Positions 1-64,000 of a stretch of 64,000 nucleotides of DNA are shown one piece after another. Source of the stretch: a bacterium (GTDB lineage: Bacteria > Gemmatimonadota > Gemmatimonadetes > Gemmatimonadales > Gemmatimonadaceae); the NCBI GenBank assembly GCA_027484025.1, contig JAIXTI010000207.1, forward strand, positions 1 to 64,000, given 5' to 3'. The notes beneath the pieces are model-generated. The model ran no database searches and was not told where the DNA came from. It saw only the letters and a list, made by a program, of their open reading frames with translations. Position 1 is the stretch's first letter. Each line of letters starts with the position of its first letter. The position numbers and the translations under genes are program-made.

Positions 1-1252
1 ACGCCGCGGTAGTCGGCGCTTTGCGAGGCGCGTACTGCTCGAGGTCACGTCCCATGAGCAGCGTGGCCAACACTACCGTCGCGCTGATCCAGAACGGGCT
101 CTGCTTGCCGAACGTGTCGAACGCCACACCGAGTACAATGGGGAACACCACGCGCGTGATGCCGCCGAAAGTCTGCTGCACACCCATGTACAACCCGCGT
201 TCCGCGCTGCTCACCACGCGTGACAACATGGCGGTGACGCACGGAAAGGTGAACGCCGTACCAAGAGGCAACATGCCCACCGACAGTGCGAGCAGCGGGA
301 GGTTGGGTGACACCGACAGGCCTATCAGCCCTGCCGCCAGGAACAGCAGCCCGGCGCGACTGAGACGCGGTTCACCAATGCGGTCGACGAGCTTGCCGAG
401 CATCAACGCGCGCACCAACACGCTGAGCACGCCGATGTACATGAAGAAATAGCCGATCGTCGCTTCGGTCACGCCAAACCGGTAGGCAAGGAAGAGCGCA
501 AGAATGGCGGTCGTCCCCTGAAAGGCACCAATGGCCAACGCGTAAATCAGAATGAGACGCGACGCCGCATCGCTGGGATGACTCACCACGCGCAACACCG
601 CTTCGCGCGATCCCTTGGGCTTGGCTTTGCCGACTTCTCCGCCCGGCTTGCGAATTTCGGTGAGATAGCGTGACGCGAAGATCATGTTCACGATGCACAG
701 CCCCGCCGCCACGAGTCCTGGCGTGTTCTTGCTGAACAGCTGCACCCAGCTGCCGATGACCGGGCCGAGTGCCACACCGGCGTTCGTCGCCGCCGAAAGC
801 CACCCGAGGCTCTTCGCGCGGTCTTCGGGGCGCGTGGCGTCGGCGACATACGCCTGAATGACACTCACCGTGCCGCCGCCGGCGCCCTGCACGATGCGCG
901 ACAGGAAAAGCAGCCAGAGGCTGTCGGCGTACGCGAAGACGATATACGCCACCGCACTCGCGCCGAGGCCAACCATGAGCGCCGGACGGCGTCCGTACTT
1001 GTCACTGAACCGTCCCCACACCGGGGCGCTCAGGAGCTGCGCCACACTGAACGAACTGACGAGCAGACCGACTACAGCCCCGCCGGCACCAAGCGTCTTC
1101 GCGTAGAAGGGCAGGAGCGGCAGGATCATCAACAGGCCCAGCATGTCGATGAACGCCGTGATCATGAGCACGACGAGCTTACCGAAGGCGGATTTCCCGT
1201 CGTCCGTTGGATGCTCGTCGGTGTGGTGTGATGGCGCGCTGCTGATGCTCAC
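1..1252 (-). CDS. MFS transporter (3' end runs off the window)
   Basis: Reading the minus strand from a GTG at 1252 gives MSISSAPSHHTDEHPTDDGKSAFGKLVVLMITAFIDMLGLLMILPLLPFYAK...GRFSDKYGRRPALMVGL, a typical MFS N-terminus with the GRxSDxxGRR loop. No stop before the window edge, so it is absent from the ORF track. Confidence 0.85.
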   Translation of the reverse strand, partial: MSISSAPSHHTDEHPTDDGKSAFGKLVVLMITAFIDMLGLLMILPLLPFYAKTLGAGGAVVGLLVSSFSVAQLLSAPVWGRFSDKYGRRPALMVGLGASAVAYIVFAYADSLWLLFLSRIVQGAGGGTVSVIQAYVADATRPEDRAKSLGWLSAATNAGVALGPVIGSWVQLFSKNTPGLVAAGLCIVNMIFASRYLTEIRKPGGEVGKAKPKGSREAVLRVVSHPSDAASRLILIYALAIGAFQGTTAILALFLAYRFGVTEATIGYFFMYIGVLSVLVRALMLGKLVDRIGEPRLSRAGLLFLAAGLIGLSVSPNLPLLALSVGMLPLGTAFTFPCVTAMLSRVVSSAERGLYMGVQQTFGGITRVVFPIVLGVAFDTFGKQSPFWISATVVLATLLMGRDLEQYAPRKAPTTAA

Positions 1253-1261
1253 GAGGTAGGG

Positions 1262-2140
1262 TTATTCGGTCTTTCCAAGCGCGGCAGGCGCAACACTGCG
1301 TCCCACCACACCTGCGAGGGCAACGATCGTGAGCACGTACGGGATCATCTCCACGAACTGACTCGGTACCAGCTGCGCGCCCTGCAGCTGAATCTGCAAC
1401 GTCTCGGCTCCCGCGAACAGCAGGCACGCGACACCGACGCGAACCGGTTCCCAGCGGCCGAAGATCACGGCGGCCAGCGCAATGAACCCACGACCCGCGG
1501 TCATGCCATCGGTGAACTGGTGCTGATCGAGGGCGAGGTAGGCGCCGCCGAGGCTGGCCAACGCGCCGGCAATGTAGAGCCCTTTGAGGCGCAACGCGTT
1601 CACCGGCACGCCAAGTGTTGCCGCCGCTTCGGGCTTTTCACCGACGGCGCGCGCACGTAAACCGAACGGCGTGCGGTACAGCACCCACGCCAGTGTCGGC
1701 AGCGCCGCGAGTCCAATCCACACCACCGGATTGAGAAAGCTCGACAACATCGCGTTGCCGACGCCTTCGCCGCCAAAGCCCGGAACGCGCGGCGAGTTGC
1801 TGGAGCTGTCGAATACCAGCCGAAGGAAGTACCGGGTGCTCGCGGCGACGATGAGGTTGATCGCCACACCCACTACCACCTGATTGGCCTTGAAGCGAAT
1901 GGTCGCCACGGCGAGTATGCTCGTCATGACCGCGCCAGCCGCCAGCGCGCCCAGCAGTCCGGCCCAGGCGCTATTGCCGTAGTAGCTCCCCAGTGCCGCA
2001 CCGAATGCGCCGGAGAGCATGAGCCCTTCGAGGCCGAGCGCAATCACACCGACACGCTCCGACATGACACCACCAGCGGCGGCAAGCAGATAGGGCACCG
2101 CAATACGAATGGTCTGTAGGATGAATGCGATGAGCATCAT
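1262..2140 (-). CDS. ABC transporter permease (BMP/nucleoside family)
   Basis: Multi-TM protein with GGVMSERVGVIALGLEGLMLSGAFGA signature of the nucleoside/BPD_transp_2 permeases; next to ATPase and BMP gene. Confidence 0.9.
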   Translation of the reverse strand: MMLIAFILQTIRIAVPYLLAAAGGVMSERVGVIALGLEGLMLSGAFGAALGSYYGNSAWAGLLGALAAGAVMTSILAVATIRFKANQVVVGVAINLIVAASTRYFLRLVFDSSSNSPRVPGFGGEGVGNAMLSSFLNPVVWIGLAALPTLAWVLYRTPFGLRARAVGEKPEAAATLGVPVNALRLKGLYIAGALASLGGAYLALDQHQFTDGMTAGRGFIALAAVIFGRWEPVRVGVACLLFAGAETLQIQLQGAQLVPSQFVEMIPYVLTIVALAGVVGRSVAPAALGKTE

Positions 2141-3258
2141 ACCGGCGCCCCCTGCGCATTGCCCTTCTTCGTGAGCGACGCGGTCACGCTCGCCGCGGCG
2201 GCGCGCAGCTGCTTCTGCACTTCGGGGACGGCGGTCGCGACCGACAGAATCACAGCTGCCGTGAGAATGTCGGTCAGCTGCTTGGGCACGATCGCATTCA
2301 CCGCGAGCCCACCCTGCGACAACGTGCCGAAGAGCAACGCCGCCGCGAGAATGCCGAACGGGTGGTTGCGGCCTACGAGCGCCACGGCAATACCGAGGAA
2401 GCCGGCGCCACCGGCAAAGCCTTCTTCGTAATAGCCCTTGTAGCCCAGGACGAAGTTCACGCCGCCCAGTCCGGCCAACGCGCCGGAGATGGCCATCGAC
2501 ACCAGCAGGACACGAGGCACCTTCACGCCGGCATACTCCGCCGCTTCGGGCTGCAGCCCTACGGCACGCAGTTCATAGCCACCGCGTGTACGAAACAGGT
2601 ACCACCACGCAGCGACGGCGGCCGCAATGGCAAAGAGCACGGTGAAATTCACGGCGCTGCCACGAAACATGGCGAACGCATCAGCCAGTCGGGGAACGTT
2701 GCCGGCCGCGATGTCCGGCGTGCGCAGCGTCTCGGGTAAATGCAGCTTGGCCGAGACGATCCAATTGAGCAATGCGAGCACGATGAAGTTGAGCATGATC
2801 GTCACGATCACCTCACTCGCTCCGAAACGCGCGCGCAGCGCACCCGGGAGTGCGCCCACCAGTGCGCCCACGAGCATCGCCGCGGAGACGCAGAGCGGCA
2901 CGGCCAGCAGCGCGGGGACCGACGACGGCAGCAGGAGCCCCAGGAGCGCAGCGCCGAAACCGCCGGCCGCGAGCTGCCCTTCGGCACCGACGTTGAACAG
3001 TCCCGCACGCCCTGCCAGCGCGAATGCCAGCCCGGTGCACGTGAGAGTCGTGGCTTTGTAGAGCACCTGCCCGATGCCGTACGCGTTCCCCCACGTGCCC
3101 TTCACGAGCAGGGTCCATACCGCGGCCGGCGATTCGCCAAACGACAGGATGAGCAGGTCGCCCAGAACCGCCGCGAGGGCGAGCGCTACCAGCGGCGGCA
3201 ACAGCGCGTCCAGAATGCGTGTGCGATTCATCGAGGGCGAATTGTTGGACGCACTCAT
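2137..3258 (-). CDS. ABC transporter permease (BMP/nucleoside family)
   Basis: Contains LAFALAGRAGLFNVGAEGQLAAGGFGAAL permease motif; start at MSASNN (3258) overlaps upstream stop by ATGA. Confidence 0.9.
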   Translation of the reverse strand: MSASNNSPSMNRTRILDALLPPLVALALAAVLGDLLILSFGESPAAVWTLLVKGTWGNAYGIGQVLYKATTLTCTGLAFALAGRAGLFNVGAEGQLAAGGFGAALLGLLLPSSVPALLAVPLCVSAAMLVGALVGALPGALRARFGASEVIVTIMLNFIVLALLNWIVSAKLHLPETLRTPDIAAGNVPRLADAFAMFRGSAVNFTVLFAIAAAVAAWWYLFRTRGGYELRAVGLQPEAAEYAGVKVPRVLLVSMAISGALAGLGGVNFVLGYKGYYEEGFAGGAGFLGIAVALVGRNHPFGILAAALLFGTLSQGGLAVNAIVPKQLTDILTAAVILSVATAVPEVQKQLRAAAASVTASLTKKGNAQGAPV

Positions 3259-4814
3259 GCGGCGGCTCCCGTCATGAATGGCCCGAGCAATTCCGCAGAA
3301 CACTCGGCCGCCGGCAGTATCGTCACGAATCGCCCGCCATACATGACCGCGATGCGATCGGAGAGTGCGAGTACTTCGGGCAGATCGGCACTGACGAGCA
3401 GAATGCCTTTGCCGGCGTTGCGCGCCGCACGCAGCTGCTCATGGATGAACTCGATGGCACCAACGTCGACGCCGCGCGTGGGCTGTGCGGCAAGGAGTAC
3501 ACTGAACGGACGCCCCATTTCCCGCGCAATCACGATCTTCTGCTGATTGCCGCCGGAGAGTGCACGCGCCGGCAGCGATGCCATGGGCGGACGGATGTCG
3601 AAGCGTTGCACCTGCTCGCTCGCGTTGGCTGCGATGCGCGCCAGATCGAGTCCCGCGCGTGAGGAGAAGTGATGTTGGCGCCCGAGAATGAGGTTGTCGG
3701 CAATCGAATAGTCGAGCACGAGACCACGCCGGTGCCGGTCCTCGGGAATGTGCGACAGCCCGCGGTCGGCGCGTTCACGTACGGAAAGTGTCGTGAAGTC
3801 CTGCGCCGCCACTTCGATGCGCCCCTGCTGGACGGCACGCAGGCCGGCGATCGCCTCGAGCAATTCGGTTTGTCCGTTCCCTTCGACGCCGGCAATGCCG
3901 ACGATCTCGCCCGGCATGATCTCGAACGAGACATCGTTCACCGCGACCGTGCCGCGATCGGAGCGTGCGTGCAGTCCGTGTACGCGCAACACCGGCGCGC
4001 CCCCCGCGGCAGATGCCGGAGCGCGCGTCGAATCGCGCGCGCCGCCGACGGCATCGAGATGCAGATTCACGTCGCGCCCGACCATGGCGCGCGCGATCTC
4101 CCGCGGCGTCACGCCCTGCGTGGGAAACTGCGAAACGGTCGTGCCCGCGCGCATCACGGTGATGTTGTCCGAAATCGCGATGACTTCGTCGAGCTTGTGC
4201 GTGATGAGTACGACCGTTCCCCCGTCGTCGCGCAGCGTGCGCAGCACCGTCCACAGTTCCTGCACTTCCGGCGGCGACAACACGGCGGTGGGCTCGTCGA
4301 GGATGAGCACCTTCGCGCCGCGATACAGCGCCTTGAGAATCTCGACGCGCTGCGCTTCGCCCACACTCAGGTCGGCAATGCGCGCGCGCGGATCGACGTG
4401 AAGCCCGCTCGTGCGGCACAGGGACTCGACTTCGGTTACGGCACGGTGCAGATCGATCGTCATGCCGTTGGTGGGCTCCGACCCCAGCACCACATTCTCG
4501 GCGACAGTCAACGTCGGGACGAGCATGAAGTGCTGATGCACCATGCCCACGCCCGCCTCGATGGCCTCCTGCGTCGTCCAACCCTGCACGTCGCGGCCGA
4601 ACACTTCGACGGTGCCGCCATCGGGGGCATACATCCCCGCCAGCACCCGCATGAGAGTGCTTTTGCCGGCACCATTCTCGCCAACGAGCGCGTGGATTTC
4701 GCCGCGCTGTACTTCGAGGGAGGCGTCACGGTTGGCGACGACGGCGCCGAAGGTTTTCACGACGCCCCGCAGGCGAATGGCCGGCGATGTTTTCGAACCA
4801 GGCACCTGGCTCAT
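3255..4814 (-). CDS. ABC transporter ATP-binding protein, duplicated ATPase (nucleoside/sugar type)
   Basis: Walker A GENGAGKST, LSVGEAQR and LSGGNQQK signatures, Walker B VLILDEPTAVL; two ATPase halves. Confidence 0.93.
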   Translation of the reverse strand: MSQVPGSKTSPAIRLRGVVKTFGAVVANRDASLEVQRGEIHALVGENGAGKSTLMRVLAGMYAPDGGTVEVFGRDVQGWTTQEAIEAGVGMVHQHFMLVPTLTVAENVVLGSEPTNGMTIDLHRAVTEVESLCRTSGLHVDPRARIADLSVGEAQRVEILKALYRGAKVLILDEPTAVLSPPEVQELWTVLRTLRDDGGTVVLITHKLDEVIAISDNITVMRAGTTVSQFPTQGVTPREIARAMVGRDVNLHLDAVGGARDSTRAPASAAGGAPVLRVHGLHARSDRGTVAVNDVSFEIMPGEIVGIAGVEGNGQTELLEAIAGLRAVQQGRIEVAAQDFTTLSVRERADRGLSHIPEDRHRRGLVLDYSIADNLILGRQHHFSSRAGLDLARIAANASEQVQRFDIRPPMASLPARALSGGNQQKIVIAREMGRPFSVLLAAQPTRGVDVGAIEFIHEQLRAARNAGKGILLVSADLPEVLALSDRIAVMYGGRFVTILPAAECSAELLGPFMTGAAA

Positions 4815-5860
4815 CGTTTGGCCTCGCGCGTCGACGGTACCACGATGCGACCGGCGATGATATCGGCAGTGAGCGCGTCGAGTCGGGATCGCACATCAGG
4901 CGGAATGAGTTTGCGGTTGTTGTCGTCGTAGATGTATCCCACGCCATTCTCCGCGAGCCCGAACTGCTGAATGCCACCGGTGAATTGATTGTCTTTCACC
5001 GACTTCACCGCGGCCACCACCGACGCATCGATCCCCTTCACCATGCTCGTGAGCACATAGCCCGGCGCTTCGTTGTACTGATCGGCATCCACGCCGATGG
5101 CGAGCTTGCCGGTCGTGCGCGCCGCCTCGAACACGCCCAGCCCCGTCGAGCCGGAGGCGTGGAAGATGACATTCACGCCCTGATTGTACATCGCGAGCGC
5201 CATCTCCTTGCCACGCCCCGGATTGCGAAAGGCTTCGGGGGTGACGCCGGCGTAGTTCACGATGACCTCGCAGTCGGGGCACACGTGCTTCACGCCCGCG
5301 CGATACCCGGCTTCGAACTTGTGAATGAGGGCGATGTCCATACCGCCCACGAAGCCCACCTTCTTGCTCTTCCCCACCAGCGCCGCGAGGGCGCCTACCA
5401 GAAACGACCCTTCTTCTTCGCGGAACTTGAGCGCGCGCAAATTGCTCGGCAGCGGCAGCGGGTTTCCGACGGAGTCGAGCGGGACCGACATATCGACGTC
5501 GGCAAAGCGCACGTTGGGATATTCCTTCGCCAGCGCGAGCACATCATCGGTAAAGATGAAGCCCACGCCGATCACGAGGTCCATCCCTTCGGCCGCGAGC
5601 AGCCGCAGACCGGCTTCGCGGTCGGAGCCTTCGCCCGGCTCGATGTAGGTGACGCGCGCGCCAAGTTCCTTCTGCGCACGTTCGCCGCCCAGATAGGCGC
5701 CGTCGTTGAACGACTTGTCACCGCGTCCGCCGACATCGAAAACGATGCCGACGTCGAGGCCTTCGGAGGTGTCTGCGACCGTGGCCCCGGAGGGGCGGAC
5801 CGTCAGCAGGGCGAGATGGGCGAGGACGAGCGCCCCGATCAAGGAGAGGGTGCGGCGCAT
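4811..5860 (-). CDS. BMP family ABC transporter substrate-binding protein
   Basis: Signal-peptide-like MRRTLSLIGALVLAHLALL then VGIVFDVGGRGDKSFNDGAYLGGERAQKELG, typical of BMP/Med family. Start moved to 5860. Confidence 0.9.
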   Translation of the reverse strand: MRRTLSLIGALVLAHLALLTVRPSGATVADTSEGLDVGIVFDVGGRGDKSFNDGAYLGGERAQKELGARVTYIEPGEGSDREAGLRLLAAEGMDLVIGVGFIFTDDVLALAKEYPNVRFADVDMSVPLDSVGNPLPLPSNLRALKFREEEGSFLVGALAALVGKSKKVGFVGGMDIALIHKFEAGYRAGVKHVCPDCEVIVNYAGVTPEAFRNPGRGKEMALAMYNQGVNVIFHASGSTGLGVFEAARTTGKLAIGVDADQYNEAPGYVLTSMVKGIDASVVAAVKSVKDNQFTGGIQQFGLAENGVGYIYDDNNRKLIPPDVRSRLDALTADIIAGRIVVPSTREAKR

Positions 5861-5958
5861 GGCCACGAAGGTTCGCCGTCTGGCCCTCTCACCGGAAGGG
5901 CTTGCGGGCTCGGGAAATGCACTGGGCGCCCAGCTCCCCGCATCCGCCCGGAAACACA

Positions 5959-5985
5959 AAGGGCCACGGAGATCCCGTGGCCCTT
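5959..5985 (-). terminator. Hairpin, likely terminator of the 6008-7516 gene
   Basis: aagggccacgg-agatc-ccgtggccctt, perfect 11-bp stem just downstream of the minus-strand stop. Confidence 0.7.
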
Positions 5986-6007
5986 GTTCCCATCCGACCG
6001 CCGCCAA

Positions 6008-7516
6008 TTACTTGATTGGCTTGTACCGGTAGGCGTAGATGCCCGGCGCGGACGCCTTGAGCTCGACGTTCTTGCGATCACCCTTCTTGAGGGCGCCGGA
6101 GGGCGCCGTCGCCGTTCCGACGACCGTACCCGCCTGGTCGAGGAACTCGGCGGTCACCGTGTACGACCCGGTCGGGGCAATCTGCTCGAGCGCGAGCGTC
6201 AACGTCGCCTCGCTCGCGCCGCGCGAGAAGCCCGCCACCTCGACCTTGACCGGCAACGCTTCGGCGATCGTCTGGTACTTCACCAGCGAATCCGTCCACG
6301 CCTTCTTCTCGGCGGGGAGCTTCACGTTCTTCGCGAGCCCCTGCGACGCGTAGGCAAACATCATCCAGCCGTCGTAGTTGTTGGGGTCGATCGCCACCAA
6401 CTTCGCGCTCGGGCTGAACATGTCCTTGAAGCGGTCCTTCGCGTACAGCGAGGCGGCCACGTTGCGCAGGCCGTCGCGGCTGTTCGGATTCCGCTCGACG
6501 GAGGCTTCGAACAGCTTGAGCGCGTCGTCGGTGCGGTTGGCACGGGTGGCCACGACGCCGCCGACAGCCAGCACGATGTCGCTGTGCTTGCTGGGATTCG
6601 CGATCATGTCGGCGTACACCGAGGGCAGGTTGGCCGTGTCCTTGGCCAGCGTCAGCGCTTCTGCCCAGTTGTTGAAGTGGTTCGCCGCATCCGGGCTGTC
6701 GGGCGAGGTGGCAATAAGGTCCTTGAAGTAACCGGCCGCCTCGCGCGCCTGCGCCTGCTGGTCCGCACCCTGAGCCGCGGACGCCAGTTCGAGCGACGTC
6801 ATGGCCATATAGTACATCGAGCCGTTCTTGAGCTCACGGTACGACGTGTCGGCGCCCGAGCGATCGACGACGTGCTTCCAATGCATCATCGCGCCCTTCT
6901 TGTCGTTCCGCTGGTTCGCGACGTTGGCGAGCACGTAATGCGCGTACGGGCCGTCGCTCATCAACATCGAGCGCTTGGCGTAATACTCGGCGGAATCGAG
7001 CTTGCCCGCGCTCGACGCCGAGAGCGCCGCCTGCGTCTGCGCCAGCCATAGCTCATTCTGACGCTGCGCCTTGATGTCGGCTTCACATGCGGGCGCGGCG
7101 GCGACGATCGCCTTGTAGGCGGCGTCGATCGCGACCACGAGGTCGATCGGGTCGGTCGGAGCGGTGATGAAGCCCAGTGTGCTGCGAACCGGCGCCGCCG
7201 GGATGCCGGGCTCGATTGCCCACATCTTGAGCACTTCACTGAGCATGAACTGGTATCCGGTCGCGTTCTTCGCGAAACGCTCCGGCTTCGTATCCAGCTC
7301 CTTGATCATCTGCGTGAGCAGCTTCTTGCGCTGCTCCGGGGCCGTCGCCGCCTTGGCCTGCTGAAAACTGAGCGACTGAATCGCCAGCTCCTTGGGCTGA
7401 TTCACGTCGATCGTACAGGTGGCCGACACGCCGCCGGGCTGAGCGGTAAGCGTCGCGGGAAGTGCGCCGGTGAACGACACAGCCGCCACGGCACCTGCCA
7501 TGAACGTCAAACGCAT
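6008..7516 (-). CDS. Secreted TPR-like repeat protein
   Basis: N-terminal signal sequence MRLTFMAGAVAAVSFTGALPATLTAQ and helical repeat organisation (YYAKRSMLMSDGPYAHYVLANVANQRNDKKGAMMHW). Confidence 0.7.
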   Translation of the reverse strand: MRLTFMAGAVAAVSFTGALPATLTAQPGGVSATCTIDVNQPKELAIQSLSFQQAKAATAPEQRKKLLTQMIKELDTKPERFAKNATGYQFMLSEVLKMWAIEPGIPAAPVRSTLGFITAPTDPIDLVVAIDAAYKAIVAAAPACEADIKAQRQNELWLAQTQAALSASSAGKLDSAEYYAKRSMLMSDGPYAHYVLANVANQRNDKKGAMMHWKHVVDRSGADTSYRELKNGSMYYMAMTSLELASAAQGADQQAQAREAAGYFKDLIATSPDSPDAANHFNNWAEALTLAKDTANLPSVYADMIANPSKHSDIVLAVGGVVATRANRTDDALKLFEASVERNPNSRDGLRNVAASLYAKDRFKDMFSPSAKLVAIDPNNYDGWMMFAYASQGLAKNVKLPAEKKAWTDSLVKYQTIAEALPVKVEVAGFSRGASEATLTLALEQIAPTGSYTVTAEFLDQAGTVVGTATAPSGALKKGDRKNVELKASAPGIYAYRYKPIK

Positions 7517-7612
7517 GACGTCTCCTAAAAGCGAAAAGATGCTGAGAGAAAGTGGCCGGAGCTCTGGCCAGGGGTTCAGTTGGGGACCCGATGTCCTTTA
7601 CTTGAAACTACT

Positions 7613-9136
7613 ATGACCAAACGGATCCGCACCCGGTTCCTTGTGATTGGCAGCGGAGTGGCTGGTTTGCACACGGCGTGGCGGGCCTCGGCCCACGGCC
7701 CCGTGACCGTGCTCACCAAGCGCACGCTGTTCGACTCTGCCACGGCATACGCACAGGGCGGCATCGCCGCTGCGCTCGGGGCCGGGGATAGCCCCGAACT
7801 GCATCGGGAGGACACCTTGGCCGCCGGGGCCGCCCTCTGCGACCGCGAGGCCGTGCAGGTACTGGTGGAGGAGGGACCCGCCCGCGTTCGGGAGCTCCAG
7901 GCTGCAGGCGCCCGCTTCGACCTCGATCCCGACGGCGATTTCAAGCTCGGAAAGGAGGCCGCCCACTCCCGCCACCGCATCGTCCACGCCCACGGTGACC
8001 AGACGGGGGCGGAGGTGGCCCGGACGCTCGTCGCCAAGGTGCGGGAATCGTCGGCTATCACGGTCTACGAGACCGCCCGCGTCCTCGATCTGCTCATGGT
8101 AGAGGACGAATCCGGCGTGCAGTGTGCGGGAGTGCGGGTCTCCATTGCCGGGATGCCCGTGGAGATCGTCGCCGACGCCACCGTGCTCGCTACGGGCGGG
8201 TGCGGGCAAATTTTCCGCTATACGACCAATCCGCAGGTGGCCACTGGTGATGGCTTTGCCATGGCGCACCGGGCGGGGGCCCGGTTGGCGGACATGGAGT
8301 TCGTGCAGTTCCACCCGACTGCGCTCGACACCCCGGAAAACCCGCTGGCGCTCATTTCCGAGGCGGTGCGTGGCGAAGGGGCTATCCTGCTCAATGGGCG
8401 GGGCCAGCGGTTCATGCCAAGCCGCCACAAGCTTGCCGAACTGGCCCCGCGCGATGTGGTGGCCCGGGAGATCTTCCGGGAGCAGCAGGCGCATGGACGG
8501 GTCTTTCTCGACGCGACCAAACTGGGGGAGGGGTTCCTGACCCGATTCCCGGGGATCACGGCGCTGTGTCGTGCCCGCGGCATCGACCCCCGATTCGAGC
8601 CCATCCCCGTCACGCCGGCCGCGCACTACATGATGGGCGGGGTCATGACCGATCTCGCGGGTCGCTCCAGTGTCCCCCGTCTGTACGCGGTGGGGGAAGT
8701 GGCGCGGACCGGGGTGCATGGCGCCAACCGCCTGGCGTCGAACTCCCTCCTCGAGGGGCTCGTGTTTGCCGAGCGGGTGGCTCGCGACATGGTGCAGACC
8801 CCGGAAGAGCTCGCCGAACCGGAGCTCGCCCCCTGGGATGTCCCACCGCTCGCCGACCGCGGCGCCGCGCAGGTGGCCGCCGACGAAATCCGGCAGATCA
8901 TGTGGGATCACGCCAGCATCGCCCGCACCGCTCCCGGACTCCGGCGCTGCCTCAGCGCCCTCCAGCGGGTGGGCGAGCGGCTCCCGCCCGGTGCCACCGA
9001 GGAGCGCAACCTGCTCACGACCGCCACCCTCGTGGCCGAAGCCTCCCTCCTGCGCAAGGAGTCGCGGGGAGGGCACTTCCGGAGCGATTTTCCAAAGACC
9101 CGCCGGAAATGGCAGGGGCGCCACATCACCTGGTGA
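7613..9136 (+). CDS. nadB: L-aspartate oxidase
   Basis: FAD-binding GSGVAGLHTAWRA, ATAYAQGGIAAAL, HSRHRIVHAHGDQTGAE, GGVMTDLAGRSSVPRLYAVGEVARTGVHGANRLASNSLLEGLVF; followed by nadA and nadC. Confidence 0.96.
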   Translation: MTKRIRTRFLVIGSGVAGLHTAWRASAHGPVTVLTKRTLFDSATAYAQGGIAAALGAGDSPELHREDTLAAGAALCDREAVQVLVEEGPARVRELQAAGARFDLDPDGDFKLGKEAAHSRHRIVHAHGDQTGAEVARTLVAKVRESSAITVYETARVLDLLMVEDESGVQCAGVRVSIAGMPVEIVADATVLATGGCGQIFRYTTNPQVATGDGFAMAHRAGARLADMEFVQFHPTALDTPENPLALISEAVRGEGAILLNGRGQRFMPSRHKLAELAPRDVVAREIFREQQAHGRVFLDATKLGEGFLTRFPGITALCRARGIDPRFEPIPVTPAAHYMMGGVMTDLAGRSSVPRLYAVGEVARTGVHGANRLASNSLLEGLVFAERVARDMVQTPEELAEPELAPWDVPPLADRGAAQVAADEIRQIMWDHASIARTAPGLRRCLSALQRVGERLPPGATEERNLLTTATLVAEASLLRKESRGGHFRSDFPKTRRKWQGRHITW

Positions 9137-9205
9137 ATGCCGGGTACGTGACTCCGCGTCGTCCGCCGATCCTGCGACATTCTGCTTCCTGCATTCTCTC
9201 CCAGC

Positions 9206-10216
9206 ATGACCGTCCTCGAAGCTCACTACGATCCCGCGCTCGCGGCTGAAATCCGCGCCCTCGCCAAGGCGAAGAACGCGGTCATTCTCGCGCACAACTA
9301 CGAGCGTCCCGAAATTCAGGACGTGGCCGACTATGTGGGCGACTCGCTCGGACTCTCGCGCGAAGCGGCCAAGACCGAAGCCGATGTCATCGTCTTCTGC
9401 GGCGTGCACTTCATGGCGGAAACCGCCGCGATTCTGTCGCCACAGAAAACCGTGCTGCTTCCCGATCTCGCCGCCGGGTGCTCGCTGGCCAGCACCATCG
9501 ATGCGGACCAACTGCGCGCATGGAAGGCCGAGCATCCGGGCGCTGTGGTCGTCGCGTACGTGAACACGACCGCCGAAGTGAAAGCGGAGAGTGACTACTG
9601 CTGCACGTCGGGCAATGCCGTCGAGGTGATCAACGCGATTCCCGCGGACAAGGAGATTCTGTTCCTCCCCGACATGTTCCTCGGCGCGCATGTCCGCCGC
9701 GAAACCAAGCGGGAAAACATTCACGTGTGGATGGGCGAGTGTCACGTGCATGCGGGCATCGATCCCGAGCACATCACACGGACACGCGCGCAGCACCCCG
9801 GCGCGGAGTTCCTCATTCACCCCGAGTGCGGCTGCGCCACGTCGGTGGTGGAGGCGATGAGTGCCGGCGCGGTCGACAAGGAGAACGCGCACATTCTGTC
9901 CACCGAGGGGATGATCAAGCGTCCGTCGCAGACCACGCAGGACACGTTCATCGTGGCCACGGAGATCGGTATTCTGCACCGGTTGCGCCGTGAGAATCCC
10001 ACCAAGCACTTCATCGCGGCCAATGACCGCGCGCAGTGCTCGTACATGAAGGTCACGACGCTCCCCAAGGTGCGCGATGCGCTGCTGTACATGCAGCACC
10101 GCATTACCGTCCCCGCGGATATGGCCGCGCGTGCGCGGACGGCGATCGAGCGCATGGTGAGCATCGGCGGCAATTCCGGCGTCAGCCCCTTCGGCCCAGA
10201 GGACCCTGGCGAATGA
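9206..10216 (+). CDS. nadA: Quinolinate synthase A
   Basis: LAHNYERPEIQDVADYVGDSLGLSREA, CGVHFMAETAAILSP, Cys positions and HPECGC motif. Confidence 0.97.
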   Translation: MTVLEAHYDPALAAEIRALAKAKNAVILAHNYERPEIQDVADYVGDSLGLSREAAKTEADVIVFCGVHFMAETAAILSPQKTVLLPDLAAGCSLASTIDADQLRAWKAEHPGAVVVAYVNTTAEVKAESDYCCTSGNAVEVINAIPADKEILFLPDMFLGAHVRRETKRENIHVWMGECHVHAGIDPEHITRTRAQHPGAEFLIHPECGCATSVVEAMSAGAVDKENAHILSTEGMIKRPSQTTQDTFIVATEIGILHRLRRENPTKHFIAANDRAQCSYMKVTTLPKVRDALLYMQHRITVPADMAARARTAIERMVSIGGNSGVSPFGPEDPGE

Positions 10217-11172
10217 GCTCTTTCCACCCGCCGCTCCGCCCGACACCGCCAACGTCGCACATGGCCGTGGCACCGCGGACGATTACCCCGCTCGATACAC
10301 GCGCGGTAACGGTCTCTACACTCGCGTTCCCACTCAGTGCCGACGAAACGGCCGCGCGCGTGCGGGTGGCATTGCAGGAAGACGAAGCGTTCAACGACAT
10401 CTCCACCCTCGCGACGGTGGTCAGCACGCGCCACGTGCGCTGCGCGATCGTTGCGCGACGTGACGGGGTGATCGCCGGCATTCCGCTGGCGGTCGACGCG
10501 TTCCGGCAGCTCGATGCCAACGTCACCATTCGCATCGAAGCCGAAGACGGAACGCGCGTGAAGGCCGGTGACACGGTCATGGCGCTCACGGGACACGCGC
10601 GCGGCATGCTGTCCGCCGAGCGCACTGCGCTGAACTATCTGCAGCATCTCTCGGGGATCGCGACGCTGACGTGCCGCTTCGCCGACGCGGTGAAGGGTAC
10701 GGGGGCGCAGATTCTGGACACCCGCAAAACCACACCGGGGTGGCGCACGCTCGAGAAGTATGCGGTGCGCGCCGGTGGAGGCACCAACCACCGCCTCGAT
10801 CTGCGCAGCGGGGTGCTCATCAAGGACAATCACCTCGCGGCCATCGGGGGCGACATTGCGATGGCCGTCGCCCGTGCTCGTGCACTCGCGCTGACCGGCA
10901 CGCCCGTGCAGGTCGAATGCGATACGATCGCGCAGGTCGACGCCGCCGTCGCTGCCGGTGCCGATTGGGTCCTGCTCGACAACATGTCGCTCGATCAGCT
11001 GCGTGACGCGGTGTCGCGCTGCCGTGGGCGTGTCGTCACGGAGGCCTCGGGTGGTGTTTCGCTCGACACAGTCCGCGCGATTGCCGAAACGGGTGTCGAT
11101 CGCATCTCCATCGGAGCGCTGACGCACTCTGCGCCGGCGCTCGACCTCGGTCTCGACTTCGACGGTTTGTGA
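10213..11172 (+). CDS. nadC: Nicotinate-nucleotide pyrophosphorylase (carboxylating)
   Basis: LNYLQHLSGIATLT, DTRKTTPGWRTLEKYAVRAGGGTNHRLDL, VECDT motifs; ATGA overlap with nadA. Confidence 0.97.
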   Translation: MSSFHPPLRPTPPTSHMAVAPRTITPLDTRAVTVSTLAFPLSADETAARVRVALQEDEAFNDISTLATVVSTRHVRCAIVARRDGVIAGIPLAVDAFRQLDANVTIRIEAEDGTRVKAGDTVMALTGHARGMLSAERTALNYLQHLSGIATLTCRFADAVKGTGAQILDTRKTTPGWRTLEKYAVRAGGGTNHRLDLRSGVLIKDNHLAAIGGDIAMAVARARALALTGTPVQVECDTIAQVDAAVAAGADWVLLDNMSLDQLRDAVSRCRGRVVTEASGGVSLDTVRAIAETGVDRISIGALTHSAPALDLGLDFDGL

Positions 11173-12134
11173 AACAGACGGAGTCTCCTGCCATGCCTGT
11201 CCGACTCCCTCCGCCAACCGAACGCGCGTCCCGTATTCTGCTCGAAGGGATCGTCGATTACGCCGGGCTCTTTCCTCCGGCGTCCCTCGACATTCCGAAG
11301 GCGGTGCGCAACTTCGCGCATTACCGCGCCGGCGGTACGGGCTGGATGCTGGGGCGGTTCATCTGCCCGGCCTCACGGCTCGACGAATTCTCCGCCAGTG
11401 CGGATCCGTTACTGCCTCGCGACGCTGGCGCCATCCCGTGGCGGCTCTCCGTGACGGGTACGAGCGATGTCGCCGCCGATCTCGTCGCGATCGCCGCGTT
11501 CAATGACCGACATCGGGTCTGCTTCGAAGAATGCGGGGCCAAGGTCGACGCGTACGAGGTGAAGGTCACGTCGGTTCAGGAAATCGTCTCGCTGCACGAG
11601 CAGCTGCCGGCGTCGCTCGAGGTGTACTTCGAAGTGCCACTCGACGCGACCGTCGATGTGCTCGTGCAGGCCATCGCGAGTACGGGGCGCCGCGCCAAGA
11701 TGCGCACCGGCGGCACGGTGGCCGACGCCTTCCCGCCCGCCGCCGCGATCGTGCGTTTCCTGCGTGCCCTCGTGACGCACGACGTCGTGGCCAAAGCCAC
11801 CGCGGGACTGCATCACCCGTTGTGCGGGGCGTACCGCCTCACATACGAACCCGACGCGGCGACGGCACGCATGTTCGGCATGCTCAACGTGCTCCTCGCG
11901 GCGGCCGTGATCGCCAAGGGCGGTAGCGACGAAGACGCGCTTCTGCTACTCAACGAATCCAACGCCGCCTCCATCGAATTCAATGATCTTCATGTGGCCT
12001 GGCATGGCCCGGACGGGATCATCACGATCAGTCGCGCGCTGCTGCAACAGGTGCGCGAGCGTATGCTGGTGAGCATCGGCTCCTGCTCCTTCACCGAACC
12101 CGTCGACGAAAATCGAGCCTTGGGCTGGATCTGA
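11169..12134 (+). CDS. Conserved-looking protein of unknown function
   Basis: GTGA overlap with nadC stop; 321 aa with candidate active-site motifs AKMRTGGTVADAFPP and KATAGLHHPL. No family recognised. Confidence 0.8.
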   Translation: MKQTESPAMPVRLPPPTERASRILLEGIVDYAGLFPPASLDIPKAVRNFAHYRAGGTGWMLGRFICPASRLDEFSASADPLLPRDAGAIPWRLSVTGTSDVAADLVAIAAFNDRHRVCFEECGAKVDAYEVKVTSVQEIVSLHEQLPASLEVYFEVPLDATVDVLVQAIASTGRRAKMRTGGTVADAFPPAAAIVRFLRALVTHDVVAKATAGLHHPLCGAYRLTYEPDAATARMFGMLNVLLAAAVIAKGGSDEDALLLLNESNAASIEFNDLHVAWHGPDGIITISRALLQQVRERMLVSIGSCSFTEPVDENRALGWI

Positions 12135-12155
12135 CGTGGCTCACACCCCAACCGT

Positions 12156-13487
12156 ATGACCCCCTCAGCTCCAGCTCGCAGCTGGGTGACCAGCGCCAAC
12201 GGGCACCCGGATTTCTCACTGCAGAATGTGCCGTTCGGCGTGTTCCGCCGCGCCAACAGCACCGAAGCGCCGCGGGTTGGCGTGGCCATCGGCGACGACA
12301 TTCTTGATGTCGCCGCGTGCCAGGCGGCCGGCCTGTTCGACGCGGGCGCTCCCGAGACACAAGATGTCCTTCAGCGCGCGGCCCGCGCCTGTGCGTCACC
12401 TTCGCTCAATGCATTGATGGCACTCGGGGGCGCGGCGCGTCGCGCGTTGCGCACCGCGGTGCTCGAACTGCTGCGCGAAGATGCGTCGGCCCATCGTCGG
12501 CAAACAGCGCAGCACGCGCTCGTATCGCAGCGCGAGGCCGAGCTGTTTCTGCCGGTGCAGGTGGGCGACTACACCGACTTCTATGCGTCGGTGCACCACG
12601 CCACCAACGTGGGCGCCATGTTCCGTCCCGACAATCCGCTGCTCCCCAACTACAAGTGGGTGCCCATCGGGTACCACGGACGCGCGTCGAGCATCGTGCC
12701 GTCGGGGACCGCCGTGCGGCGGCCCTTGGGACAACGGAAAGGGCCCAATGACGCCGAGCCCTCGGTGGGACCATCGCGCTCACTCGATTACGAGTTGGAG
12801 CTCGGTGCGTTCGTCGGGACCGGCAATGCACTGGGCGACACGATCGCCATCGCGGATGCCGAATCGCATCTGTGGGGACTCTGCCTGCTGAACGATTGGT
12901 CGGCACGCGACATCCAGGCGTGGGAGTATCAACCGCTCGGCCCGTTTCTCGCCAAGAACTTTGCGAGCACGATCAGCCCGTGGGTTGTCACGCTCGAAGC
13001 GCTCGAGCCGTTTCGTGCGCCGCTGGCACCGCGCGCCGAAGGTGATCCCGCTCCACTGCCGTATCTCACCGCGGCCTCCGATCGTGCGCAGGGCGGCTTC
13101 GCGCTCACCGTGGAAGTCTGGTTGCGAACGCCACGCATGCGCGACGCCAACGAACCGGCGGTAAGAATTTCGCAGGGGAGCGCGCTCGATCTGTACTGGA
13201 GCTTTGCGCAGATGCTCACACATCACGCGAGCAGTGGCTGCAACATGCGCTCGGGCGATCTGTTGGGGAGCGGCACCATTTCCGGTGCGTCGGTTGACAG
13301 TCGTGGATGTCTGCTCGAGTTGACGTCGCGTGCGGCCGAGCCCATTACGCTTCCCAACGGAGAGACCCGCGGCTTTCTGGCCGATGGCGACGAGGTGATC
13401 ATGACGGCGTATGCCGAGCGTGACGGCGTGGGACGCATCGGTTTCGGGCATTGCTCGGGGCAGATCCTTGCCAGCGTGACGGCTTGA
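12156..13487 (+). CDS. fahA: Fumarylacetoacetase
   Basis: DYTDFYASVHHATNVGAMFRP, KWVPIGYHGRASSIVPSG, LGAFVG, SARDIQAWEYQPLGPFLAKNF, typical of FAH. Confidence 0.95.
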   Translation: MTPSAPARSWVTSANGHPDFSLQNVPFGVFRRANSTEAPRVGVAIGDDILDVAACQAAGLFDAGAPETQDVLQRAARACASPSLNALMALGGAARRALRTAVLELLREDASAHRRQTAQHALVSQREAELFLPVQVGDYTDFYASVHHATNVGAMFRPDNPLLPNYKWVPIGYHGRASSIVPSGTAVRRPLGQRKGPNDAEPSVGPSRSLDYELELGAFVGTGNALGDTIAIADAESHLWGLCLLNDWSARDIQAWEYQPLGPFLAKNFASTISPWVVTLEALEPFRAPLAPRAEGDPAPLPYLTAASDRAQGGFALTVEVWLRTPRMRDANEPAVRISQGSALDLYWSFAQMLTHHASSGCNMRSGDLLGSGTISGASVDSRGCLLELTSRAAEPITLPNGETRGFLADGDEVIMTAYAERDGVGRIGFGHCSGQILASVTA

Positions 13488-13512
13488 GGAACGCGCGTCA
13501 CTCGTTGGTTCT

Positions 13513-14922
13513 TTGTTTCGCATGATGTCAGATCTGTTGTTCGCGCGATCGCAGATGGCGATGTCGCTGGCGTTTCACATTGTCTTTGCCGTGGTCGGCA
13601 TCGGCATGCCGGCGCTCATGGTCATTGCGGAGTGGCGCTGGCTCAAGACGCGTGATCCGGTGTTGCTGGAGTTGGCCAAACGATGGGCGAAGGGGACCGC
13701 CATTCTTTTTGCGGTCGGTGCCGTGTCAGGCACGGTACTCAGCTTCGAACTCGGTTTGCTGTGGCCCACGTTCATGGAGCACGCCGGTGCCGTCATCGGC
13801 ATGCCCTTCTCGCTCGAAGGGTTTGCGTTCTTTACGGAAGCCATCTTTCTTGGCATTTACCTGTATGCGTGGAAGCGCATTCCGCCGCGGGCGCACTTTG
13901 CGGCGGGCGTAGTCGTCGCGGTCAGTGGTGCGCTGAGCGGCGCCTTCGTGGTGTGCGCGAATGCGTGGATGAACGCCCCCGCCGGCTTCGATATGGTGAA
14001 CGGGCAAGTGACCAACGTCGATCCGCTCGCGGCGATGTTCAATGCGGCGGCCCCATCGCAGATCGTGCACATGACGCTCGCCGCGTTTGCCGCGACGGGG
14101 TTCGCGGTGGCCGGCGTTCACGCGTTGGCGCTGTGGCGTGGAACACTGCATCGCGCCTTCCATCGTGCGGCGCTGCAGATCGCGCTCGTGATCGGCTTAC
14201 CCGCGGCGGTCGTGCAGCCCCTCAGCGGTGACTGGAGTGCGCGCGACGTCGCTGAACGTCAGCCGGTGAAGCTCGCCGCGATGGAAGGGCACCTGCGCAC
14301 GGGCCCCGCGGCGTTCGTCATTGGTGGATGGCCCAACGAAGTCACGCTCGAGCACCGCGGCGCTATCGAAATTCCCGGCGTGATCTCGTTGCTGTTGCAT
14401 GGTGATGCCAACGCGGTCGTACCGGGCGTGGATAGTGTACCGGCCGAGGATCGCCCACCGCTCGGTATCGTGCACCTGGCGTTTCAGATCATGGTCGGTT
14501 GCGGCTCCATCATGGCAGCGCTTGCCCTGTTCGGCGCGTTTCGCTGGTGGCAGCGCAAGCGCGGACAGGGCGTGGCGCTCCCCGACGATCGGCGTTTTCT
14601 GCTCGCGATCATGCTTGCATCACCGCTCGGGTTCATTGCGCTCGAAGCCGGCTGGACGGTGACCGAAGTCGGACGTCAGCCATGGATCGTACAAGGCGTG
14701 CTGCGGACTGCTGAAGCGGTCACGCCGATGCCGGGACTTGGTGTCACGTTCGCGTTGTTCACCGCGCTGTACATCGGCTTGGCGATCACGGTGCTCTTCC
14801 TGCTCTGGCGTCAGATTCTCAAGACGGGGGTAACGCCCGCTCCGCTTGGGCTGACCAATGAACTGCCGATTGCGTTGCGCGTCACCGGCGCGCATCAGAG
14901 CCCGAGCACCAAGGCGCCGTGA
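13513..14922 (+). CDS. cydA: Cytochrome bd-type ubiquinol oxidase subunit I (short Q-loop type)
   Basis: LLFARSQMAMSLAFHIVFAVVGIGMPALM, FSLEGFAFFTEAIFLGIYLYAWKRIPP, GDWSARDVAERQPVKLAAMEG; followed by subunit II. Confidence 0.95.
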   Translation: MFRMMSDLLFARSQMAMSLAFHIVFAVVGIGMPALMVIAEWRWLKTRDPVLLELAKRWAKGTAILFAVGAVSGTVLSFELGLLWPTFMEHAGAVIGMPFSLEGFAFFTEAIFLGIYLYAWKRIPPRAHFAAGVVVAVSGALSGAFVVCANAWMNAPAGFDMVNGQVTNVDPLAAMFNAAAPSQIVHMTLAAFAATGFAVAGVHALALWRGTLHRAFHRAALQIALVIGLPAAVVQPLSGDWSARDVAERQPVKLAAMEGHLRTGPAAFVIGGWPNEVTLEHRGAIEIPGVISLLLHGDANAVVPGVDSVPAEDRPPLGIVHLAFQIMVGCGSIMAALALFGAFRWWQRKRGQGVALPDDRRFLLAIMLASPLGFIALEAGWTVTEVGRQPWIVQGVLRTAEAVTPMPGLGVTFALFTALYIGLAITVLFLLWRQILKTGVTPAPLGLTNELPIALRVTGAHQSPSTKAP

Positions 14923-15980
14923 ATCCCACGGATATCACGTGGACGCTGCCGCACATCGTAGCGGGTGTCATGGTGCTGTCGCTGAATGCATACGTGCTGC
15001 TCGGCGGCGCGGACTTTGGCGGCGGCGTGTGGGATCTCTTTGCGCGCGGGCAGCGACGTGATGAACAGCGCGCGCTCATTGCCAACGCTATCGGACCCAT
15101 CTGGGAAGCCAACCACGTCTGGCTCATTCTCGTGGTGGTGTTGCTCTTCACCTGTTTCCCCAAGGCGTTCGCGCACCTCTCCACCGAGTTGCACGTTCCC
15201 ATCACGATCATGCTGGTGGGAATCGTCTTGCGAGGCTCGGCCTTCACCTTTCGCACCTACGACAGCAAGCAGGACGCCGTGCAGCGCCGCTGGGGACGCA
15301 TCTTCTCCATGGCCAGCTTGCTCACGCCCATAATTCTTGGTGTGTGCCTCGGGACAGTGGCCAGTGGCGCGGTCCCCATGCGCACGGCCAAGGAGGCGGC
15401 GGCGCTGACCTTCATGCAGCGTTTCATCGACCCGTGGTTCGCGTCGCCCTTCCCGTGGGCGGTCGGGCTGCTCACGCTCATGCTCTTCGCCTTTCTGGCG
15501 GCAAGCTATCTGACGGTCGAAGCTCCCGACGATGCGCTCCGCGATCTCTTTCGCCGCCGGGCCCAGCAGTCGCAGCTCGCTTTGCTGTTGACCGCCGCCG
15601 CCACCCTGCTCTTGGCGCGCGTGGAAAATCCGCTCCTCTTCAGTGGGCTCACCCGCGGCACCACCGCGTTGGCCATGCATGGCGTAACGGCCTTGGCCGC
15701 GGTGCTTTCGCTCTGGGCATTGGGGACGCGTCGCTTTCAGGTGGCACGGTTGGCCGCCGCGGCGCAGGCCAGCTTCATCCTCTGGGGATGGGCCTGGACG
15801 CAGTTTCCCTGGATTCTCCCTCCGGATCGCACCATTACGTCACTCGCGGCGCCACACGTCACGCTGCAACTCACTGTTGGTGCGCTCGCCGTCGGGACCG
15901 CCATTCTGCTGCCCAGCTTCGTGTACCTGTTCCGGATCTTCAAGAGCGGCGAAACAGCCTTCGGAAACGATCAGGTCTAG
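14919..15980 (+). CDS. cydB: Cytochrome bd-type ubiquinol oxidase subunit II
   Basis: LNAYVLLGGADFGGGVWDLFARG, IGPIWEANHVWLILVVVLLFTCFPKAFA; 4-bp overlap with cydA. Confidence 0.95.
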   Translation: MNPTDITWTLPHIVAGVMVLSLNAYVLLGGADFGGGVWDLFARGQRRDEQRALIANAIGPIWEANHVWLILVVVLLFTCFPKAFAHLSTELHVPITIMLVGIVLRGSAFTFRTYDSKQDAVQRRWGRIFSMASLLTPIILGVCLGTVASGAVPMRTAKEAAALTFMQRFIDPWFASPFPWAVGLLTLMLFAFLAASYLTVEAPDDALRDLFRRRAQQSQLALLLTAAATLLLARVENPLLFSGLTRGTTALAMHGVTALAAVLSLWALGTRRFQVARLAAAAQASFILWGWAWTQFPWILPPDRTITSLAAPHVTLQLTVGALAVGTAILLPSFVYLFRIFKSGETAFGNDQV

Positions 15981-16027
15981 ACCGCGAGGGCTTTCCGGAC
16001 CTTGGGTCCATGTCGTAACTTGCCGCC

Positions 16028-16723
16028 ATGCGCCCTGACCTTATTCGCGTGGTTCTCGTCGACGACCATCAGATCGTTCGCTCCGGTCTGAAAGCCGTAC
16101 TGTCGACCGCCAAGGACATCACGGTCGTCGGTGAAGGTGGTTCCGGCAAGGATGCTCTCGCGTTGGCCGAACGACTCGACCCGCACGTGATCGTCATGGA
16201 CCTGTCCATGCCCGAAATGGACGGGCTGACGGCCACGCGCGAGCTGCAGAAGGCCAACGCCGCGCGTGTTCAGCGCTCCGACGAACCGCCTACGCGTCGT
16301 GTGTTGGTGCTCACCATGCACACCGAAGATGAGCATCTGGTCGCGCTGCTCGAAGCGGGCGCGGGCGGGTACCTGCTCAAGTCGGTCGCCGATCGCGAGC
16401 TGGTCGACGCCGTGCGTACCGTGGCCGCCGGTGATGTGTACGTGCAGCCGACGGCCGCCCGCGCGCTCGCGCGCGGCCTCGCCAAGCGCGACGGCAATGC
16501 CGAAGAGCGCACACGTTTCGAGAAGCTCACCGATCGCGAGCAGGTCGTGCTGAAAATGGTCGCCGAGGGCTACACGGCGCCGGAAATCGGTGAACATCTC
16601 ACCATCTCGCCCAAGACGGTCGACACGTACAAGCAGCGCATCGGCGAGAAGCTTGGCCTCACGCACCGTACCGACTACGTGAAGTTCGCGCTCAAGCTCG
16701 GACTGCTCAAAAACGAAGTCTGA
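16028..16723 (+). CDS. NarL/FixJ-type response regulator (REC + LuxR HTH)
   Basis: VVLVDDHQIVRSGLKAVL, VIVMDLSMPEMDG, LTDREQVVLKMVAEGYTAPEIGEHLTISPKTVDTYKQRI. Confidence 0.95.
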   Translation: MRPDLIRVVLVDDHQIVRSGLKAVLSTAKDITVVGEGGSGKDALALAERLDPHVIVMDLSMPEMDGLTATRELQKANAARVQRSDEPPTRRVLVLTMHTEDEHLVALLEAGAGGYLLKSVADRELVDAVRTVAAGDVYVQPTAARALARGLAKRDGNAEERTRFEKLTDREQVVLKMVAEGYTAPEIGEHLTISPKTVDTYKQRIGEKLGLTHRTDYVKFALKLGLLKNEV

Positions 16724-16731
16724 CGCCCGCC

Positions 16732-16754
16732 GCCCAAGGGCTTAGCCCTTGGGC
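16732..16754. terminator. Bidirectional hairpin between convergent genes
   Basis: gcccaagggc-tta-gcccttgggc, perfect 10-bp stem; the loop is the TAA stop of the minus-strand gene. Confidence 0.55.
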
Positions 16755-18598
16755 TCCACGGCGCGCGCCTGCTCATCGCGCGTCAGGCTCCACGAAGGCA
16801 GCGGCGGGACCGCGACATCGAGCAACGCATCGCTCGAGGCGTATCCGTGCTCGGCACGTACACGCTGCGCAATGGAACGGCGAAGCGCGTCAATCTGCTC
16901 GCCCGCGTCGCTGTCGAGCTCCACACGCAGCGCGCGAAAGCGGCGTCCGCTCTGCACGCAGAAGAGCTCAGTGAGCGCGATCTCGCGTACACAGGCATCG
17001 GCCCCGCGCTCCTCGATGAGCTTCTGCGTGCGTGATATGGTCGTGGCGCGCGCATAGAGCTCGATGGCCATATCGGCCAGGCGTTCCACCACCAGCTGTC
17101 GCTGCAGAATCTCTTTCTTGTGCGTCGTGACGGCCTGCTGCGTGGCTTTGGCGAGTTCGGCCACGTGCTTCTCGACGTACGTCGCATGCGTCTTGAGCAG
17201 CGGATGCAACGTCATCTGAAAACGATCACGCTTGCCGAACGCACTCGCCACACGGTCGGCCGCAAAGCTGGAGACAAGCACCCAGTTCTGAATGGGATTC
17301 TTGAGCGCGCCGGCGATTTCCTTGAGCTCTTCGGCGGGACCTTGAATCCCGTTCAGCCCCACGAACAGGCGCAGGATTTCATTGGCCCCTTCGAAAATGC
17401 GATTGATGCGCGCATCGCGAAGGTACCGCTCGTACGGCCACGGCTTCACGAACCCGCGACCACCGGCCAGCTGCACCAGCTCGTCGGAGCTGCGCCATAC
17501 CAGTTCGCTCGCAAACACCTTGATGCACGCAGCCTCGAGTGAGGCATCGATGTTGTCCGTGTCGAGCGCCGCGGCGAGTGCGCCGACCATCGCGTCCGCG
17601 GCGTAGGTCTCGCTCGCCATCGTGGCCATCTTGCGCTGCGTGATCTCGAAGCTCGCCAGGGTGTCGCCGAATTGCGTGCGGGCTTCGGCGTAGCGCGTAA
17701 ACTCCCCCAGCAACTTCTTGCAGGCCGACGTGCAACCAGACGCGAGCGAGAGGCGTCCCGCGTTGAGTGCATTCACAGCCACTCGGAAGCCTTTCCCGAC
17801 TTCGCCGAGCACATGGTCGTCGGGTACGAAGAGATTCTCGAACACCAACTCGGCCTGCGTCGACGCGCGAATGCCCAGCTTGCGAATGGTGCCATCCACT
17901 CGGAACCCCGGCATGTCGGGACGAATGATGAACGCCGTGGGACGCATGACCGTCTCGCCGTTCCGCTGCACCGGCGTCTGCGCGAAGGTCGCGATCACGC
18001 CCGCGCGCTGTCCGTTGCCGATCCAGTGCTTCCGACCATTCAGTACCCAGCCCGTGTTGTCCGCACTGCGTTCGGCGCGCGTGACGATATGCTGTGCGTC
18101 GGAACCGGTTTCCGGCTCCGTCAACGCGTAGGCGGCGAGCGTTTCACCGCGAGCCAGTCCCGGCAGATAGCGCGCCTTCTGCTCATCGTTGCCCGCGATC
18201 ACCACGGCTTTGCTGCCAAGACCGCAGTGCACGCCAATGAGCACCCCGAGCGACGCATCGATGGAGGCGACCGCACCGAAGACGCGGGCGTAGGCACTCG
18301 CCGACAGACCGAGTCCCCCGTACGCCTTGGGAATGGTCAAGGCGAGCAGGCCTGCTTTGGCGAATGCCTGCACCACCGCCTCGTCGATGCTCTCCTGCTC
18401 GTCGAAGCGCTTCGGGTCGATCAGTCCTGAGGCGACCATCGCGTTGACCGCATCCACGAGGCGCTGCACGGTGCGCGCTTCTTCAGGATCGCGCGCATCG
18501 AGCGTGGCCGGATACGGAAAGAGCAATGACTCGTTGATGTCTCCCGCGAACAGATCACGCAGGAACGAAGGCTTGGCAGGAACAGCGACGGAAGACAT
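16742..18598 (-). CDS. Acyl-CoA dehydrogenase family protein
   Basis: YALTEPETGSDAQHIVTRA, NGRKHWIGNG, IRKLGIRASTQAELVFENLFVP, LAGGRGFVKPWPYERYLRDARINRIFEGANEI. Confidence 0.95.
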   Translation of the reverse strand: MSSVAVPAKPSFLRDLFAGDINESLLFPYPATLDARDPEEARTVQRLVDAVNAMVASGLIDPKRFDEQESIDEAVVQAFAKAGLLALTIPKAYGGLGLSASAYARVFGAVASIDASLGVLIGVHCGLGSKAVVIAGNDEQKARYLPGLARGETLAAYALTEPETGSDAQHIVTRAERSADNTGWVLNGRKHWIGNGQRAGVIATFAQTPVQRNGETVMRPTAFIIRPDMPGFRVDGTIRKLGIRASTQAELVFENLFVPDDHVLGEVGKGFRVAVNALNAGRLSLASGCTSACKKLLGEFTRYAEARTQFGDTLASFEITQRKMATMASETYAADAMVGALAAALDTDNIDASLEAACIKVFASELVWRSSDELVQLAGGRGFVKPWPYERYLRDARINRIFEGANEILRLFVGLNGIQGPAEELKEIAGALKNPIQNWVLVSSFAADRVASAFGKRDRFQMTLHPLLKTHATYVEKHVAELAKATQQAVTTHKKEILQRQLVVERLADMAIELYARATTISRTQKLIEERGADACVREIALTELFCVQSGRRFRALRVELDSDAGEQIDALRRSIAQRVRAEHGYASSDALLDVAVPPLPSWSLTRDEQARAVEPKG

Positions 18599-18640
18599 GA
18601 CGGGAGGCTCGGAATGGCAGGACGCCGGGGGGGAAACGTC

Positions 18641-18672
18641 GAGGAGTCCCCATCGTCAGACGGGGACTCCTC
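18641..18672 (-). terminator. Hairpin downstream of the Ig-like repeat gene
   Basis: gaggagtcccc-atcgtcagac-ggggactcctc, perfect 11-bp stem between two minus-strand genes. Confidence 0.55.
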
Positions 18673-18689
18673 AAAATATCACATGGTGA

Positions 18690-20441
18690 TCAGCGCTTGA
18701 GAGGCGCTGGTGGAGGGGACGTGGGTCCTGTCGCCGGCGCCGTCACCGTCACCGTGATCGTACTGACCTTGCCTTGCGCCTGACCCGTCACGCTGTTGAG
18801 TGCCTGCAGCGTGATCGTGGCGGTGCCCACCTGCAGGCCGGTCACGGCCACCTGCGCCGTCGACGTCGTAGACGGCACATTGGCCACGTCGGGACGACTG
18901 CTGCGGAGATCCACGATCCGGTTGCGAAGAATGTTGCCCGCCGCGTCGCGCAACTCGATGGCGAACGGCAGCGTGCTGCCACGCGTGATCGAGAATGTCG
19001 CCGGCACGATGATCGAGTCGACCGGGATCTGCTGAATGATGATGGAGGCCTGGCTTGCCCGGTTTTCAGAGGTCGCCGAGATCACGACGGTGCCCGCTGA
19101 GATCGTCGTCACGAGTCCGTTGCTGTTCACGGTAGCCCGCGACGGATCGCTTGTGATCCATTCCACCGGGCGATCCGTCACGTCGACGCCGGCGGAGTCG
19201 GTGACCGTCGCACGGAGCTGGACCGTCTGTCCTTCGGTGACGGTCGCCTGCAACGGGGTGACCGAAATGGTCTGCACCGGGACGCGCGTCACCGAGAGCG
19301 TCACCGTGTCGCTCACGCCTTCCGAGCTGGCAATGATGCGGGCGGTGCCGAGGGTGAGCCCGGTGACGATGCCAACCTGCGAGACCTGAACGACCGTGGG
19401 CGTATTGGTGCTCCAGGTGACAATGCGGCCCGTGGGGATCTGCACGTTCGCCGAGTCGAGCAACAGCACGCCGAAGGACCGCGGGACGCCAAGGCGGAGC
19501 GAGCCCACGCGCGGCGAAATGATGACCTTGTCGATGCGGGGATCCACGGCTTCGACGGTCGCCGTGCAACGGATCTGCGGATTCTCGATGGGAGAGGCGG
19601 TGATCGTCGCCCGTCCCGCCCGACGCGTGGTCACAAAGCCTGAATTCGACACGACCGCGACGGTTTCGTTGTCGCTCGTCCAGCTGATGGCGCGGCCGAG
19701 TGTCGGCAGCGGGTTGTTGGCGGTATCCCGCAACGCCAGCACCGGCTGCGCGGTCTGCCCCACCGTCACCTTAGTGTTCGTCGGAGTCAGACTGCAGGCG
19801 CCGATGGGAATCTCGGTGACCAGAATGCTCGCGCTCCCAACCGTCTGATCCGACTCTGCCGTAATGACCACCGGCCCTCCCGCGGCAATCGCCGTGAGCG
19901 AGCCGTTCTGGTCGACCGACACAATGGAGGAGTTGCTCGAGCTCCAGCGGAACGTCCGCCCCGTGATGATCACGTTCTGGCTGTTTCGCGCGACGGCCGC
20001 CAGCTGACGCGTGTTGGTACGGCGCAGCGTGAGCGTGTTCGGGGTGATGGTCACGGTCGCCGCCTGCTCGGGCGTGACGGTGACCGGGACCGACGCACTC
20101 TTGCCGTCGGCGGTGGCGGAGACCGTGGCGGTACCCACCCCCACGGCGATCACGTTGCCTTCGGTGGTGACGGTGACGACCGCCGAGTTGCTCGACGAGA
20201 AGTTCACCCGCTTGTTGCGGATCGAGTTGCCGTCGCAGTTGAAGGCGGTGCCGACGATGGTGGCGGCGCCATTCACCGGCAGCGTCAGGGACGCCGGCGC
20301 CACACTCACCGTACAGGCAGCGGGCGGCTTGAGGTCGAGGCAGGCGGTCGTTGTGCCAAGCGCGGCTACAAGCAGCGCGGCACCCAGACGGCGGGCACCC
20401 AACACGCGGGAGAAAGACGCAATTCGGTCTGCGGCCAGCAT
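18690..20441 (-). CDS. Lipoprotein with six tandem bacterial Ig-like (Big2-type) domains
   Basis: Starts MLAADRIASFSRVLGARRLGAALLVAALGTTTACLDL (lipobox); six repeats of ~85 aa each with WSSSNSSIVSVDQNGSLTAIAAGGPVVITA-type motif. Confidence 0.85.
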   Translation of the reverse strand: MLAADRIASFSRVLGARRLGAALLVAALGTTTACLDLKPPAACTVSVAPASLTLPVNGAATIVGTAFNCDGNSIRNKRVNFSSSNSAVVTVTTEGNVIAVGVGTATVSATADGKSASVPVTVTPEQAATVTITPNTLTLRRTNTRQLAAVARNSQNVIITGRTFRWSSSNSSIVSVDQNGSLTAIAAGGPVVITAESDQTVGSASILVTEIPIGACSLTPTNTKVTVGQTAQPVLALRDTANNPLPTLGRAISWTSDNETVAVVSNSGFVTTRRAGRATITASPIENPQIRCTATVEAVDPRIDKVIISPRVGSLRLGVPRSFGVLLLDSANVQIPTGRIVTWSTNTPTVVQVSQVGIVTGLTLGTARIIASSEGVSDTVTLSVTRVPVQTISVTPLQATVTEGQTVQLRATVTDSAGVDVTDRPVEWITSDPSRATVNSNGLVTTISAGTVVISATSENRASQASIIIQQIPVDSIIVPATFSITRGSTLPFAIELRDAAGNILRNRIVDLRSSRPDVANVPSTTSTAQVAVTGLQVGTATITLQALNSVTGQAQGKVSTITVTVTAPATGPTSPPPAPLKR

Positions 20442-20701
20442 GCAGCTCCGTCCTGGAAACAAAGAGTGAAAATCGACTGGCCCATGCGGGGCAGCCGGAG
20501 GTAACCACATATAGGACGCCCCGCCGTCGGCAGCCGTAACCGTTACGCCACCGGCACGACCGCCCTTGGGGGTGTACCCCTGAAGCTGACGGAGCGTTCA
20601 CCCGCCGGCAAGCACGGCCAGAACAGCGGGTGCAAGAGTCCGGCCGGGCGAGGAGGCTCATGCGGCTCACCCTCCTCGCGTCTCAGAGCTGAGTGGGAGA
20701 A

Positions 20702-20874
20702 TCGAGACGGAGAGGCCGAGAGCCGAGAGGGCGAGAAGCCAGCCCGGATAGGTGTGAGAGTTGAGTCACCCAGGAGCGAGCGGCGAGGGGGCGTCTGGCT
20801 TCTCGCCCCTGCGTTACTCGACTCTCACGCCTATCAGAGTCTCGGCTCTCGACTCTCAGCCTCTCCGTCTCGAG
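20702..20874. repeat. Complex imperfect inverted-repeat element
   Basis: Outer arms gagacggagaggccgagag / ctctcagcctctccgtctc; inner perfect 14-bp pair gggcgagaagccag (20729-20742) / ctggcttctcgccc (20795-20808); pair gataggtgtgagagttgagtcacccagg (20747-20774) with complement at 20808-20835 (24/28). Confidence 0.85.
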
Positions 20875-20935
20875 TCTTGAGTCTGGAGACTGAGATCTCG
20901 AGCGCCGAGAGCCGCTTCATCTCGCGTGCCCCCCC

Positions 20936-22552
20936 ATGCAACTTACGCGGGTCATGGAAAACGCTGCGTCTTCTCTCCCCCGGCAGGAACGGACCACGCA
21001 GTGGCTGCTGGTCGCCGGCTGGATCGTAGGAGCCGCACTGCTCCGGTTGCTCCTGTCGGCGTTCGTCCCGTTGCTCCCAGACGAGACCTATTACTGGGAA
21101 TGGACCCGTCGGCTCGAAGGGGGCTATTTCGATCATCCGCCGGGCATCGCTCTCCTCATCACGCTGGGCGTCGAGCTCTTCGGTAACACGGTCGCGGGCG
21201 TCCGAGCTGGGCCCGCCATCGCCGCGCTCGTCACGCATGGGGCCGCTGTGATCTGCGCGTGGCAACTCGCTGGGCGAGGCGCGCCGGGGGCGACTGCCGC
21301 GCGCCGCGCCGCGATGCTCATGGCGCTGCTCCCCATCGCCACCCTCGGCCTCGTACTCGCCACCCCCGACGCCGCGCTCTTCGCTACGGCGATGGTCGCC
21401 CTCCTGGCCGTCGAACGCGCGCTGGCGCATCCCGTCCGGTCACTCGCGAGCTTCGCCTGGTGGGTGGTCGCCGGCGTCGCCTTGGGCGGGGCCTTCGTCT
21501 CCAAGTACACGGCCGTGCTGTTGCCCATGGGCCTCGTCGTTGCGTGCCTCGTGCACCCCGCGCTTCGCCGGCGCTATCTCGATGCCGGTCCGTGGGTGGC
21601 CAGCGCCATCGCCCTCACGCTTTTTGCCCCGGTGGTGATCTGGAACGCCCTCAATGATTGGATCTCGTTCCGCTTTCAGCTTGGCCACGGCTTCAATGCC
21701 GCAACCCGCGGCAATCCCATTTCGCGCGAACTCGAGATGGTCGGTGGCCAGATCGGTCTCGCCTCACCCATTCTCTTTGCCCTGTTGGCAATGGTGGTGT
21801 GGTGGGCCCTGCGCGACGGGTGGGCGGCGCGCCATACGGCGCAGCCCACCGACACCACCGTGCGGCGCTTCGCGCTCGCGGTCATCTCCGTGGCGCCGCT
21901 GGCGTTCTTCGCCGTAAGTGCCTGGCGCCGTCCCGTCGAAGCCAACTGGCCCGCCATGATTTACCCCGGCGCCATGATGCTGCTCGCCACCAGCGAGCAG
22001 TCCGCCGTGCGCGGCGTGTGGTGGCGACGTGGCTTGGCTTTCGCCGCGGTGCTGCTGGCCATCGTTGGCGTCCAGGCGTTCACGCCCGTGCTGCCCGTGG
22101 CGCCGCGCAAAGACCCCATCGCCCGTGCCCACGGTTGGACGACGCTCGCGGCCGCCATGCAGACCGCCCGCCAAGACCCGTTTCTCGACGGGACGGTGGA
22201 CCGGTGGGTGGCGGCCGATCGCTATCAGGATGCCTCCGAATTGGCATTCCATCTGCCCGATCAGCCGATGGTGTTTGCCCTCAACCTTGGCGGGCGTACG
22301 AACCAGTACGACGTGTGGCCCAACGCCTGGCAGAAGGTGCGCCCGGGCGATGGACTCGTGGTGGCCTTTGACGCCGACGCCAAGGGCGACTCGCTCGCGC
22401 GCGTAGTCGGCTCTTGGTTCAAGGACTCCAAGCAGGGGGCGCTGGTCTCACTCCGTCGCAACAGCGGTGAAGTCGCAACGCGCCGCGTGTGGCTCTATCG
22501 CATTGCCCGCGATGTGCCGACCGAAAGCCCCACGCATCCACCGCAGCCGTGA
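20936..22552 (+). CDS. Glycosyltransferase family 39 / ArnT-like membrane protein
   Basis: LLPDETYYWEWTRRLEGGYFDHPPGIALLITLG motif plus many TM helices. Confidence 0.88.
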   Translation: MQLTRVMENAASSLPRQERTTQWLLVAGWIVGAALLRLLLSAFVPLLPDETYYWEWTRRLEGGYFDHPPGIALLITLGVELFGNTVAGVRAGPAIAALVTHGAAVICAWQLAGRGAPGATAARRAAMLMALLPIATLGLVLATPDAALFATAMVALLAVERALAHPVRSLASFAWWVVAGVALGGAFVSKYTAVLLPMGLVVACLVHPALRRRYLDAGPWVASAIALTLFAPVVIWNALNDWISFRFQLGHGFNAATRGNPISRELEMVGGQIGLASPILFALLAMVVWWALRDGWAARHTAQPTDTTVRRFALAVISVAPLAFFAVSAWRRPVEANWPAMIYPGAMMLLATSEQSAVRGVWWRRGLAFAAVLLAIVGVQAFTPVLPVAPRKDPIARAHGWTTLAAAMQTARQDPFLDGTVDRWVAADRYQDASELAFHLPDQPMVFALNLGGRTNQYDVWPNAWQKVRPGDGLVVAFDADAKGDSLARVVGSWFKDSKQGALVSLRRNSGEVATRRVWLYRIARDVPTESPTHPPQP

Positions 22553-22932
22553 ATAGCGCACCCACACTCTCGGCGGTGATGGTGGTCGCTATGGGCGGTG
22601 CCGTAGGCAGTGTGCTGCGGTATCTGGTCACACTCTTCATGACCCCGGCCGGCGCCACCTTTCCGCTGGCCACGCTCCTCGTCAACGTGACCGGCTCATT
22701 CCTGCTCGGCCTCCTGAGCAGACTGTTCGACGCCCCCGACAGCAATCAGCTGGTTCGTCTCGCGCTGACCACGGGACTGTGTGGTGGCTTCACCACCTTC
22801 TCCACCTTCAGCGCGGAAACCCTCCTGCTGTTGCAGCAGGGGCGCACCGGTCGCGCCGTCGCCTACATCGCGCTCTCGCTCACCCTCGGTCTCGGCGCTG
22901 CGGCGCTGGGTATGACTGTCGGTCGCAAATAG
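22549..22932 (+). CDS. crcB: CrcB/FluC-type fluoride channel
   Basis: GGAVGSVLRYLVTLF, FPLATLLVNVTGSFLLGLL, GLCGGFTTFSTFSAETLLLL; GTG start overlaps previous TGA. Confidence 0.95.
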   Translation: MNSAPTLSAVMVVAMGGAVGSVLRYLVTLFMTPAGATFPLATLLVNVTGSFLLGLLSRLFDAPDSNQLVRLALTTGLCGGFTTFSTFSAETLLLLQQGRTGRAVAYIALSLTLGLGAAALGMTVGRK

Positions 22933-22953
22933 CCCTCACCCATCGCCTCTCTC

Positions 22954-24345
22954 ATGTCCCGTATTCCGGCTGATCTCGCGCAGTATTGCGATGCGCACGA
23001 CGCGCGCGCGCTCGACGAACTCTTCGCCTTCCTGCGCATCCCGTCGGTGTCGGCACGTTCGGAGCACAAAGCCGATTGCGCAGCGGCCGCGCAGTTCGTC
23101 GCCGACTCGCTCACCCGCATTGGCTTCGACGCCACGCTCGAAGCCACGCCCGGACATCCCATTGTTGTCGGTGAGTGGCGCAAGGCACCAGCGGGTGCGC
23201 CGACACTGCTCATCTACGGCCACTACGACGTGCAACCCGCCGAGCCGCTGGAGCTCTGGACCTCACCGGCCTTCGAGCCCACACTGCGCGACTGCCGCAT
23301 TTACGCGCGCGGCTCCGTCGACGACAAGGGGCAGCTGTATCTGCACATCAAGGCGCTCGAAGCGCATCTCGCGGCACGCGGGACGCTGCCGGTCAACGTC
23401 ATCGTGCTCGCCGAAGGTGAAGAAGAAGTCGGGAGTGTGAACCTCGAGCAGTTCCTCGAGCGCGAGAAGACACGCTTGGCCTGCGACGCCGTCGTCATTT
23501 CCGACAGCACCATGTTCGCGCCGGGTATTCCCAGCATTCTCTCGTCGCTGCGCGGCATGGCGTATCTCGAAATCAATGTGCGCGGCGCCAATGGTGATTT
23601 GCACAGCGGCATGTACGGCGGCGCCGTCGTGAACCCGGCCATGGCGCTGGCGCGCATTCTCGCGACCATGCACGACGACACCGGGCGCATCGCCATCCCC
23701 GGCTTCTACGACGACGTGCGGCCATTCCCCGATCATGTACGCGCGCAGATGCGTACGCTGCCGTTCAGCGATGACGCGCTCATGCACGAAGTCGGCGTCA
23801 CCGGATTGGGCGGAGAACCGGGGTACACGACACTCGAGCGCCTCTGGACACGCCCCACGTGCGAAGTGAATGGGTTGCTCAGCGGCTACACCGGCGAAGG
23901 CGCCAAAACCGTTCTCCCCGCCGTCTCCATGGCGAAGGTGAGCTTCCGTCTCGTGCCCGACCAGGAACCCGAGAAGATCGCGGAGCTGGTGCAGGATCAC
24001 GTCGATCGCGTCGCGCCTCCGGGTGTCACGGTCATGGTGGAGCATCTGCACGGCGGACGTCCGTGGCGCGCCGATTTGCAGGGCCCCATCATCGACGCCG
24101 GCAAAGCGGCACTCGAGGCGGCGTTCGGACGCGAGCCCGTGATTACAGGCGAAGGCGGCAGCATCCCCGTGGTCGGCGACTTCGAACGCATTCTTGGCGC
24201 GCCCGTACTCCTCATGGGCTTCGGTCTTCCCGGCGAAAACGCGCACGCCCCCAACGAGTGGATCAGCCAGGAGAATTACCAGCTCGGCATCCGCGCGGCG
24301 GCGGTGTTGTACGAAGAGTTCGGCGAACGCGCACGCAAGCCGTAA
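22954..24345 (+). CDS. M20 family dipeptidase
   Basis: LLIYGHYDVQPAEPLELW, GSVDDKGQLYLHIKALEA, LAEGEEEVGS, GANGDLHSGMYGG, FGLPGENAHAPNEWI. Confidence 0.93.
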   Translation: MSRIPADLAQYCDAHDARALDELFAFLRIPSVSARSEHKADCAAAAQFVADSLTRIGFDATLEATPGHPIVVGEWRKAPAGAPTLLIYGHYDVQPAEPLELWTSPAFEPTLRDCRIYARGSVDDKGQLYLHIKALEAHLAARGTLPVNVIVLAEGEEEVGSVNLEQFLEREKTRLACDAVVISDSTMFAPGIPSILSSLRGMAYLEINVRGANGDLHSGMYGGAVVNPAMALARILATMHDDTGRIAIPGFYDDVRPFPDHVRAQMRTLPFSDDALMHEVGVTGLGGEPGYTTLERLWTRPTCEVNGLLSGYTGEGAKTVLPAVSMAKVSFRLVPDQEPEKIAELVQDHVDRVAPPGVTVMVEHLHGGRPWRADLQGPIIDAGKAALEAAFGREPVITGEGGSIPVVGDFERILGAPVLLMGFGLPGENAHAPNEWISQENYQLGIRAAAVLYEEFGERARKP

Positions 24346-24363
24346 CGCAAACTCGCTACCCAT

Positions 24364-24401
24364 ACACAAAACCCGGAACTGATCAGTTCCGGGTTTTGTG
24401 T
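24364..24401. terminator. Perfect 38-nt palindrome at convergent gene ends (bidirectional terminator/REP-like)
   Basis: ACACAAAACCCGGAACTGATCAGTTCCGGGTTTTGTGT reads identically on both strands; its 24-nt core recurs at 62606-62629. Confidence 0.85.
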
Positions 24402-24429
24402 TCAGGAATGTGTTGAAGGTCGAACGCGC

Positions 24430-24861
24430 TTACTTGACGTCGATGACCTTCACACCGGCCGTGGACGCACCCGCGCTGACGTAGCCAATGGCGCCCGGGT
24501 TCGCCTTCACGAACGCGATCACATCGTCGTCGCTCGCCTTGGCAGCGGGCGGGACGTCCTTGCCCGAGAAGATCTGCTGCTGCCAGTAGGTCTCCACTGC
24601 GGGCACCGGGCGGCTCAGCACCGCCTTGCTGAACGCCGCGCGCACCGGGCTCGACTTGCTGAGATCGACCGGCTGAGCGGCCGTGCCGTTGGGGAACTTG
24701 GGCGTCTGCTTGAGGAACAGCTTCGCGGCTACGTCGGCCGACAGATCCGACGTGCTGTTGGCGCTGTTCACGATCACTTTGAAATCCTGCGCCTTGGCCG
24801 GCACGGCGGCGGCTACGACGGCCACCAGTGCAAACGCCACGGTCTTGAAGAATCGCGTCAT
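24430..24861 (-). CDS. PstS-like / phosphate-ABC substrate-binding-like periplasmic protein
   Basis: Signal peptide MTRFFKTVAFALVAVVAAAVPAKAQ, then FKVIVNSANSTSDLSADVAAKLFLKQ... and C-terminal GAIGYVSAGA motif. Confidence 0.75.
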   Translation of the reverse strand: MTRFFKTVAFALVAVVAAAVPAKAQDFKVIVNSANSTSDLSADVAAKLFLKQTPKFPNGTAAQPVDLSKSSPVRAAFSKAVLSRPVPAVETYWQQQIFSGKDVPPAAKASDDDVIAFVKANPGAIGYVSAGASTAGVKVIDVK

Positions 24862-24871
24862 GGTCGGATCC

Positions 24872-26020
24872 TCAGAAGGTGAACGCGACGGACGCCAGCG
24901 CGAAGTACGTCTTCGACTTCGGCGCGAGGCGTGCCACCAGCGGCGGTGCCGTGGGCGGAATGATCGACGGCACGGGACGGTCGAACGAATAGCCTTCCAC
25001 CTGATGCCCTTCGAGCTTGAAGGCCACCTGCGCGTTCGGCTTGTACGCCACGCCGATCGTGAGGTCGTTGTTCAGCGGGAGGTCGAGGTCGGGAAGGGGC
25101 GTGCCCGCAAAGCGCACGATATTCGTGCCCGAGCTGTACTCCGTCACCAACGTGATCTTGTCCGTCGGCGTAATGCCGCCCTGCACGTAGTACGACGTGA
25201 AGTCGACGAAATTCGGCGCCTTCGTCTGCTTGAACGTCGTGAGTTCCGAGCGGGCAAACACCTTGGAGAACACCGCCTCGGCCGAGTACATCATCGTGGT
25301 CGTACGATTGGGGCGCTGCGCTTCCGGAAGCGTCGCGCTCGGCGTGCCCAGGTAGTTGTTGTAGAACGCGCCAACACGAACTCCTTCGATCGGCGTGTTC
25401 AGGAACACCTGCGTGCCGAACGAGTTCTCGTTACGCGAGTTGATGGTGCTGATGCCTGTCGCCCCAGGAAGCTGCGCCTTGATGCTGTAGCCGCCCGCAA
25501 ACGCGGAGACGTCGAGCTTCCAATCGCTGCCAAGCTCGAACGGCTTGCGCACCACGGCGCCATCCAGATACTCGAGCGTCTCGCCGTACACGGCATTGCC
25601 CACGCGGAACGTCGGAAGCAGCGTACCGATGTAGCGAATCTCATTGAAGAGGCCGCGCGGCAGTGGATTACGACCCACCTTCACCGACGTGCCATTGTCG
25701 AAGCGACGCTCATAGAACGCCCACACCGGATCGATGTCCGGGGTAATCGCATTCAGCGGGCTGCTGCCAATCTTGCGGTGCAACAGCTGCGTGACCACAC
25801 GATCCTTATCCGAAATCTTGTAACCGAACTGCAGCGCAATGATGCGATAGTCCGACGTGCCGTCCTGCGTCACGCCGTTGATGGGAAGCTTGTCCGACTT
25901 GCCGTAGGCCAGATTGGCCGAGCCGTGAATGGACAGGCGTTCTTCCTGAGCGCTGGCAAGGGCCGGAGCAAGGAGAATGGTCAAGCCCGCGACGCCGCGG
26001 ACCATCTTCTGGATAGTCAT
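24872..26020 (-). CDS. Outer-membrane porin-like beta-barrel protein
   Basis: Signal MTIQKMVRGVAGLTILLAPALASAQ, alternating beta-strand pattern, C-terminal aromatic TYFALASVAFTF. Confidence 0.75.
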   Translation of the reverse strand: MTIQKMVRGVAGLTILLAPALASAQEERLSIHGSANLAYGKSDKLPINGVTQDGTSDYRIIALQFGYKISDKDRVVTQLLHRKIGSSPLNAITPDIDPVWAFYERRFDNGTSVKVGRNPLPRGLFNEIRYIGTLLPTFRVGNAVYGETLEYLDGAVVRKPFELGSDWKLDVSAFAGGYSIKAQLPGATGISTINSRNENSFGTQVFLNTPIEGVRVGAFYNNYLGTPSATLPEAQRPNRTTTMMYSAEAVFSKVFARSELTTFKQTKAPNFVDFTSYYVQGGITPTDKITLVTEYSSGTNIVRFAGTPLPDLDLPLNNDLTIGVAYKPNAQVAFKLEGHQVEGYSFDRPVPSIIPPTAPPLVARLAPKSKTYFALASVAFTF

Positions 26021-26084
26021 CTTTAAGGAGGTTCCGTATTGGGAAGACTGCCGGGCGTCGCAGGCTACGACGCCCGGAGAGAGA

Positions 26085-28250
26085 TCAGAACGAGCCGAGC
26101 ACGTCGTCGGACGCGTCGTCATCGTCGAACGGGATGAGCGCGGTCGCACTCACCGGAAACACATCGTCACTCTTGGCAGCGGCACCCGCCGTTGCACGGC
26201 TGGCAGCCTTGGCCTTGGCCGGTGCGCGCTTGCCACGCGGTGCTGCCGGAGCCGTACTCGGCGCAGTCGTCGCACGACGCGTCGGCGCCTGCGACTGCTG
26301 CGGCTGACGGGGCGCCGCGTGACCGCGGTCACCCACATCGAACTGCGACGCCAACTCCTGCATTTCCGACGCTTGCGCCGACAATTCTGCCGCCGCACTC
26401 GCCGACTCTTCGGCATTCGCAGCGGTCCGCTGCGTCAAGCCACTGATCTGCGACATGGCGGACGTGACCTCGGAGAGTTCACGCTCCTGCTCCACGGCAC
26501 CTTCGGCAATGTTGTTCATGATCGTCGAGGCGCGTTGCACACCCGTCCGGATTTCCTCGAGGCGACGCTTCACGCTTTCATTGAGCTGCACACCCGTCTC
26601 CGCCTTCGCCACCGATTCTTCGATGAGCGTGGCGGTGTTGCGTGACGCTTCCGACGCACGGATGGCGAGGCTGCGCACTTCGTCGGCGACCACCGCGAAG
26701 CCCTTGCCTGCATCACCAGCACGTGCCGCTTCGACGGCCGCGTTGAGCGCCAGCAGGTTCGTCTGGAAGGCGATCTCGTCGATCGTCTTGACGATCTTGG
26801 CCGTCGAGTCGGCGGAGCGCTTGATCTCGGCCACCGCATCGGCCAGCGCCGTCATGCGTTCCACACCCTGCTCGGTCGTCTGCGTCGCCTTGTCCATGGC
26901 GGCGCGGGCTTCGGCGGCATCGGCCGCGTTGGCCTTCGTACGCTCCTCGACCACCGTGATGCGATTCGACACCTGATCGATCGCGCCGGCCTGATCGGCC
27001 GCGCCGCTCGCCAGTTCCTGGCTACCGTCACCGATCTCACGCGCCGCCGAGTTCACCTGGCTGATGGCCGTGGTGAGCGAGGCGAAGACTTCGGCGATGT
27101 TTTCGAGCGCCATGTTGAGCGATTCCTTGATCGCCGCATGTTCGCCCACATAGTTGCCACGCACCCGCGCCGAGAGATCCTTGGCCGCCACGCGCGCCAG
27201 CACATCCTTCGCTTCCGTAATCGGCTCGATGACCGCGTCGAGCGTCACGTTGGTGCCGGTGATGAGCTCGGCGTACGCGCCACGGAACTGCTCCGGGTTG
27301 CCGCGCTTGGAGAGATCGCCGTGCTTCGCCGCTTCGATGACGGTGGCGATTTCGCCCGTCACGCCCTGCAGCGTTTCGGTGGCGCCGTTGATGCTGCGCG
27401 ACAGGACGTCGTGTTCGCTACGCACTTCGACCTTGGCGGACAGATCGCCGTTGGCAAGGCGATCGGCCGCATGGGCGACGCCGCCGATGTACGCGATCAT
27501 TCCGCGGAACGCCTCAGCGAGCTCGCCGATTTCGTCCTTGCTTTCGATGTCTACCTGCACGTCGATCTTGCCGCGCGCAATGTCACGACCAGTGTCGGAC
27601 AGCTGACGCATGGCGGTGATGACGCTCGCAAGCGTTCCCCATGCGAGCACACCGAGCGCGGCCAACGCCACGACGAGGACGCCGGTAGTGACCGCCAACG
27701 TCGTGCTCTGCACCTTGTCGGCGCTCGCATACGCATCGGCAATGCCCTTCTGGCGGGCGGCGATCTGCTCGCTGAGCGACTTGGACAGCGCGGCGTACTT
27801 CTCCTTCACGCCGGTCATGCCGCCCATGAGATCTTCCATGGAGCCCGAGATCATGCCGATGCTCGTGCCTTTGGCCTGCTCCGTATACGCCTTGAACAGG
27901 GCAACGGTCGCAGCCTCATCCGCACGGTTCACCGTGGGATTCGCCGACAACGAGTCACCCGTCGCGGCGAACGCCTTGATGATCGTATCCGCCTGTGAAA
28001 TGGCGGCCGTGTCGCTCGCCCCCACGGCGTCACGCAGCGCGCGCTGATAGCTCTCGAGCAGCGCAAACTGTGAGCGCGTGAGCTCGAGCGCCGGTGAGTA
28101 CCCCGTGCGAATGGAAACCAGTTCGGCCTGAGCGCGACGGCCCAGGACCACGGTAGTGCCGAGCGTGGTCAGAAACCCGACCGCGGCGACAACGGGGAGA
28201 GCCAAAATCTTGGCTCGCAGAGACAGAGTACGGAACATGGAGGTCGGCAA
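26085..28250 (-). CDS. Methyl-accepting chemotaxis protein with tandem HAMP domains
   Basis: [46 protein letters not shown] hairpin tip; N-terminal TM and sensor region; several HAMP-like units. Confidence 0.96.
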
Positions 28251-28417
28251 GAGAACAGCGAATCACGCGAATCGGGCTTCATCGCCCGCGAGTGCCACAC
28301 AGAGTGGTATCGGGCGGTACGCAGCGATCTTTAGGAACTCGGCGTGATCGTCACAGTGCCGGCACGACCGTCACATGCTGGCCGCCGTTGATGGCGGATT
28401 TCGGAATACGGCGCAAA

Positions 28418-28457
28418 AAAGAGCGGGGACCGAATACTGTTTCGATCCCCGCTCTTT
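28418..28457 (-). terminator. Intrinsic terminator downstream of rho
   Basis: aaagagcgggga...tccccgctcttt, 12-bp perfect stem; minus-strand 3' side runs into TTTTTT (complement of aaaaaa). Confidence 0.85.
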
Positions 28458-28488
28458 CATTACATGGATTGCGCGTCCAACGGGCCGA

Positions 28489-30558
28489 TTAGAGCCCGTC
28501 CAACAGCGAATCATTGTTGGAGGTGGCCGCGATACGCTTGATGAGCCACTCCATCCCCGCCTGCGGCGGCAACTGATGGAGACCGCGGCGCAACAGGTGC
28601 ACCTTTTCGAGCTGGTCGGGGCGATAGAGCTTTTCTTCGCGCCGCGTACCGCTGGTGGCGATATCGAACGCGGGGAAGATGCGGCGATCGGCGAGCGAGC
28701 GATCGAGCTTGATCTCGCAATTGCCGGTGCCCTTGAACTCTTCGAAGATCACGTCGTCCATGCGCGAGCCGGTTTCGACGAGCGCCGTGGCGATGATCGT
28801 GAGCGAGCCACCGCCGTGTTGCTCGGCGATCATGCGCGCCGAGCCGAAGAACGCCTTGGGCTTCTGCATGGCGGTGGCATCGAGGCCGCCGGACATGGTG
28901 CGCCCGGTGCCGCGATCGACGGTGTTGTGTGCACGCGCCAGACGGGTGATCGAGTCGAGCACGATGACGACGTCCTTACCCTGCTCGACGAGGCGGCGCG
29001 CTCGCTCGAGGGTCATTTCGGCGACTTCCACATGGCGTTTGGGCGGCATGTCGAAGCTGGAGGCAACGACCTCGCCGTAGCCCCACGTGATCATCTCGCT
29101 GACTTCTTCGGGACGCTCGTCCACGAGGAGGACGAGGAGCGCCGCCTCGGGGTGATTGATGGCGACGCCTTCAACGATGGCCTGAAGCAGTGTCGTCTTA
29201 CCAGCGCGCGCCGGCGCGACGATCAAGGCACGCTGGCCATAGCCAATGGGTGCGATGAGGTCGATGGCGCGACGCGTAAGCTCAGGACCCGTCTTGGCCG
29301 GCTTCCCGGTTTCGAGGGTGAGCTTCCGGTCAGGGTAGCTCGCCGTGAGCGTATTGAAGTCGGGGCGCTTTTCGAGCACCACCGGTGAGCCGTCGTTGAG
29401 CTGCTGAACCTCGACCACGACGTTGCGGCCGCGGTGATCGCGTCCGTAGGTGACGTCGAGCTTGTCGCCGCGACGCAGCTGATGCAGGCGCACCAGTGCG
29501 GGCGGAATGAACGGGTCGGCAGGGTCGGGGAGGTAGCTGTTCACCGGACGGCGCAGGAAGCCGCCGTCACGAGACGCATCGAACCAGCCGGACATCGTAC
29601 CTTCGACGGCAACCGGCGTCTGCGGTGCCCGGTCGAAGCCCGCGTCGGGGCGTTCGGCGCCTCCGCCTACCGGACCTCCGCCACCGCCGCCACCACCACC
29701 ACCACCGCGACGGAATCGATTCCGTCCACGCCGACCATTGCGGCGATCATTGTCGAAGCCGCCCTGACGCTCCTGGCGTTCCGGACGGTCGGGACGTTCG
29801 GGGCGCTCCGGCCGCTCCCCACCAAAGTCGGCTGCGGGGCGGGGCGGACGATCCTGTGCGTCCGGACGGTCGCCCGCAAACGGGGCGCCACCTGGGCGCT
29901 CCCCACGTTCGCGGTTGCGATGACGGCCACGGCGGCGACCGCCGCGCTCACGACGGTTATCGAAAGGACGCTCTGGACGGTCGGGACGTTCCGGGCGCTC
30001 GCCGCGCGGTTCGCGAGGCTGTTCGGTGCGCTCCGGCCCGTCGGTGCGGTCGAAGGCGCGGTCGTACGGATTCGGCTCGCGCTTCTCGGAGTTCGCGCGC
30101 TCCGCCGGATCGTAGACCGGCGGCGCATACGAGCGAAACTCGGCGGCCGGCCGCTCAACGCGGGGCTCCGGCCGCGGTGCCGGCTCACTGCGCGTGTCGC
30201 TGCGCGGCTCGGGAGCGGACTCGACGCGACCATCAGCGGCGTCGGCGCCGGCGGGGCGCCTGCCGGCGCCTCGGGCCGGGCGCCGCTCGCGGACTTCGGC
30301 CCGCGGGGCATCCGCGACTGGCGCCGGAGCCGCCGGAGGCGCCGCGCTCTCCGCGGCATCCGCCTTCGGCTTCCGCGGGGCACGCGGGCGACGCGGCTTC
30401 GCGCCGTCGTCGCTGCTGGCGGCCTCCGCCGCCGGGGCGGGAGCCACGCTCTTCGTGCGCTTCACCGGCGCATCGAGGTACGGATTGTCATCCCCAGCGG
30501 TCTCGGGGGTCGGACGCGTCGTGCGCGGCCGGCGGACTGGACGTTTCGGTTCGGTCAT
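28489..30558 (-). CDS. rho: Transcription termination factor Rho with long low-complexity N-terminal extension
   Basis: C-terminal half: IGYGQRALIVAPARAGKTTLLQAI, LLVDERPEEVSEM, VLDSITRLARAHN, GTGNCEIKLDRSLADRRIFPAFDIATSGTRREEKL. N-terminus is R/P/E/G-rich. Confidence 0.96.
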   Translation of the reverse strand: MTEPKRPVRRPRTTRPTPETAGDDNPYLDAPVKRTKSVAPAPAAEAASSDDGAKPRRPRAPRKPKADAAESAAPPAAPAPVADAPRAEVRERRPARGAGRRPAGADAADGRVESAPEPRSDTRSEPAPRPEPRVERPAAEFRSYAPPVYDPAERANSEKREPNPYDRAFDRTDGPERTEQPREPRGERPERPDRPERPFDNRRERGGRRRGRHRNRERGERPGGAPFAGDRPDAQDRPPRPAADFGGERPERPERPDRPERQERQGGFDNDRRNGRRGRNRFRRGGGGGGGGGGGPVGGGAERPDAGFDRAPQTPVAVEGTMSGWFDASRDGGFLRRPVNSYLPDPADPFIPPALVRLHQLRRGDKLDVTYGRDHRGRNVVVEVQQLNDGSPVVLEKRPDFNTLTASYPDRKLTLETGKPAKTGPELTRRAIDLIAPIGYGQRALIVAPARAGKTTLLQAIVEGVAINHPEAALLVLLVDERPEEVSEMITWGYGEVVASSFDMPPKRHVEVAEMTLERARRLVEQGKDVVIVLDSITRLARAHNTVDRGTGRTMSGGLDATAMQKPKAFFGSARMIAEQHGGGSLTIIATALVETGSRMDDVIFEEFKGTGNCEIKLDRSLADRRIFPAFDIATSGTRREEKLYRPDQLEKVHLLRRGLHQLPPQAGMEWLIKRIAATSNNDSLLDGL

Positions 30559-31031
30559 TCGACTACTGCGAGTGGTACGGAGTGCTCATGTCCGATCGGA
30601 CCGAGCACGGCTCCCGCCTGCGCCGCAAATGGCAACGCAGGACAAGACCTGGAGCAAACGAACCCTGGGAAGGGTCGTACAGCGCGGAAAGCGCAGATTG
30701 ATGCGGGCTGCTGGGGGACGGAAAGGTGCCGTCTCACTCCCGAACCCGCGCTGGCGCGAATCCGGTACCGCTGGGGGGAACGCACGGAGGTCATGCCTCC
30801 GGTCTCTCGAAAGGGCCGTTGGATCGGCTCAGCCGCAGCGCGTCATTGCAAGGCGCGGCAGCATCGGAAAATCCCTCGAGTTCCTGTGAGTATTACGAGG
30901 AAGGGCCAATCGCGCAACCCTTTGCCCCCCGGAAGAGTTCACCAGATACGGGAATGTTGCCTTCCCGGCCTGACCACTACCCCACTGCACGTTTCCGGCC
31001 GCCCCATTCCCACCCCATCTACTTTTGTCCC

Positions 31032-31625
31032 ATGATTGCGCCTCTCCTCGATCTCCCGGCCGCGCTCGCTGACGCCGTCGCCGCCTACGAAGCCTCCGGC
31101 AACATCGGGGGCCTCATGGAGCGCCTCCACCACCTCCGTGACGGCGCCACGCCAGACGCCCTCGTGGCCGCCGCCGAACCCTGGCTGCACATGCCCGAGG
31201 TGGCCGGTCCCCTCTACGAAAGAATCGTCGAGGACCAGCCCAACAATGCCCGCGCCCTCGTCATTCTCGCCAACGCCTACTGGCTCTCCGGACGCGGCCC
31301 CGAAGTCGTCGGCGATATCGCCACCCGTGCCCTCTCCGCCGACCCGGAAAACCGCGGTGCGTGGCACATGTGGGCGCTCACCGAAGGCAATCAGCGCGAT
31401 CGCACCATTCGTTGGCTGCAGGTCACGCAGCGCTTCCCCGAGGACATGCTCGCCAAGGCGGCCCTCGCCGACAACGCCGCCTCCCTCGCCTCCGCCGAAC
31501 ACGATCGCGAAGCGCTCGCCATGGCCATCACGGCGTACGAAGAGCTGTGGAACAACTCCCCCACCGAGCAGCAGCGCGCCGCGCTCGAAACCGCGCTCAA
31601 TACGCTCCGCAACTATCAGTTCTGA
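31032..31625 (+). CDS. Tetratricopeptide-like protein of unknown function
   Basis: PLYERIVEDQPNNARALVILANAYWLSGRGPEVVGDIATRALSADPENRGAWHMWAL. Confidence 0.75.
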   Translation: MIAPLLDLPAALADAVAAYEASGNIGGLMERLHHLRDGATPDALVAAAEPWLHMPEVAGPLYERIVEDQPNNARALVILANAYWLSGRGPEVVGDIATRALSADPENRGAWHMWALTEGNQRDRTIRWLQVTQRFPEDMLAKAALADNAASLASAEHDREALAMAITAYEELWNNSPTEQQRAALETALNTLRNYQF

Positions 31626-31632
31626 CCACCCG

Positions 31633-32067
31633 ATGACCAACAGCGCCGCCGGCGGACCGCCGCACGATCACTCCAGCGACACCCTCAGCGAGAGCAGCCC
31701 CACCGGCAGTGAAAGCGCCGCCCTCGCCGAGTTCCGCCAGTTCCGGGAGCGCATGAACACGCGCATCCTCGGCGAAAACAACCTGGTCATCAATCGCTTC
31801 TTCAATCTCGACGGACGCGCCTACGAAGTCGGCGCGCTCTCCGTCAAGACGAAAGAGCTGCTGGGGCTCGTGGCCTCACTCGTGTTGCGCTGCGACGACT
31901 GCATTACCTACCACATCGTGCGCTGCGCCGAAGAAGGGGTCACGCGCGACGAAGTGTTCGAAACGCTCAGCATCGGACTCATCGTGGGCGGCAGCATCGT
32001 CATCCCGCATTTGCGCCGCGCCGTCGACCGGTGGGACGACTGCGAAAAAATGCGCGCCGCGCCCTGA
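31633..32067 (+). CDS. Carboxymuconolactone decarboxylase / AhpD-like family protein
   Basis: LSVKTKELLGLVASLVLRCDDCITYHIVRCAEEGVTRDEVFETLSIGLIVGGSIVIPHLRRA with CxxC and downstream His. Confidence 0.92.
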   Translation: MTNSAAGGPPHDHSSDTLSESSPTGSESAALAEFRQFRERMNTRILGENNLVINRFFNLDGRAYEVGALSVKTKELLGLVASLVLRCDDCITYHIVRCAEEGVTRDEVFETLSIGLIVGGSIVIPHLRRAVDRWDDCEKMRAAP

Positions 32068-32082
32068 GCGCCACCAACGCCG

Positions 32083-33189
32083 CTACTTGCCGGCGGCCGC
32101 GACAGAGGGCTTGGCAATCGTCTTCGGATTGCCATCGGAGACGTAGCGGGCCCACTTCCCCGTCGCTTTGTCCATCTCGTTGAGCGTCGTGGTGAGATTG
32201 GTGCCGCCCTGCAGCGGCACCCGCGGCAACGCCTTGGGGTTGAACAGTGGGTCGAACGGACTGCGCGCCGGCCCGCCGGCTACCTCGAAGACCGCTTCGT
32301 GCGCATAGGTCACCGAGCGCTTCCCCTTCTTGTCGTACCACGCGCCCTTGAGCGTCAACGCGCGGTTCTTCGGCCAGAGGCCATACGGCAGCGCCATCCC
32401 GCGCACCTTGTAGCCCGGCATCGCGCTGTCGATCGCCATCGCCCCGCGCGCGAACTGCTCCTGCACCACCGCGTCGGAGTACTTGCTCAACTTCGCATGC
32501 CACAGCGTGTGGTTGCACAGCTCGAACCCCTGCTGCACGAGATACTGCACCTTCTTGAAACGCCACTCGGTCTTCTGTCCGTCGATCCCCTTGTCGCCAA
32601 AAAAGGCGTGACCGGCCTCGGCCGCGGGAAGCATGCAGAACAACCCCTTGGCTTTCCAATCCGGATGGCTCTTGATGAAGTCCATCAGGATGCCCACCGC
32701 ACTCGTGGGGTCCACCACGAGCTGTCCGCCCCGCTCCACATAGCGGAACTGGCTCGGGGACGCGTCGTCGAAGGTGAACAGCACCGGCGTCTTGCCGGCA
32801 GGCACATCGAGCGTCTTGTCGAGCACCTCCGACAGGTTCACGGGGACGTAGCCACGACGGTGCAGCTCGGTCAGCTCCGCCTTGAACCGCTCGCGCGACA
32901 CCTTGTACGACCCGTCCTTCTCCACCACCTGGTGCCACTCGACAATCGGGAAGCGCCCGAGCTCGTTGGGCTCACGCGGACCACTCGTCGCTGGCACCGG
33001 CTTGGCGGCCGCCGCCCCCTTGGGCGGCTGACTGGCACTTTCCGTCCCCTCGGATCGTACGATGGGGAGCGCCGCGACGGGCCAGGCCAACGTCGCCGAC
33101 AGTCCGACAACCGAAAGCAGCCCCCACGGTGTCTTGCTGAAGGCCGAACGGACGGGGAAGCGACGTACGGATTTGGTCTGGCTGGCCAT
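32083..33189 (-). CDS. Polysaccharide deacetylase family protein
   Basis: PVLFTFDDASPSQF, FELCNHTLWHAKLSK; start taken at MASQTKSVRRFPVRSAF (33189). Confidence 0.85.
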   Translation of the reverse strand: MASQTKSVRRFPVRSAFSKTPWGLLSVVGLSATLAWPVAALPIVRSEGTESASQPPKGAAAAKPVPATSGPREPNELGRFPIVEWHQVVEKDGSYKVSRERFKAELTELHRRGYVPVNLSEVLDKTLDVPAGKTPVLFTFDDASPSQFRYVERGGQLVVDPTSAVGILMDFIKSHPDWKAKGLFCMLPAAEAGHAFFGDKGIDGQKTEWRFKKVQYLVQQGFELCNHTLWHAKLSKYSDAVVQEQFARGAMAIDSAMPGYKVRGMALPYGLWPKNRALTLKGAWYDKKGKRSVTYAHEAVFEVAGGPARSPFDPLFNPKALPRVPLQGGTNLTTTLNEMDKATGKWARYVSDGNPKTIAKPSVAAAGK

Positions 33190-33223
33190 GTGGCGGTGAT
33201 CGACAGCGGGAGAAGGTACAACG

Positions 33224-35557
33224 ATGAGTGAACAACCTAACGAGTCCGCGACGCCGTCTGCGACGGCCAACGTGGCGCAGCGCACGAGTTGGTGGCGCCT
33301 GCGACGCCCGCGGCTCGGCAAAGTCTTGCTGTACGCAACCGCCCTTGTCATTGTCGGCGCGCTCACGACCACGACATGGTGGCTCAGCTGTGGCTGGCAG
33401 TCGTGTCCCACCCCGCAGCAGCTGCAGGCGTGGCGCCCCACCGAAGGCGGGGCGTTGCTCGCGCGCGACAGCGCCTTCGTGAGCGCGCTCTCTCCCGTGC
33501 GCCGCGTGAATGTGCCGCTCGCACGCGTGCCCCGTCGCGTGACTTCCGCGTTCATCGCCGTCGAAGACCGCCGGTTTTTCCAGCACCACGGTGTCGACTG
33601 GTATGGTGTGGCGCGTGCCGTGGTGAGTAACGTGCGCGCTGGCGGTGTGCGCGAAGGGGCAAGCACCATCACCATGCAGCTCGCCCGCAATGTGTTCCTC
33701 GGAAATCGCGCCGCCGAGCGCAGCTTCGGTCGCAAGTTCCTCGAATGGCGCTACGCCACGCTGCTCGAGCAGGCGCTGACCAAAGACGACATTCTCGAGC
33801 GCTATCTCAACGCCATCTATCTCGGGAACGGCGTGTACGGCGTCGAAGCGGCCAGTCGTGATCTCTTTGGCAAAGGCATCGCCGACGTCACGCTCGCCGA
33901 AGCCGCCATGCTGGCCGGCCTGCCCAAGGCGCCATCCGGCTATTCGCCACGCAACAGCCGCAAGCGTGCGCTCGCGCGGCGTGCGGTCGTGTTCGATGTG
34001 CTCGAGCGTGAGCGCGTCGCTACCGCCGAGGAAATCGAAGCGGCACGGCGCGCGCCGCTCAAGGTGTCGAAGAAGGAGTTCATCCCGTCACGCCCCGTCG
34101 ATTCGTGGGCCGTCGAAGCGGTGCGGGTCATCCTCGACTCTCTGCGTACCGCCGGTGTCATTCCGCGCGCGCTCAACGACGGACAGCTGCGCGTGTGGAC
34201 CACCATCGATCGTAGCGCACAGCTCAGCGCCGAACGCGAAATCGCCGCCGGAGCCGATGCGATCGACGATGAACGACGCTGGGGTGGCTTCGACGTACGC
34301 GGTGCCGCTCGTACGCAAGGTGCCCTCGTCGCGCTCGATCCCGCCAACGGGGCTATCCGCGCCATTGTCGGTGGGCGTCGCGTCGAGCGGAAAGGGTTCA
34401 ATCGCGCCCTGCGGGCACAGCGGCAACCGGGCAGTACGTTCAAGCCGTTCGTCTATGCCGCGGCGATGCAGCACGGCTTTACCCCCGCCAGCATGGTCGA
34501 CGACGAACCCGTCGAAATCGAGACGGGCAACGACACTTGGCGCCCGTCCAATTACGGCGACGCCTACGCCGGACGCATCACGCTGCGCGACGCACTCAAT
34601 CGCTCGGCCAACGCCGCCACGGTGCGTGTGAGCCGCGATGTGGGTGTGGCCCGCATTGCCGCGCTCGCGCATGCGCAGGGCATCGCCAGTGATCTCCCCA
34701 TCGTCCCCGCATTGGCGCTCGGCGCTGCCTCGGTGACGCCCTTGGAGCTCACCACCGCGTACGCCGCGTTCGCCAACGGCGGCACGCGCGTCATTCCGTA
34801 TCTCATCGACAAAGTCGAAGACCCGTTCGGTCGTGTGCTCTGGCAGCCGCGAAAGGTGCGTGGTCAGCGGGTACTCCCCGCGTCGGATGCGTTTCTCGTG
34901 ACCTCACTGCTGCAGAGCGTCGTCGATCGCGGCACCGGGCGACCCGTCCGCGACGGCGGTATTCGCGGTCCCGTGGCCGGCAAGACTGGCACGACCAATG
35001 ACGGCGCCGACGTGTGGTTCGTGGGTTACACGCCCACGCTGGTGGCGAGCGTCTGGTTCGGCGCCGACACGCCGCAGCCACTCGGCTGGAATGCGAGCGG
35101 CGGCCGATTGGCCGCACCGGTCTGGGCGCGCTTTCTCCGCAACGGATGGCACAGCCCCGACGAGGACAGCGCCTGGGTCATGCCGGCGGGAATCGAAACC
35201 AAACAGATCGATATCGGCACCGGCAAACTCGCCAGTGATTGGTGCGGCCCGTCGCGACGCGAGTTCTTCAAGATCGGCACGGTGCCCACCAAGTCGTGCG
35301 AGAACGAAGCGACCTGGGCCATGCGCGACGCCATTCCTCCCGATTGGCAGGAGGGCGACGACGAGGCGATCAGTGGCAACGACATCGGCGCGGCCGTAGA
35401 GCAGGTACTCGAAGCCACACAAGCCGGCGAACGCGTGCGTGCGGTCTCGTCGCGGGTCATGCGTGAAATCCGTCAGGCGGTCGAGCGTGAACGCCGCGCC
35501 GCGGAACGCGCCAGGCGGAGCGCACCGCCAACTCCGCCCACGCCGCCGCCGCGTTAA
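33224..35557 (+). CDS. Class A penicillin-binding protein (transglycosylase/transpeptidase)
   Basis: AFIAVEDRRFFQHHGVDWYGVARA, GASTITMQLARNVFL, RQPGSTFKPFVYAAAM, GKTGTTNDGADVWFVGY. Confidence 0.96.
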   Translation: MSEQPNESATPSATANVAQRTSWWRLRRPRLGKVLLYATALVIVGALTTTTWWLSCGWQSCPTPQQLQAWRPTEGGALLARDSAFVSALSPVRRVNVPLARVPRRVTSAFIAVEDRRFFQHHGVDWYGVARAVVSNVRAGGVREGASTITMQLARNVFLGNRAAERSFGRKFLEWRYATLLEQALTKDDILERYLNAIYLGNGVYGVEAASRDLFGKGIADVTLAEAAMLAGLPKAPSGYSPRNSRKRALARRAVVFDVLERERVATAEEIEAARRAPLKVSKKEFIPSRPVDSWAVEAVRVILDSLRTAGVIPRALNDGQLRVWTTIDRSAQLSAEREIAAGADAIDDERRWGGFDVRGAARTQGALVALDPANGAIRAIVGGRRVERKGFNRALRAQRQPGSTFKPFVYAAAMQHGFTPASMVDDEPVEIETGNDTWRPSNYGDAYAGRITLRDALNRSANAATVRVSRDVGVARIAALAHAQGIASDLPIVPALALGAASVTPLELTTAYAAFANGGTRVIPYLIDKVEDPFGRVLWQPRKVRGQRVLPASDAFLVTSLLQSVVDRGTGRPVRDGGIRGPVAGKTGTTNDGADVWFVGYTPTLVASVWFGADTPQPLGWNASGGRLAAPVWARFLRNGWHSPDEDSAWVMPAGIETKQIDIGTGKLASDWCGPSRREFFKIGTVPTKSCENEATWAMRDAIPPDWQEGDDEAISGNDIGAAVEQVLEATQAGERVRAVSSRVMREIRQAVERERRAAERARRSAPPTPPTPPPR

Positions 35558-35560
35558 GCC

Positions 35561-35671
35561 GCAGTTCCTGCGCTCCCGCCGTCTGTGTTACTGCCGTCCG
35601 CCGTCTCGGCGCGATCTGCCGGCATCACGCCGAGACGGCAAACGGCAGCCACACAGACCGCAGGCGCGCAG
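35561..35671. repeat. ~110-bp palindromic repeat, copy A
   Basis: gcagttcctgcgctcccgccgtctgtgttactgccgtccgccgtctcggcgcgat...cgccgagacggcaaacggcag...; same core as copies at 38948 and 53529. Confidence 0.9.
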
Positions 35672-35681
35672 TACCACCGAG

Positions 35682-36956
35682 CTAACCGAGCAGCCCCAAC
35701 CAGCTGCTTGCTCCACCGGTGTATCCCGGAAACATCGCCGCGCCATCCTTTGCCCCGAGATGCCTCGCGGCGATTTCTGAAAACACCGCGCGGAAGTCCG
35801 TCGTGAGCGCAAGGTCGCGCCCTTCGTACAACTGCTCCGGCGCGAGCCCGGGCCAGCGGCCGAACACCTTTCGCGACGCGCCGAGGTTACCGCCAATGAC
35901 GAACATCGCACCGGCATGACCGTGGTCGGTGCCGCCCGTGCCGTTCTGCCGCACGGTGCGCCCGAACTCCGAACAGGTGAGAATCATGACGTCATCCATG
36001 CGATCGCCCAGGTCGGCGACCAGCGCGCCAATACTATCGCTGAAGTCGCGCAGTCGGTTGGCCAACTGTCCCTGTGCGCCGCCCTGATTCACGTGCGTAT
36101 CCCAGCCGCCGACGTCGGCGAACGCCACCTCGAGACCCACGCCCGCTTTCACCAGCTGCGCGATCTGCAACAGTCGTTGTCCAAACGGTGAGCGCGGATA
36201 CTGCGCGCCCGCTGCCGGCCGGTATTGCAACGGGTTGGCCGCCTTCAGTACGCGCAGCGCCTCGAACATGTCGCTGCCGCTGCCGTGCACCAGATCGGCC
36301 TTGCCCGTCCGGTACAACGCCTCGATGCGCGCGTCGGCCGCGCCCCCGTTGGAGCGAATGGAGAACTCTTCGATGGAGTTCATCGCCACCACCGGCGACG
36401 TGCCCTCCAGAATGCGTGGGGTCTGCGCCGCCATCGCCACCGCGCGGAACGGCGAATGCGCCGCCTCCGGCGTGCACGATTCGCACGTCCCCTTCACCGC
36501 GAGATAGCGATTGAGCCAGCCGTCGGTGGTGCCCTTCTTGTCGGGCGTACCGGTTTCCATGTAATCCTGAGCATCGAAGTGCGAACGCGTCGCACTGGGG
36601 CTGCCCACCGCGTGGATTGGCGCCAGGAGCCCACGATCCCACAACGGCTTGAAGCTTTGCAGGGCAGGGTGGAGCCCGAAATAGCCATCGAGATCGATGG
36701 CACCCGTGGTCCCATTGCCACGCGCCGGCGTCGCGATGGCCAGCTGCGGACGCGCGTTGTAGTAACCGGCGTCGCCGAACGGCACCAGCACGTTGAGCGC
36801 ATCGGCCGCGCCACGCTGAAAGAGCACAATGAGCGTCTTGCCCTTCGCGGCCTTCGGCAGCTCCATCGCGAGCGCCGTGCGTCGCAGAAAGCTTGGCGAC
36901 AGCCCCAGCGTCAGCAGCGACAGCGCGCCACCCTTGAGAAAAATCCGGCGGTTCAT
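35682..36956 (-). CDS. DUF1501 domain-containing protein (Tat-like signal)
   Basis: MNRRIFLKGGALSLLTLGLSPSFLRRTALA; LIVLFQRGAADALNVLVPFGD; DVMILTCSEFGRTVRQNGTGGTDHGHAGAMFVIGG, typical of DUF1501. Confidence 0.92.
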   Translation of the reverse strand: MNRRIFLKGGALSLLTLGLSPSFLRRTALAMELPKAAKGKTLIVLFQRGAADALNVLVPFGDAGYYNARPQLAIATPARGNGTTGAIDLDGYFGLHPALQSFKPLWDRGLLAPIHAVGSPSATRSHFDAQDYMETGTPDKKGTTDGWLNRYLAVKGTCESCTPEAAHSPFRAVAMAAQTPRILEGTSPVVAMNSIEEFSIRSNGGAADARIEALYRTGKADLVHGSGSDMFEALRVLKAANPLQYRPAAGAQYPRSPFGQRLLQIAQLVKAGVGLEVAFADVGGWDTHVNQGGAQGQLANRLRDFSDSIGALVADLGDRMDDVMILTCSEFGRTVRQNGTGGTDHGHAGAMFVIGGNLGASRKVFGRWPGLAPEQLYEGRDLALTTDFRAVFSEIAARHLGAKDGAAMFPGYTGGASSWLGLLG

Positions 36957-36974
36957 GATCGGTCTCCGTATGCG

Positions 36975-38879
36975 TCAGCGACGCTGGAATTCGGGGGCGC
37001 CTAGAGCGAGCCCCACAATGAGGGCCAGCCCGGTGGGCGCCGCGTTGGCGCGACGCTGACGCGGTGTCATCGCCTTCGCACTGTCATCGTCGTCATCAAC
37101 CACGAGCGTGTCGGCCGCGGCGGCGCGAGCCGCCAGAAACGGGTTGGTGCCAGTGAGCAAAACCTGCCGCGTATCGTTCGACACGGCGCCGCCAAGCAGT
37201 TCGCGCACCACCCCGTCTACCTGACCGGTCAGATCGAGCGACGACAGCGTGCCGTACGCGGGCCACTGCGCCAGTCGTACCCCAGGCATACGGCCGCTCG
37301 CCACCGTGAGTCCGAAGTTGATGCGGTTGAGGATCGCGCCGGTATTCATCCACGCGTCGCCCGTTTCGGGATAGCCGTTGGGCGCCTGATGGCCAAAAAT
37401 CGGTTGTCCCAAACGGCTCACCACCTGCGCCGTGCGCGGAGTGGCATCGGCCGGGACCTGCAACGCGCGCATCGCGCTCGTCACGAGTTCGAAGGGGCTC
37501 TTCACCTTGCTGCGGTACGCGTCGGCGCTGAAGAACTCGGGGCTGGTGACGATCGTGCGCACCGTTTCGCGGATATCACCATTGGTGCGCTGAAACGTGG
37601 CCGCGGCGCGGGCCACGAGCGCCGGTGGCGGCGTGTCGCTTACGAATCGACGCGCCAGCTTGGTGGCAATGAACGTCGCGGTCTTGGGGTGCGAGGCCAG
37701 GAGGTCGAGCACCGCCTCGCCTTCCTCTTCGCCGCGACCCGCAGGAAACGCCTTCCCGAGAATGGTTTTCGCGCCGGCATCGTGTACCTGCGCCCGGAAC
37801 TGGTACCCACCACCCTGTGCCCCGCGCGCCAGCGTCCATCCGGTGAGCGCCCGTGCCACCTCGACGACATCCTGCTGCGTGTAGCCGCCGTCCACGCCGA
37901 GCGTGTGCAGCTCCATCAGTTCGCGGGCGTAGTTCTCGTTGAGTCCGCGACGACGCTGTGCGAGCTGCTGCAGCGCCGGATTCTGGGCCATGCGCTCCAT
38001 CACCCGCTGCCGCGCGACCTCCGCGCGTCGTTGCGCCGCGCGATTGTTCACGCCCGCCCGCGCGCCGTTGGCGGCCACGCGCGGCTGCTGCAGCGTGGGC
38101 CGCCCACTGTCGGCGACACTCTGCCAATTGTCGAGGTAGTAGAGCATCGCCGGGCTCTTGGCCACGGCGCCAAGCAACTCGCGGAAGTTGCCGAGGGCGT
38201 GCTGACGGATGGTACGGTCGTAATCGTTCAGGAAGTATCGCGTGCGGTCCTTCCCGGAGAACACGTTGAAGTGGTTCTCCCAGAAGTCGACCAGCACCTC
38301 CTCCAGCTGCCGTTCACTCACGACGGCGCGTGCCACTCGGCTCGACGCCAGCTCGCCAAGAAACTGCGCGGACCGGCGCGCCTGCTGACGCAGCTTCGCG
38401 GAGTCCTCCGCCGTGATGACGCCGTTGGTGCGCCGCGCCGCCGCCGCGAGCGCGACGTTGGCCGGCGGATACTCCGCCAGCAGCTGATCGGAGGTCATCG
38501 CGACGGTCGTGTATGAGCGCACCAACGCCGTCGCCGCGCTGTCGGCAATGCCTTCCGGCGAGAGCTGACGCGCAATCCAGGCGTCGACCCCCATGCGACG
38601 CACTGCCTCGACATCCCCGGGCCGGGGACCGAAGGCGAGGCGGTTGAGCACCTGCTGGACCTGCTGGTCGGCGGTTTGTTCGCGCGGGGCCCGCGCGTCG
38701 GCGGTCTGGCGTTCGGGCGCGTTGCCCGACGCGCTTCCTCCGTCACGGCTCGGCGTGCTGTTTCCTGAAGACGCGCAGCCGCCAACGGCGAGGAGCGCTG
38801 CCGTGATGCCCCACCTGACGGCGCGGCCACGGCGTGGAATACGGAACTGCGGCACGTTGCCGACGGAATCAGCTGCCAT
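36975..38879 (-). CDS. DUF1800 domain-containing protein
   Basis: VLNRLAFGPRPGDVEAVRRMGVDAWIARQL, DFWENHFNVFSGKDRTRYFLNDYDRTIRQHALGNFRELLGAVAKSPAMLYYLDN, NENYARELMELHTLGVDGGYTQQDVVEVARALTGWTL. Confidence 0.94.
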   Translation of the reverse strand: MAADSVGNVPQFRIPRRGRAVRWGITAALLAVGGCASSGNSTPSRDGGSASGNAPERQTADARAPREQTADQQVQQVLNRLAFGPRPGDVEAVRRMGVDAWIARQLSPEGIADSAATALVRSYTTVAMTSDQLLAEYPPANVALAAAARRTNGVITAEDSAKLRQQARRSAQFLGELASSRVARAVVSERQLEEVLVDFWENHFNVFSGKDRTRYFLNDYDRTIRQHALGNFRELLGAVAKSPAMLYYLDNWQSVADSGRPTLQQPRVAANGARAGVNNRAAQRRAEVARQRVMERMAQNPALQQLAQRRRGLNENYARELMELHTLGVDGGYTQQDVVEVARALTGWTLARGAQGGGYQFRAQVHDAGAKTILGKAFPAGRGEEEGEAVLDLLASHPKTATFIATKLARRFVSDTPPPALVARAAATFQRTNGDIRETVRTIVTSPEFFSADAYRSKVKSPFELVTSAMRALQVPADATPRTAQVVSRLGQPIFGHQAPNGYPETGDAWMNTGAILNRINFGLTVASGRMPGVRLAQWPAYGTLSSLDLTGQVDGVVRELLGGAVSNDTRQVLLTGTNPFLAARAAAADTLVVDDDDDSAKAMTPRQRRANAAPTGLALIVGLALGAPEFQRR

Positions 38880-38947
38880 GGTGCGAACTCTCCACTAGGG
38901 TCACCCGTTTGGACGCAGAAGCGACGGCCTCGTTAATCCCAACTACC

Positions 38948-39058
38948 GCAGTTCCCGCGCCCCTGCCGTCTAGAACCCTGCCGTCCGCCGTCTCGGCGCG
39001 ATCCCGCCGCATCGCGCCGAGACGGCGGACGGCAGGGTTCTAGACGGCAGGAGCACAG
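38948..39058. repeat. ~110-bp palindromic repeat, copy B (perfect 40-bp arms, 8-nt loop)
   Basis: Arms 38963-39002 and 39011-39050 are exact reverse complements: ctgccgtctagaaccctgccgtccgccgtctcggcgcgat / atcgcgccgagacggcggacggcagggttctagacggcag. Confidence 0.95.
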
Positions 39059-39104
39059 AACGAATCGACCGCGCCGTCTGTCGCGACACACCATATCTTA
39101 CGCC

Positions 39105-39584
39105 ATGCCTTCCACTGAGACGCCCGGTCGTTTTGAGCGACTGCTCGATGCCGCCTTCGCGACCGGAACCCTCACCACCATTGCCACCGGTGGCGCGTTG
39201 TTGGGGCTCGGATGGCGCGAGGGTGAAGCCGGGCGCGTCTTTCGGCTCGCGGGCCGTGGGCTCCTCGAGCGCTCCGGTGTCACATCGGCGGCCGCGCCGC
39301 TCACCTCGGTCGCACTCGGGTACTTCCACCACCTGATCATCGCGACGGCCTGGGGTGTCCTCTTGGCGTTGCCCGTATTGGCGCTCCGCGGGCCGCTCCG
39401 GCTCTTCGCCGCCGGGGTGGCGGCGTTCGGCTATGTGGTTTGCGCCGCCTATCTGCTCTCGCCCTCCCTGCGCATTGGCTATGCAGTGACGTCAAACATA
39501 CCCAGCGCGGTTCCTATTGGGGTCGCGCTCGCCTTGGCGCTGCTCGGTGGTATCTGGCTCGACGCCACCGAGGGGCACGACTGA
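39105..39584 (+). CDS. Small membrane protein of unknown function
   Basis: 159 aa with about four predicted TM segments (TLTTIATGGALLGLGW, HHLIIATAWGVLLALPVLAL, LFAAGVAAFGYVVCAAYLL, AVPIGVALALALLGGIWL). Confidence 0.7.
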   Translation: MPSTETPGRFERLLDAAFATGTLTTIATGGALLGLGWREGEAGRVFRLAGRGLLERSGVTSAAAPLTSVALGYFHHLIIATAWGVLLALPVLALRGPLRLFAAGVAAFGYVVCAAYLLSPSLRIGYAVTSNIPSAVPIGVALALALLGGIWLDATEGHD

Positions 39585-39654
39585 ACAGAATGCCCGCTGC
39601 AACCGATACTCGTTGTGACGCCATCGCGACACAGCGGTACAGCAAGTCACGGTT

Positions 39655-39670
39655 GGCACACGTTATGCTC
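39655..39670 (+). promoter_or_regulatory. Candidate sigma-54-type promoter
   Basis: TGGCACACGTTATGCT has the GG-N10-GC spacing with exact TGGCAC and TGC halves; 107 bp upstream of the 39777 gene. Confidence 0.4.
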
Positions 39671-39776
39671 AACAAGCGTTGCTCATCTGCCAGTGGAACG
39701 TCCTCCGTACGTCGTCGGCGAAACGTACCGAGCCGGTGCCACTGGCCCCTTTTCCCTCAACCGCAGGAGGTAGACC

Positions 39777-40325
39777 ATGGACGTCCTCGTTCGTATCGAG
39801 GCGCGTCCGAGCGATTCGCCGGTTCTCGCGCACGTGAACTCGATTCCCGTGCTTCCGTTCGGAACTCGCTCGCGCCGTGAAGTAGTGACGCTGTATGGAC
39901 AGGCCGACGCTCAGTCGCTCGCACTGGCACTGGCCGCCACGTTCGAAAGTGAGCGGATCGAAGCATCCGCGTTGGGTGTCGTGCGCCATCTCGGCGTGTG
40001 GCCGGACCGTGGGGCCGTTGGTGATTCGGCCTGGCGCGATGGCACGACGGGACGCCTCGTCACGCAGGACCTCGACATTCCGTTGCTCACCCTCGAAGCC
40101 CGGGCCTCCGAACTCCTCGGCGCTTGCGGCACCACCATTCGTCGCGTGGCGGCTGGGCTCGCCATGGCCGACTGGCCCGAAGGAACCGAGCGCGCGTTGA
40201 CCTTTTCGTTGGCCAGCGGGACCAGCGGCGGCGGCACGCTCGTGGATGACGATGGCGTAGAAAACTGGCTCGACTCGCTCCGACAGGCGGATGCGTATGC
40301 GTACGACGAAGCGGAGGCTGACTGA
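39777..40325 (+). CDS. Hypothetical protein
   Basis: 182-aa ORF with strong Shine-Dalgarno (aggaggtagaccatg) and a terminator just downstream; no recognised family. Confidence 0.8.
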   Translation: MDVLVRIEARPSDSPVLAHVNSIPVLPFGTRSRREVVTLYGQADAQSLALALAATFESERIEASALGVVRHLGVWPDRGAVGDSAWRDGTTGRLVTQDLDIPLLTLEARASELLGACGTTIRRVAAGLAMADWPEGTERALTFSLASGTSGGGTLVDDDGVENWLDSLRQADAYAYDEAEAD

Positions 40326-40355
40326 ATCCTCGTCTCTTGTCTGAACAGTTGGTAG

Positions 40356-40392
40356 AAAGCGGGCGGATCACTTCATGTGATACGCCCGCTTT
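40356..40392 (+). terminator. Intrinsic terminator
   Basis: aaagcgggcg-gatcacttcatgtgata-cgcccgcttt followed by gtatttcc. Confidence 0.8.
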
Positions 40393-40550
40393 GTATTTCC
40401 GTCAGGTATCACCCTACCGCTCGTCCGGTTGAGCGTGCTTGCTCCCTCCCGCGAAGCGCCGCACCGTCCTAGTGGCCAGTCCACCACCACGGACGCGCCC
40501 ACGGCTCCACCACCCGGAGCCGCGACTGCCCAAAACAGTCAGGGGGGACG

Positions 40551-42647
40551 ATGCGCGAGTATGACAGCGCCGGCATCAGAAACATCGCCGTGGTCGGCCA
40601 CGGCGCGAGCGGCAAGACGAGTCTTGTCGATGCACTCTGCTTCGCCGCCGGTTCCGGCAAACGACACGGCAGCACGAAAGACGGCACCGCTCTCACCGAT
40701 CATCTCCCCGAAGAGATCGAGCGCGGCTACAGCATCAGCCTCGGGTGCGCCTTCGCCGAATGGCAGGAGAGCAAGGTCAATTTCATCGACGCGCCAGGCT
40801 CACTCGACTTTCAGGGTGACGCCATCGCCGGATTGGCGGCCGCCGACGGCGCGCTCTGTGTCATTGGCGCGGCGAGCGGCGTCGAAGTCGGCACGGAGCG
40901 CATGTTCCGCGCGGCCATCGCGCGTCAGGACCCGGTGCTCTTCGTCGTCAGCATGATGGACAAGGAGCACGCCGACTTCAATCGCGTCTACCAGCAGATC
41001 AAGGACCGGCTCACCAGCAAAGTCATTCCGGTCGAAATTCCCTGCGGGGAAGGCGCCAACTTCCAGGGCGTGATCAACCTCTTTACGCAACGCGCCTACA
41101 TGTACACGACGGGCGTGAAGGGGGAGTATGTCGAGCGCGATATCCCCGCCGAGTGCCGGGCGCAGTTCGAGACGTACCGTCAGGAGCTCATCGAAGCGAT
41201 CAGCGCCACCAACGACACGCTGCTCGAGCGCTATCTCGACGGGCAGGAGATCGACCGCGATACCGCCATTCACGGCATGAAGGACGCCATGGCCCGCCTC
41301 GATCTCTTCCCGCTCTTCTGCGTCTCCAGCGACAACATGATCGGCGTGCGCGCGCTGCTCACCGAGCTCGTACAGCTCATGCCCAACGCGTACGAGATGG
41401 AGGAAATCCACGCGCTCACCGGCGCCGAGGGGCACAGCACGGTCCAGCTGCATGCCCGCGATGATGGGCCGTTCGCGGCGCTGGTCTTCAAGACGCTCAA
41501 TGAGCCGCACGTGGGCGAGGTGTCGTACTTCCGCGTCCTCTCCGGAAAGGTGGACACGGGGCAGGATGTCTTTAATGCCACGCGCGACAGCGTCGAAAAG
41601 CTCGGGCATCTCTCCGTGCCGCTGGGCAAGGAGCGCCTCGAGGTGCCCACGCTCCACGCTGGCGACATCGGCTGCGTGGCCAAGCTCCGGAACACGCACA
41701 CCAACGACACGCTTTCCACGCGCGAGCATCCGGTGCGGCTGCCGGGCATCACGTATCCGGAAGCCGTGGTGCACTTCGCTGTCCGGGCCACCATTCGTGG
41801 CGAAGAAGACAAGCTGCAACAGGGACTCCACCGGTTGCACGACGAAGACCCCACGCTCACGGTGCACTACAACCCGGAGACGCACGAAACGATCGTGGGC
41901 GGCATGGGGGAGCGGCATCTCGACGTGGCCATGTCGGTGTTGCGGCGCAAATTCGGCGTGAGCGCCGAGTTGGCGAAGCCGCGCATCGCCTACCGCGAAA
42001 CCATCACGGCGCGCGCCGAGGGCCAAGGGCGCCACAAGAAGCAGAGCGGCGGCCGTGGGCAGTTTGGTGACTGCTGGATTCGCATGGGCCCCATGCCGCG
42101 CGGTGAAGGCTATTTGTTCGACGACAAGATCGTGGGCGGCGCCATCCCGTCCAAGTACGTCCCGGCCGTCGACCGTGGCGTACAGGAAGCGGCGGCCCGT
42201 GGCGTCCTGGCGGGCTTCCCGCTCGTCGACTTCCGCGTCGAGGTCTATGACGGCTCCACGCACTCCGTCGACTCGAACGAAATGTCCTTCAAGATGGCGG
42301 GCATTCAGGCGTTCAAGTCCGTCGCCGGAAAGTGCCGTCCGGTCATCCTCGAGCCACTCGATCTGCTCGAGATCAGCGTCCCCGACGCGTTCCTGGGCGA
42401 TGTGCTCGGCGACCTGTCAGGGCGTCGCGGCGCCATACTGGGCACCGCGAGCGACGGCCGGCAGTCCACGATCCGTGCCGTCGTACCACAGGCGGAGCTG
42501 CATCTGTACGCCACCCAACTGTTCTCGCTGACGCACGGCTACGGCATGCTCACCCGGCGTTTCAGCGGCTACGAGCAGGTGCCGAACGACAGCGCACAGC
42601 GGGTCATTGCGGAACACGTGCGAGAGCTGGAGGCGGCGGACATCTAG
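40551..42647 (+). CDS. Elongation factor G-like translational GTPase (EF-G paralogue)
   Basis: IAVVGHGASGKTSLVDAL, ERGYSISLGCAFAEW, NFIDAPGSLDFQGDAIAGLAAADGALCVI; C-terminal LDLLEISVPDAFLGDVLGDLSGRRGAILGT. Confidence 0.93.
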   Translation: MREYDSAGIRNIAVVGHGASGKTSLVDALCFAAGSGKRHGSTKDGTALTDHLPEEIERGYSISLGCAFAEWQESKVNFIDAPGSLDFQGDAIAGLAAADGALCVIGAASGVEVGTERMFRAAIARQDPVLFVVSMMDKEHADFNRVYQQIKDRLTSKVIPVEIPCGEGANFQGVINLFTQRAYMYTTGVKGEYVERDIPAECRAQFETYRQELIEAISATNDTLLERYLDGQEIDRDTAIHGMKDAMARLDLFPLFCVSSDNMIGVRALLTELVQLMPNAYEMEEIHALTGAEGHSTVQLHARDDGPFAALVFKTLNEPHVGEVSYFRVLSGKVDTGQDVFNATRDSVEKLGHLSVPLGKERLEVPTLHAGDIGCVAKLRNTHTNDTLSTREHPVRLPGITYPEAVVHFAVRATIRGEEDKLQQGLHRLHDEDPTLTVHYNPETHETIVGGMGERHLDVAMSVLRRKFGVSAELAKPRIAYRETITARAEGQGRHKKQSGGRGQFGDCWIRMGPMPRGEGYLFDDKIVGGAIPSKYVPAVDRGVQEAAARGVLAGFPLVDFRVEVYDGSTHSVDSNEMSFKMAGIQAFKSVAGKCRPVILEPLDLLEISVPDAFLGDVLGDLSGRRGAILGTASDGRQSTIRAVVPQAELHLYATQLFSLTHGYGMLTRRFSGYEQVPNDSAQRVIAEHVRELEAADI

Positions 42648-42736
42648 GGGGCCTCGGCCTCCACCCACCACCTACCGCTACCGCGCGAGGCGACTCCTGA
42701 CCCGGGGGTCGCCTCGTCTGTTATCCGACGGCGCTC

Positions 42737-43375
42737 ATGTTCGTCTCCCGTGGTGCCGACAATACCGACAGGTTGATTCCCTACTATAACGGAAGCGTAG
42801 TGCGCGCCTTTCCAAACTCTCGGCGTTCCGCCGGCTACAGTCTGATCGAGCTGCTCGTCGTCATCGCGATGATTGGCATCTTGGGGAGCCTTGTGCTCCC
42901 CAAGCTCCGTTTGGAGCGCTCGCAGGTCGACGCCGCGTCGCGGACCCTGGGAATGGCGCTGATGACCGCCCGATCCGACGCCGTGGGGCGCGGACACAAC
43001 GTGCTCGTAGTGCTCGATACAGGGAACCACTTGGTTCGCACCATTTGGGACCTCAACAACAACCGCCGCGTGGACGCCATGGAAAAGTCACGTCCCTTCC
43101 TGCTCGGCGAGCGCGTGATCTTCGGTCGCGGCGCCGGCATCCCGCCCTTCGACGGCGCATCGGCCCAGGTGCCCACCATGCTGACGACCGGCGGAATGCC
43201 GATGCTCGTCGTGCAGCGCAACGGGGCACTCGACCGGTCGGGTACGCTCTACCTCACCTCGGGGAGGGGGCGCGCCGGCGTCGGCGATGTGGACAGCCGC
43301 GCCATTCGGCTCGAGCGGGCCACTGGGCGGGCCACGGTGTTCGTGTACGCACGCACTGGCTGGAGGCGGCAATGA
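42737..43375 (+). CDS. Type II/IV prepilin-like protein (GspH/FimT type)
   Basis: RRSAGYSLIELLVVIAMIGILGSLVLPKL prepilin N-methylation motif; GspH-like body. Confidence 0.9.
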   Translation: MFVSRGADNTDRLIPYYNGSVVRAFPNSRRSAGYSLIELLVVIAMIGILGSLVLPKLRLERSQVDAASRTLGMALMTARSDAVGRGHNVLVVLDTGNHLVRTIWDLNNNRRVDAMEKSRPFLLGERVIFGRGAGIPPFDGASAQVPTMLTTGGMPMLVVQRNGALDRSGTLYLTSGRGRAGVGDVDSRAIRLERATGRATVFVYARTGWRRQ

Positions 43376-43782
43376 GCCCCGCCATGATTACGGCGAGCGG
43401 TTCTCCTCGCGCACGCCGTGGCTTCACGCTCATCGAAACGATGATCGCGATGGTCATCCTGTCGGGCGTCGTGCTGAGCATCACCGTGGGGACCACCAAG
43501 CTGTCGCGCGCGGTTGGCGATGCCAATGTGCGCAGCCGCGCCTTCGCGCGGGCGGACATGCTCATCGCCATGGCACGCACCTGGCCCTCGTGGACGACGC
43601 TTGATGCACTTGCCGGTGCCGCCTACAACGGCGAGCGCGACGGGTTCATCTCCACCACGACGGTCACCACCGACACGACCCGTGGCCGGCGCATCAAGCG
43701 TCTGCAGGTGGTGGTGCGCGCCTCGTCGAGCGCCCTGATGCCGTTGCCGGTGCGACGGTCCATCTCCATTGCCGCTCCCTAA
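43372..43782 (+). CDS. Prepilin-type minor pilin (PilV/GspI-like)
   Basis: ARRGFTLIETMIAMVILSGVVLSITVG motif; ATGA overlap with previous gene. Start at 43372, inside the longer 43045 ORF. Confidence 0.88.
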   Translation: MSPAMITASGSPRARRGFTLIETMIAMVILSGVVLSITVGTTKLSRAVGDANVRSRAFARADMLIAMARTWPSWTTLDALAGAAYNGERDGFISTTTVTTDTTRGRRIKRLQVVVRASSSALMPLPVRRSISIAAP

Positions 43783-43789
43783 CTGATCC

Positions 43790-44974
43790 ATGCCGACCAT
43801 GAACCGACGCGGGTTCACGCTCATTGAACTGCTCCTGTCACTCGTACTGTTCAGCGTGGTGATGGCGGGCGCGATCGGCTTTGTCGTATCGCAAAGCAAG
43901 GGGCTCCGGATTCTTTCGGAGCGCAGCAACGCCGTGCAGAGCGGCCGCTTCGGCCGCGATCTGCTGCGGCAGGAGCTGCGGACCGCGGGTACCAATGTCA
44001 CCGAAGAGCAGCCCATCGTCGTGTTGGCCAATGACAGCGCGTTCGCCTTCAACGCCGACCTCACGACCAACAATCGCGACTCGGCCTCGTTCACGGGCGC
44101 CGTGTATGTAGACGAGTTCGCCCCCACCGCACAGGTCACCGCGCTGACACTGGGCGCGCAAATCGCGGTGCGTGGCGCGTCGCCAGCGTTGCGCTACCCG
44201 TTGCAGAGCTACTCACAGTCGCCGGCCATGTTCGTGAACAGCGACGCCGAGTTCATCAGCTTCTGGTTCGCCCCGGACTCGAGTGACAACAACCGCACCT
44301 ATGCGCTCTGGCGCCAGGTCAACGCGGCACCTCCCGAGCTCGTGTCCGTGGGGCTGACACGAGCCGCGGGAACGCCTTTCTTGCGCTACTACTACGACGC
44401 CGCCCCGTGGAACGCGACGTCTACGGGATTGACCCAAGTACCAGCGGCGTGGCTCCCCCTCACCAAGAGCGTCGCGCGTCGGGGCGTGGACAGCGATACC
44501 GGCACGGCGGTCAGCCGACGGATCGATGCGCTGCGTGCGATCGAAGTGACCTACGAGTCGACACCACCCAAAGCGGACAACACGCGCGAAGTCGTGCGCT
44601 ACATGGTGCCGCTGCCCAATGTCATGAACGCACGGCAGTCGCGGGCCTGCGGACGCGCGCCCCTGCTGCCGCCAACGCCATCGGTGACCTGGCGGGCAGA
44701 CTCTCAGGCAGTACAGATCACCATCGCGCCGGCCGTAGACGACGCCGCCGGCGAACGCGATGTCGTGCGCTACGTGCTCTGGCGACAGGCGGTAGGCAGC
44801 AGCACGTGGGGTGAGCCCATCAACACCATCGCCGCGACGCGCGCGGCGAGCTACACGGTGCGGGATCAGGGCTTCCCCACGCGTCCAGGACAATATCGCT
44901 ACGCATTGGCGGTGCAGGACTGCACGCCAAACACGTCGGGGACGGCCATCTCCGGCGCGGTGTTCGTCCCATGA
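43790..44974 (+). CDS. Prepilin-type minor pilin (PilW-like)
   Basis: MNRRGFTLIELLLSLVLFSVVMAGAIGFVV motif; 394 aa. Confidence 0.88.
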   Translation: MPTMNRRGFTLIELLLSLVLFSVVMAGAIGFVVSQSKGLRILSERSNAVQSGRFGRDLLRQELRTAGTNVTEEQPIVVLANDSAFAFNADLTTNNRDSASFTGAVYVDEFAPTAQVTALTLGAQIAVRGASPALRYPLQSYSQSPAMFVNSDAEFISFWFAPDSSDNNRTYALWRQVNAAPPELVSVGLTRAAGTPFLRYYYDAAPWNATSTGLTQVPAAWLPLTKSVARRGVDSDTGTAVSRRIDALRAIEVTYESTPPKADNTREVVRYMVPLPNVMNARQSRACGRAPLLPPTPSVTWRADSQAVQITIAPAVDDAAGERDVVRYVLWRQAVGSSTWGEPINTIAATRAASYTVRDQGFPTRPGQYRYALAVQDCTPNTSGTAISGAVFVP

Positions 44975-46854
44975 CGCGATTCACGCGAACGGTTCGTCGT
45001 ACGGCGACGCGTGCACGGCGCGGCGCCGCACTGGTCACGGTGCTCATCGTCTCCGTGGTCGCCATGACCATGGCGGTGGCGTCTTCCATGCTCGTCATGG
45101 GCAGCTCTCTCACGCAGCGCGCCAGCGAGCGAACGGCCATGGTTGACGACGCGGCGTTGAGCGGTCTCGAGGAAGCGCGCAACCTGCTGAATGCCCGTCT
45201 CGACAGCATGCCGCTGGTAGGCTTCAAGACGTTCGAGAATGGCGTGCGCATTACCGGCACGGATATCACGCGCTGGACCTGGGTGGGGCGCATCGGCAAC
45301 GTCGATTCACTGGCGAACGCCGGCGAGTACGGTGTGCAGGCCGAAATCATCTCGCGGGCCGTCGACGGCAGTGGCGTCGAGGCGATCCGTCGCGCGCTTG
45401 TATATCAGCAGTCGTTCGCGCGCTACGCGTTCTTCACCGATCAAGGCAAAACGCCGAGCGGGGGTACGCTCTGGTTCGCCAACGGGTGGACGGCGAGTGG
45501 ACCGTTCCACTCCAACGATTCCATTTACATTCGCGACGGGGCGCCGCCGCAGGCGATCTTCAAGGATCAGGTCACCACGGCGAAGGGCGTGTTCAACGCG
45601 GCCGACGCGCAGTTCGACAAGGGGCCGGCGCAAATTGTCTCGCCGATTGCGCTCCCCAGCACCGCCGATCTCAACATTCTGCGCACCATCGCGCAGCGCG
45701 CCGGGTACCTCTTCTCTCCGTTGCTGGTCACGGGCGATACGGCGCTGGTGACCATGCGCATCGAGTTCGTCGCGATCGATGCCGACGGAGATGGCAATAC
45801 CACCGGGCCGGACGACGGCTACTTCCGCATATACCGACTTCGCAACACGACCTTTGGCGCGGGCTACACCATGGCGCGCACCCCCGCGCCGCCCGCTGGT
45901 GCCGTGGGGACACAGGACAGTGTCCTGTATTCGCGAAACTGCGGCGTGACCGCGGCGGTCCTCGGCCAGGAGGTCGTCACCACCACCTTCGCCAACACCC
46001 TCGAACTCCCCGGAAGCAACTATCGCGCGCGCATGCTCAACAAGCAGAACGCGTTCGACAACGTCAGCGCGCGCTGCTTTCTCGGCGGCGATCCACGACT
46101 CAACGTTGGCGGCGTGTTTCAGGCCGTCGACGCCGCGGGTGAGTGGATGCCGCGAACCGCCGGTTCGGTACCACCACTGGTCGCGGCACGCCCCGATGGC
46201 GCGTTTCTGTGGCCCTTGAGCGCGGCGCTCAATCCCAACTTTCGCGGCACCATCTTCGTCGATGGTCGCGTGGGGGTAAGCGGCACGGTTCGTGGACGGG
46301 TCACCCTTGCGGCGCGCGAGAACATTGTCGTCCTCGACGACCTTAGGCAGGCCACACTGCCTGGAGCCAACGGCGCGTGTCGCGCTGATGACGATATCGT
46401 GGGGCTCTTCGCGGGTGAAAACGTCATGTGGGCGGACAACATGCTGGCGTCGCCGCAGCAGCGTCGAACCAATGACAACGGCACGTGGCTGCTGCCCCGG
46501 AAAGAGTTCAGTCCCTCGAGCGCACGTCCGGATCTTCAGGTTCACGCCATCATTCTCGCGCTCGAGTCCATCGGCACCGAAGACCCGTCGCCGCCGGCCG
46601 GACTGCCTGTCGCCAACTGGGTGAATCGCGGATTCGTCCGGCAGGTGGGCGGCCGTATCCAGCAACGCGCCGGCACCGGTGGTACCATCAGCGGCACGTC
46701 ACTGCATGGCTACACGAGCGAAATCTCCTTCAACCGCTGCGCGCTGACGAGTCCACCGCCGTATTTCCCGACCACGCAGCGTTGGACGCTCAGTCAGTTC
46801 TACGAAGTCGATCCGCAGCGGTTTACGCCGGAGCGGTGGTTTAGCCGACGCTGA
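44971..46854 (+). CDS. PilX-like large protein of the minor-pilin operon
   Basis: N-terminus RRGAALVTVLIVSVVAMTMAVASSMLVMGSSLTQRASE resembles PilX-type leaders; ATGA overlap; 627 aa. Confidence 0.75.
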   Translation: MTRFTRTVRRTATRARRGAALVTVLIVSVVAMTMAVASSMLVMGSSLTQRASERTAMVDDAALSGLEEARNLLNARLDSMPLVGFKTFENGVRITGTDITRWTWVGRIGNVDSLANAGEYGVQAEIISRAVDGSGVEAIRRALVYQQSFARYAFFTDQGKTPSGGTLWFANGWTASGPFHSNDSIYIRDGAPPQAIFKDQVTTAKGVFNAADAQFDKGPAQIVSPIALPSTADLNILRTIAQRAGYLFSPLLVTGDTALVTMRIEFVAIDADGDGNTTGPDDGYFRIYRLRNTTFGAGYTMARTPAPPAGAVGTQDSVLYSRNCGVTAAVLGQEVVTTTFANTLELPGSNYRARMLNKQNAFDNVSARCFLGGDPRLNVGGVFQAVDAAGEWMPRTAGSVPPLVAARPDGAFLWPLSAALNPNFRGTIFVDGRVGVSGTVRGRVTLAARENIVVLDDLRQATLPGANGACRADDDIVGLFAGENVMWADNMLASPQQRRTNDNGTWLLPRKEFSPSSARPDLQVHAIILALESIGTEDPSPPAGLPVANWVNRGFVRQVGGRIQQRAGTGGTISGTSLHGYTSEISFNRCALTSPPPYFPTTQRWTLSQFYEVDPQRFTPERWFSRR

Positions 46855-46858
46855 ACAG

Positions 46859-46916
46859 CGGTTGAATAGCGGGGGGCGGGCGGCCAGTGAACCGCCAGCC
46901 CCCCGTTGTTCAACCG
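46859..46916. terminator. Bidirectional hairpin between convergent genes
   Basis: cggttgaatagcggggggc...gccccccgttgttcaaccg between pilX-like (+) and thyX (-). Confidence 0.75.
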
Positions 46917-46922
46917 CCCCGT

Positions 46923-47690
46923 TCACACCTTGTGGTACGTAATCCGCGCCGCTTCGCGACGGTCTTCGGCCATGTAAATCTCGAAGTCGCTGAAGAACGC
47001 CGGCGCTTCGGTCTGCAGCACGCGCAACACCATCACGGCCGCGCGACGGATTTCGAGTTCCGCCGCTTCGCTCGAGCGGAGCTCCAGCATCGTGCGCCAC
47101 GCGCGCGCGTTGCCGGTGACGACGATCTTGGTTTCGGTGCTGTTGGGGAGCACGCCGCGCGCCGCTTCCCGCGCCATCTTGCGGCGATGGACCTTGTCGT
47201 CCACCCACGAGTAACGCGCCATGAGCGAATCGACAAGCGCGATATAGCTGTCGAGCGCCGAGGACACCTGCGCCGTCCACGCCTCTTCGAGTGGTGCATC
47301 GCCGATCATGGCGGGGGGCATCACGAACTGCGCGTCGCTTTCGTCGACGTAGCGCTGCGAGAGTTGCGAGTACGCAAAGCCCGCGCGGTGACGTACGAGT
47401 TCGTGCGTGAGCGAGCGGCTCACGCCTTCGAGGAGCAGCGAATAGTTCGCGTGCTCGAGCACGCTGCCATGCCCCTGCTTCTTGATGTTCTCGAGATACT
47501 CTCGCGTCGAACGGCCCGCGGGATTGCGCTGACTCATGTAGCACAGACGTCCCGCAAATTCCGACAAGCGCTCGCCGTCGGTGGAGTCGCCAATCCATTG
47601 CACCGGCAAGTGCGCCGGTTCGACGAACTGTGGACGTGCGAGCACCGTGACTTTTGGTTCACGCAAAACGGCGGCAGCGGAAAGCGGCAT
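46923..47690 (-). CDS. thyX: FAD-dependent thymidylate synthase
   Basis: GHGSVLEHANYSLLLEGVSRSLTHELVRHRAGFAYSQLSQRYVDE contains the RHRxxSxxxxSxRY-type motif (RHRAGFAYSQLSQRY). Confidence 0.96.
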   Translation of the reverse strand: MPLSAAAVLREPKVTVLARPQFVEPAHLPVQWIGDSTDGERLSEFAGRLCYMSQRNPAGRSTREYLENIKKQGHGSVLEHANYSLLLEGVSRSLTHELVRHRAGFAYSQLSQRYVDESDAQFVMPPAMIGDAPLEEAWTAQVSSALDSYIALVDSLMARYSWVDDKVHRRKMAREAARGVLPNSTETKIVVTGNARAWRTMLELRSSEAAELEIRRAAVMVLRVLQTEAPAFFSDFEIYMAEDRREAARITYHKV

Positions 47691-47820
47691 CGGCAGAAGA
47701 GTGCAGAGGAAGGGTCGTGGGCAGCGGCCAGTGCCTCGCGGTACGGCGGCCCCGCTATAGTTTAACCGGACCAGAGGCCGGTGTTTGCCTCGTCTTGAAT
47801 TTTCCTTTCGCGGCCGCCCA

Positions 47821-48309
47821 ATGTCCTCCCAGCGCCCCAGTACGCGCTCCATCCAGCAGGAAATCCAACAGGTCCGTCCGTTCCGCTCGCGCGCGCAGGA
47901 GGCCACGATCGCCCTCATGCGGACGGCTTCGGTGATGTCGCGGCGCTACGCGCGCCTCGTCGAGCCGCACGGCGTGAGCCTGGCCCAGTACAACGTGCTC
48001 CGCATTTTGCGCGGCGCCGGACCGGAGGGGCTGCCCACACTCGCCATTCGCGATCGCATGATCGATGAGGGCTCGACGGTCACGCGTCTGCTCGACAAGC
48101 TCGAACAGGCGGGCCTCGTAACCCGCGACCGGAGTCGCCCCGATCGCCGGCAGGTGCTCTGCCGCATTACTCCCGCTGGGGAACAGCTGCTGACCACACT
48201 CGACCCGATCATGGACGAAACGGACATCGCGACCATGTCGGTGTTGAACGACGAGGCGCTCGCGCAATTCATCGAGCTGCTCGCGACGGTGAGGACGGGG
48301 CAGGAGTAG
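47821..48309 (+). CDS. MarR family transcriptional regulator
   Basis: LAQYNVLRILRGAGPEGLPTLAIRDRMIDEGSTVTRLLDKLEQAGLVTRDRSRPDRRQVLCRITPAGEQLL. Confidence 0.94.
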   Translation: MSSQRPSTRSIQQEIQQVRPFRSRAQEATIALMRTASVMSRRYARLVEPHGVSLAQYNVLRILRGAGPEGLPTLAIRDRMIDEGSTVTRLLDKLEQAGLVTRDRSRPDRRQVLCRITPAGEQLLTTLDPIMDETDIATMSVLNDEALAQFIELLATVRTGQE

Positions 48310-48337
48310 AGAAAGGAAGACGAACGACGGGATTTCT

Positions 48338-50017
48338 TTATTTCGCGGGGAGGTCTGCTGGCGACCCTTCCCCCAACCGAAACCGGCTCCAGTCGCGTGT
48401 CCGCTCGATCTCGGCCAGCACCGCCGCCGCCTCCGGGGGGAGCGCCGGTGCCTCGGGGTCGTGGCGCAGCAGGTCGAAGGGCACGTCGCCGTCACGCGCG
48501 ACCTTGCACCCGGGGTTCAGCACCCCGCTCGGATCGGCGGCGTCCTTGATGTGCGCGAACGCCCCGAGCGCCTCCGCCCCCCACACGCGCGAAAGCAACG
48601 GCGCCCGAAGACGCCCGTCGCCATGTTCGCCCGCAAGTGTGCCCCCCAGCTGCGCGGTGAGTTCAGAGACGCTGTCGAGAATACCGTGCACGCGGTCCCG
48701 CCAGCCGGTGGCGGTCGTATCGACCAGAGGGTTCACATGGGCATGCGCATCGCCGGCGTGCCCGAAGATCACGCCGAGCGTCCCGAACCGGTCGAGCGTG
48801 GCGCGCACGCCGCGGACATACGCCGGAAACCGATCGGGAGGGACGCAGCCATCCTCGATGAACTGCATGCTCCGGAGCCGCGGCGCGAGCCGCGACAAGA
48901 TGGGGCTGGCGGCATGGCGCAGCGCCCAGAGCGCGTGCTCCGCGTCTTTCTCCATGGCTGTGTGGAGCTCTATCGCGCCATTTTCGCGCCATGAACGCGT
49001 AAGCGCATCGAGAACTCCGACGCAATCGTTCTGGCCCTCACCTTCCACCTCGGCGATCAGGACCGCCTCGGCGTCCTCCGGCACCCCGGTGGGGCCGCCG
49101 CGCGCGGCCACATCGAGGAAGGTGCGGTCGAGCAACTCGCACGCCGTCGCCCCCGCGCCCGCGGCCAGTCCGGCGCAGACCGTCGCCGCCTCCAGCGTGG
49201 CAAACGTGGCCAAGACCGTCGCCGTCGCGCCCGCGACCGGTGCCAACGCCAGCTCCACCTCGGTGAACAGCGCCAGCGTTCCCTCACTGCCGACGAGCAG
49301 ATCGACCAGGTGGCCGGTGGGGGCCAGGGCGGGGGCGATACCGTAGCCCGACGACTCCTTCCGCACCCCCGGGTGCACCAGCGCCGCCCGCGGCACCCCT
49401 CGCTCGATCTCGGCCAGCGCCTGCACCAGCCGCCGCACCGCAGGCAGGTGGGCGGGCAACGGCCGTTCGCGGTGGACCCACGCATCGGTGCCGTCATCGA
49501 AAACGCAGCGCACCCCCAGCACCCACGGGCGCGTGGCCCCAAAGCGCAGCGTGCGCACTCCCGCTGCGTTCGCCCCGACCATCCCGCCAATGGTGCAGAA
49601 GGCCCCGCTCGACGGGTCGACGGGAAAGCGCAGCCCAACGGCCCGCGCGGCGCCGTCGATGGCTCCACGAAGCGCCCCGGCGCCGACAGTGATACGACGG
49701 GCCTCGCGGTTGACGGCGCCGAGATGGGTGAGGCGCGAGAGGTCGACCACGACCCCGGGCCCGACGGCCCCCGCGGCCATGCTGCTCCCCGACCCGCGGG
49801 GAATAAGCGCCGCGCCCGTGCGCTTGGCCCATCGCGCGAGGGCGGGGACGTCGTCGGCATCGGCAGGCACCGCCACGGCGGCCGGCAAACAGCGGGCAAT
49901 CCCGGCCCCCTCGGCGTAGAGGGCGCGCGCCATCAGGTCCGTGCGGAAGAGCCCGCGAAAGTGGTCGGGGCGGTCGACGGCGTGCAACGGGGAAACGGTG
50001 TTCAGGAGCGGGATCAC
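48338..50017 (-). CDS. FAD-binding oxidase (GlcD/LDH-D-like)
   Basis: ALIPRGSGSSMAAGAVGPGVVVDLSRL, GGMVGANAAGVRTLRFGATRPWVLGV, GVIFGHAGDAHAHVNPLVD, GTLAGEHGDGRLRAPLL. GTG at 50017 chosen; the longer ORF runs through the 50094-50390 repeat. Confidence 0.9.
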   Translation of the reverse strand: MIPLLNTVSPLHAVDRPDHFRGLFRTDLMARALYAEGAGIARCLPAAVAVPADADDVPALARWAKRTGAALIPRGSGSSMAAGAVGPGVVVDLSRLTHLGAVNREARRITVGAGALRGAIDGAARAVGLRFPVDPSSGAFCTIGGMVGANAAGVRTLRFGATRPWVLGVRCVFDDGTDAWVHRERPLPAHLPAVRRLVQALAEIERGVPRAALVHPGVRKESSGYGIAPALAPTGHLVDLLVGSEGTLALFTEVELALAPVAGATATVLATFATLEAATVCAGLAAGAGATACELLDRTFLDVAARGGPTGVPEDAEAVLIAEVEGEGQNDCVGVLDALTRSWRENGAIELHTAMEKDAEHALWALRHAASPILSRLAPRLRSMQFIEDGCVPPDRFPAYVRGVRATLDRFGTLGVIFGHAGDAHAHVNPLVDTTATGWRDRVHGILDSVSELTAQLGGTLAGEHGDGRLRAPLLSRVWGAEALGAFAHIKDAADPSGVLNPGCKVARDGDVPFDLLRHDPEAPALPPEAAAVLAEIERTRDWSRFRLGEGSPADLPAK

Positions 50018-50093
50018 GCAGTGAAGCTCCGCGATGGCTGGTTCTGGTGCAAGGGCCGGGTGGTCGGGGCCCGTGGGTCTGGGCGGTGGTCTC

Positions 50094-50390
50094 GGTACAG
50101 CCACTACAGTCGGGGCACTGCCACCACAGTCGGGGCACTGCCACGACAGTCGGGGTCTACCTGCAGTCGGCGTCCTGGCCGGGTCGGGCGCTACGCTGCG
50201 CTGGCGCGTCGGGGCGAAAATGTCGGGGTCGGGGTCGGGGTCGGGGCAGCCCCGACACTTTTCCCCCGACCCCAACGCGCCAGCGCAGCGCCGCGCCCGA
50301 CCCGACCGAGACCCCGACCGTTTGTAGACCCCGACCGTCGTGGCAGTACCCCGACTGTCGTAGCAGTACCCCGACTGTAGTGGCCGTACC
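50094..50390. repeat. ~297-bp imperfect palindrome with three 20-bp units per arm and a G4 motif near the apex
   Basis: Left units 50101-50120/50121-50140/50141-50160 (ccac[t/c/g]acagtcgggg[cactg/cactg/tctac]); right-arm inverse units at 50331-50350, 50351-50370 and 50371-50390; (GGGGTC)3GGGG at 50225-50246. Confidence 0.9.
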
Positions 50391-50490
50391 CCGACCACCC
50401 CCCGCAACCCCGACCCCCCGACCACCGCAGTTCAAAAGGAGCCAGTCCGAACTCGGTGACGCCGCCCCCTCGACATCGTATCTTGAGCAG

Positions 50491-51552
50491 ATGACGCTCC
50501 CCGCCCCAGTCACCGACGCCCTCCGCCGCCGCGACGCCGCGCGCTTCTGCGAGGCCATTCTGCCCGCGGTCTCGCGCACCTTCGCGCTCGGCATCAAGGT
50601 GCTCCCCGGAGCGCTGGGGCAGGCGGTGCTCGACGCGTATCTGCTCTGCCGCATTGCCGACACCGTCGAAGACGCTCCCGGCATCGACCCGCATGTGAAG
50701 GCGGCGCTCTTCGACGACTTCCTCGCCGCCTTCGACGACGCCGAGGCGCTCGCCCGCTTCAACGTCGGCGTGCAAGCGCTCACCGGCGATCTCGCGCACC
50801 TCACGCTCACGCAGAACACGCCGCTCGTCATCGAACACTTCAAGCGCCTGCCCGCCAATACGCAGACCCTCGTACGCAAATGGGTCGCCGAGATGGCCAT
50901 CGGCATGCGCAAGTTCGTGCTGCTCTATCCCAACGGCATTCGCATTCAGACCATCGACGAGTACAAGGAGTACTGCTACTACGTCGCCGGGACCGTGGGC
51001 TACATGCTCACCGATTTGTGGCATGAGCATTCCCCGAGCATCGGGTCGCGCCGCTACGAAATTCTGCGCGAACGGTGCCGCGCCTTTGCCGAAGCACTGC
51101 AAACCGTGAACATTCTGAAGGACGTAGCCGTAGACGCCGAAAAGGAAAACTCGGTGTACGTCCCCGAAGAACTGCTGCGCGCACATGGCAGCTCGCAGAG
51201 CAGCATTCTTGCGCCCGAGCTCCTGCTCAAGAATCGCGAAGCGCTCACGCAGCTCATCAAGCTCGCCTGGCACGATCTCGAAGAGGCCCTCATCTATTTG
51301 CTCGACATCCCGCGTCGCGCCGTGAGCATTCGCCTGTTCTGCATCCTGCCGCTGTTGCTGGCGTACGCCACACTCCGTGACCTCGTGCAGAGCAACGCTA
51401 TGCTCACCCCCGGCGGCAGCGTAAAAATCACGCGCCGCGAAGTGAAGAGCCTCCTCATGACCGGCAGCATGCTCGTCATGAGCAACGCCGGCGTGCGCTG
51501 GCTCGTGGCACGCGTGCGGCGCCGGAGCTTCGAGCTCGCGTTCGCCGGTTAA
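50491..51552 (+). CDS. Squalene/phytoene synthase family protein
   Basis: SRTFALGIKVLPGALGQAVLDAYLLCRIADTVEDAP (first Asp-rich motif), YCYYVAGTVGYMLTDLW, LQTVNILKDVAVDAEKENSVYVPEELL. Confidence 0.93.
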   Translation: MTLPAPVTDALRRRDAARFCEAILPAVSRTFALGIKVLPGALGQAVLDAYLLCRIADTVEDAPGIDPHVKAALFDDFLAAFDDAEALARFNVGVQALTGDLAHLTLTQNTPLVIEHFKRLPANTQTLVRKWVAEMAIGMRKFVLLYPNGIRIQTIDEYKEYCYYVAGTVGYMLTDLWHEHSPSIGSRRYEILRERCRAFAEALQTVNILKDVAVDAEKENSVYVPEELLRAHGSSQSSILAPELLLKNREALTQLIKLAWHDLEEALIYLLDIPRRAVSIRLFCILPLLLAYATLRDLVQSNAMLTPGGSVKITRREVKSLLMTGSMLVMSNAGVRWLVARVRRRSFELAFAG

Positions 51553-52373
51553 GGCGAACCCGGCCCCTTCAGCATCCGGTCCAGCAGACTCGGCGCCGCT
51601 TCCAGCCGTCCCTGCTGCGCCTCGTCCAGCAGATACTCGAGACGCTGCTGCACACGCCCCACCATACCGCGGAATTGCTTCGACAGCGCGCGCCACGAAA
51701 ACCACGTGACGCCCGCCGAGAGTGATGCCATGAGCGCCAACGCCACCGTCGCCACTTGCGGCACCGCGAGCGACAGAAACACCAGTGGGACGGCCGCAAT
51801 GAGCATGATCAACAGCATGCCGGCGGCCGTCCCGAGCGTCGCGTTGCGGACCGACTTGCGCGCGCCGTGCACGACCGCGTCGAAGCGCAGCACCGACCGC
51901 GTGTCGTCGATTTTGGTCGCGGTGATCACCAGCTGATCGAGCCGCACCAAATCGAAGCGACGGCCGCCCGAGCCAAGTGAACGAAAGAAATTCCCGAGTG
52001 GATCACGGCGCGGCTCCCATACCATGCGCTCCGGCGTGCGACGCACCGCCACCATGAATTCGTTGCGCGGCAAAAACGCTTCGAGGTTGCGCAGCAACTG
52101 CTCCGGCGTGCCCTGCATGGTACGCTGGGCACTCACCACCGACGGGCCCAGCGACGATAGCGCGCCGCCCGTCTCCTCCGGTGTCAGCGAAATCTGCGCG
52201 CGCTCCTCGGCGATGGCCTGACGCACATGCTGCACGTCGAGACCCACTTCCTTGGCAATCTCCACCAGTCGTGCTTCGCTGATGCTTTCGCCGGGTTCGC
52301 TGGTGCTCGTGTTCTGCAACTCGGACGCGCGCGCCAACACACGTTCGAGCGCCGTACGGGGGAGATCGCTCAT
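51549..52373 (-). CDS. Hypothetical protein with two TM segments
   Basis: MSDLPRTALERVLARASELQNTST...LGTAAGMLLIMLIAAVPLVFLSLAVPQVATVALALMASL. Confidence 0.7.
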   Translation of the reverse strand: MSDLPRTALERVLARASELQNTSTSEPGESISEARLVEIAKEVGLDVQHVRQAIAEERAQISLTPEETGGALSSLGPSVVSAQRTMQGTPEQLLRNLEAFLPRNEFMVAVRRTPERMVWEPRRDPLGNFFRSLGSGGRRFDLVRLDQLVITATKIDDTRSVLRFDAVVHGARKSVRNATLGTAAGMLLIMLIAAVPLVFLSLAVPQVATVALALMASLSAGVTWFSWRALSKQFRGMVGRVQQRLEYLLDEAQQGRLEAAPSLLDRMLKGPGSP

Positions 52374-53479
52374 ATTCCGCTCAGGACGATATCGATTTGC
52401 CGCGATAGCGCATCGCGAATGATGCCCGGCAGCGAAAAGCTGCGCTCGAACGACGCCGCGAGGGCGCCCTCGACGCGCTGGCCCGACTGCGCGAGATAGT
52501 AGCGCTGATACGGCGCGAGCAATTCCGGCGCAAGTTTGGCGAGCAGCATAGCTCCCGCCTGCACCTGCGCACTCGACACATACTTGTCCGCCACGCCACT
52601 CCGCTGCTCGGCCGGCGTCGTGTTGTCGCTCACCACCGGACCCACCAGCGCGCCCGTCGCTTCGTGCGCGAATACCAGCAGCACTTGCACCGCGTCGGCC
52701 GGACGCGCCGGATACGTGACCGCCACCATCGGGCGTCCCGTGTATCCCGGCCCCGTCCGGCCTTCGCCGCCAATGGGCAGCGACAACACCATGTCGCCTT
52801 GGCGCTGCGAGGTGTTGTTCAGAAACCGCTCGAACTTGTCGCGATACACCTTCTGCCACAGACTGTCGACCGCCGTAATGGTCGCCGCACGTTCACGCAG
52901 TTGGCGCTGATGCTCCGGCAGAAAGAAACGCGTGCCTTCGTCCTGTACACCCGTCAGGAACAGCCGCAGCCATTCACGGTCGGTCGCCGAGCCGAACACC
53001 GATGCGAACTGCTGCATGCGCATCGCCGCTTCACGTGTGGGGGCACGGCGCACGTCGCCCGCCAACTGCAGGAACTGCTCGGCGCTCGCGCGCAGCTCTT
53101 CCCAGTTCGCAAAGCCAAACGGCAGAAACTGCGCGCCGAGATAGCCGTTGCGCCGCAGTCCCTTCATGAGCGTTTCACGATTGCCATCGAGCGCCGTCAG
53201 CAGATTCCGCTGATTCTTGATCACGGTGATCGAGTCGCGATAGCCGCGACGATACAGCGGCACCGCCGACGAATCGTCGCTCAGCATCGCGAACGAATGC
53301 AGCCAGAGATCGACATGCGGGACGGTGCGCACGGGCCAGCGCAACGCCGGCTGCGCCGCAGGCGACTCCAACCCCACCGGGGCCGCCGCCGTAGCAGGCG
53401 CGGCCGCCGTTTGCGTCGAGCCCGCCGCACACCCCGACACCAGCCCCGCGCCAAGAACCAAAACAAGACGGAATACCAT
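52370..53479 (-). CDS. Lipoprotein of unknown function
   Basis: MVFRLVLVLGAGLVSGCAAG lipobox; start moved to 53479; ATGA overlap with the downstream gene. Confidence 0.72.
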   Translation of the reverse strand: MVFRLVLVLGAGLVSGCAAGSTQTAAAPATAAAPVGLESPAAQPALRWPVRTVPHVDLWLHSFAMLSDDSSAVPLYRRGYRDSITVIKNQRNLLTALDGNRETLMKGLRRNGYLGAQFLPFGFANWEELRASAEQFLQLAGDVRRAPTREAAMRMQQFASVFGSATDREWLRLFLTGVQDEGTRFFLPEHQRQLRERAATITAVDSLWQKVYRDKFERFLNNTSQRQGDMVLSLPIGGEGRTGPGYTGRPMVAVTYPARPADAVQVLLVFAHEATGALVGPVVSDNTTPAEQRSGVADKYVSSAQVQAGAMLLAKLAPELLAPYQRYYLAQSGQRVEGALAASFERSFSLPGIIRDALSRQIDIVLSGI

Positions 53480-53528
53480 CCCTTCAATACACACAGGGAC
53501 GGGTATGGGATTCAAGCGGGCAAAAACA

Positions 53529-53640
53529 GCCGTTCCCCCGCCCCTGCTGTCTAGAACCCTGCCGTCCGCCGTCTCGGCGCGATCCCGCGGCATCGCGCCG
53601 AGAATCGCAGACCGCAGCCACGCAGATGGCAGGAGCGCAG
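53529..53640. repeat. ~110-bp palindromic repeat, copy C
   Basis: ctgtctagaaccctgccgtccgccgtctcggcgcgatcccgcggcatcgcgccgaga matches copy B; distal right arm (gcagaccgcagccacgcagatggcag) resembles copy A instead. Confidence 0.9.
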
Positions 53641-53650
53641 GGGACGCTGC

Positions 53651-54286
53651 TTACCCGTTCCGCCCGCAGGTCACGCAGAACTTCCAGTCCGCCTCGAGCT
53701 CCGTGCTGCACGCCGGGCATTGCCGCTTGGTCAGATCGAGGCCGCAGTGCGGGCAGAAGGTCACCTTCCGCCCTTCGGGAAGCTTGTTGTCGCAGTAGCG
53801 GCAGCAGCTGTGGGTGCGCTTGGCCGGTGCGGCCGACGGGCTCGGCGCCGCGGGCGAACCCTGCGAGGGCGCCGGGAAAAGATCGTGCTCGTCTACCAGA
53901 CGCGGCTCGGGTACGACGGCGGCGGCGCCACTCGCCGACGGGTTGCCCGCCTTGGTGAGCTGGAGCGTGCTGCTCGCCCACGACCTTACCATCGCCAGCG
54001 TTGGAGAGGGAAAGGCCAGCGCCTGCCGACACGCGGCCTGCAGCTCCGGGTCGGTCAGCAGGTATCCGCGGTCGCCGGCCACCAGGCGCAGCAGGGCGGT
54101 TTCGAAGGCGTCGGTGCCACTGTTCGCCATCTCGCGCCGCACATCGCGGAACGGCAGCAGCCGCTCCTCGAGATCGCTGAGCGTGAAGCCCTGCGTCAGC
54201 AGCTGGGGGTACTGGGTGCGGATGGTTCGCGACAGCCGGAATGCGAGGCGATCGAGATCATCAAGGGAGCGAGCAACAACGCTCAC
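53651..54286 (-). CDS. Zinc-ribbon domain protein
   Basis: C-terminal CRYCDNKLPEGRKVTFCPHCGLDLTKRQCPACSTELEADWKFCVTCGRNG. Confidence 0.8.
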   Translation of the reverse strand: MSVVARSLDDLDRLAFRLSRTIRTQYPQLLTQGFTLSDLEERLLPFRDVRREMANSGTDAFETALLRLVAGDRGYLLTDPELQAACRQALAFPSPTLAMVRSWASSTLQLTKAGNPSASGAAAVVPEPRLVDEHDLFPAPSQGSPAAPSPSAAPAKRTHSCCRYCDNKLPEGRKVTFCPHCGLDLTKRQCPACSTELEADWKFCVTCGRNG

Positions 54287-54465
54287 CGTGAATCGCCGGC
54301 CTGGTAACGCGTATCGACGTCGTTCCCCATGCGCTCACGTGTTTCCCCGCCGATGCGCTCAACGACGCGCTCGGCCACGTTCTTCACGTTTTTTTGTGCG
54401 TCCTTCCAGCCGTAGCCATAGCCGATGGCCACGCCGACGGCGAGCACGAAGATGAACTTGAACAT
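54283..54465 (-). CDS. Small membrane-anchored hypothetical protein
   Basis: 60 aa, MFKFIFVLAVGVAIGYGYGWKDAQKNVKNVAERVVERIGGE; ATGA overlap with zinc-ribbon gene. Confidence 0.65.
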   Translation of the reverse strand: MFKFIFVLAVGVAIGYGYGWKDAQKNVKNVAERVVERIGGETRERMGNDVDTRYQAGDSR

Positions 54466-54513
54466 GGGCGTCCCAAGGTGAGTCCCGGCGCTGGCGCCGG
54501 AGAACGAATCACC

Positions 54514-55140
54514 TCAAAGACGCACCGCCGAAGTCGACGGTAACGGCGCAGCTGGCACAAACCGTTCCGCCACGGGAAACGGTGAGAGCGGTTGCGAGCG
54601 AGTCTTGGGCCCCTGCGCCGCCATCCACTCCTCGAACGCCGAGGGAACGAGGCCCTCGGAGCTGTCCTGCACGGCGGCCGCGCGCGTCGCGAGGTGGTTG
54701 GCGTACTCGTTCTGCGGGTGCCCCGCGTGCCCCTTCACCCAGCACCATTGCGTCTCGTGCAGCACGATGGCGTCCACGGCCTCCTGCCACAGCTCGACGT
54801 TCTCGACCGCGCCGTCTTTGCGGCGCCAGCCGCGGGCCATCCACCCCTTCACCCAGCTCGTCATGCCATCGACGATGTAGCGCGAATCGGTGGTGAACTG
54901 CACGGAGAGCCGGTTCCCTTTGCGCGACATCGCCTTGTAGCTGTCGATCACCGATCGCAGCGCCATGCGGTTATTCGTGGTGTCCGGCTCCGACGCCCAC
55001 AAATCGAAGCGCGACAACGCGCCGTCGGGCTTGCGGAACTCGATCAGCGCGCCGAGCCCCCCCGGCGTTGCCCCACTCTTGCCGTTGCCGAGGCAGGACT
55101 CGTCGGCGTACACGGCCACGAGCGGGTAGCGCGCACTCAC
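54514..55140 (-). CDS. rnhA: Ribonuclease H
   Basis: VAVYADESCLGNGKSGATPGGLGALIEF, NNRMALRSVIDSYKAM, TTDSRYIVDGMTSWVKGWMARGWRRKDGAVENVELWQE, WCWVKGHAGHPQNEYANHLAT. Confidence 0.92.
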   Translation of the reverse strand: MSARYPLVAVYADESCLGNGKSGATPGGLGALIEFRKPDGALSRFDLWASEPDTTNNRMALRSVIDSYKAMSRKGNRLSVQFTTDSRYIVDGMTSWVKGWMARGWRRKDGAVENVELWQEAVDAIVLHETQWCWVKGHAGHPQNEYANHLATRAAAVQDSSEGLVPSAFEEWMAAQGPKTRSQPLSPFPVAERFVPAAPLPSTSAVRL

Positions 55141-55352
55141 CGCACGGCCTCGATCGAGTCGATTTCGTCGATGACGAGCTCCAGTCGGGCCCCCGTGCTC
55201 GGGTGGCGCGCCACGATGACCTCCCGGCCGCTCTCCACTCGCAGGCGCTCGGGAATGACGGCGTATTCGGAGCCGCGACGCATGACCGTAATGCGCGCGC
55301 CATCGATGATGGCCCGTTCGAGGAGATCGTACTGGGCGGTGGTCGGTTGCAT
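55137..55352 (-). CDS. Hypothetical 71-aa protein
   Basis: MQPTTAQYDLLERAIIDGARITVMRRGSEYAVIPERLRVE; GTGA overlap with rnhA start. Confidence 0.6.
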   Translation of the reverse strand: MQPTTAQYDLLERAIIDGARITVMRRGSEYAVIPERLRVESGREVIVARHPSTGARLELVIDEIDSIEAVR

Positions 55353-56515
55353 CAGGTGGTGCCAAGAGGAAACGTCAGGAGCAGCGATTCGAGGATATCT
55401 GCTGCCTGCGTAATCTGTGCTACTTCCACCCATTCAGTGGCCGAGTGTGCGCGGGCAATGTCGCCGGGGCCAAAGCAGAGCGCAGGAATGCCGGCGGCGG
55501 CAAAGAGCGCGGCATCGGTCCAGCAGAACAGACCTTCGACATCGCCGGCAACGCCGTGCGTGAGGCACGCGTCACGCAACGCGAGCACGAGCGGGTGCCC
55601 CTCGTCGAGATCGAGCGGCGGTTGTGCACCGCCCATGGTACAGATGGCGCTGAACTGCGCGTCCTGTGCGGCAAGCACGTCGATGATCGACTGAATTTCC
55701 GCGGCCACCATCGCGGCGCTTTCGCCCGGCAACGTCCGCCGTTCGAGTCGCACGAGTGATTGATCGGCGTACGTCGACCATCCCGTGCCGCCCTGCACGA
55801 GCGGCGCGTGCACACTCGCGCGTCCCAGCAACGGGTGGGTACGCGTGGCCAGCACGCGCTGCTCGAACGCGTCGAGGGCCGTGAGGAATCGCGCGGCCAT
55901 TCGGTTGGCATCGATGCCGACATCGTACCGACTGCCATGCGCGGCACGTCCTTGTACCAGCACTTCGAGCCACGCAAAGCCCTTGTGCGCCGGCACCACC
56001 GCCAGTCGCGTGGGTTCGGTAATGATGGCGCCGACCGCCGAAAGCCCGTCGGCGAGCAGCGCCTTGGTGCCAATGCTGGCAAACTCTTCGTCGCACACCG
56101 CCGCAATGATCACTTCGCGCTGCAGTGCACCGCTCGCCGCCGCACGCGCCGCCGCCACGCACATGGCCGCGATCCCCGCCTTCATGTCGGTGGCGCCGCG
56201 CGCGTACAGGTTGCCATCGCGCGTAAGTGGCGTGAACGGCTCGTGCGTCATGCCGTCGACCCCCACGACATCGAGATGCCCGTTGAGCACCAGCGGCGAC
56301 ACGCCCATCGGGCCAATGCGCGCCACGACATTGCTGCGATTGGGCTCGACATCGACGAGCTGTGTCGAGAATCCCCATCCCTCGAGCACCGACGCCAGAA
56401 ACTCCGCGCACGCACGCTCCGCGGGCGCCCCCGGCACGAGGCTCGGGTTGCGCGAGTCGATAGCGACAAGCGCTTCGGTCAGCGCGACGGGATCAAACGG
56501 GAACGTAGAAGTCAC
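55352..56515 (-). CDS. M20 family peptidase (ArgE/DapE-like)
   Basis: LVLNGHLDVVGVDGMTHEPF, YARGATDMKAGIAAMCVAA, CDEEFASIGTKALL, ALCFGPGDIARAHSATEWVEV. Confidence 0.92.
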   Translation of the reverse strand: MTSTFPFDPVALTEALVAIDSRNPSLVPGAPAERACAEFLASVLEGWGFSTQLVDVEPNRSNVVARIGPMGVSPLVLNGHLDVVGVDGMTHEPFTPLTRDGNLYARGATDMKAGIAAMCVAAARAAASGALQREVIIAAVCDEEFASIGTKALLADGLSAVGAIITEPTRLAVVPAHKGFAWLEVLVQGRAAHGSRYDVGIDANRMAARFLTALDAFEQRVLATRTHPLLGRASVHAPLVQGGTGWSTYADQSLVRLERRTLPGESAAMVAAEIQSIIDVLAAQDAQFSAICTMGGAQPPLDLDEGHPLVLALRDACLTHGVAGDVEGLFCWTDAALFAAAGIPALCFGPGDIARAHSATEWVEVAQITQAADILESLLLTFPLGTT

Positions 56516-56524
56516 ACAGGCAGT

Positions 56525-57469
56525 CTAGCGAGCCGTGACCGTCCGTACGAGGACCCCATCACGCGCAATGCGCCACGGCAGCACCTCGCCGAGTGCACCG
56601 GCGGCGAGAGCGACCGCCGCTTGACGGGACACCGGACTGATCGCCAACACACACCCGCCACCGCTGGCTCCGAGCGCCTTGAATCCGGTGGCGCCCGCCG
56701 CACGCACCGCCGCTTCGATGGCGTCGATGCGCGAGGTGCTGATGCCGGGGTGCAGCGACCGCTGGTGCACCCAATGCTCATCCACGAGCTCGGCCAGCTC
56801 CGACACATTTCCCGCGTGCAGCGACTCGGCCATGCTGCGGGCCAGTTGCCCCATACGATCGAGGGCGTGCACGACGCGCGGCACGCGATCGCGATAGGCG
56901 TCGAGCACGGCGGTGATGGTCTGCGCGGAGATGCGTGATTCGCCGGTATAGATGACCGTGAGGCGCGCTTCGAGCGCCGCGATAGCGGCTGGCGTCAGCG
57001 CAATGGGCGTCGCGGTCCGGCGCTGCGTGAGCGTGAGGGCGAGCGCGCCGCCGTAGGCCGCGGCAAAGTGGTCCTGAAAGCCGCCCGCCACGCCGAGTTC
57101 GTCGACTTCGGTGGCGCGGCTCCGCTCGGCGAGTTCATGTGGGGTGCATGGCTGCTGCGCCGCTGCCGCCAGCGCCGCCTGCAGCGCGACGCCGACCGCC
57201 GATGAACCGCCAAGTCCCGCGCCCATCGGGAAGTCGCTGGAGACGACGACGCGGGCGCCCGTAATGCCGGCCCGACGGAGTGCGGCGACCACGAGCGGGT
57301 CGGGCGTGTCGCCAACCGAGGATTCGTCGGGGGTGAGCTCGAGCTGTACCGTCGCCCGTCGTTCGATGGCCAGGTTACAAACAAACCCGCCTCGCTCTTC
57401 GGGGAAGGGAGGGACATCTGTCCACCCTCCGCCGAAGTCGAGGCGGGTTGGCGCCGACGCGACGATCAC
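56525..57469 (-). CDS. GHMP-family sugar kinase (heptose/galacto-kinase-like)
   Basis: IVASAPTRLDFGGGWTDVPPFPEERGGFVCNLAI, DFPMGAGLGGSSAVGVALQAALA, GFKALGASGGGCVLAI. Confidence 0.88.
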   Translation of the reverse strand: MIVASAPTRLDFGGGWTDVPPFPEERGGFVCNLAIERRATVQLELTPDESSVGDTPDPLVVAALRRAGITGARVVVSSDFPMGAGLGGSSAVGVALQAALAAAAQQPCTPHELAERSRATEVDELGVAGGFQDHFAAAYGGALALTLTQRRTATPIALTPAAIAALEARLTVIYTGESRISAQTITAVLDAYRDRVPRVVHALDRMGQLARSMAESLHAGNVSELAELVDEHWVHQRSLHPGISTSRIDAIEAAVRAAGATGFKALGASGGGCVLAISPVSRQAAVALAAGALGEVLPWRIARDGVLVRTVTAR

Positions 57470-57475
57470 GTCGGC

Positions 57476-58321
57476 TTACTTCTTCTTGGCGGGCGCCTTT
57501 TTGGCCGGAGCCTTTGCCGGGGCCTTCGCAGGTGCCTTGGCCGGCGCCTTTGCGGGGGCCTTGGCGGCCGGCTTTGCCGGCGCCTTTGCCGCGGGGGCCG
57601 CCTTGGCAGCGGGCTTGGCGGCCGGAGCCGGCGCAGCCTTGGCGGGCGCCTTCGCCGGTGCCGGAGCAGCCGCCTTGGCCGGAGCCTTCGCGACCGGAGC
57701 GGCTTCCTTCTTGGCCGGCGCCGCCTTGGCGGCTGGCTTGGCCTCGACCTTGGGTTCCGGCTTCGCCTCGACCTTCGGTTCAACCTTCGGCTTCGGCGCC
57801 GGCTTGGGCGGAAGCGGAGCGAACGTCACCTTGTCCGACGGCTTCTGCGGTTCGATGCGCATGGCCGCACGGGCCTCGAGCGCGGCTTCCGCGGCGGCGG
57901 CCGGCGCCTGAACCGCCTTTGGCATCTGGCCCAGCGGTACCGGCTTGGGCGGCGCGGCCTTGGGCTGCGGCGTGGGTAGCGAGCCGTGCTTGGCGATGTA
58001 CGCGGCTTCGGCCTGGGCGATCAGCGTGTCGGCCTCGTCCTGGTTCATCTGGCCGCGACGCACCATGTAGTTGATGAGATCGCGCGCGCTTTCGATGACG
58101 AAGCTGCTCAGTCCAGCGGCGGCTCCGACCACGTCGCGCATGGCGCCGGCCATCCGGCTCCCCGCTTCGAGGCTGATCTCGTGCGCCCGCTGCGCCATCT
58201 CGGCGGCGGTGTCGCGGGCGTCGGCGGCACGGTGTCCGGGGCCGCGGCGCGGCGCTGGAGCAGATGCCGGCGCGTCGCCTTCCGCGAGGGTTTCGTCGTC
58301 AGCCTGGGGCAAATCGGCCAT
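57476..58321 (-). CDS. Phasin-/histone H1-like protein with Lys/Ala/Pro repeat tail
   Basis: N-terminal helical SFVIESARDLINYMVRRGQMNQDEADTLIAQAEAAYIAKHG; C-terminal KAPAKAPAKAPAKAPAKAPAKKAPAKKK. Confidence 0.85.
   Translation of the reverse strand: MADLPQADDETLAEGDAPASAPAPRRGPGHRAADARDTAAEMAQRAHEISLEAGSRMAGAMRDVVGAAAGLSSFVIESARDLINYMVRRGQMNQDEADTLIAQAEAAYIAKHGSLPTPQPKAAPPKPVPLGQMPKAVQAPAAAAEAALEARAAMRIEPQKPSDKVTFAPLPPKPAPKPKVEPKVEAKPEPKVEAKPAAKAAPAKKEAAPVAKAPAKAAAPAPAKAPAKAAPAPAAKPAAKAAPAAKAPAKPAAKAPAKAPAKAPAKAPAKAPAKKAPAKKK
57480..57790 (-). repeat. Low-complexity coding repeat (APAK/PAAK/EPKVEAK units)
   Basis: Recurrent gcctttgccggggccttcgcaggtgccttggccgg-type units encoding the basic tail. 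Confidence 0.8.
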
Positions 58322-58434
58322 AGGTGGAGCGCACTCCTTCCGCCATACATGGGGGTCGAGGTGGTCGCTTCACGGAATTCGGAGGAGGTGTTGCTGGTTC
58401 CGCCGAGTGGTCCGCGTCCACCGGATCGCGGGTA

Positions 58435-58462
58435 ACTATATGATTTTCAGTGATCTATGCAA
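58435..58462 (-). promoter_or_regulatory. Candidate sigma-70 promoter for the phasin-like gene
   Basis: Minus strand TTGCAT-N16-TATAGT, upstream of the start at 58321. Confidence 0.5.
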
Positions 58463-58480
58463 GGCGTAGGACGTGCTTTG

Positions 58481-58501
58481 TGAGCGATACGCTCATATAA
58501 T
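58481..58501 (+). promoter_or_regulatory. Candidate -10 with overlapping operator palindrome for the CoA-transferase gene
   Basis: Perfect TATAAT at 58496-58501 directly after TGAGCG-ata-CGCTCA (58481-58495). Confidence 0.5.
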
Positions 58502-58609
58502 TGCGGGGCGGGGGGTGGCGCGCAAAAGCTCGAACACCGCGCAAACGCGCCTGCTGGCGGCCCGAATCGCCATAAACTGTTGTCTCCAATAAACCAGTAA
58601 CAGGTCATC

Positions 58610-59755
58610 ATGGCGGCACTCCCACTTTCCGGCGTGAAGGTCCTCGATCTCTCCCGCGTGCTTGCCGGACCGCTCTGTTCCATGATGCTCGGCGATCTCG
58701 GCGCCTCCGTCATCAAGGTCGAACGCCCAAAAACCGGCGACGATACCCGCGGCTGGGGCCCCCCGTTTCACCAAAACGGTCAATCTGCCTACTTCCTCAG
58801 CGCCAACCGCAACAAGCTGTCGCTCGCCGCCAACTTCACCGATCCGACCGATCGCGCCCTGCTCCTCGACTTGATCGGCGAGGCCGATGTCGTGATCGAG
58901 AACTTCCTCCCGGGAGCACTCGCTCGAAACGGCATCGATAGTGATGCGTTACTGGCGCATAATCCGCAGCTCATCTGGTGCTCCATCTCCGGGTTCGGAC
59001 CGGACAGCCAGCGCCCGGGCTACGATTTTGTCGTACAGGCCGAAGCGGGGTGGATGGCGATCACCGGCGACCCCCTCGGCGATCCCATGAAGGTCGGCGT
59101 CGCCATGGTCGACGTCACCACCGGGAAAGACGCCACCATCGGCATTCTGGCCGCGCTCACGGCCCGCGAGCGGGCAGGGGACGCGGGCCTCCCGGTCCAG
59201 TCCCGGCGCGTCCACGTCTCGCTCCATACCAGCGCACTGGCCGCACTGGTCAATGTCGTTCAGAACAGCCTCGTGAGCGGCCGAGAGGCCTCCCGATGGG
59301 GCAATGCGCACGCCAACCTCGTGCCGTATCAGCTGTTCAAAACGGCCGACCGCCCCATCGTCATCGCGGTGGGAGCCGACAGCCAATGGCCCCCCGCCAT
59401 GCACGCCATCGGGCTACCGGCGCTCGCCGCCGACCCGGCGCTCCACACCAACGCCGGCCGACTCGCCCACCGCGAACGCACCGTGGCCGCGATCGCCGCG
59501 CAGTTGGCCACCGGGCCCGCCAACCAGTGGCTCGACGCGCTCAACGCCGCCGGCATTCCATGCGGTGTCGTGAAAACCGTGAAAGAGGCGGTCGATGGCG
59601 CGCTGGAAAGCGCGCAGCTCAGCGTTACCGACGCGGCACGGATGGGCTTGCCACCGCTGTGGGCCGGCACCATTCGGTACGAGCCGCCGCAATGTGGCGA
59701 GCACAGCGTTACGGTGCGGGAAAAACGGTGGCGTTCATTCGAGAATCCCGCGTGA
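58610..59755 (+). CDS. CaiB/BaiF-type (family III) CoA transferase
   Basis: LSGVKVLDLSRVLAGPLCSMMLGDLGASVIKVERPKTGDDTRGWGPPF; SISGFGPDSQRPGYDFVVQAEAGWM. Confidence 0.95.
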   Translation: MAALPLSGVKVLDLSRVLAGPLCSMMLGDLGASVIKVERPKTGDDTRGWGPPFHQNGQSAYFLSANRNKLSLAANFTDPTDRALLLDLIGEADVVIENFLPGALARNGIDSDALLAHNPQLIWCSISGFGPDSQRPGYDFVVQAEAGWMAITGDPLGDPMKVGVAMVDVTTGKDATIGILAALTARERAGDAGLPVQSRRVHVSLHTSALAALVNVVQNSLVSGREASRWGNAHANLVPYQLFKTADRPIVIAVGADSQWPPAMHAIGLPALAADPALHTNAGRLAHRERTVAAIAAQLATGPANQWLDALNAAGIPCGVVKTVKEAVDGALESAQLSVTDAARMGLPPLWAGTIRYEPPQCGEHSVTVREKRWRSFENPA

Positions 59756-59916
59756 CTCGCCGCACAAAATCTGTGATATCGCTGTGACCTCAACGTTGCC
59801 TCGTCGTCTTTCCGGCAAGAAGTTCAGCAGGCGTTGGGATCGGCGGAACGCAAGTTCCTGGTCGAGGTTGTGCTGGAGGGCTGTCAGGCCCGTCAGATCG
59901 GCGTTATCCTAACGCC

Positions 59917-60483
59917 GTGACTATGACGGAATCCGAAATCCCACCAAACGACGTCGATAACGATCAAGACGTCATCTCCCGCGTCCTTGCGGGAGACCGT
60001 GATTCGTTCGCGTTGCTGATCGGCCGCTACAGTGATCCGCTGTATCGGCATGCGCTCGGCATGACGGGTAGTCCCGACGTCGCCGAAGACATTCTGCAGA
60101 CATCGTTCATCAAGGCCTATCACCATCTCGGTGAAGTCCGCGGTCGATTCGATGCCTGGCTCTTCCGGATCGTTGCAAACGGGTGCAAGGACTGGCTGAA
60201 GAACATTCGGCGCACGCACCTGAGCTACGACGAAGACGATCAGCCCTCTGGCTTCGCGAGCCCCGATGAGGACCTCGACCGCACGGAACTGCGGCAGGAC
60301 CTCGATTCCGCACTCTCGCAGCTGGCGCCATCCCTCCGGGAGGCCTTCATCATGAAACATGTTGAAGGTCGTTCCTACGAAGAAATGGCGGACCTCCTGG
60401 GTACCACTGTTGGCGCACTGAAGATGCGCGTGCATCGGGCACGCGAAGCTCTTCAGGCCCTGCTCGAGGAGAAATACGCGTGA
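59917..60483 (+). CDS. ECF-type RNA polymerase sigma factor
   Basis: AEDILQTSFIKAYHHLGEVRGRFDAWLFRIVANGCKDWLK (region 2), LREAFIMKHVEGRSYEEMADLLGTTVGALKMRVHRAREAL (region 4). Confidence 0.95.
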   Translation: MTMTESEIPPNDVDNDQDVISRVLAGDRDSFALLIGRYSDPLYRHALGMTGSPDVAEDILQTSFIKAYHHLGEVRGRFDAWLFRIVANGCKDWLKNIRRTHLSYDEDDQPSGFASPDEDLDRTELRQDLDSALSQLAPSLREAFIMKHVEGRSYEEMADLLGTTVGALKMRVHRAREALQALLEEKYA

Positions 60484-60833
60484 TGCTCGACCGACACGAA
60501 TCGCACGACAATCTGAATCCGAAGGCTCGCGACTCTCGCGACGCCGCGGTGTCTGCCGAGCGCCCCATGGCGGACCGCGAAGTGCCCCTCCCGGGTGTTT
60601 CCGCGGCCGACGCGACGACGGCTGACGTGATTCAGATGTGGCTCGACGGCGACGCAACGGAAGCCGTTGCCCGTCAGGAAAACAACACCGCTGTGGAATT
60701 CTGGATGCGCGTCGGCACCGACGTGGAGCCGATGCGCCACGCCAAGGCCCCCGCTCACCTCATGGCCAACATCATGGCGGCCATTCCGGTGAAGGAACCC
60801 TCGGCCATCAAGCAGGCGCCGCTCGCGGATTGA
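60483..60833 (+). CDS. Small hypothetical protein coupled to the sigma factor
   Basis: ATG overlaps the end of the sigma-factor stop; 116 aa, no TM and no HxxxCxxC zinc motif. Confidence 0.75.
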   Translation: MLDRHESHDNLNPKARDSRDAAVSAERPMADREVPLPGVSAADATTADVIQMWLDGDATEAVARQENNTAVEFWMRVGTDVEPMRHAKAPAHLMANIMAAIPVKEPSAIKQAPLAD

Positions 60834-60855
60834 GCGATCGCTCGTGATGCAACGA

Positions 60856-60887
60856 AAAACGCCGCCGGAGTAATCCGGCGGCGTTTT
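60856..60887. terminator. Strong bidirectional terminator hairpin
   Basis: aaaacgccgccgga-gtaa-tccggcggcgtttt between convergent genes. Confidence 0.9.
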
Positions 60888-60897
60888 CGTTTACGGT

Positions 60898-62310
60898 TTA
60901 CATGTGGATCGCGCGACCCAGCGCACTCAGCGCCGCTTCCTTCACCGTTTCGCTCAGCGTCGGGTGCGAGTGCACCGTGATCGCGATGTCTTCGGCGCTG
61001 CCGCGATACTCCATCGCGAGCACGACCTGCGCAAGGTTGTCGGCCACGTTGGGCCCGATCATGTGGCACCCAAGAATTTCGTCGGTGTCCTTGTCCACCA
61101 CGAACTTCACGAAGCCCGACGTTTCCCCCATCGTGCGCGCGCGACCGTTGGCACTGAACGGGAACTTGCCCACGCGGTACGCGCGTCCGCTCGCTTTCAC
61201 TTCCTGCTCCGTGAGCCCGACGGTGGCGATCTCGGGCCACGTGTACACGACGCCGGGCATGGTGCGGTAGTGCATGTGCACCGGCTTGCCGGCAATCACC
61301 TCGGCGGCAATGGTGCCTTCTTCTTCCGCCTTGTGCGCGAGCAGCTTGCCCCCCACCAGGTCGCCAATGGCATACACGCCGGGAAGGTTGGTGCGCATCT
61401 GGTTATCCACCAGCACTTCGCCACGCTGACCCATCGCGAGGCCGAGCGCCGCAGCGTCGACGCCCGCGAGTGACGGCTTGCGCCCCACGGACACGAGCAC
61501 GTAATCGCCCTCGATGCTCGATGCGGCGCCGTCCTTCTCCACGTGAATCGTGACGCCGTCGGCGCGCACGTCGGCGCCGGTCACCTTGGTGCCGGTGTGA
61601 ATCTCGAGCCCCTGCTTCCGGAAGGTGCGATCGGCTTCCTTCACGATGTCGTCATCGTTGCCGGGGAGAATGGTGGGCGCATACTCCACCACGGTCACCT
61701 TGGCCCCGAGGCGACGCCACACCGAGCCCAGCTCGAGCCCGATCACGCCGCCGCCCACCACGATGAGATGCTTGGGCACCTCGGGGATCTGCAGCGCGCC
61801 GACGTTCGAAAGCACGCGCTGCTCGTCGAACTTGAGGAAGGGCAGCTGCACCGGGACCGAGCCCGTCGCGAGAATGACCGACTTCCCCTGCCATGCGGTC
61901 ACGGTGCCGTCGGTGCCCTGCACCTCGACGACGTTCCCCGCCTTGAGCGTACCGAAGCCCTTGGCCCAGGTGACCTTGTTCTTCTTGAAGAGGAACTCGA
62001 TGCCCTTGGTGTTCTGCGCGACAACATCCGTCTTGCGCGCCATCATGGCCGGCAGGTCGATGGAGGCGCCATCGAGTTTGATGCCATGTTCGGCCGCGTG
62101 CAGCCGAAGCCACTCGTAATGCTCGGAGCTGTGCAGCAGCGCCTTGGAGGGGATGCACCCCACGCTCACGCAGGTGCCGCCGAGGGTCTTGTCGGCTTCG
62201 ACGCAGGTAACCGTGAGGCCAAGCTGCGCAGCGCGGATGGAGGCGACGTAGCCGCCGGGGCCACCGCCGAGGACCACCACGTCGGCGGTCTGGATATTGG
62301 GGGAGGTCAT
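60898..62310 (-). CDS. lpdA: Dihydrolipoyl dehydrogenase
   Basis: VVVLGGGPGGYVASIRAAQLG, LGGTCVSVGCIPSKALLH, VYAIGDLVGGKLLAHKAEEEG; start moved to MTSPNIQTADV. Confidence 0.96.
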   Translation of the reverse strand: MTSPNIQTADVVVLGGGPGGYVASIRAAQLGLTVTCVEADKTLGGTCVSVGCIPSKALLHSSEHYEWLRLHAAEHGIKLDGASIDLPAMMARKTDVVAQNTKGIEFLFKKNKVTWAKGFGTLKAGNVVEVQGTDGTVTAWQGKSVILATGSVPVQLPFLKFDEQRVLSNVGALQIPEVPKHLIVVGGGVIGLELGSVWRRLGAKVTVVEYAPTILPGNDDDIVKEADRTFRKQGLEIHTGTKVTGADVRADGVTIHVEKDGAASSIEGDYVLVSVGRKPSLAGVDAAALGLAMGQRGEVLVDNQMRTNLPGVYAIGDLVGGKLLAHKAEEEGTIAAEVIAGKPVHMHYRTMPGVVYTWPEIATVGLTEQEVKASGRAYRVGKFPFSANGRARTMGETSGFVKFVVDKDTDEILGCHMIGPNVADNLAQVVLAMEYRGSAEDIAITVHSHPTLSETVKEAALSALGRAIHM

Positions 62311-62591
62311 GGGGCGGAAATTAATGGGGGGGCAGTGGTGTCGCAGGTGCAGCGATGAGGGTAACCGTTGAAGAGCGAATTGGCGGAACTTGAGTCGCGC
62401 GGTTTTCCTGTTACCCGGGCTCTCGTTACGCGTCCTACACTTGACGGCACGAATCTCGCTGTTACCAATCCTATCGTTGGCTGCGGCCCCAACCTTCGCG
62501 TTGAAAACGTTAGTCAACGAAGCCCGACGTCCCGGCGGAAACGCTTAGGGGCGTCGTGGTGCATCTGGGGGTGCTGAACTCCAAAACTCAA

Positions 62592-62643
62592 AACCCGAAC
62601 CCACCACCCGGAACTGATCAGTTCCGGGTCATGAGTTCGGGTT
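62592..62643. repeat. Nested hairpin containing the 24-nt palindrome ACCCGGAACTGATCAGTTCCGGGT
   Basis: Core 62606-62629 identical to 24371-24394 plus flanks; outer stem aacccgaac / gttcgggtt. Sits just 3' of sucB on the minus strand. Confidence 0.85.
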
Positions 62644-62666
62644 TCGCGTTTCGGGGCAAACCCCGC

Positions 62667-63878
62667 TCAGTACACCAGCATCGCGCCCGGATCTTCCATG
62701 AGCTCCTTGAAGCGCACGAGGAAGAGCACGGCCTGCTGCCCGTCGATGATGCGGTGATCGTAGCTGAGCGCCACATACATCATGGGGCGCACTTCGACCT
62801 TGCCGTTGATCGCGACCGGACGATCCTGCGTCTTGTGCAGGCCGATGATCGCGACCTGCGGATAGTTGATGATCGGCGTGGAGATGAGCGAGCCGAAGAC
62901 GCCGCCGTTCGTGATCGTGAACGTGCCGCCCGTGAGATCATCCATGGACAGCTTGCCGTCGCGCGCGCGCTTGGCCACCGCCCCGATGTCCTTGCCGATC
63001 TCCACGATGCTCTTGCGGTCGCAATCCTTCACGTTCGGCACTACGAGGCCGGCGTCGCTGGCCACGGCGATGCCCATGTTCACGTAGTGCTTGTAGATGA
63101 TCGTGTCGCCGTCGATCTGCGAGTTGACCACCGGGTAGGCCTTGAGCGCCAGCGCCGCGGCCTTCGCGAAGAAGGGCATGAACGACAGCTTGACGCCTTG
63201 TTCCTTCTCGACGCGATCCTTGAGGCGCTCACGGAGAGCCGTGATCGCCGTCATGTCGACTTCGTTGAACGTCGTGAGGTGCGCCGTGGCGTGCTGCGAC
63301 TGCAGCAGGTTCTCCGCGATGCGCTTGCGACGCGTCGTCATCTTCTCGCGCGTTTCGCGCTGACCGCTCGCCGCCGGGGCAGACGCGGCGGCCGCCGGAG
63401 CGGCAGGAGCCGGTGCGGCGGGAGCCTTGGCGGGCGCCGCCGCGGCGCCCATGACATCGGCCTTGCTCACCACACCGCCGCGTCCCGTACCGGCGACGTC
63501 GGCCGGGTTGATCCCGGTTTCCGTGGCCAGTCGCGCGGCAGCCGGTGACACCTTGGCGTCGGCCGTCGCGGCCGGCGCTGCGGCAACCGGTGCGGCCGCA
63601 GCAGGAGCCGCCGCGGCTGGTGCACTTGCCGTCGCCCCCGCGGCACCTGCCGCCAGCTCACCCAGCACATCGCCCACCGCCACGACATCGCCTTCGCCCT
63701 TGGCGCGCGACGTCAGCACACCGGCTTCGAGCGCGGGGACTTCGACCGTGATCTTGTCCGTCTCGAGCTCGACGAGCCCGTCGCCAACGGCCACGGCATC
63801 GCCTTCGTTCTTGAGCCAGCGCGAAACGGTCGCCTCGACGATCGATTCGCCGAGCGGGGGGACTTTGATGGACGACAT
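62667..63878 (-). CDS. sucB: Dihydrolipoamide succinyltransferase (2-oxoglutarate dehydrogenase E2)
   Basis: [44 protein letters not shown] lipoyl domain; [55 protein letters not shown]-type; [17 protein letters not shown]. Confidence 0.96.
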
Positions 63879-64000
63879 GGAGCGGAGCCGTGAGGTGGAT
63901 CGGTGAAGAGGGAGCGAACTTGGAATATAGGCGACGGTACGGGGAGAATGGACGGCAGGGTTAGATTCGCCGCATGAGCCTCTTTCACACCATGCGGGCG

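Follow-up and report, generated by a model that had tools for sequence, protein, structure and literature searches.

Between the start codons of two divergently transcribed genes in a 64,000-nt stretch of Gemmatimonas DNA (the window), there is an inverted repeat whose arms match without a single mismatch, and the question that this locus raises is to what kind of element it belongs and what its perfect symmetry says about its age. The first-pass annotation had described a perfect 40-bp inverted repeat with an 8-nt loop, and this is what is found: the left arm (38963..39002, plus strand) and the right arm (39011..39050, plus strand) match at 40 of 40 positions around the loop cccgccgc (39003..39010, plus strand), the arms and the loop together forming a hairpin of 88 bp. 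An additional pair (38962/39051) brings the stem to 41 mismatch-free pairs and, beyond a mismatch at 38961/39052, two more pairs extend the arms to 44 nt at 98% identity. The hairpin is part of a 113-bp element, copy B (38946..39058, plus strand; bounds drawn from an information profile over 66 isolated copies), which begins with CCGCAGTTCC, ends with GGAGCACAG and scores 121 bits against the covariance model of its family. As RNA, it is predicted to fold at −101 kcal/mol, as opposed to −45.5 ± 3.6 kcal/mol for shuffled sequences (z = −15.5). No Rfam 15 entry matches at its gathering score anywhere in the window.

The left neighbour of copy B, with its 5′ end towards the element, is a gene for a DUF1800 protein (36975..38879, minus strand; Pfam PF08811, E 6e-140), and the right neighbour is a genus-conserved open reading frame of 159 amino acids without a Pfam match (39105..39584, plus strand). 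Copy A (35559..35671, plus strand; 76% identical over the compared stretch) is located between the convergent stop codons of a PBP and a DUF1501 gene, and copy C (53527..53640, plus strand; 92% identical) about 10 bp past the 3′ end of a minus-strand open reading frame (53651-54286). Gene context thereby agrees with the earlier assignment of copies A, B and C to convergent, divergent and tandem junctions, respectively. The 17-mer core of the family occurs five times in the window, with 0.87 occurrences expected.

The family had been taken to have three members; the genome-wide search yields about 60 or more in the own genome alone, where BLAST gives at least 112 matches, most copies being hit on both strands owing to their palindromic sequence. 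A covariance model built from 49 copies finds at least 125 matches per genome, counting both strands, in three genomes, namely the own one, Gemmatimonas sp. UKL202c and RE-15aug16-119, and among 61 relatives it is in these three only that matches at BLAST level occur. Other Gemmatimonas were found to carry degenerate cousins only; in two genomes with weak covariance-model matches (G028 and G005), the outer CTGCCGTCT modules are kept while the centre is different. A search for the pattern CTGCCGTCTG-N3..8-CTGCCGTCTG recovers similar modules in one more genome (G016); in several further Gemmatimonadaceae genera it recovers plain (CTGCCGT)n repeats, but since a reversed control pattern is about equally frequent in many of those genera, the pattern count there does not speak for this heptamer in particular. 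Tandem (CTGCCGT)n repeats of 3 to 16 units were observed at loci L230-L259, mostly from other Gemmatimonadaceae genera, nearly all in intergenic gaps. An exact 21-mer match in Streptomyces, a Deltaproteobacterium and others was dismissed as chance, being a single arm in ordinary sequence without a palindrome. Phages and plasmids gave no match to the family, and no palindromic repeat family of Gemmatimonas was found described in the open-access papers searched.

Other inverted repeats are present in the window as well. A second palindromic family, rich in GTCGGGG, is represented between called genes at 50060-50425 (about 366 bp, with 149-nt arms that are 83% identical) and has dozens of related places both in the own genome and in UKL202c. 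Four further inverted repeats (20690-20920, 46850-46925, 24335-24415 and 62575-62660) look like single-site hairpins, with only themselves or a few places elsewhere in these two genomes among the matches listed.

Alignment of isolated copies defines the element as a quasi-palindromic, dyad-symmetric unit of 113–115 bp, with CCGCNGTTCCYSCGCNCCTGCCGTCT as its left end, the outermost nine bases of which are less conserved, and AGACGGCAGGNGCGCAG as its right end. In the comparison with known end tags, the termini read CCGCNGTTCC and GCGCAG, and overall the inverted ends are CCGCNGTTCCYSCGC-like. Elements are dispersed in both orientations, non-coding and without evident coding capacity. Their stem, which includes CTGCNGTC, is composed of conserved blocks (CC.GC.GTCT, CTGC.GTC.GC and CTCGGCG) interspersed with a variable 6–7-nt cassette and a variable block of 3–4 nt. 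In 49 copies, 40 of the 103 alignment columns are invariant, whereas evenly spread variation would leave about 0.1 such columns, and 34 columns differ in at least ten copies; this unevenness argues for a constraint on the stem blocks, which may come from a host function or from the copying process alike. Covariation gives RNA structure no support, because the covariation term of the folding tool is zero and double changes occur in just 2 of 28 pairs; the stems are simply invariant. Units are also arranged head to tail in tandem arrays with a period of 119–120 bp. In UKL202c, 31 stretches contain the core, with arrays of 7–12 units at several sites. The longest array seen there (contig C26, 31713-34206) comprises about 21 units, compared with three at the same site in the window's genome, where arrays may be collapsed.

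A perfect long hairpin, according to the first-pass annotation, is unstable in bacteria unless recent or selected. Palindromes of the size of this 88-bp hairpin are, however, tolerated in bacteria, which makes that premise a weak one. The site itself does not point to recency either: the copy B junction holds one imperfect copy in RE-15aug16-119, with a right flank that is 98% identical, and a 12-unit array in UKL202c, while in the more distant G028 it is without the element. Because the junction is occupied in both close relatives, the insertion must be older than the three-way split, and the perfection of the arms, if not an artefact of assembly, came later. The copy A site is likewise occupied in both. 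Presence/absence polymorphism, which had been proposed as a sign of mobility, was sought by comparing the flanks of 88 sites, 34 of them common to at least two genomes and 14 to all three; none of the 34 shared sites is empty, in a sample biased to occupied sites, since the loci had mostly been fetched for holding an element. A separate search for the flanks of ten sites of the own genome in both relatives added more occupied sites and zero empty ones. Target duplications, likewise proposed, do not exceed chance, there being no excess over shuffled flank pairs at these old sites. A family of only three copies, syntenic and fixed in all relatives, had been held to speak against a mobile palindrome; the small number does not apply, but syntenic and fixed is how the elements behave across the three species under comparison. 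No present-day movement of the family is known. Pre-existing host hairpins as insertion targets were considered and rejected, the dyad symmetry of the flanks equalling that of random pairing (P = 0.49); two loci (L006, L007) are striking single cases of flank symmetry and not general.

The family is lineage-specific and dispersed, and at sites common to the three genomes its interiors and array lengths are changing. At the copy B site, RE-15aug16-119 has GTGTGG as its left and GGGCTC as its right cassette, and the UKL202c units mostly share this pair, whereas copy B of the window carries AGAACC in both arms. Given this difference, its interior was most likely replaced by another family variant in the window's lineage, after the split from the nearest relative. 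Over the orthologous sites as a whole, 14 of 61 comparisons of arms show the cassette exchanged as a block, with the flanks differing by about 16% overall, and left and right cassettes are drawn from one pool, unmatched within a copy. A general rule by which one arm would correct the other was discarded, as the arms of the same copy are no more alike than those of different copies (identity 0.787 versus 0.793, P ~0.75). Perfect arms are found in one of 73 isolated copies against 0.06 expected by random arm pairing. The excess is mild and is compatible with one local template switch, with a conversion that happened to make the arms match or with an error of assembly. The last of these, by which an assembler would have merged two similar arms and thus produced the 40/40 symmetry, though not the element, is decidedly unlikely in our judgement. 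The assemblies are fragmented (291 contigs for the own genome, about 320 for RE-15aug16-119), so that arrays may be collapsed and arms falsely symmetrised, and both the excess of perfect arms and the imperfect orthologues would suit such an error; the arm variant of copy B, however, is a normal one that is present in other copies, and the unique sequence on either side of it runs on as in the relatives.

Concerning position, 81 of 82 placements are intergenic with respect to genes called by a home-made codon-usage caller. The gaps at 51 unique sites are convergent in 20, tandem in 25 and divergent in 6 cases; convergent gaps are enriched about twofold (odds 2.0, P = 0.03), and the depletion of divergent ones is not significant at these 51 sites (P = 0.18). 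The median distance is 10.5 bp to facing stop codons versus 108 bp to facing starts (P ~4e-10), and 52 of the 65 facing gene 3′ ends are at most 25 bp from the element. Most elements probably end up in transcripts as stable 3′ hairpins, copy B with its position between two start codons being one of the few exceptions. They might hence be host-selected, bidirectional 3′-end signals—terminators or mRNA-stabilising hairpins—whose stems are kept by selection at each site, a possibility that we take seriously while doubting it more than we believe it. In addition to the closeness to gene ends, it would account for stem blocks that are invariant next to variable internal loops and for hairpins far more stable than shuffled sequences. 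Yet neither a T run nor a terminator-like call accompanies the hairpins of copies A and B in the stretch scanned, for which reason a classical intrinsic terminator is not supported; most members of the genus are without a BLAST-level copy, though the gene beside copy B is conserved there; and a position just after a stop codon is also the least harmful one for an insertion.

As to mobility, the first-pass annotation had suggested a REP/MITE-like, non-autonomous mobile palindrome, possibly linked to a RAYT/IS200-like transposase elsewhere in the genome. Its description as dispersed, non-coding and without an adjacent transposase holds; recency and the RAYT link do not. The transposase search, covering the Y1/RAYT family, found a single gene per genome, both in the three that carry the family and in five further members of the genus. 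One RAYT per genome, together with palindromes that lie outside genes in high copy number, at gene 3′ ends and clustered, is what one would expect of REP/REPIN elements moved by this enzyme, but none of the eight RAYT loci carries the element and all carry a different, CTGACCCC-type repeat, the five further members have the RAYT without a BLAST-level family member, and unit length and ends are unlike those of REPs. RAYT as the mobiliser is therefore scarcely credible. On either side of the RAYT genes of the genus (L031, L206-L212), short repeats of the GGGGTCAGAGCT or GGGGTCAGAGTC type form inverted clusters, which make up a repeat system of their own. Rather unlikely, too, is an ordinary MITE, i.e., a deletion derivative of an insertion sequence which is mobilised in trans by a transposase recognising its inverted ends and which was recently, or is still, active. 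The size of 113 bp, the extended inverted ends, the lack of evident coding capacity and the intergenic dispersal in both orientations agree with such an origin; the chance level of target duplications and the full occupancy of the 34 shared sites do not, and neither does a palindrome that is nearly complete instead of consisting of two short ends around a core.

A further proposal dispenses with a transposase altogether. Palindromes would be built from heptamer-type sequence that is widespread between Gemmatimonadaceae genes, their modules—outer heptamer arms that are kept, a central hairpin that differs by species—would be copied and rearranged by a hairpin-based process, and some factor would keep the stem blocks constant. 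We give this proposal a small chance of being right. What we favour, as probable but well short of assured, is a joint reading in which lineage-specific, non-coding palindromes spread in an ancestor, were inherited in place, and have since undergone arm exchange and array change, with their likeliest effect at mRNA 3′ ends. According to this joint reading, some mobiliser would have spread the family in the common ancestor of the three closely related Gemmatimonas species; with neither an empty site nor a target duplication seen, it is the dispersal that suggests this original mobility. The sites were then inherited in place, as observed for the 34 shared ones, and arm variants would have been exchanged, most simply by ectopic gene conversion between dispersed copies or by hairpin template switching. 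Arrays differ in their number of 119–120-bp units, presumably through tandem gain and loss, and the perfect arms of copy B would stem from a replacement of the said kind after the split from the nearest relative. Functionally, the elements may affect the 3′ ends of mRNAs and the read-through from one convergent gene into the other, a role also suggested for REP/BIME that need not extend to copy B with its divergent neighbours.

A perfect palindrome is, as this locus shows, no evidence of recent insertion. Fixed sites combined with fast internal change in cassettes and array length make this family a natural system for studying how palindromic repeats persist without a known transposase, and it is equally suited to the question of whether the constancy of their stems is owed to selection or to copying.

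Among known systems, the family belongs to the REP/BIME/ERIC kind of element, the last of these being 127 bp long, and is not a new kind of system. REP units are reported to lie outside genes and downstream of them, in convergent or co-directional gaps and in clusters of tandem units (PMC3733652). The family is similar to the GTAG- and CGTC-tagged REP/BIME sequences in being high-copy, extragenic, downstream of genes and clustered in tandem units, but its unit of about 113 bp exceeds the 20–40 bp of a REP (PMC3733652), its end is without an unpaired GTAG or CGTC tag, CGTC occurring inside the arms only, and RAYT is not associated with it. With ERIC and other palindromic MITEs (Correia/NEMIS, RUP; PMC10969869) it shares a length of about 100–130 bp, a near-complete palindrome and an intergenic position, and differs in its arrays of up to about 21 units, in its exchanged arm cassettes and in that no parental insertion sequence was identified by the Y1/RAYT search. 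Transcript levels reportedly change where an ERIC copy is located at the 3′ end of a gene (PMC10969869). With 113 bp and dyad symmetry, the family also falls within the 70–300 bp and inverted ends by which MITEs are defined. Finally, CTGCCGT-type heptamers in its arms recall the (CTGCCGT)n repeats of the Gemmatimonadaceae, which, unlike the family, are plain direct repeats without a central hairpin.
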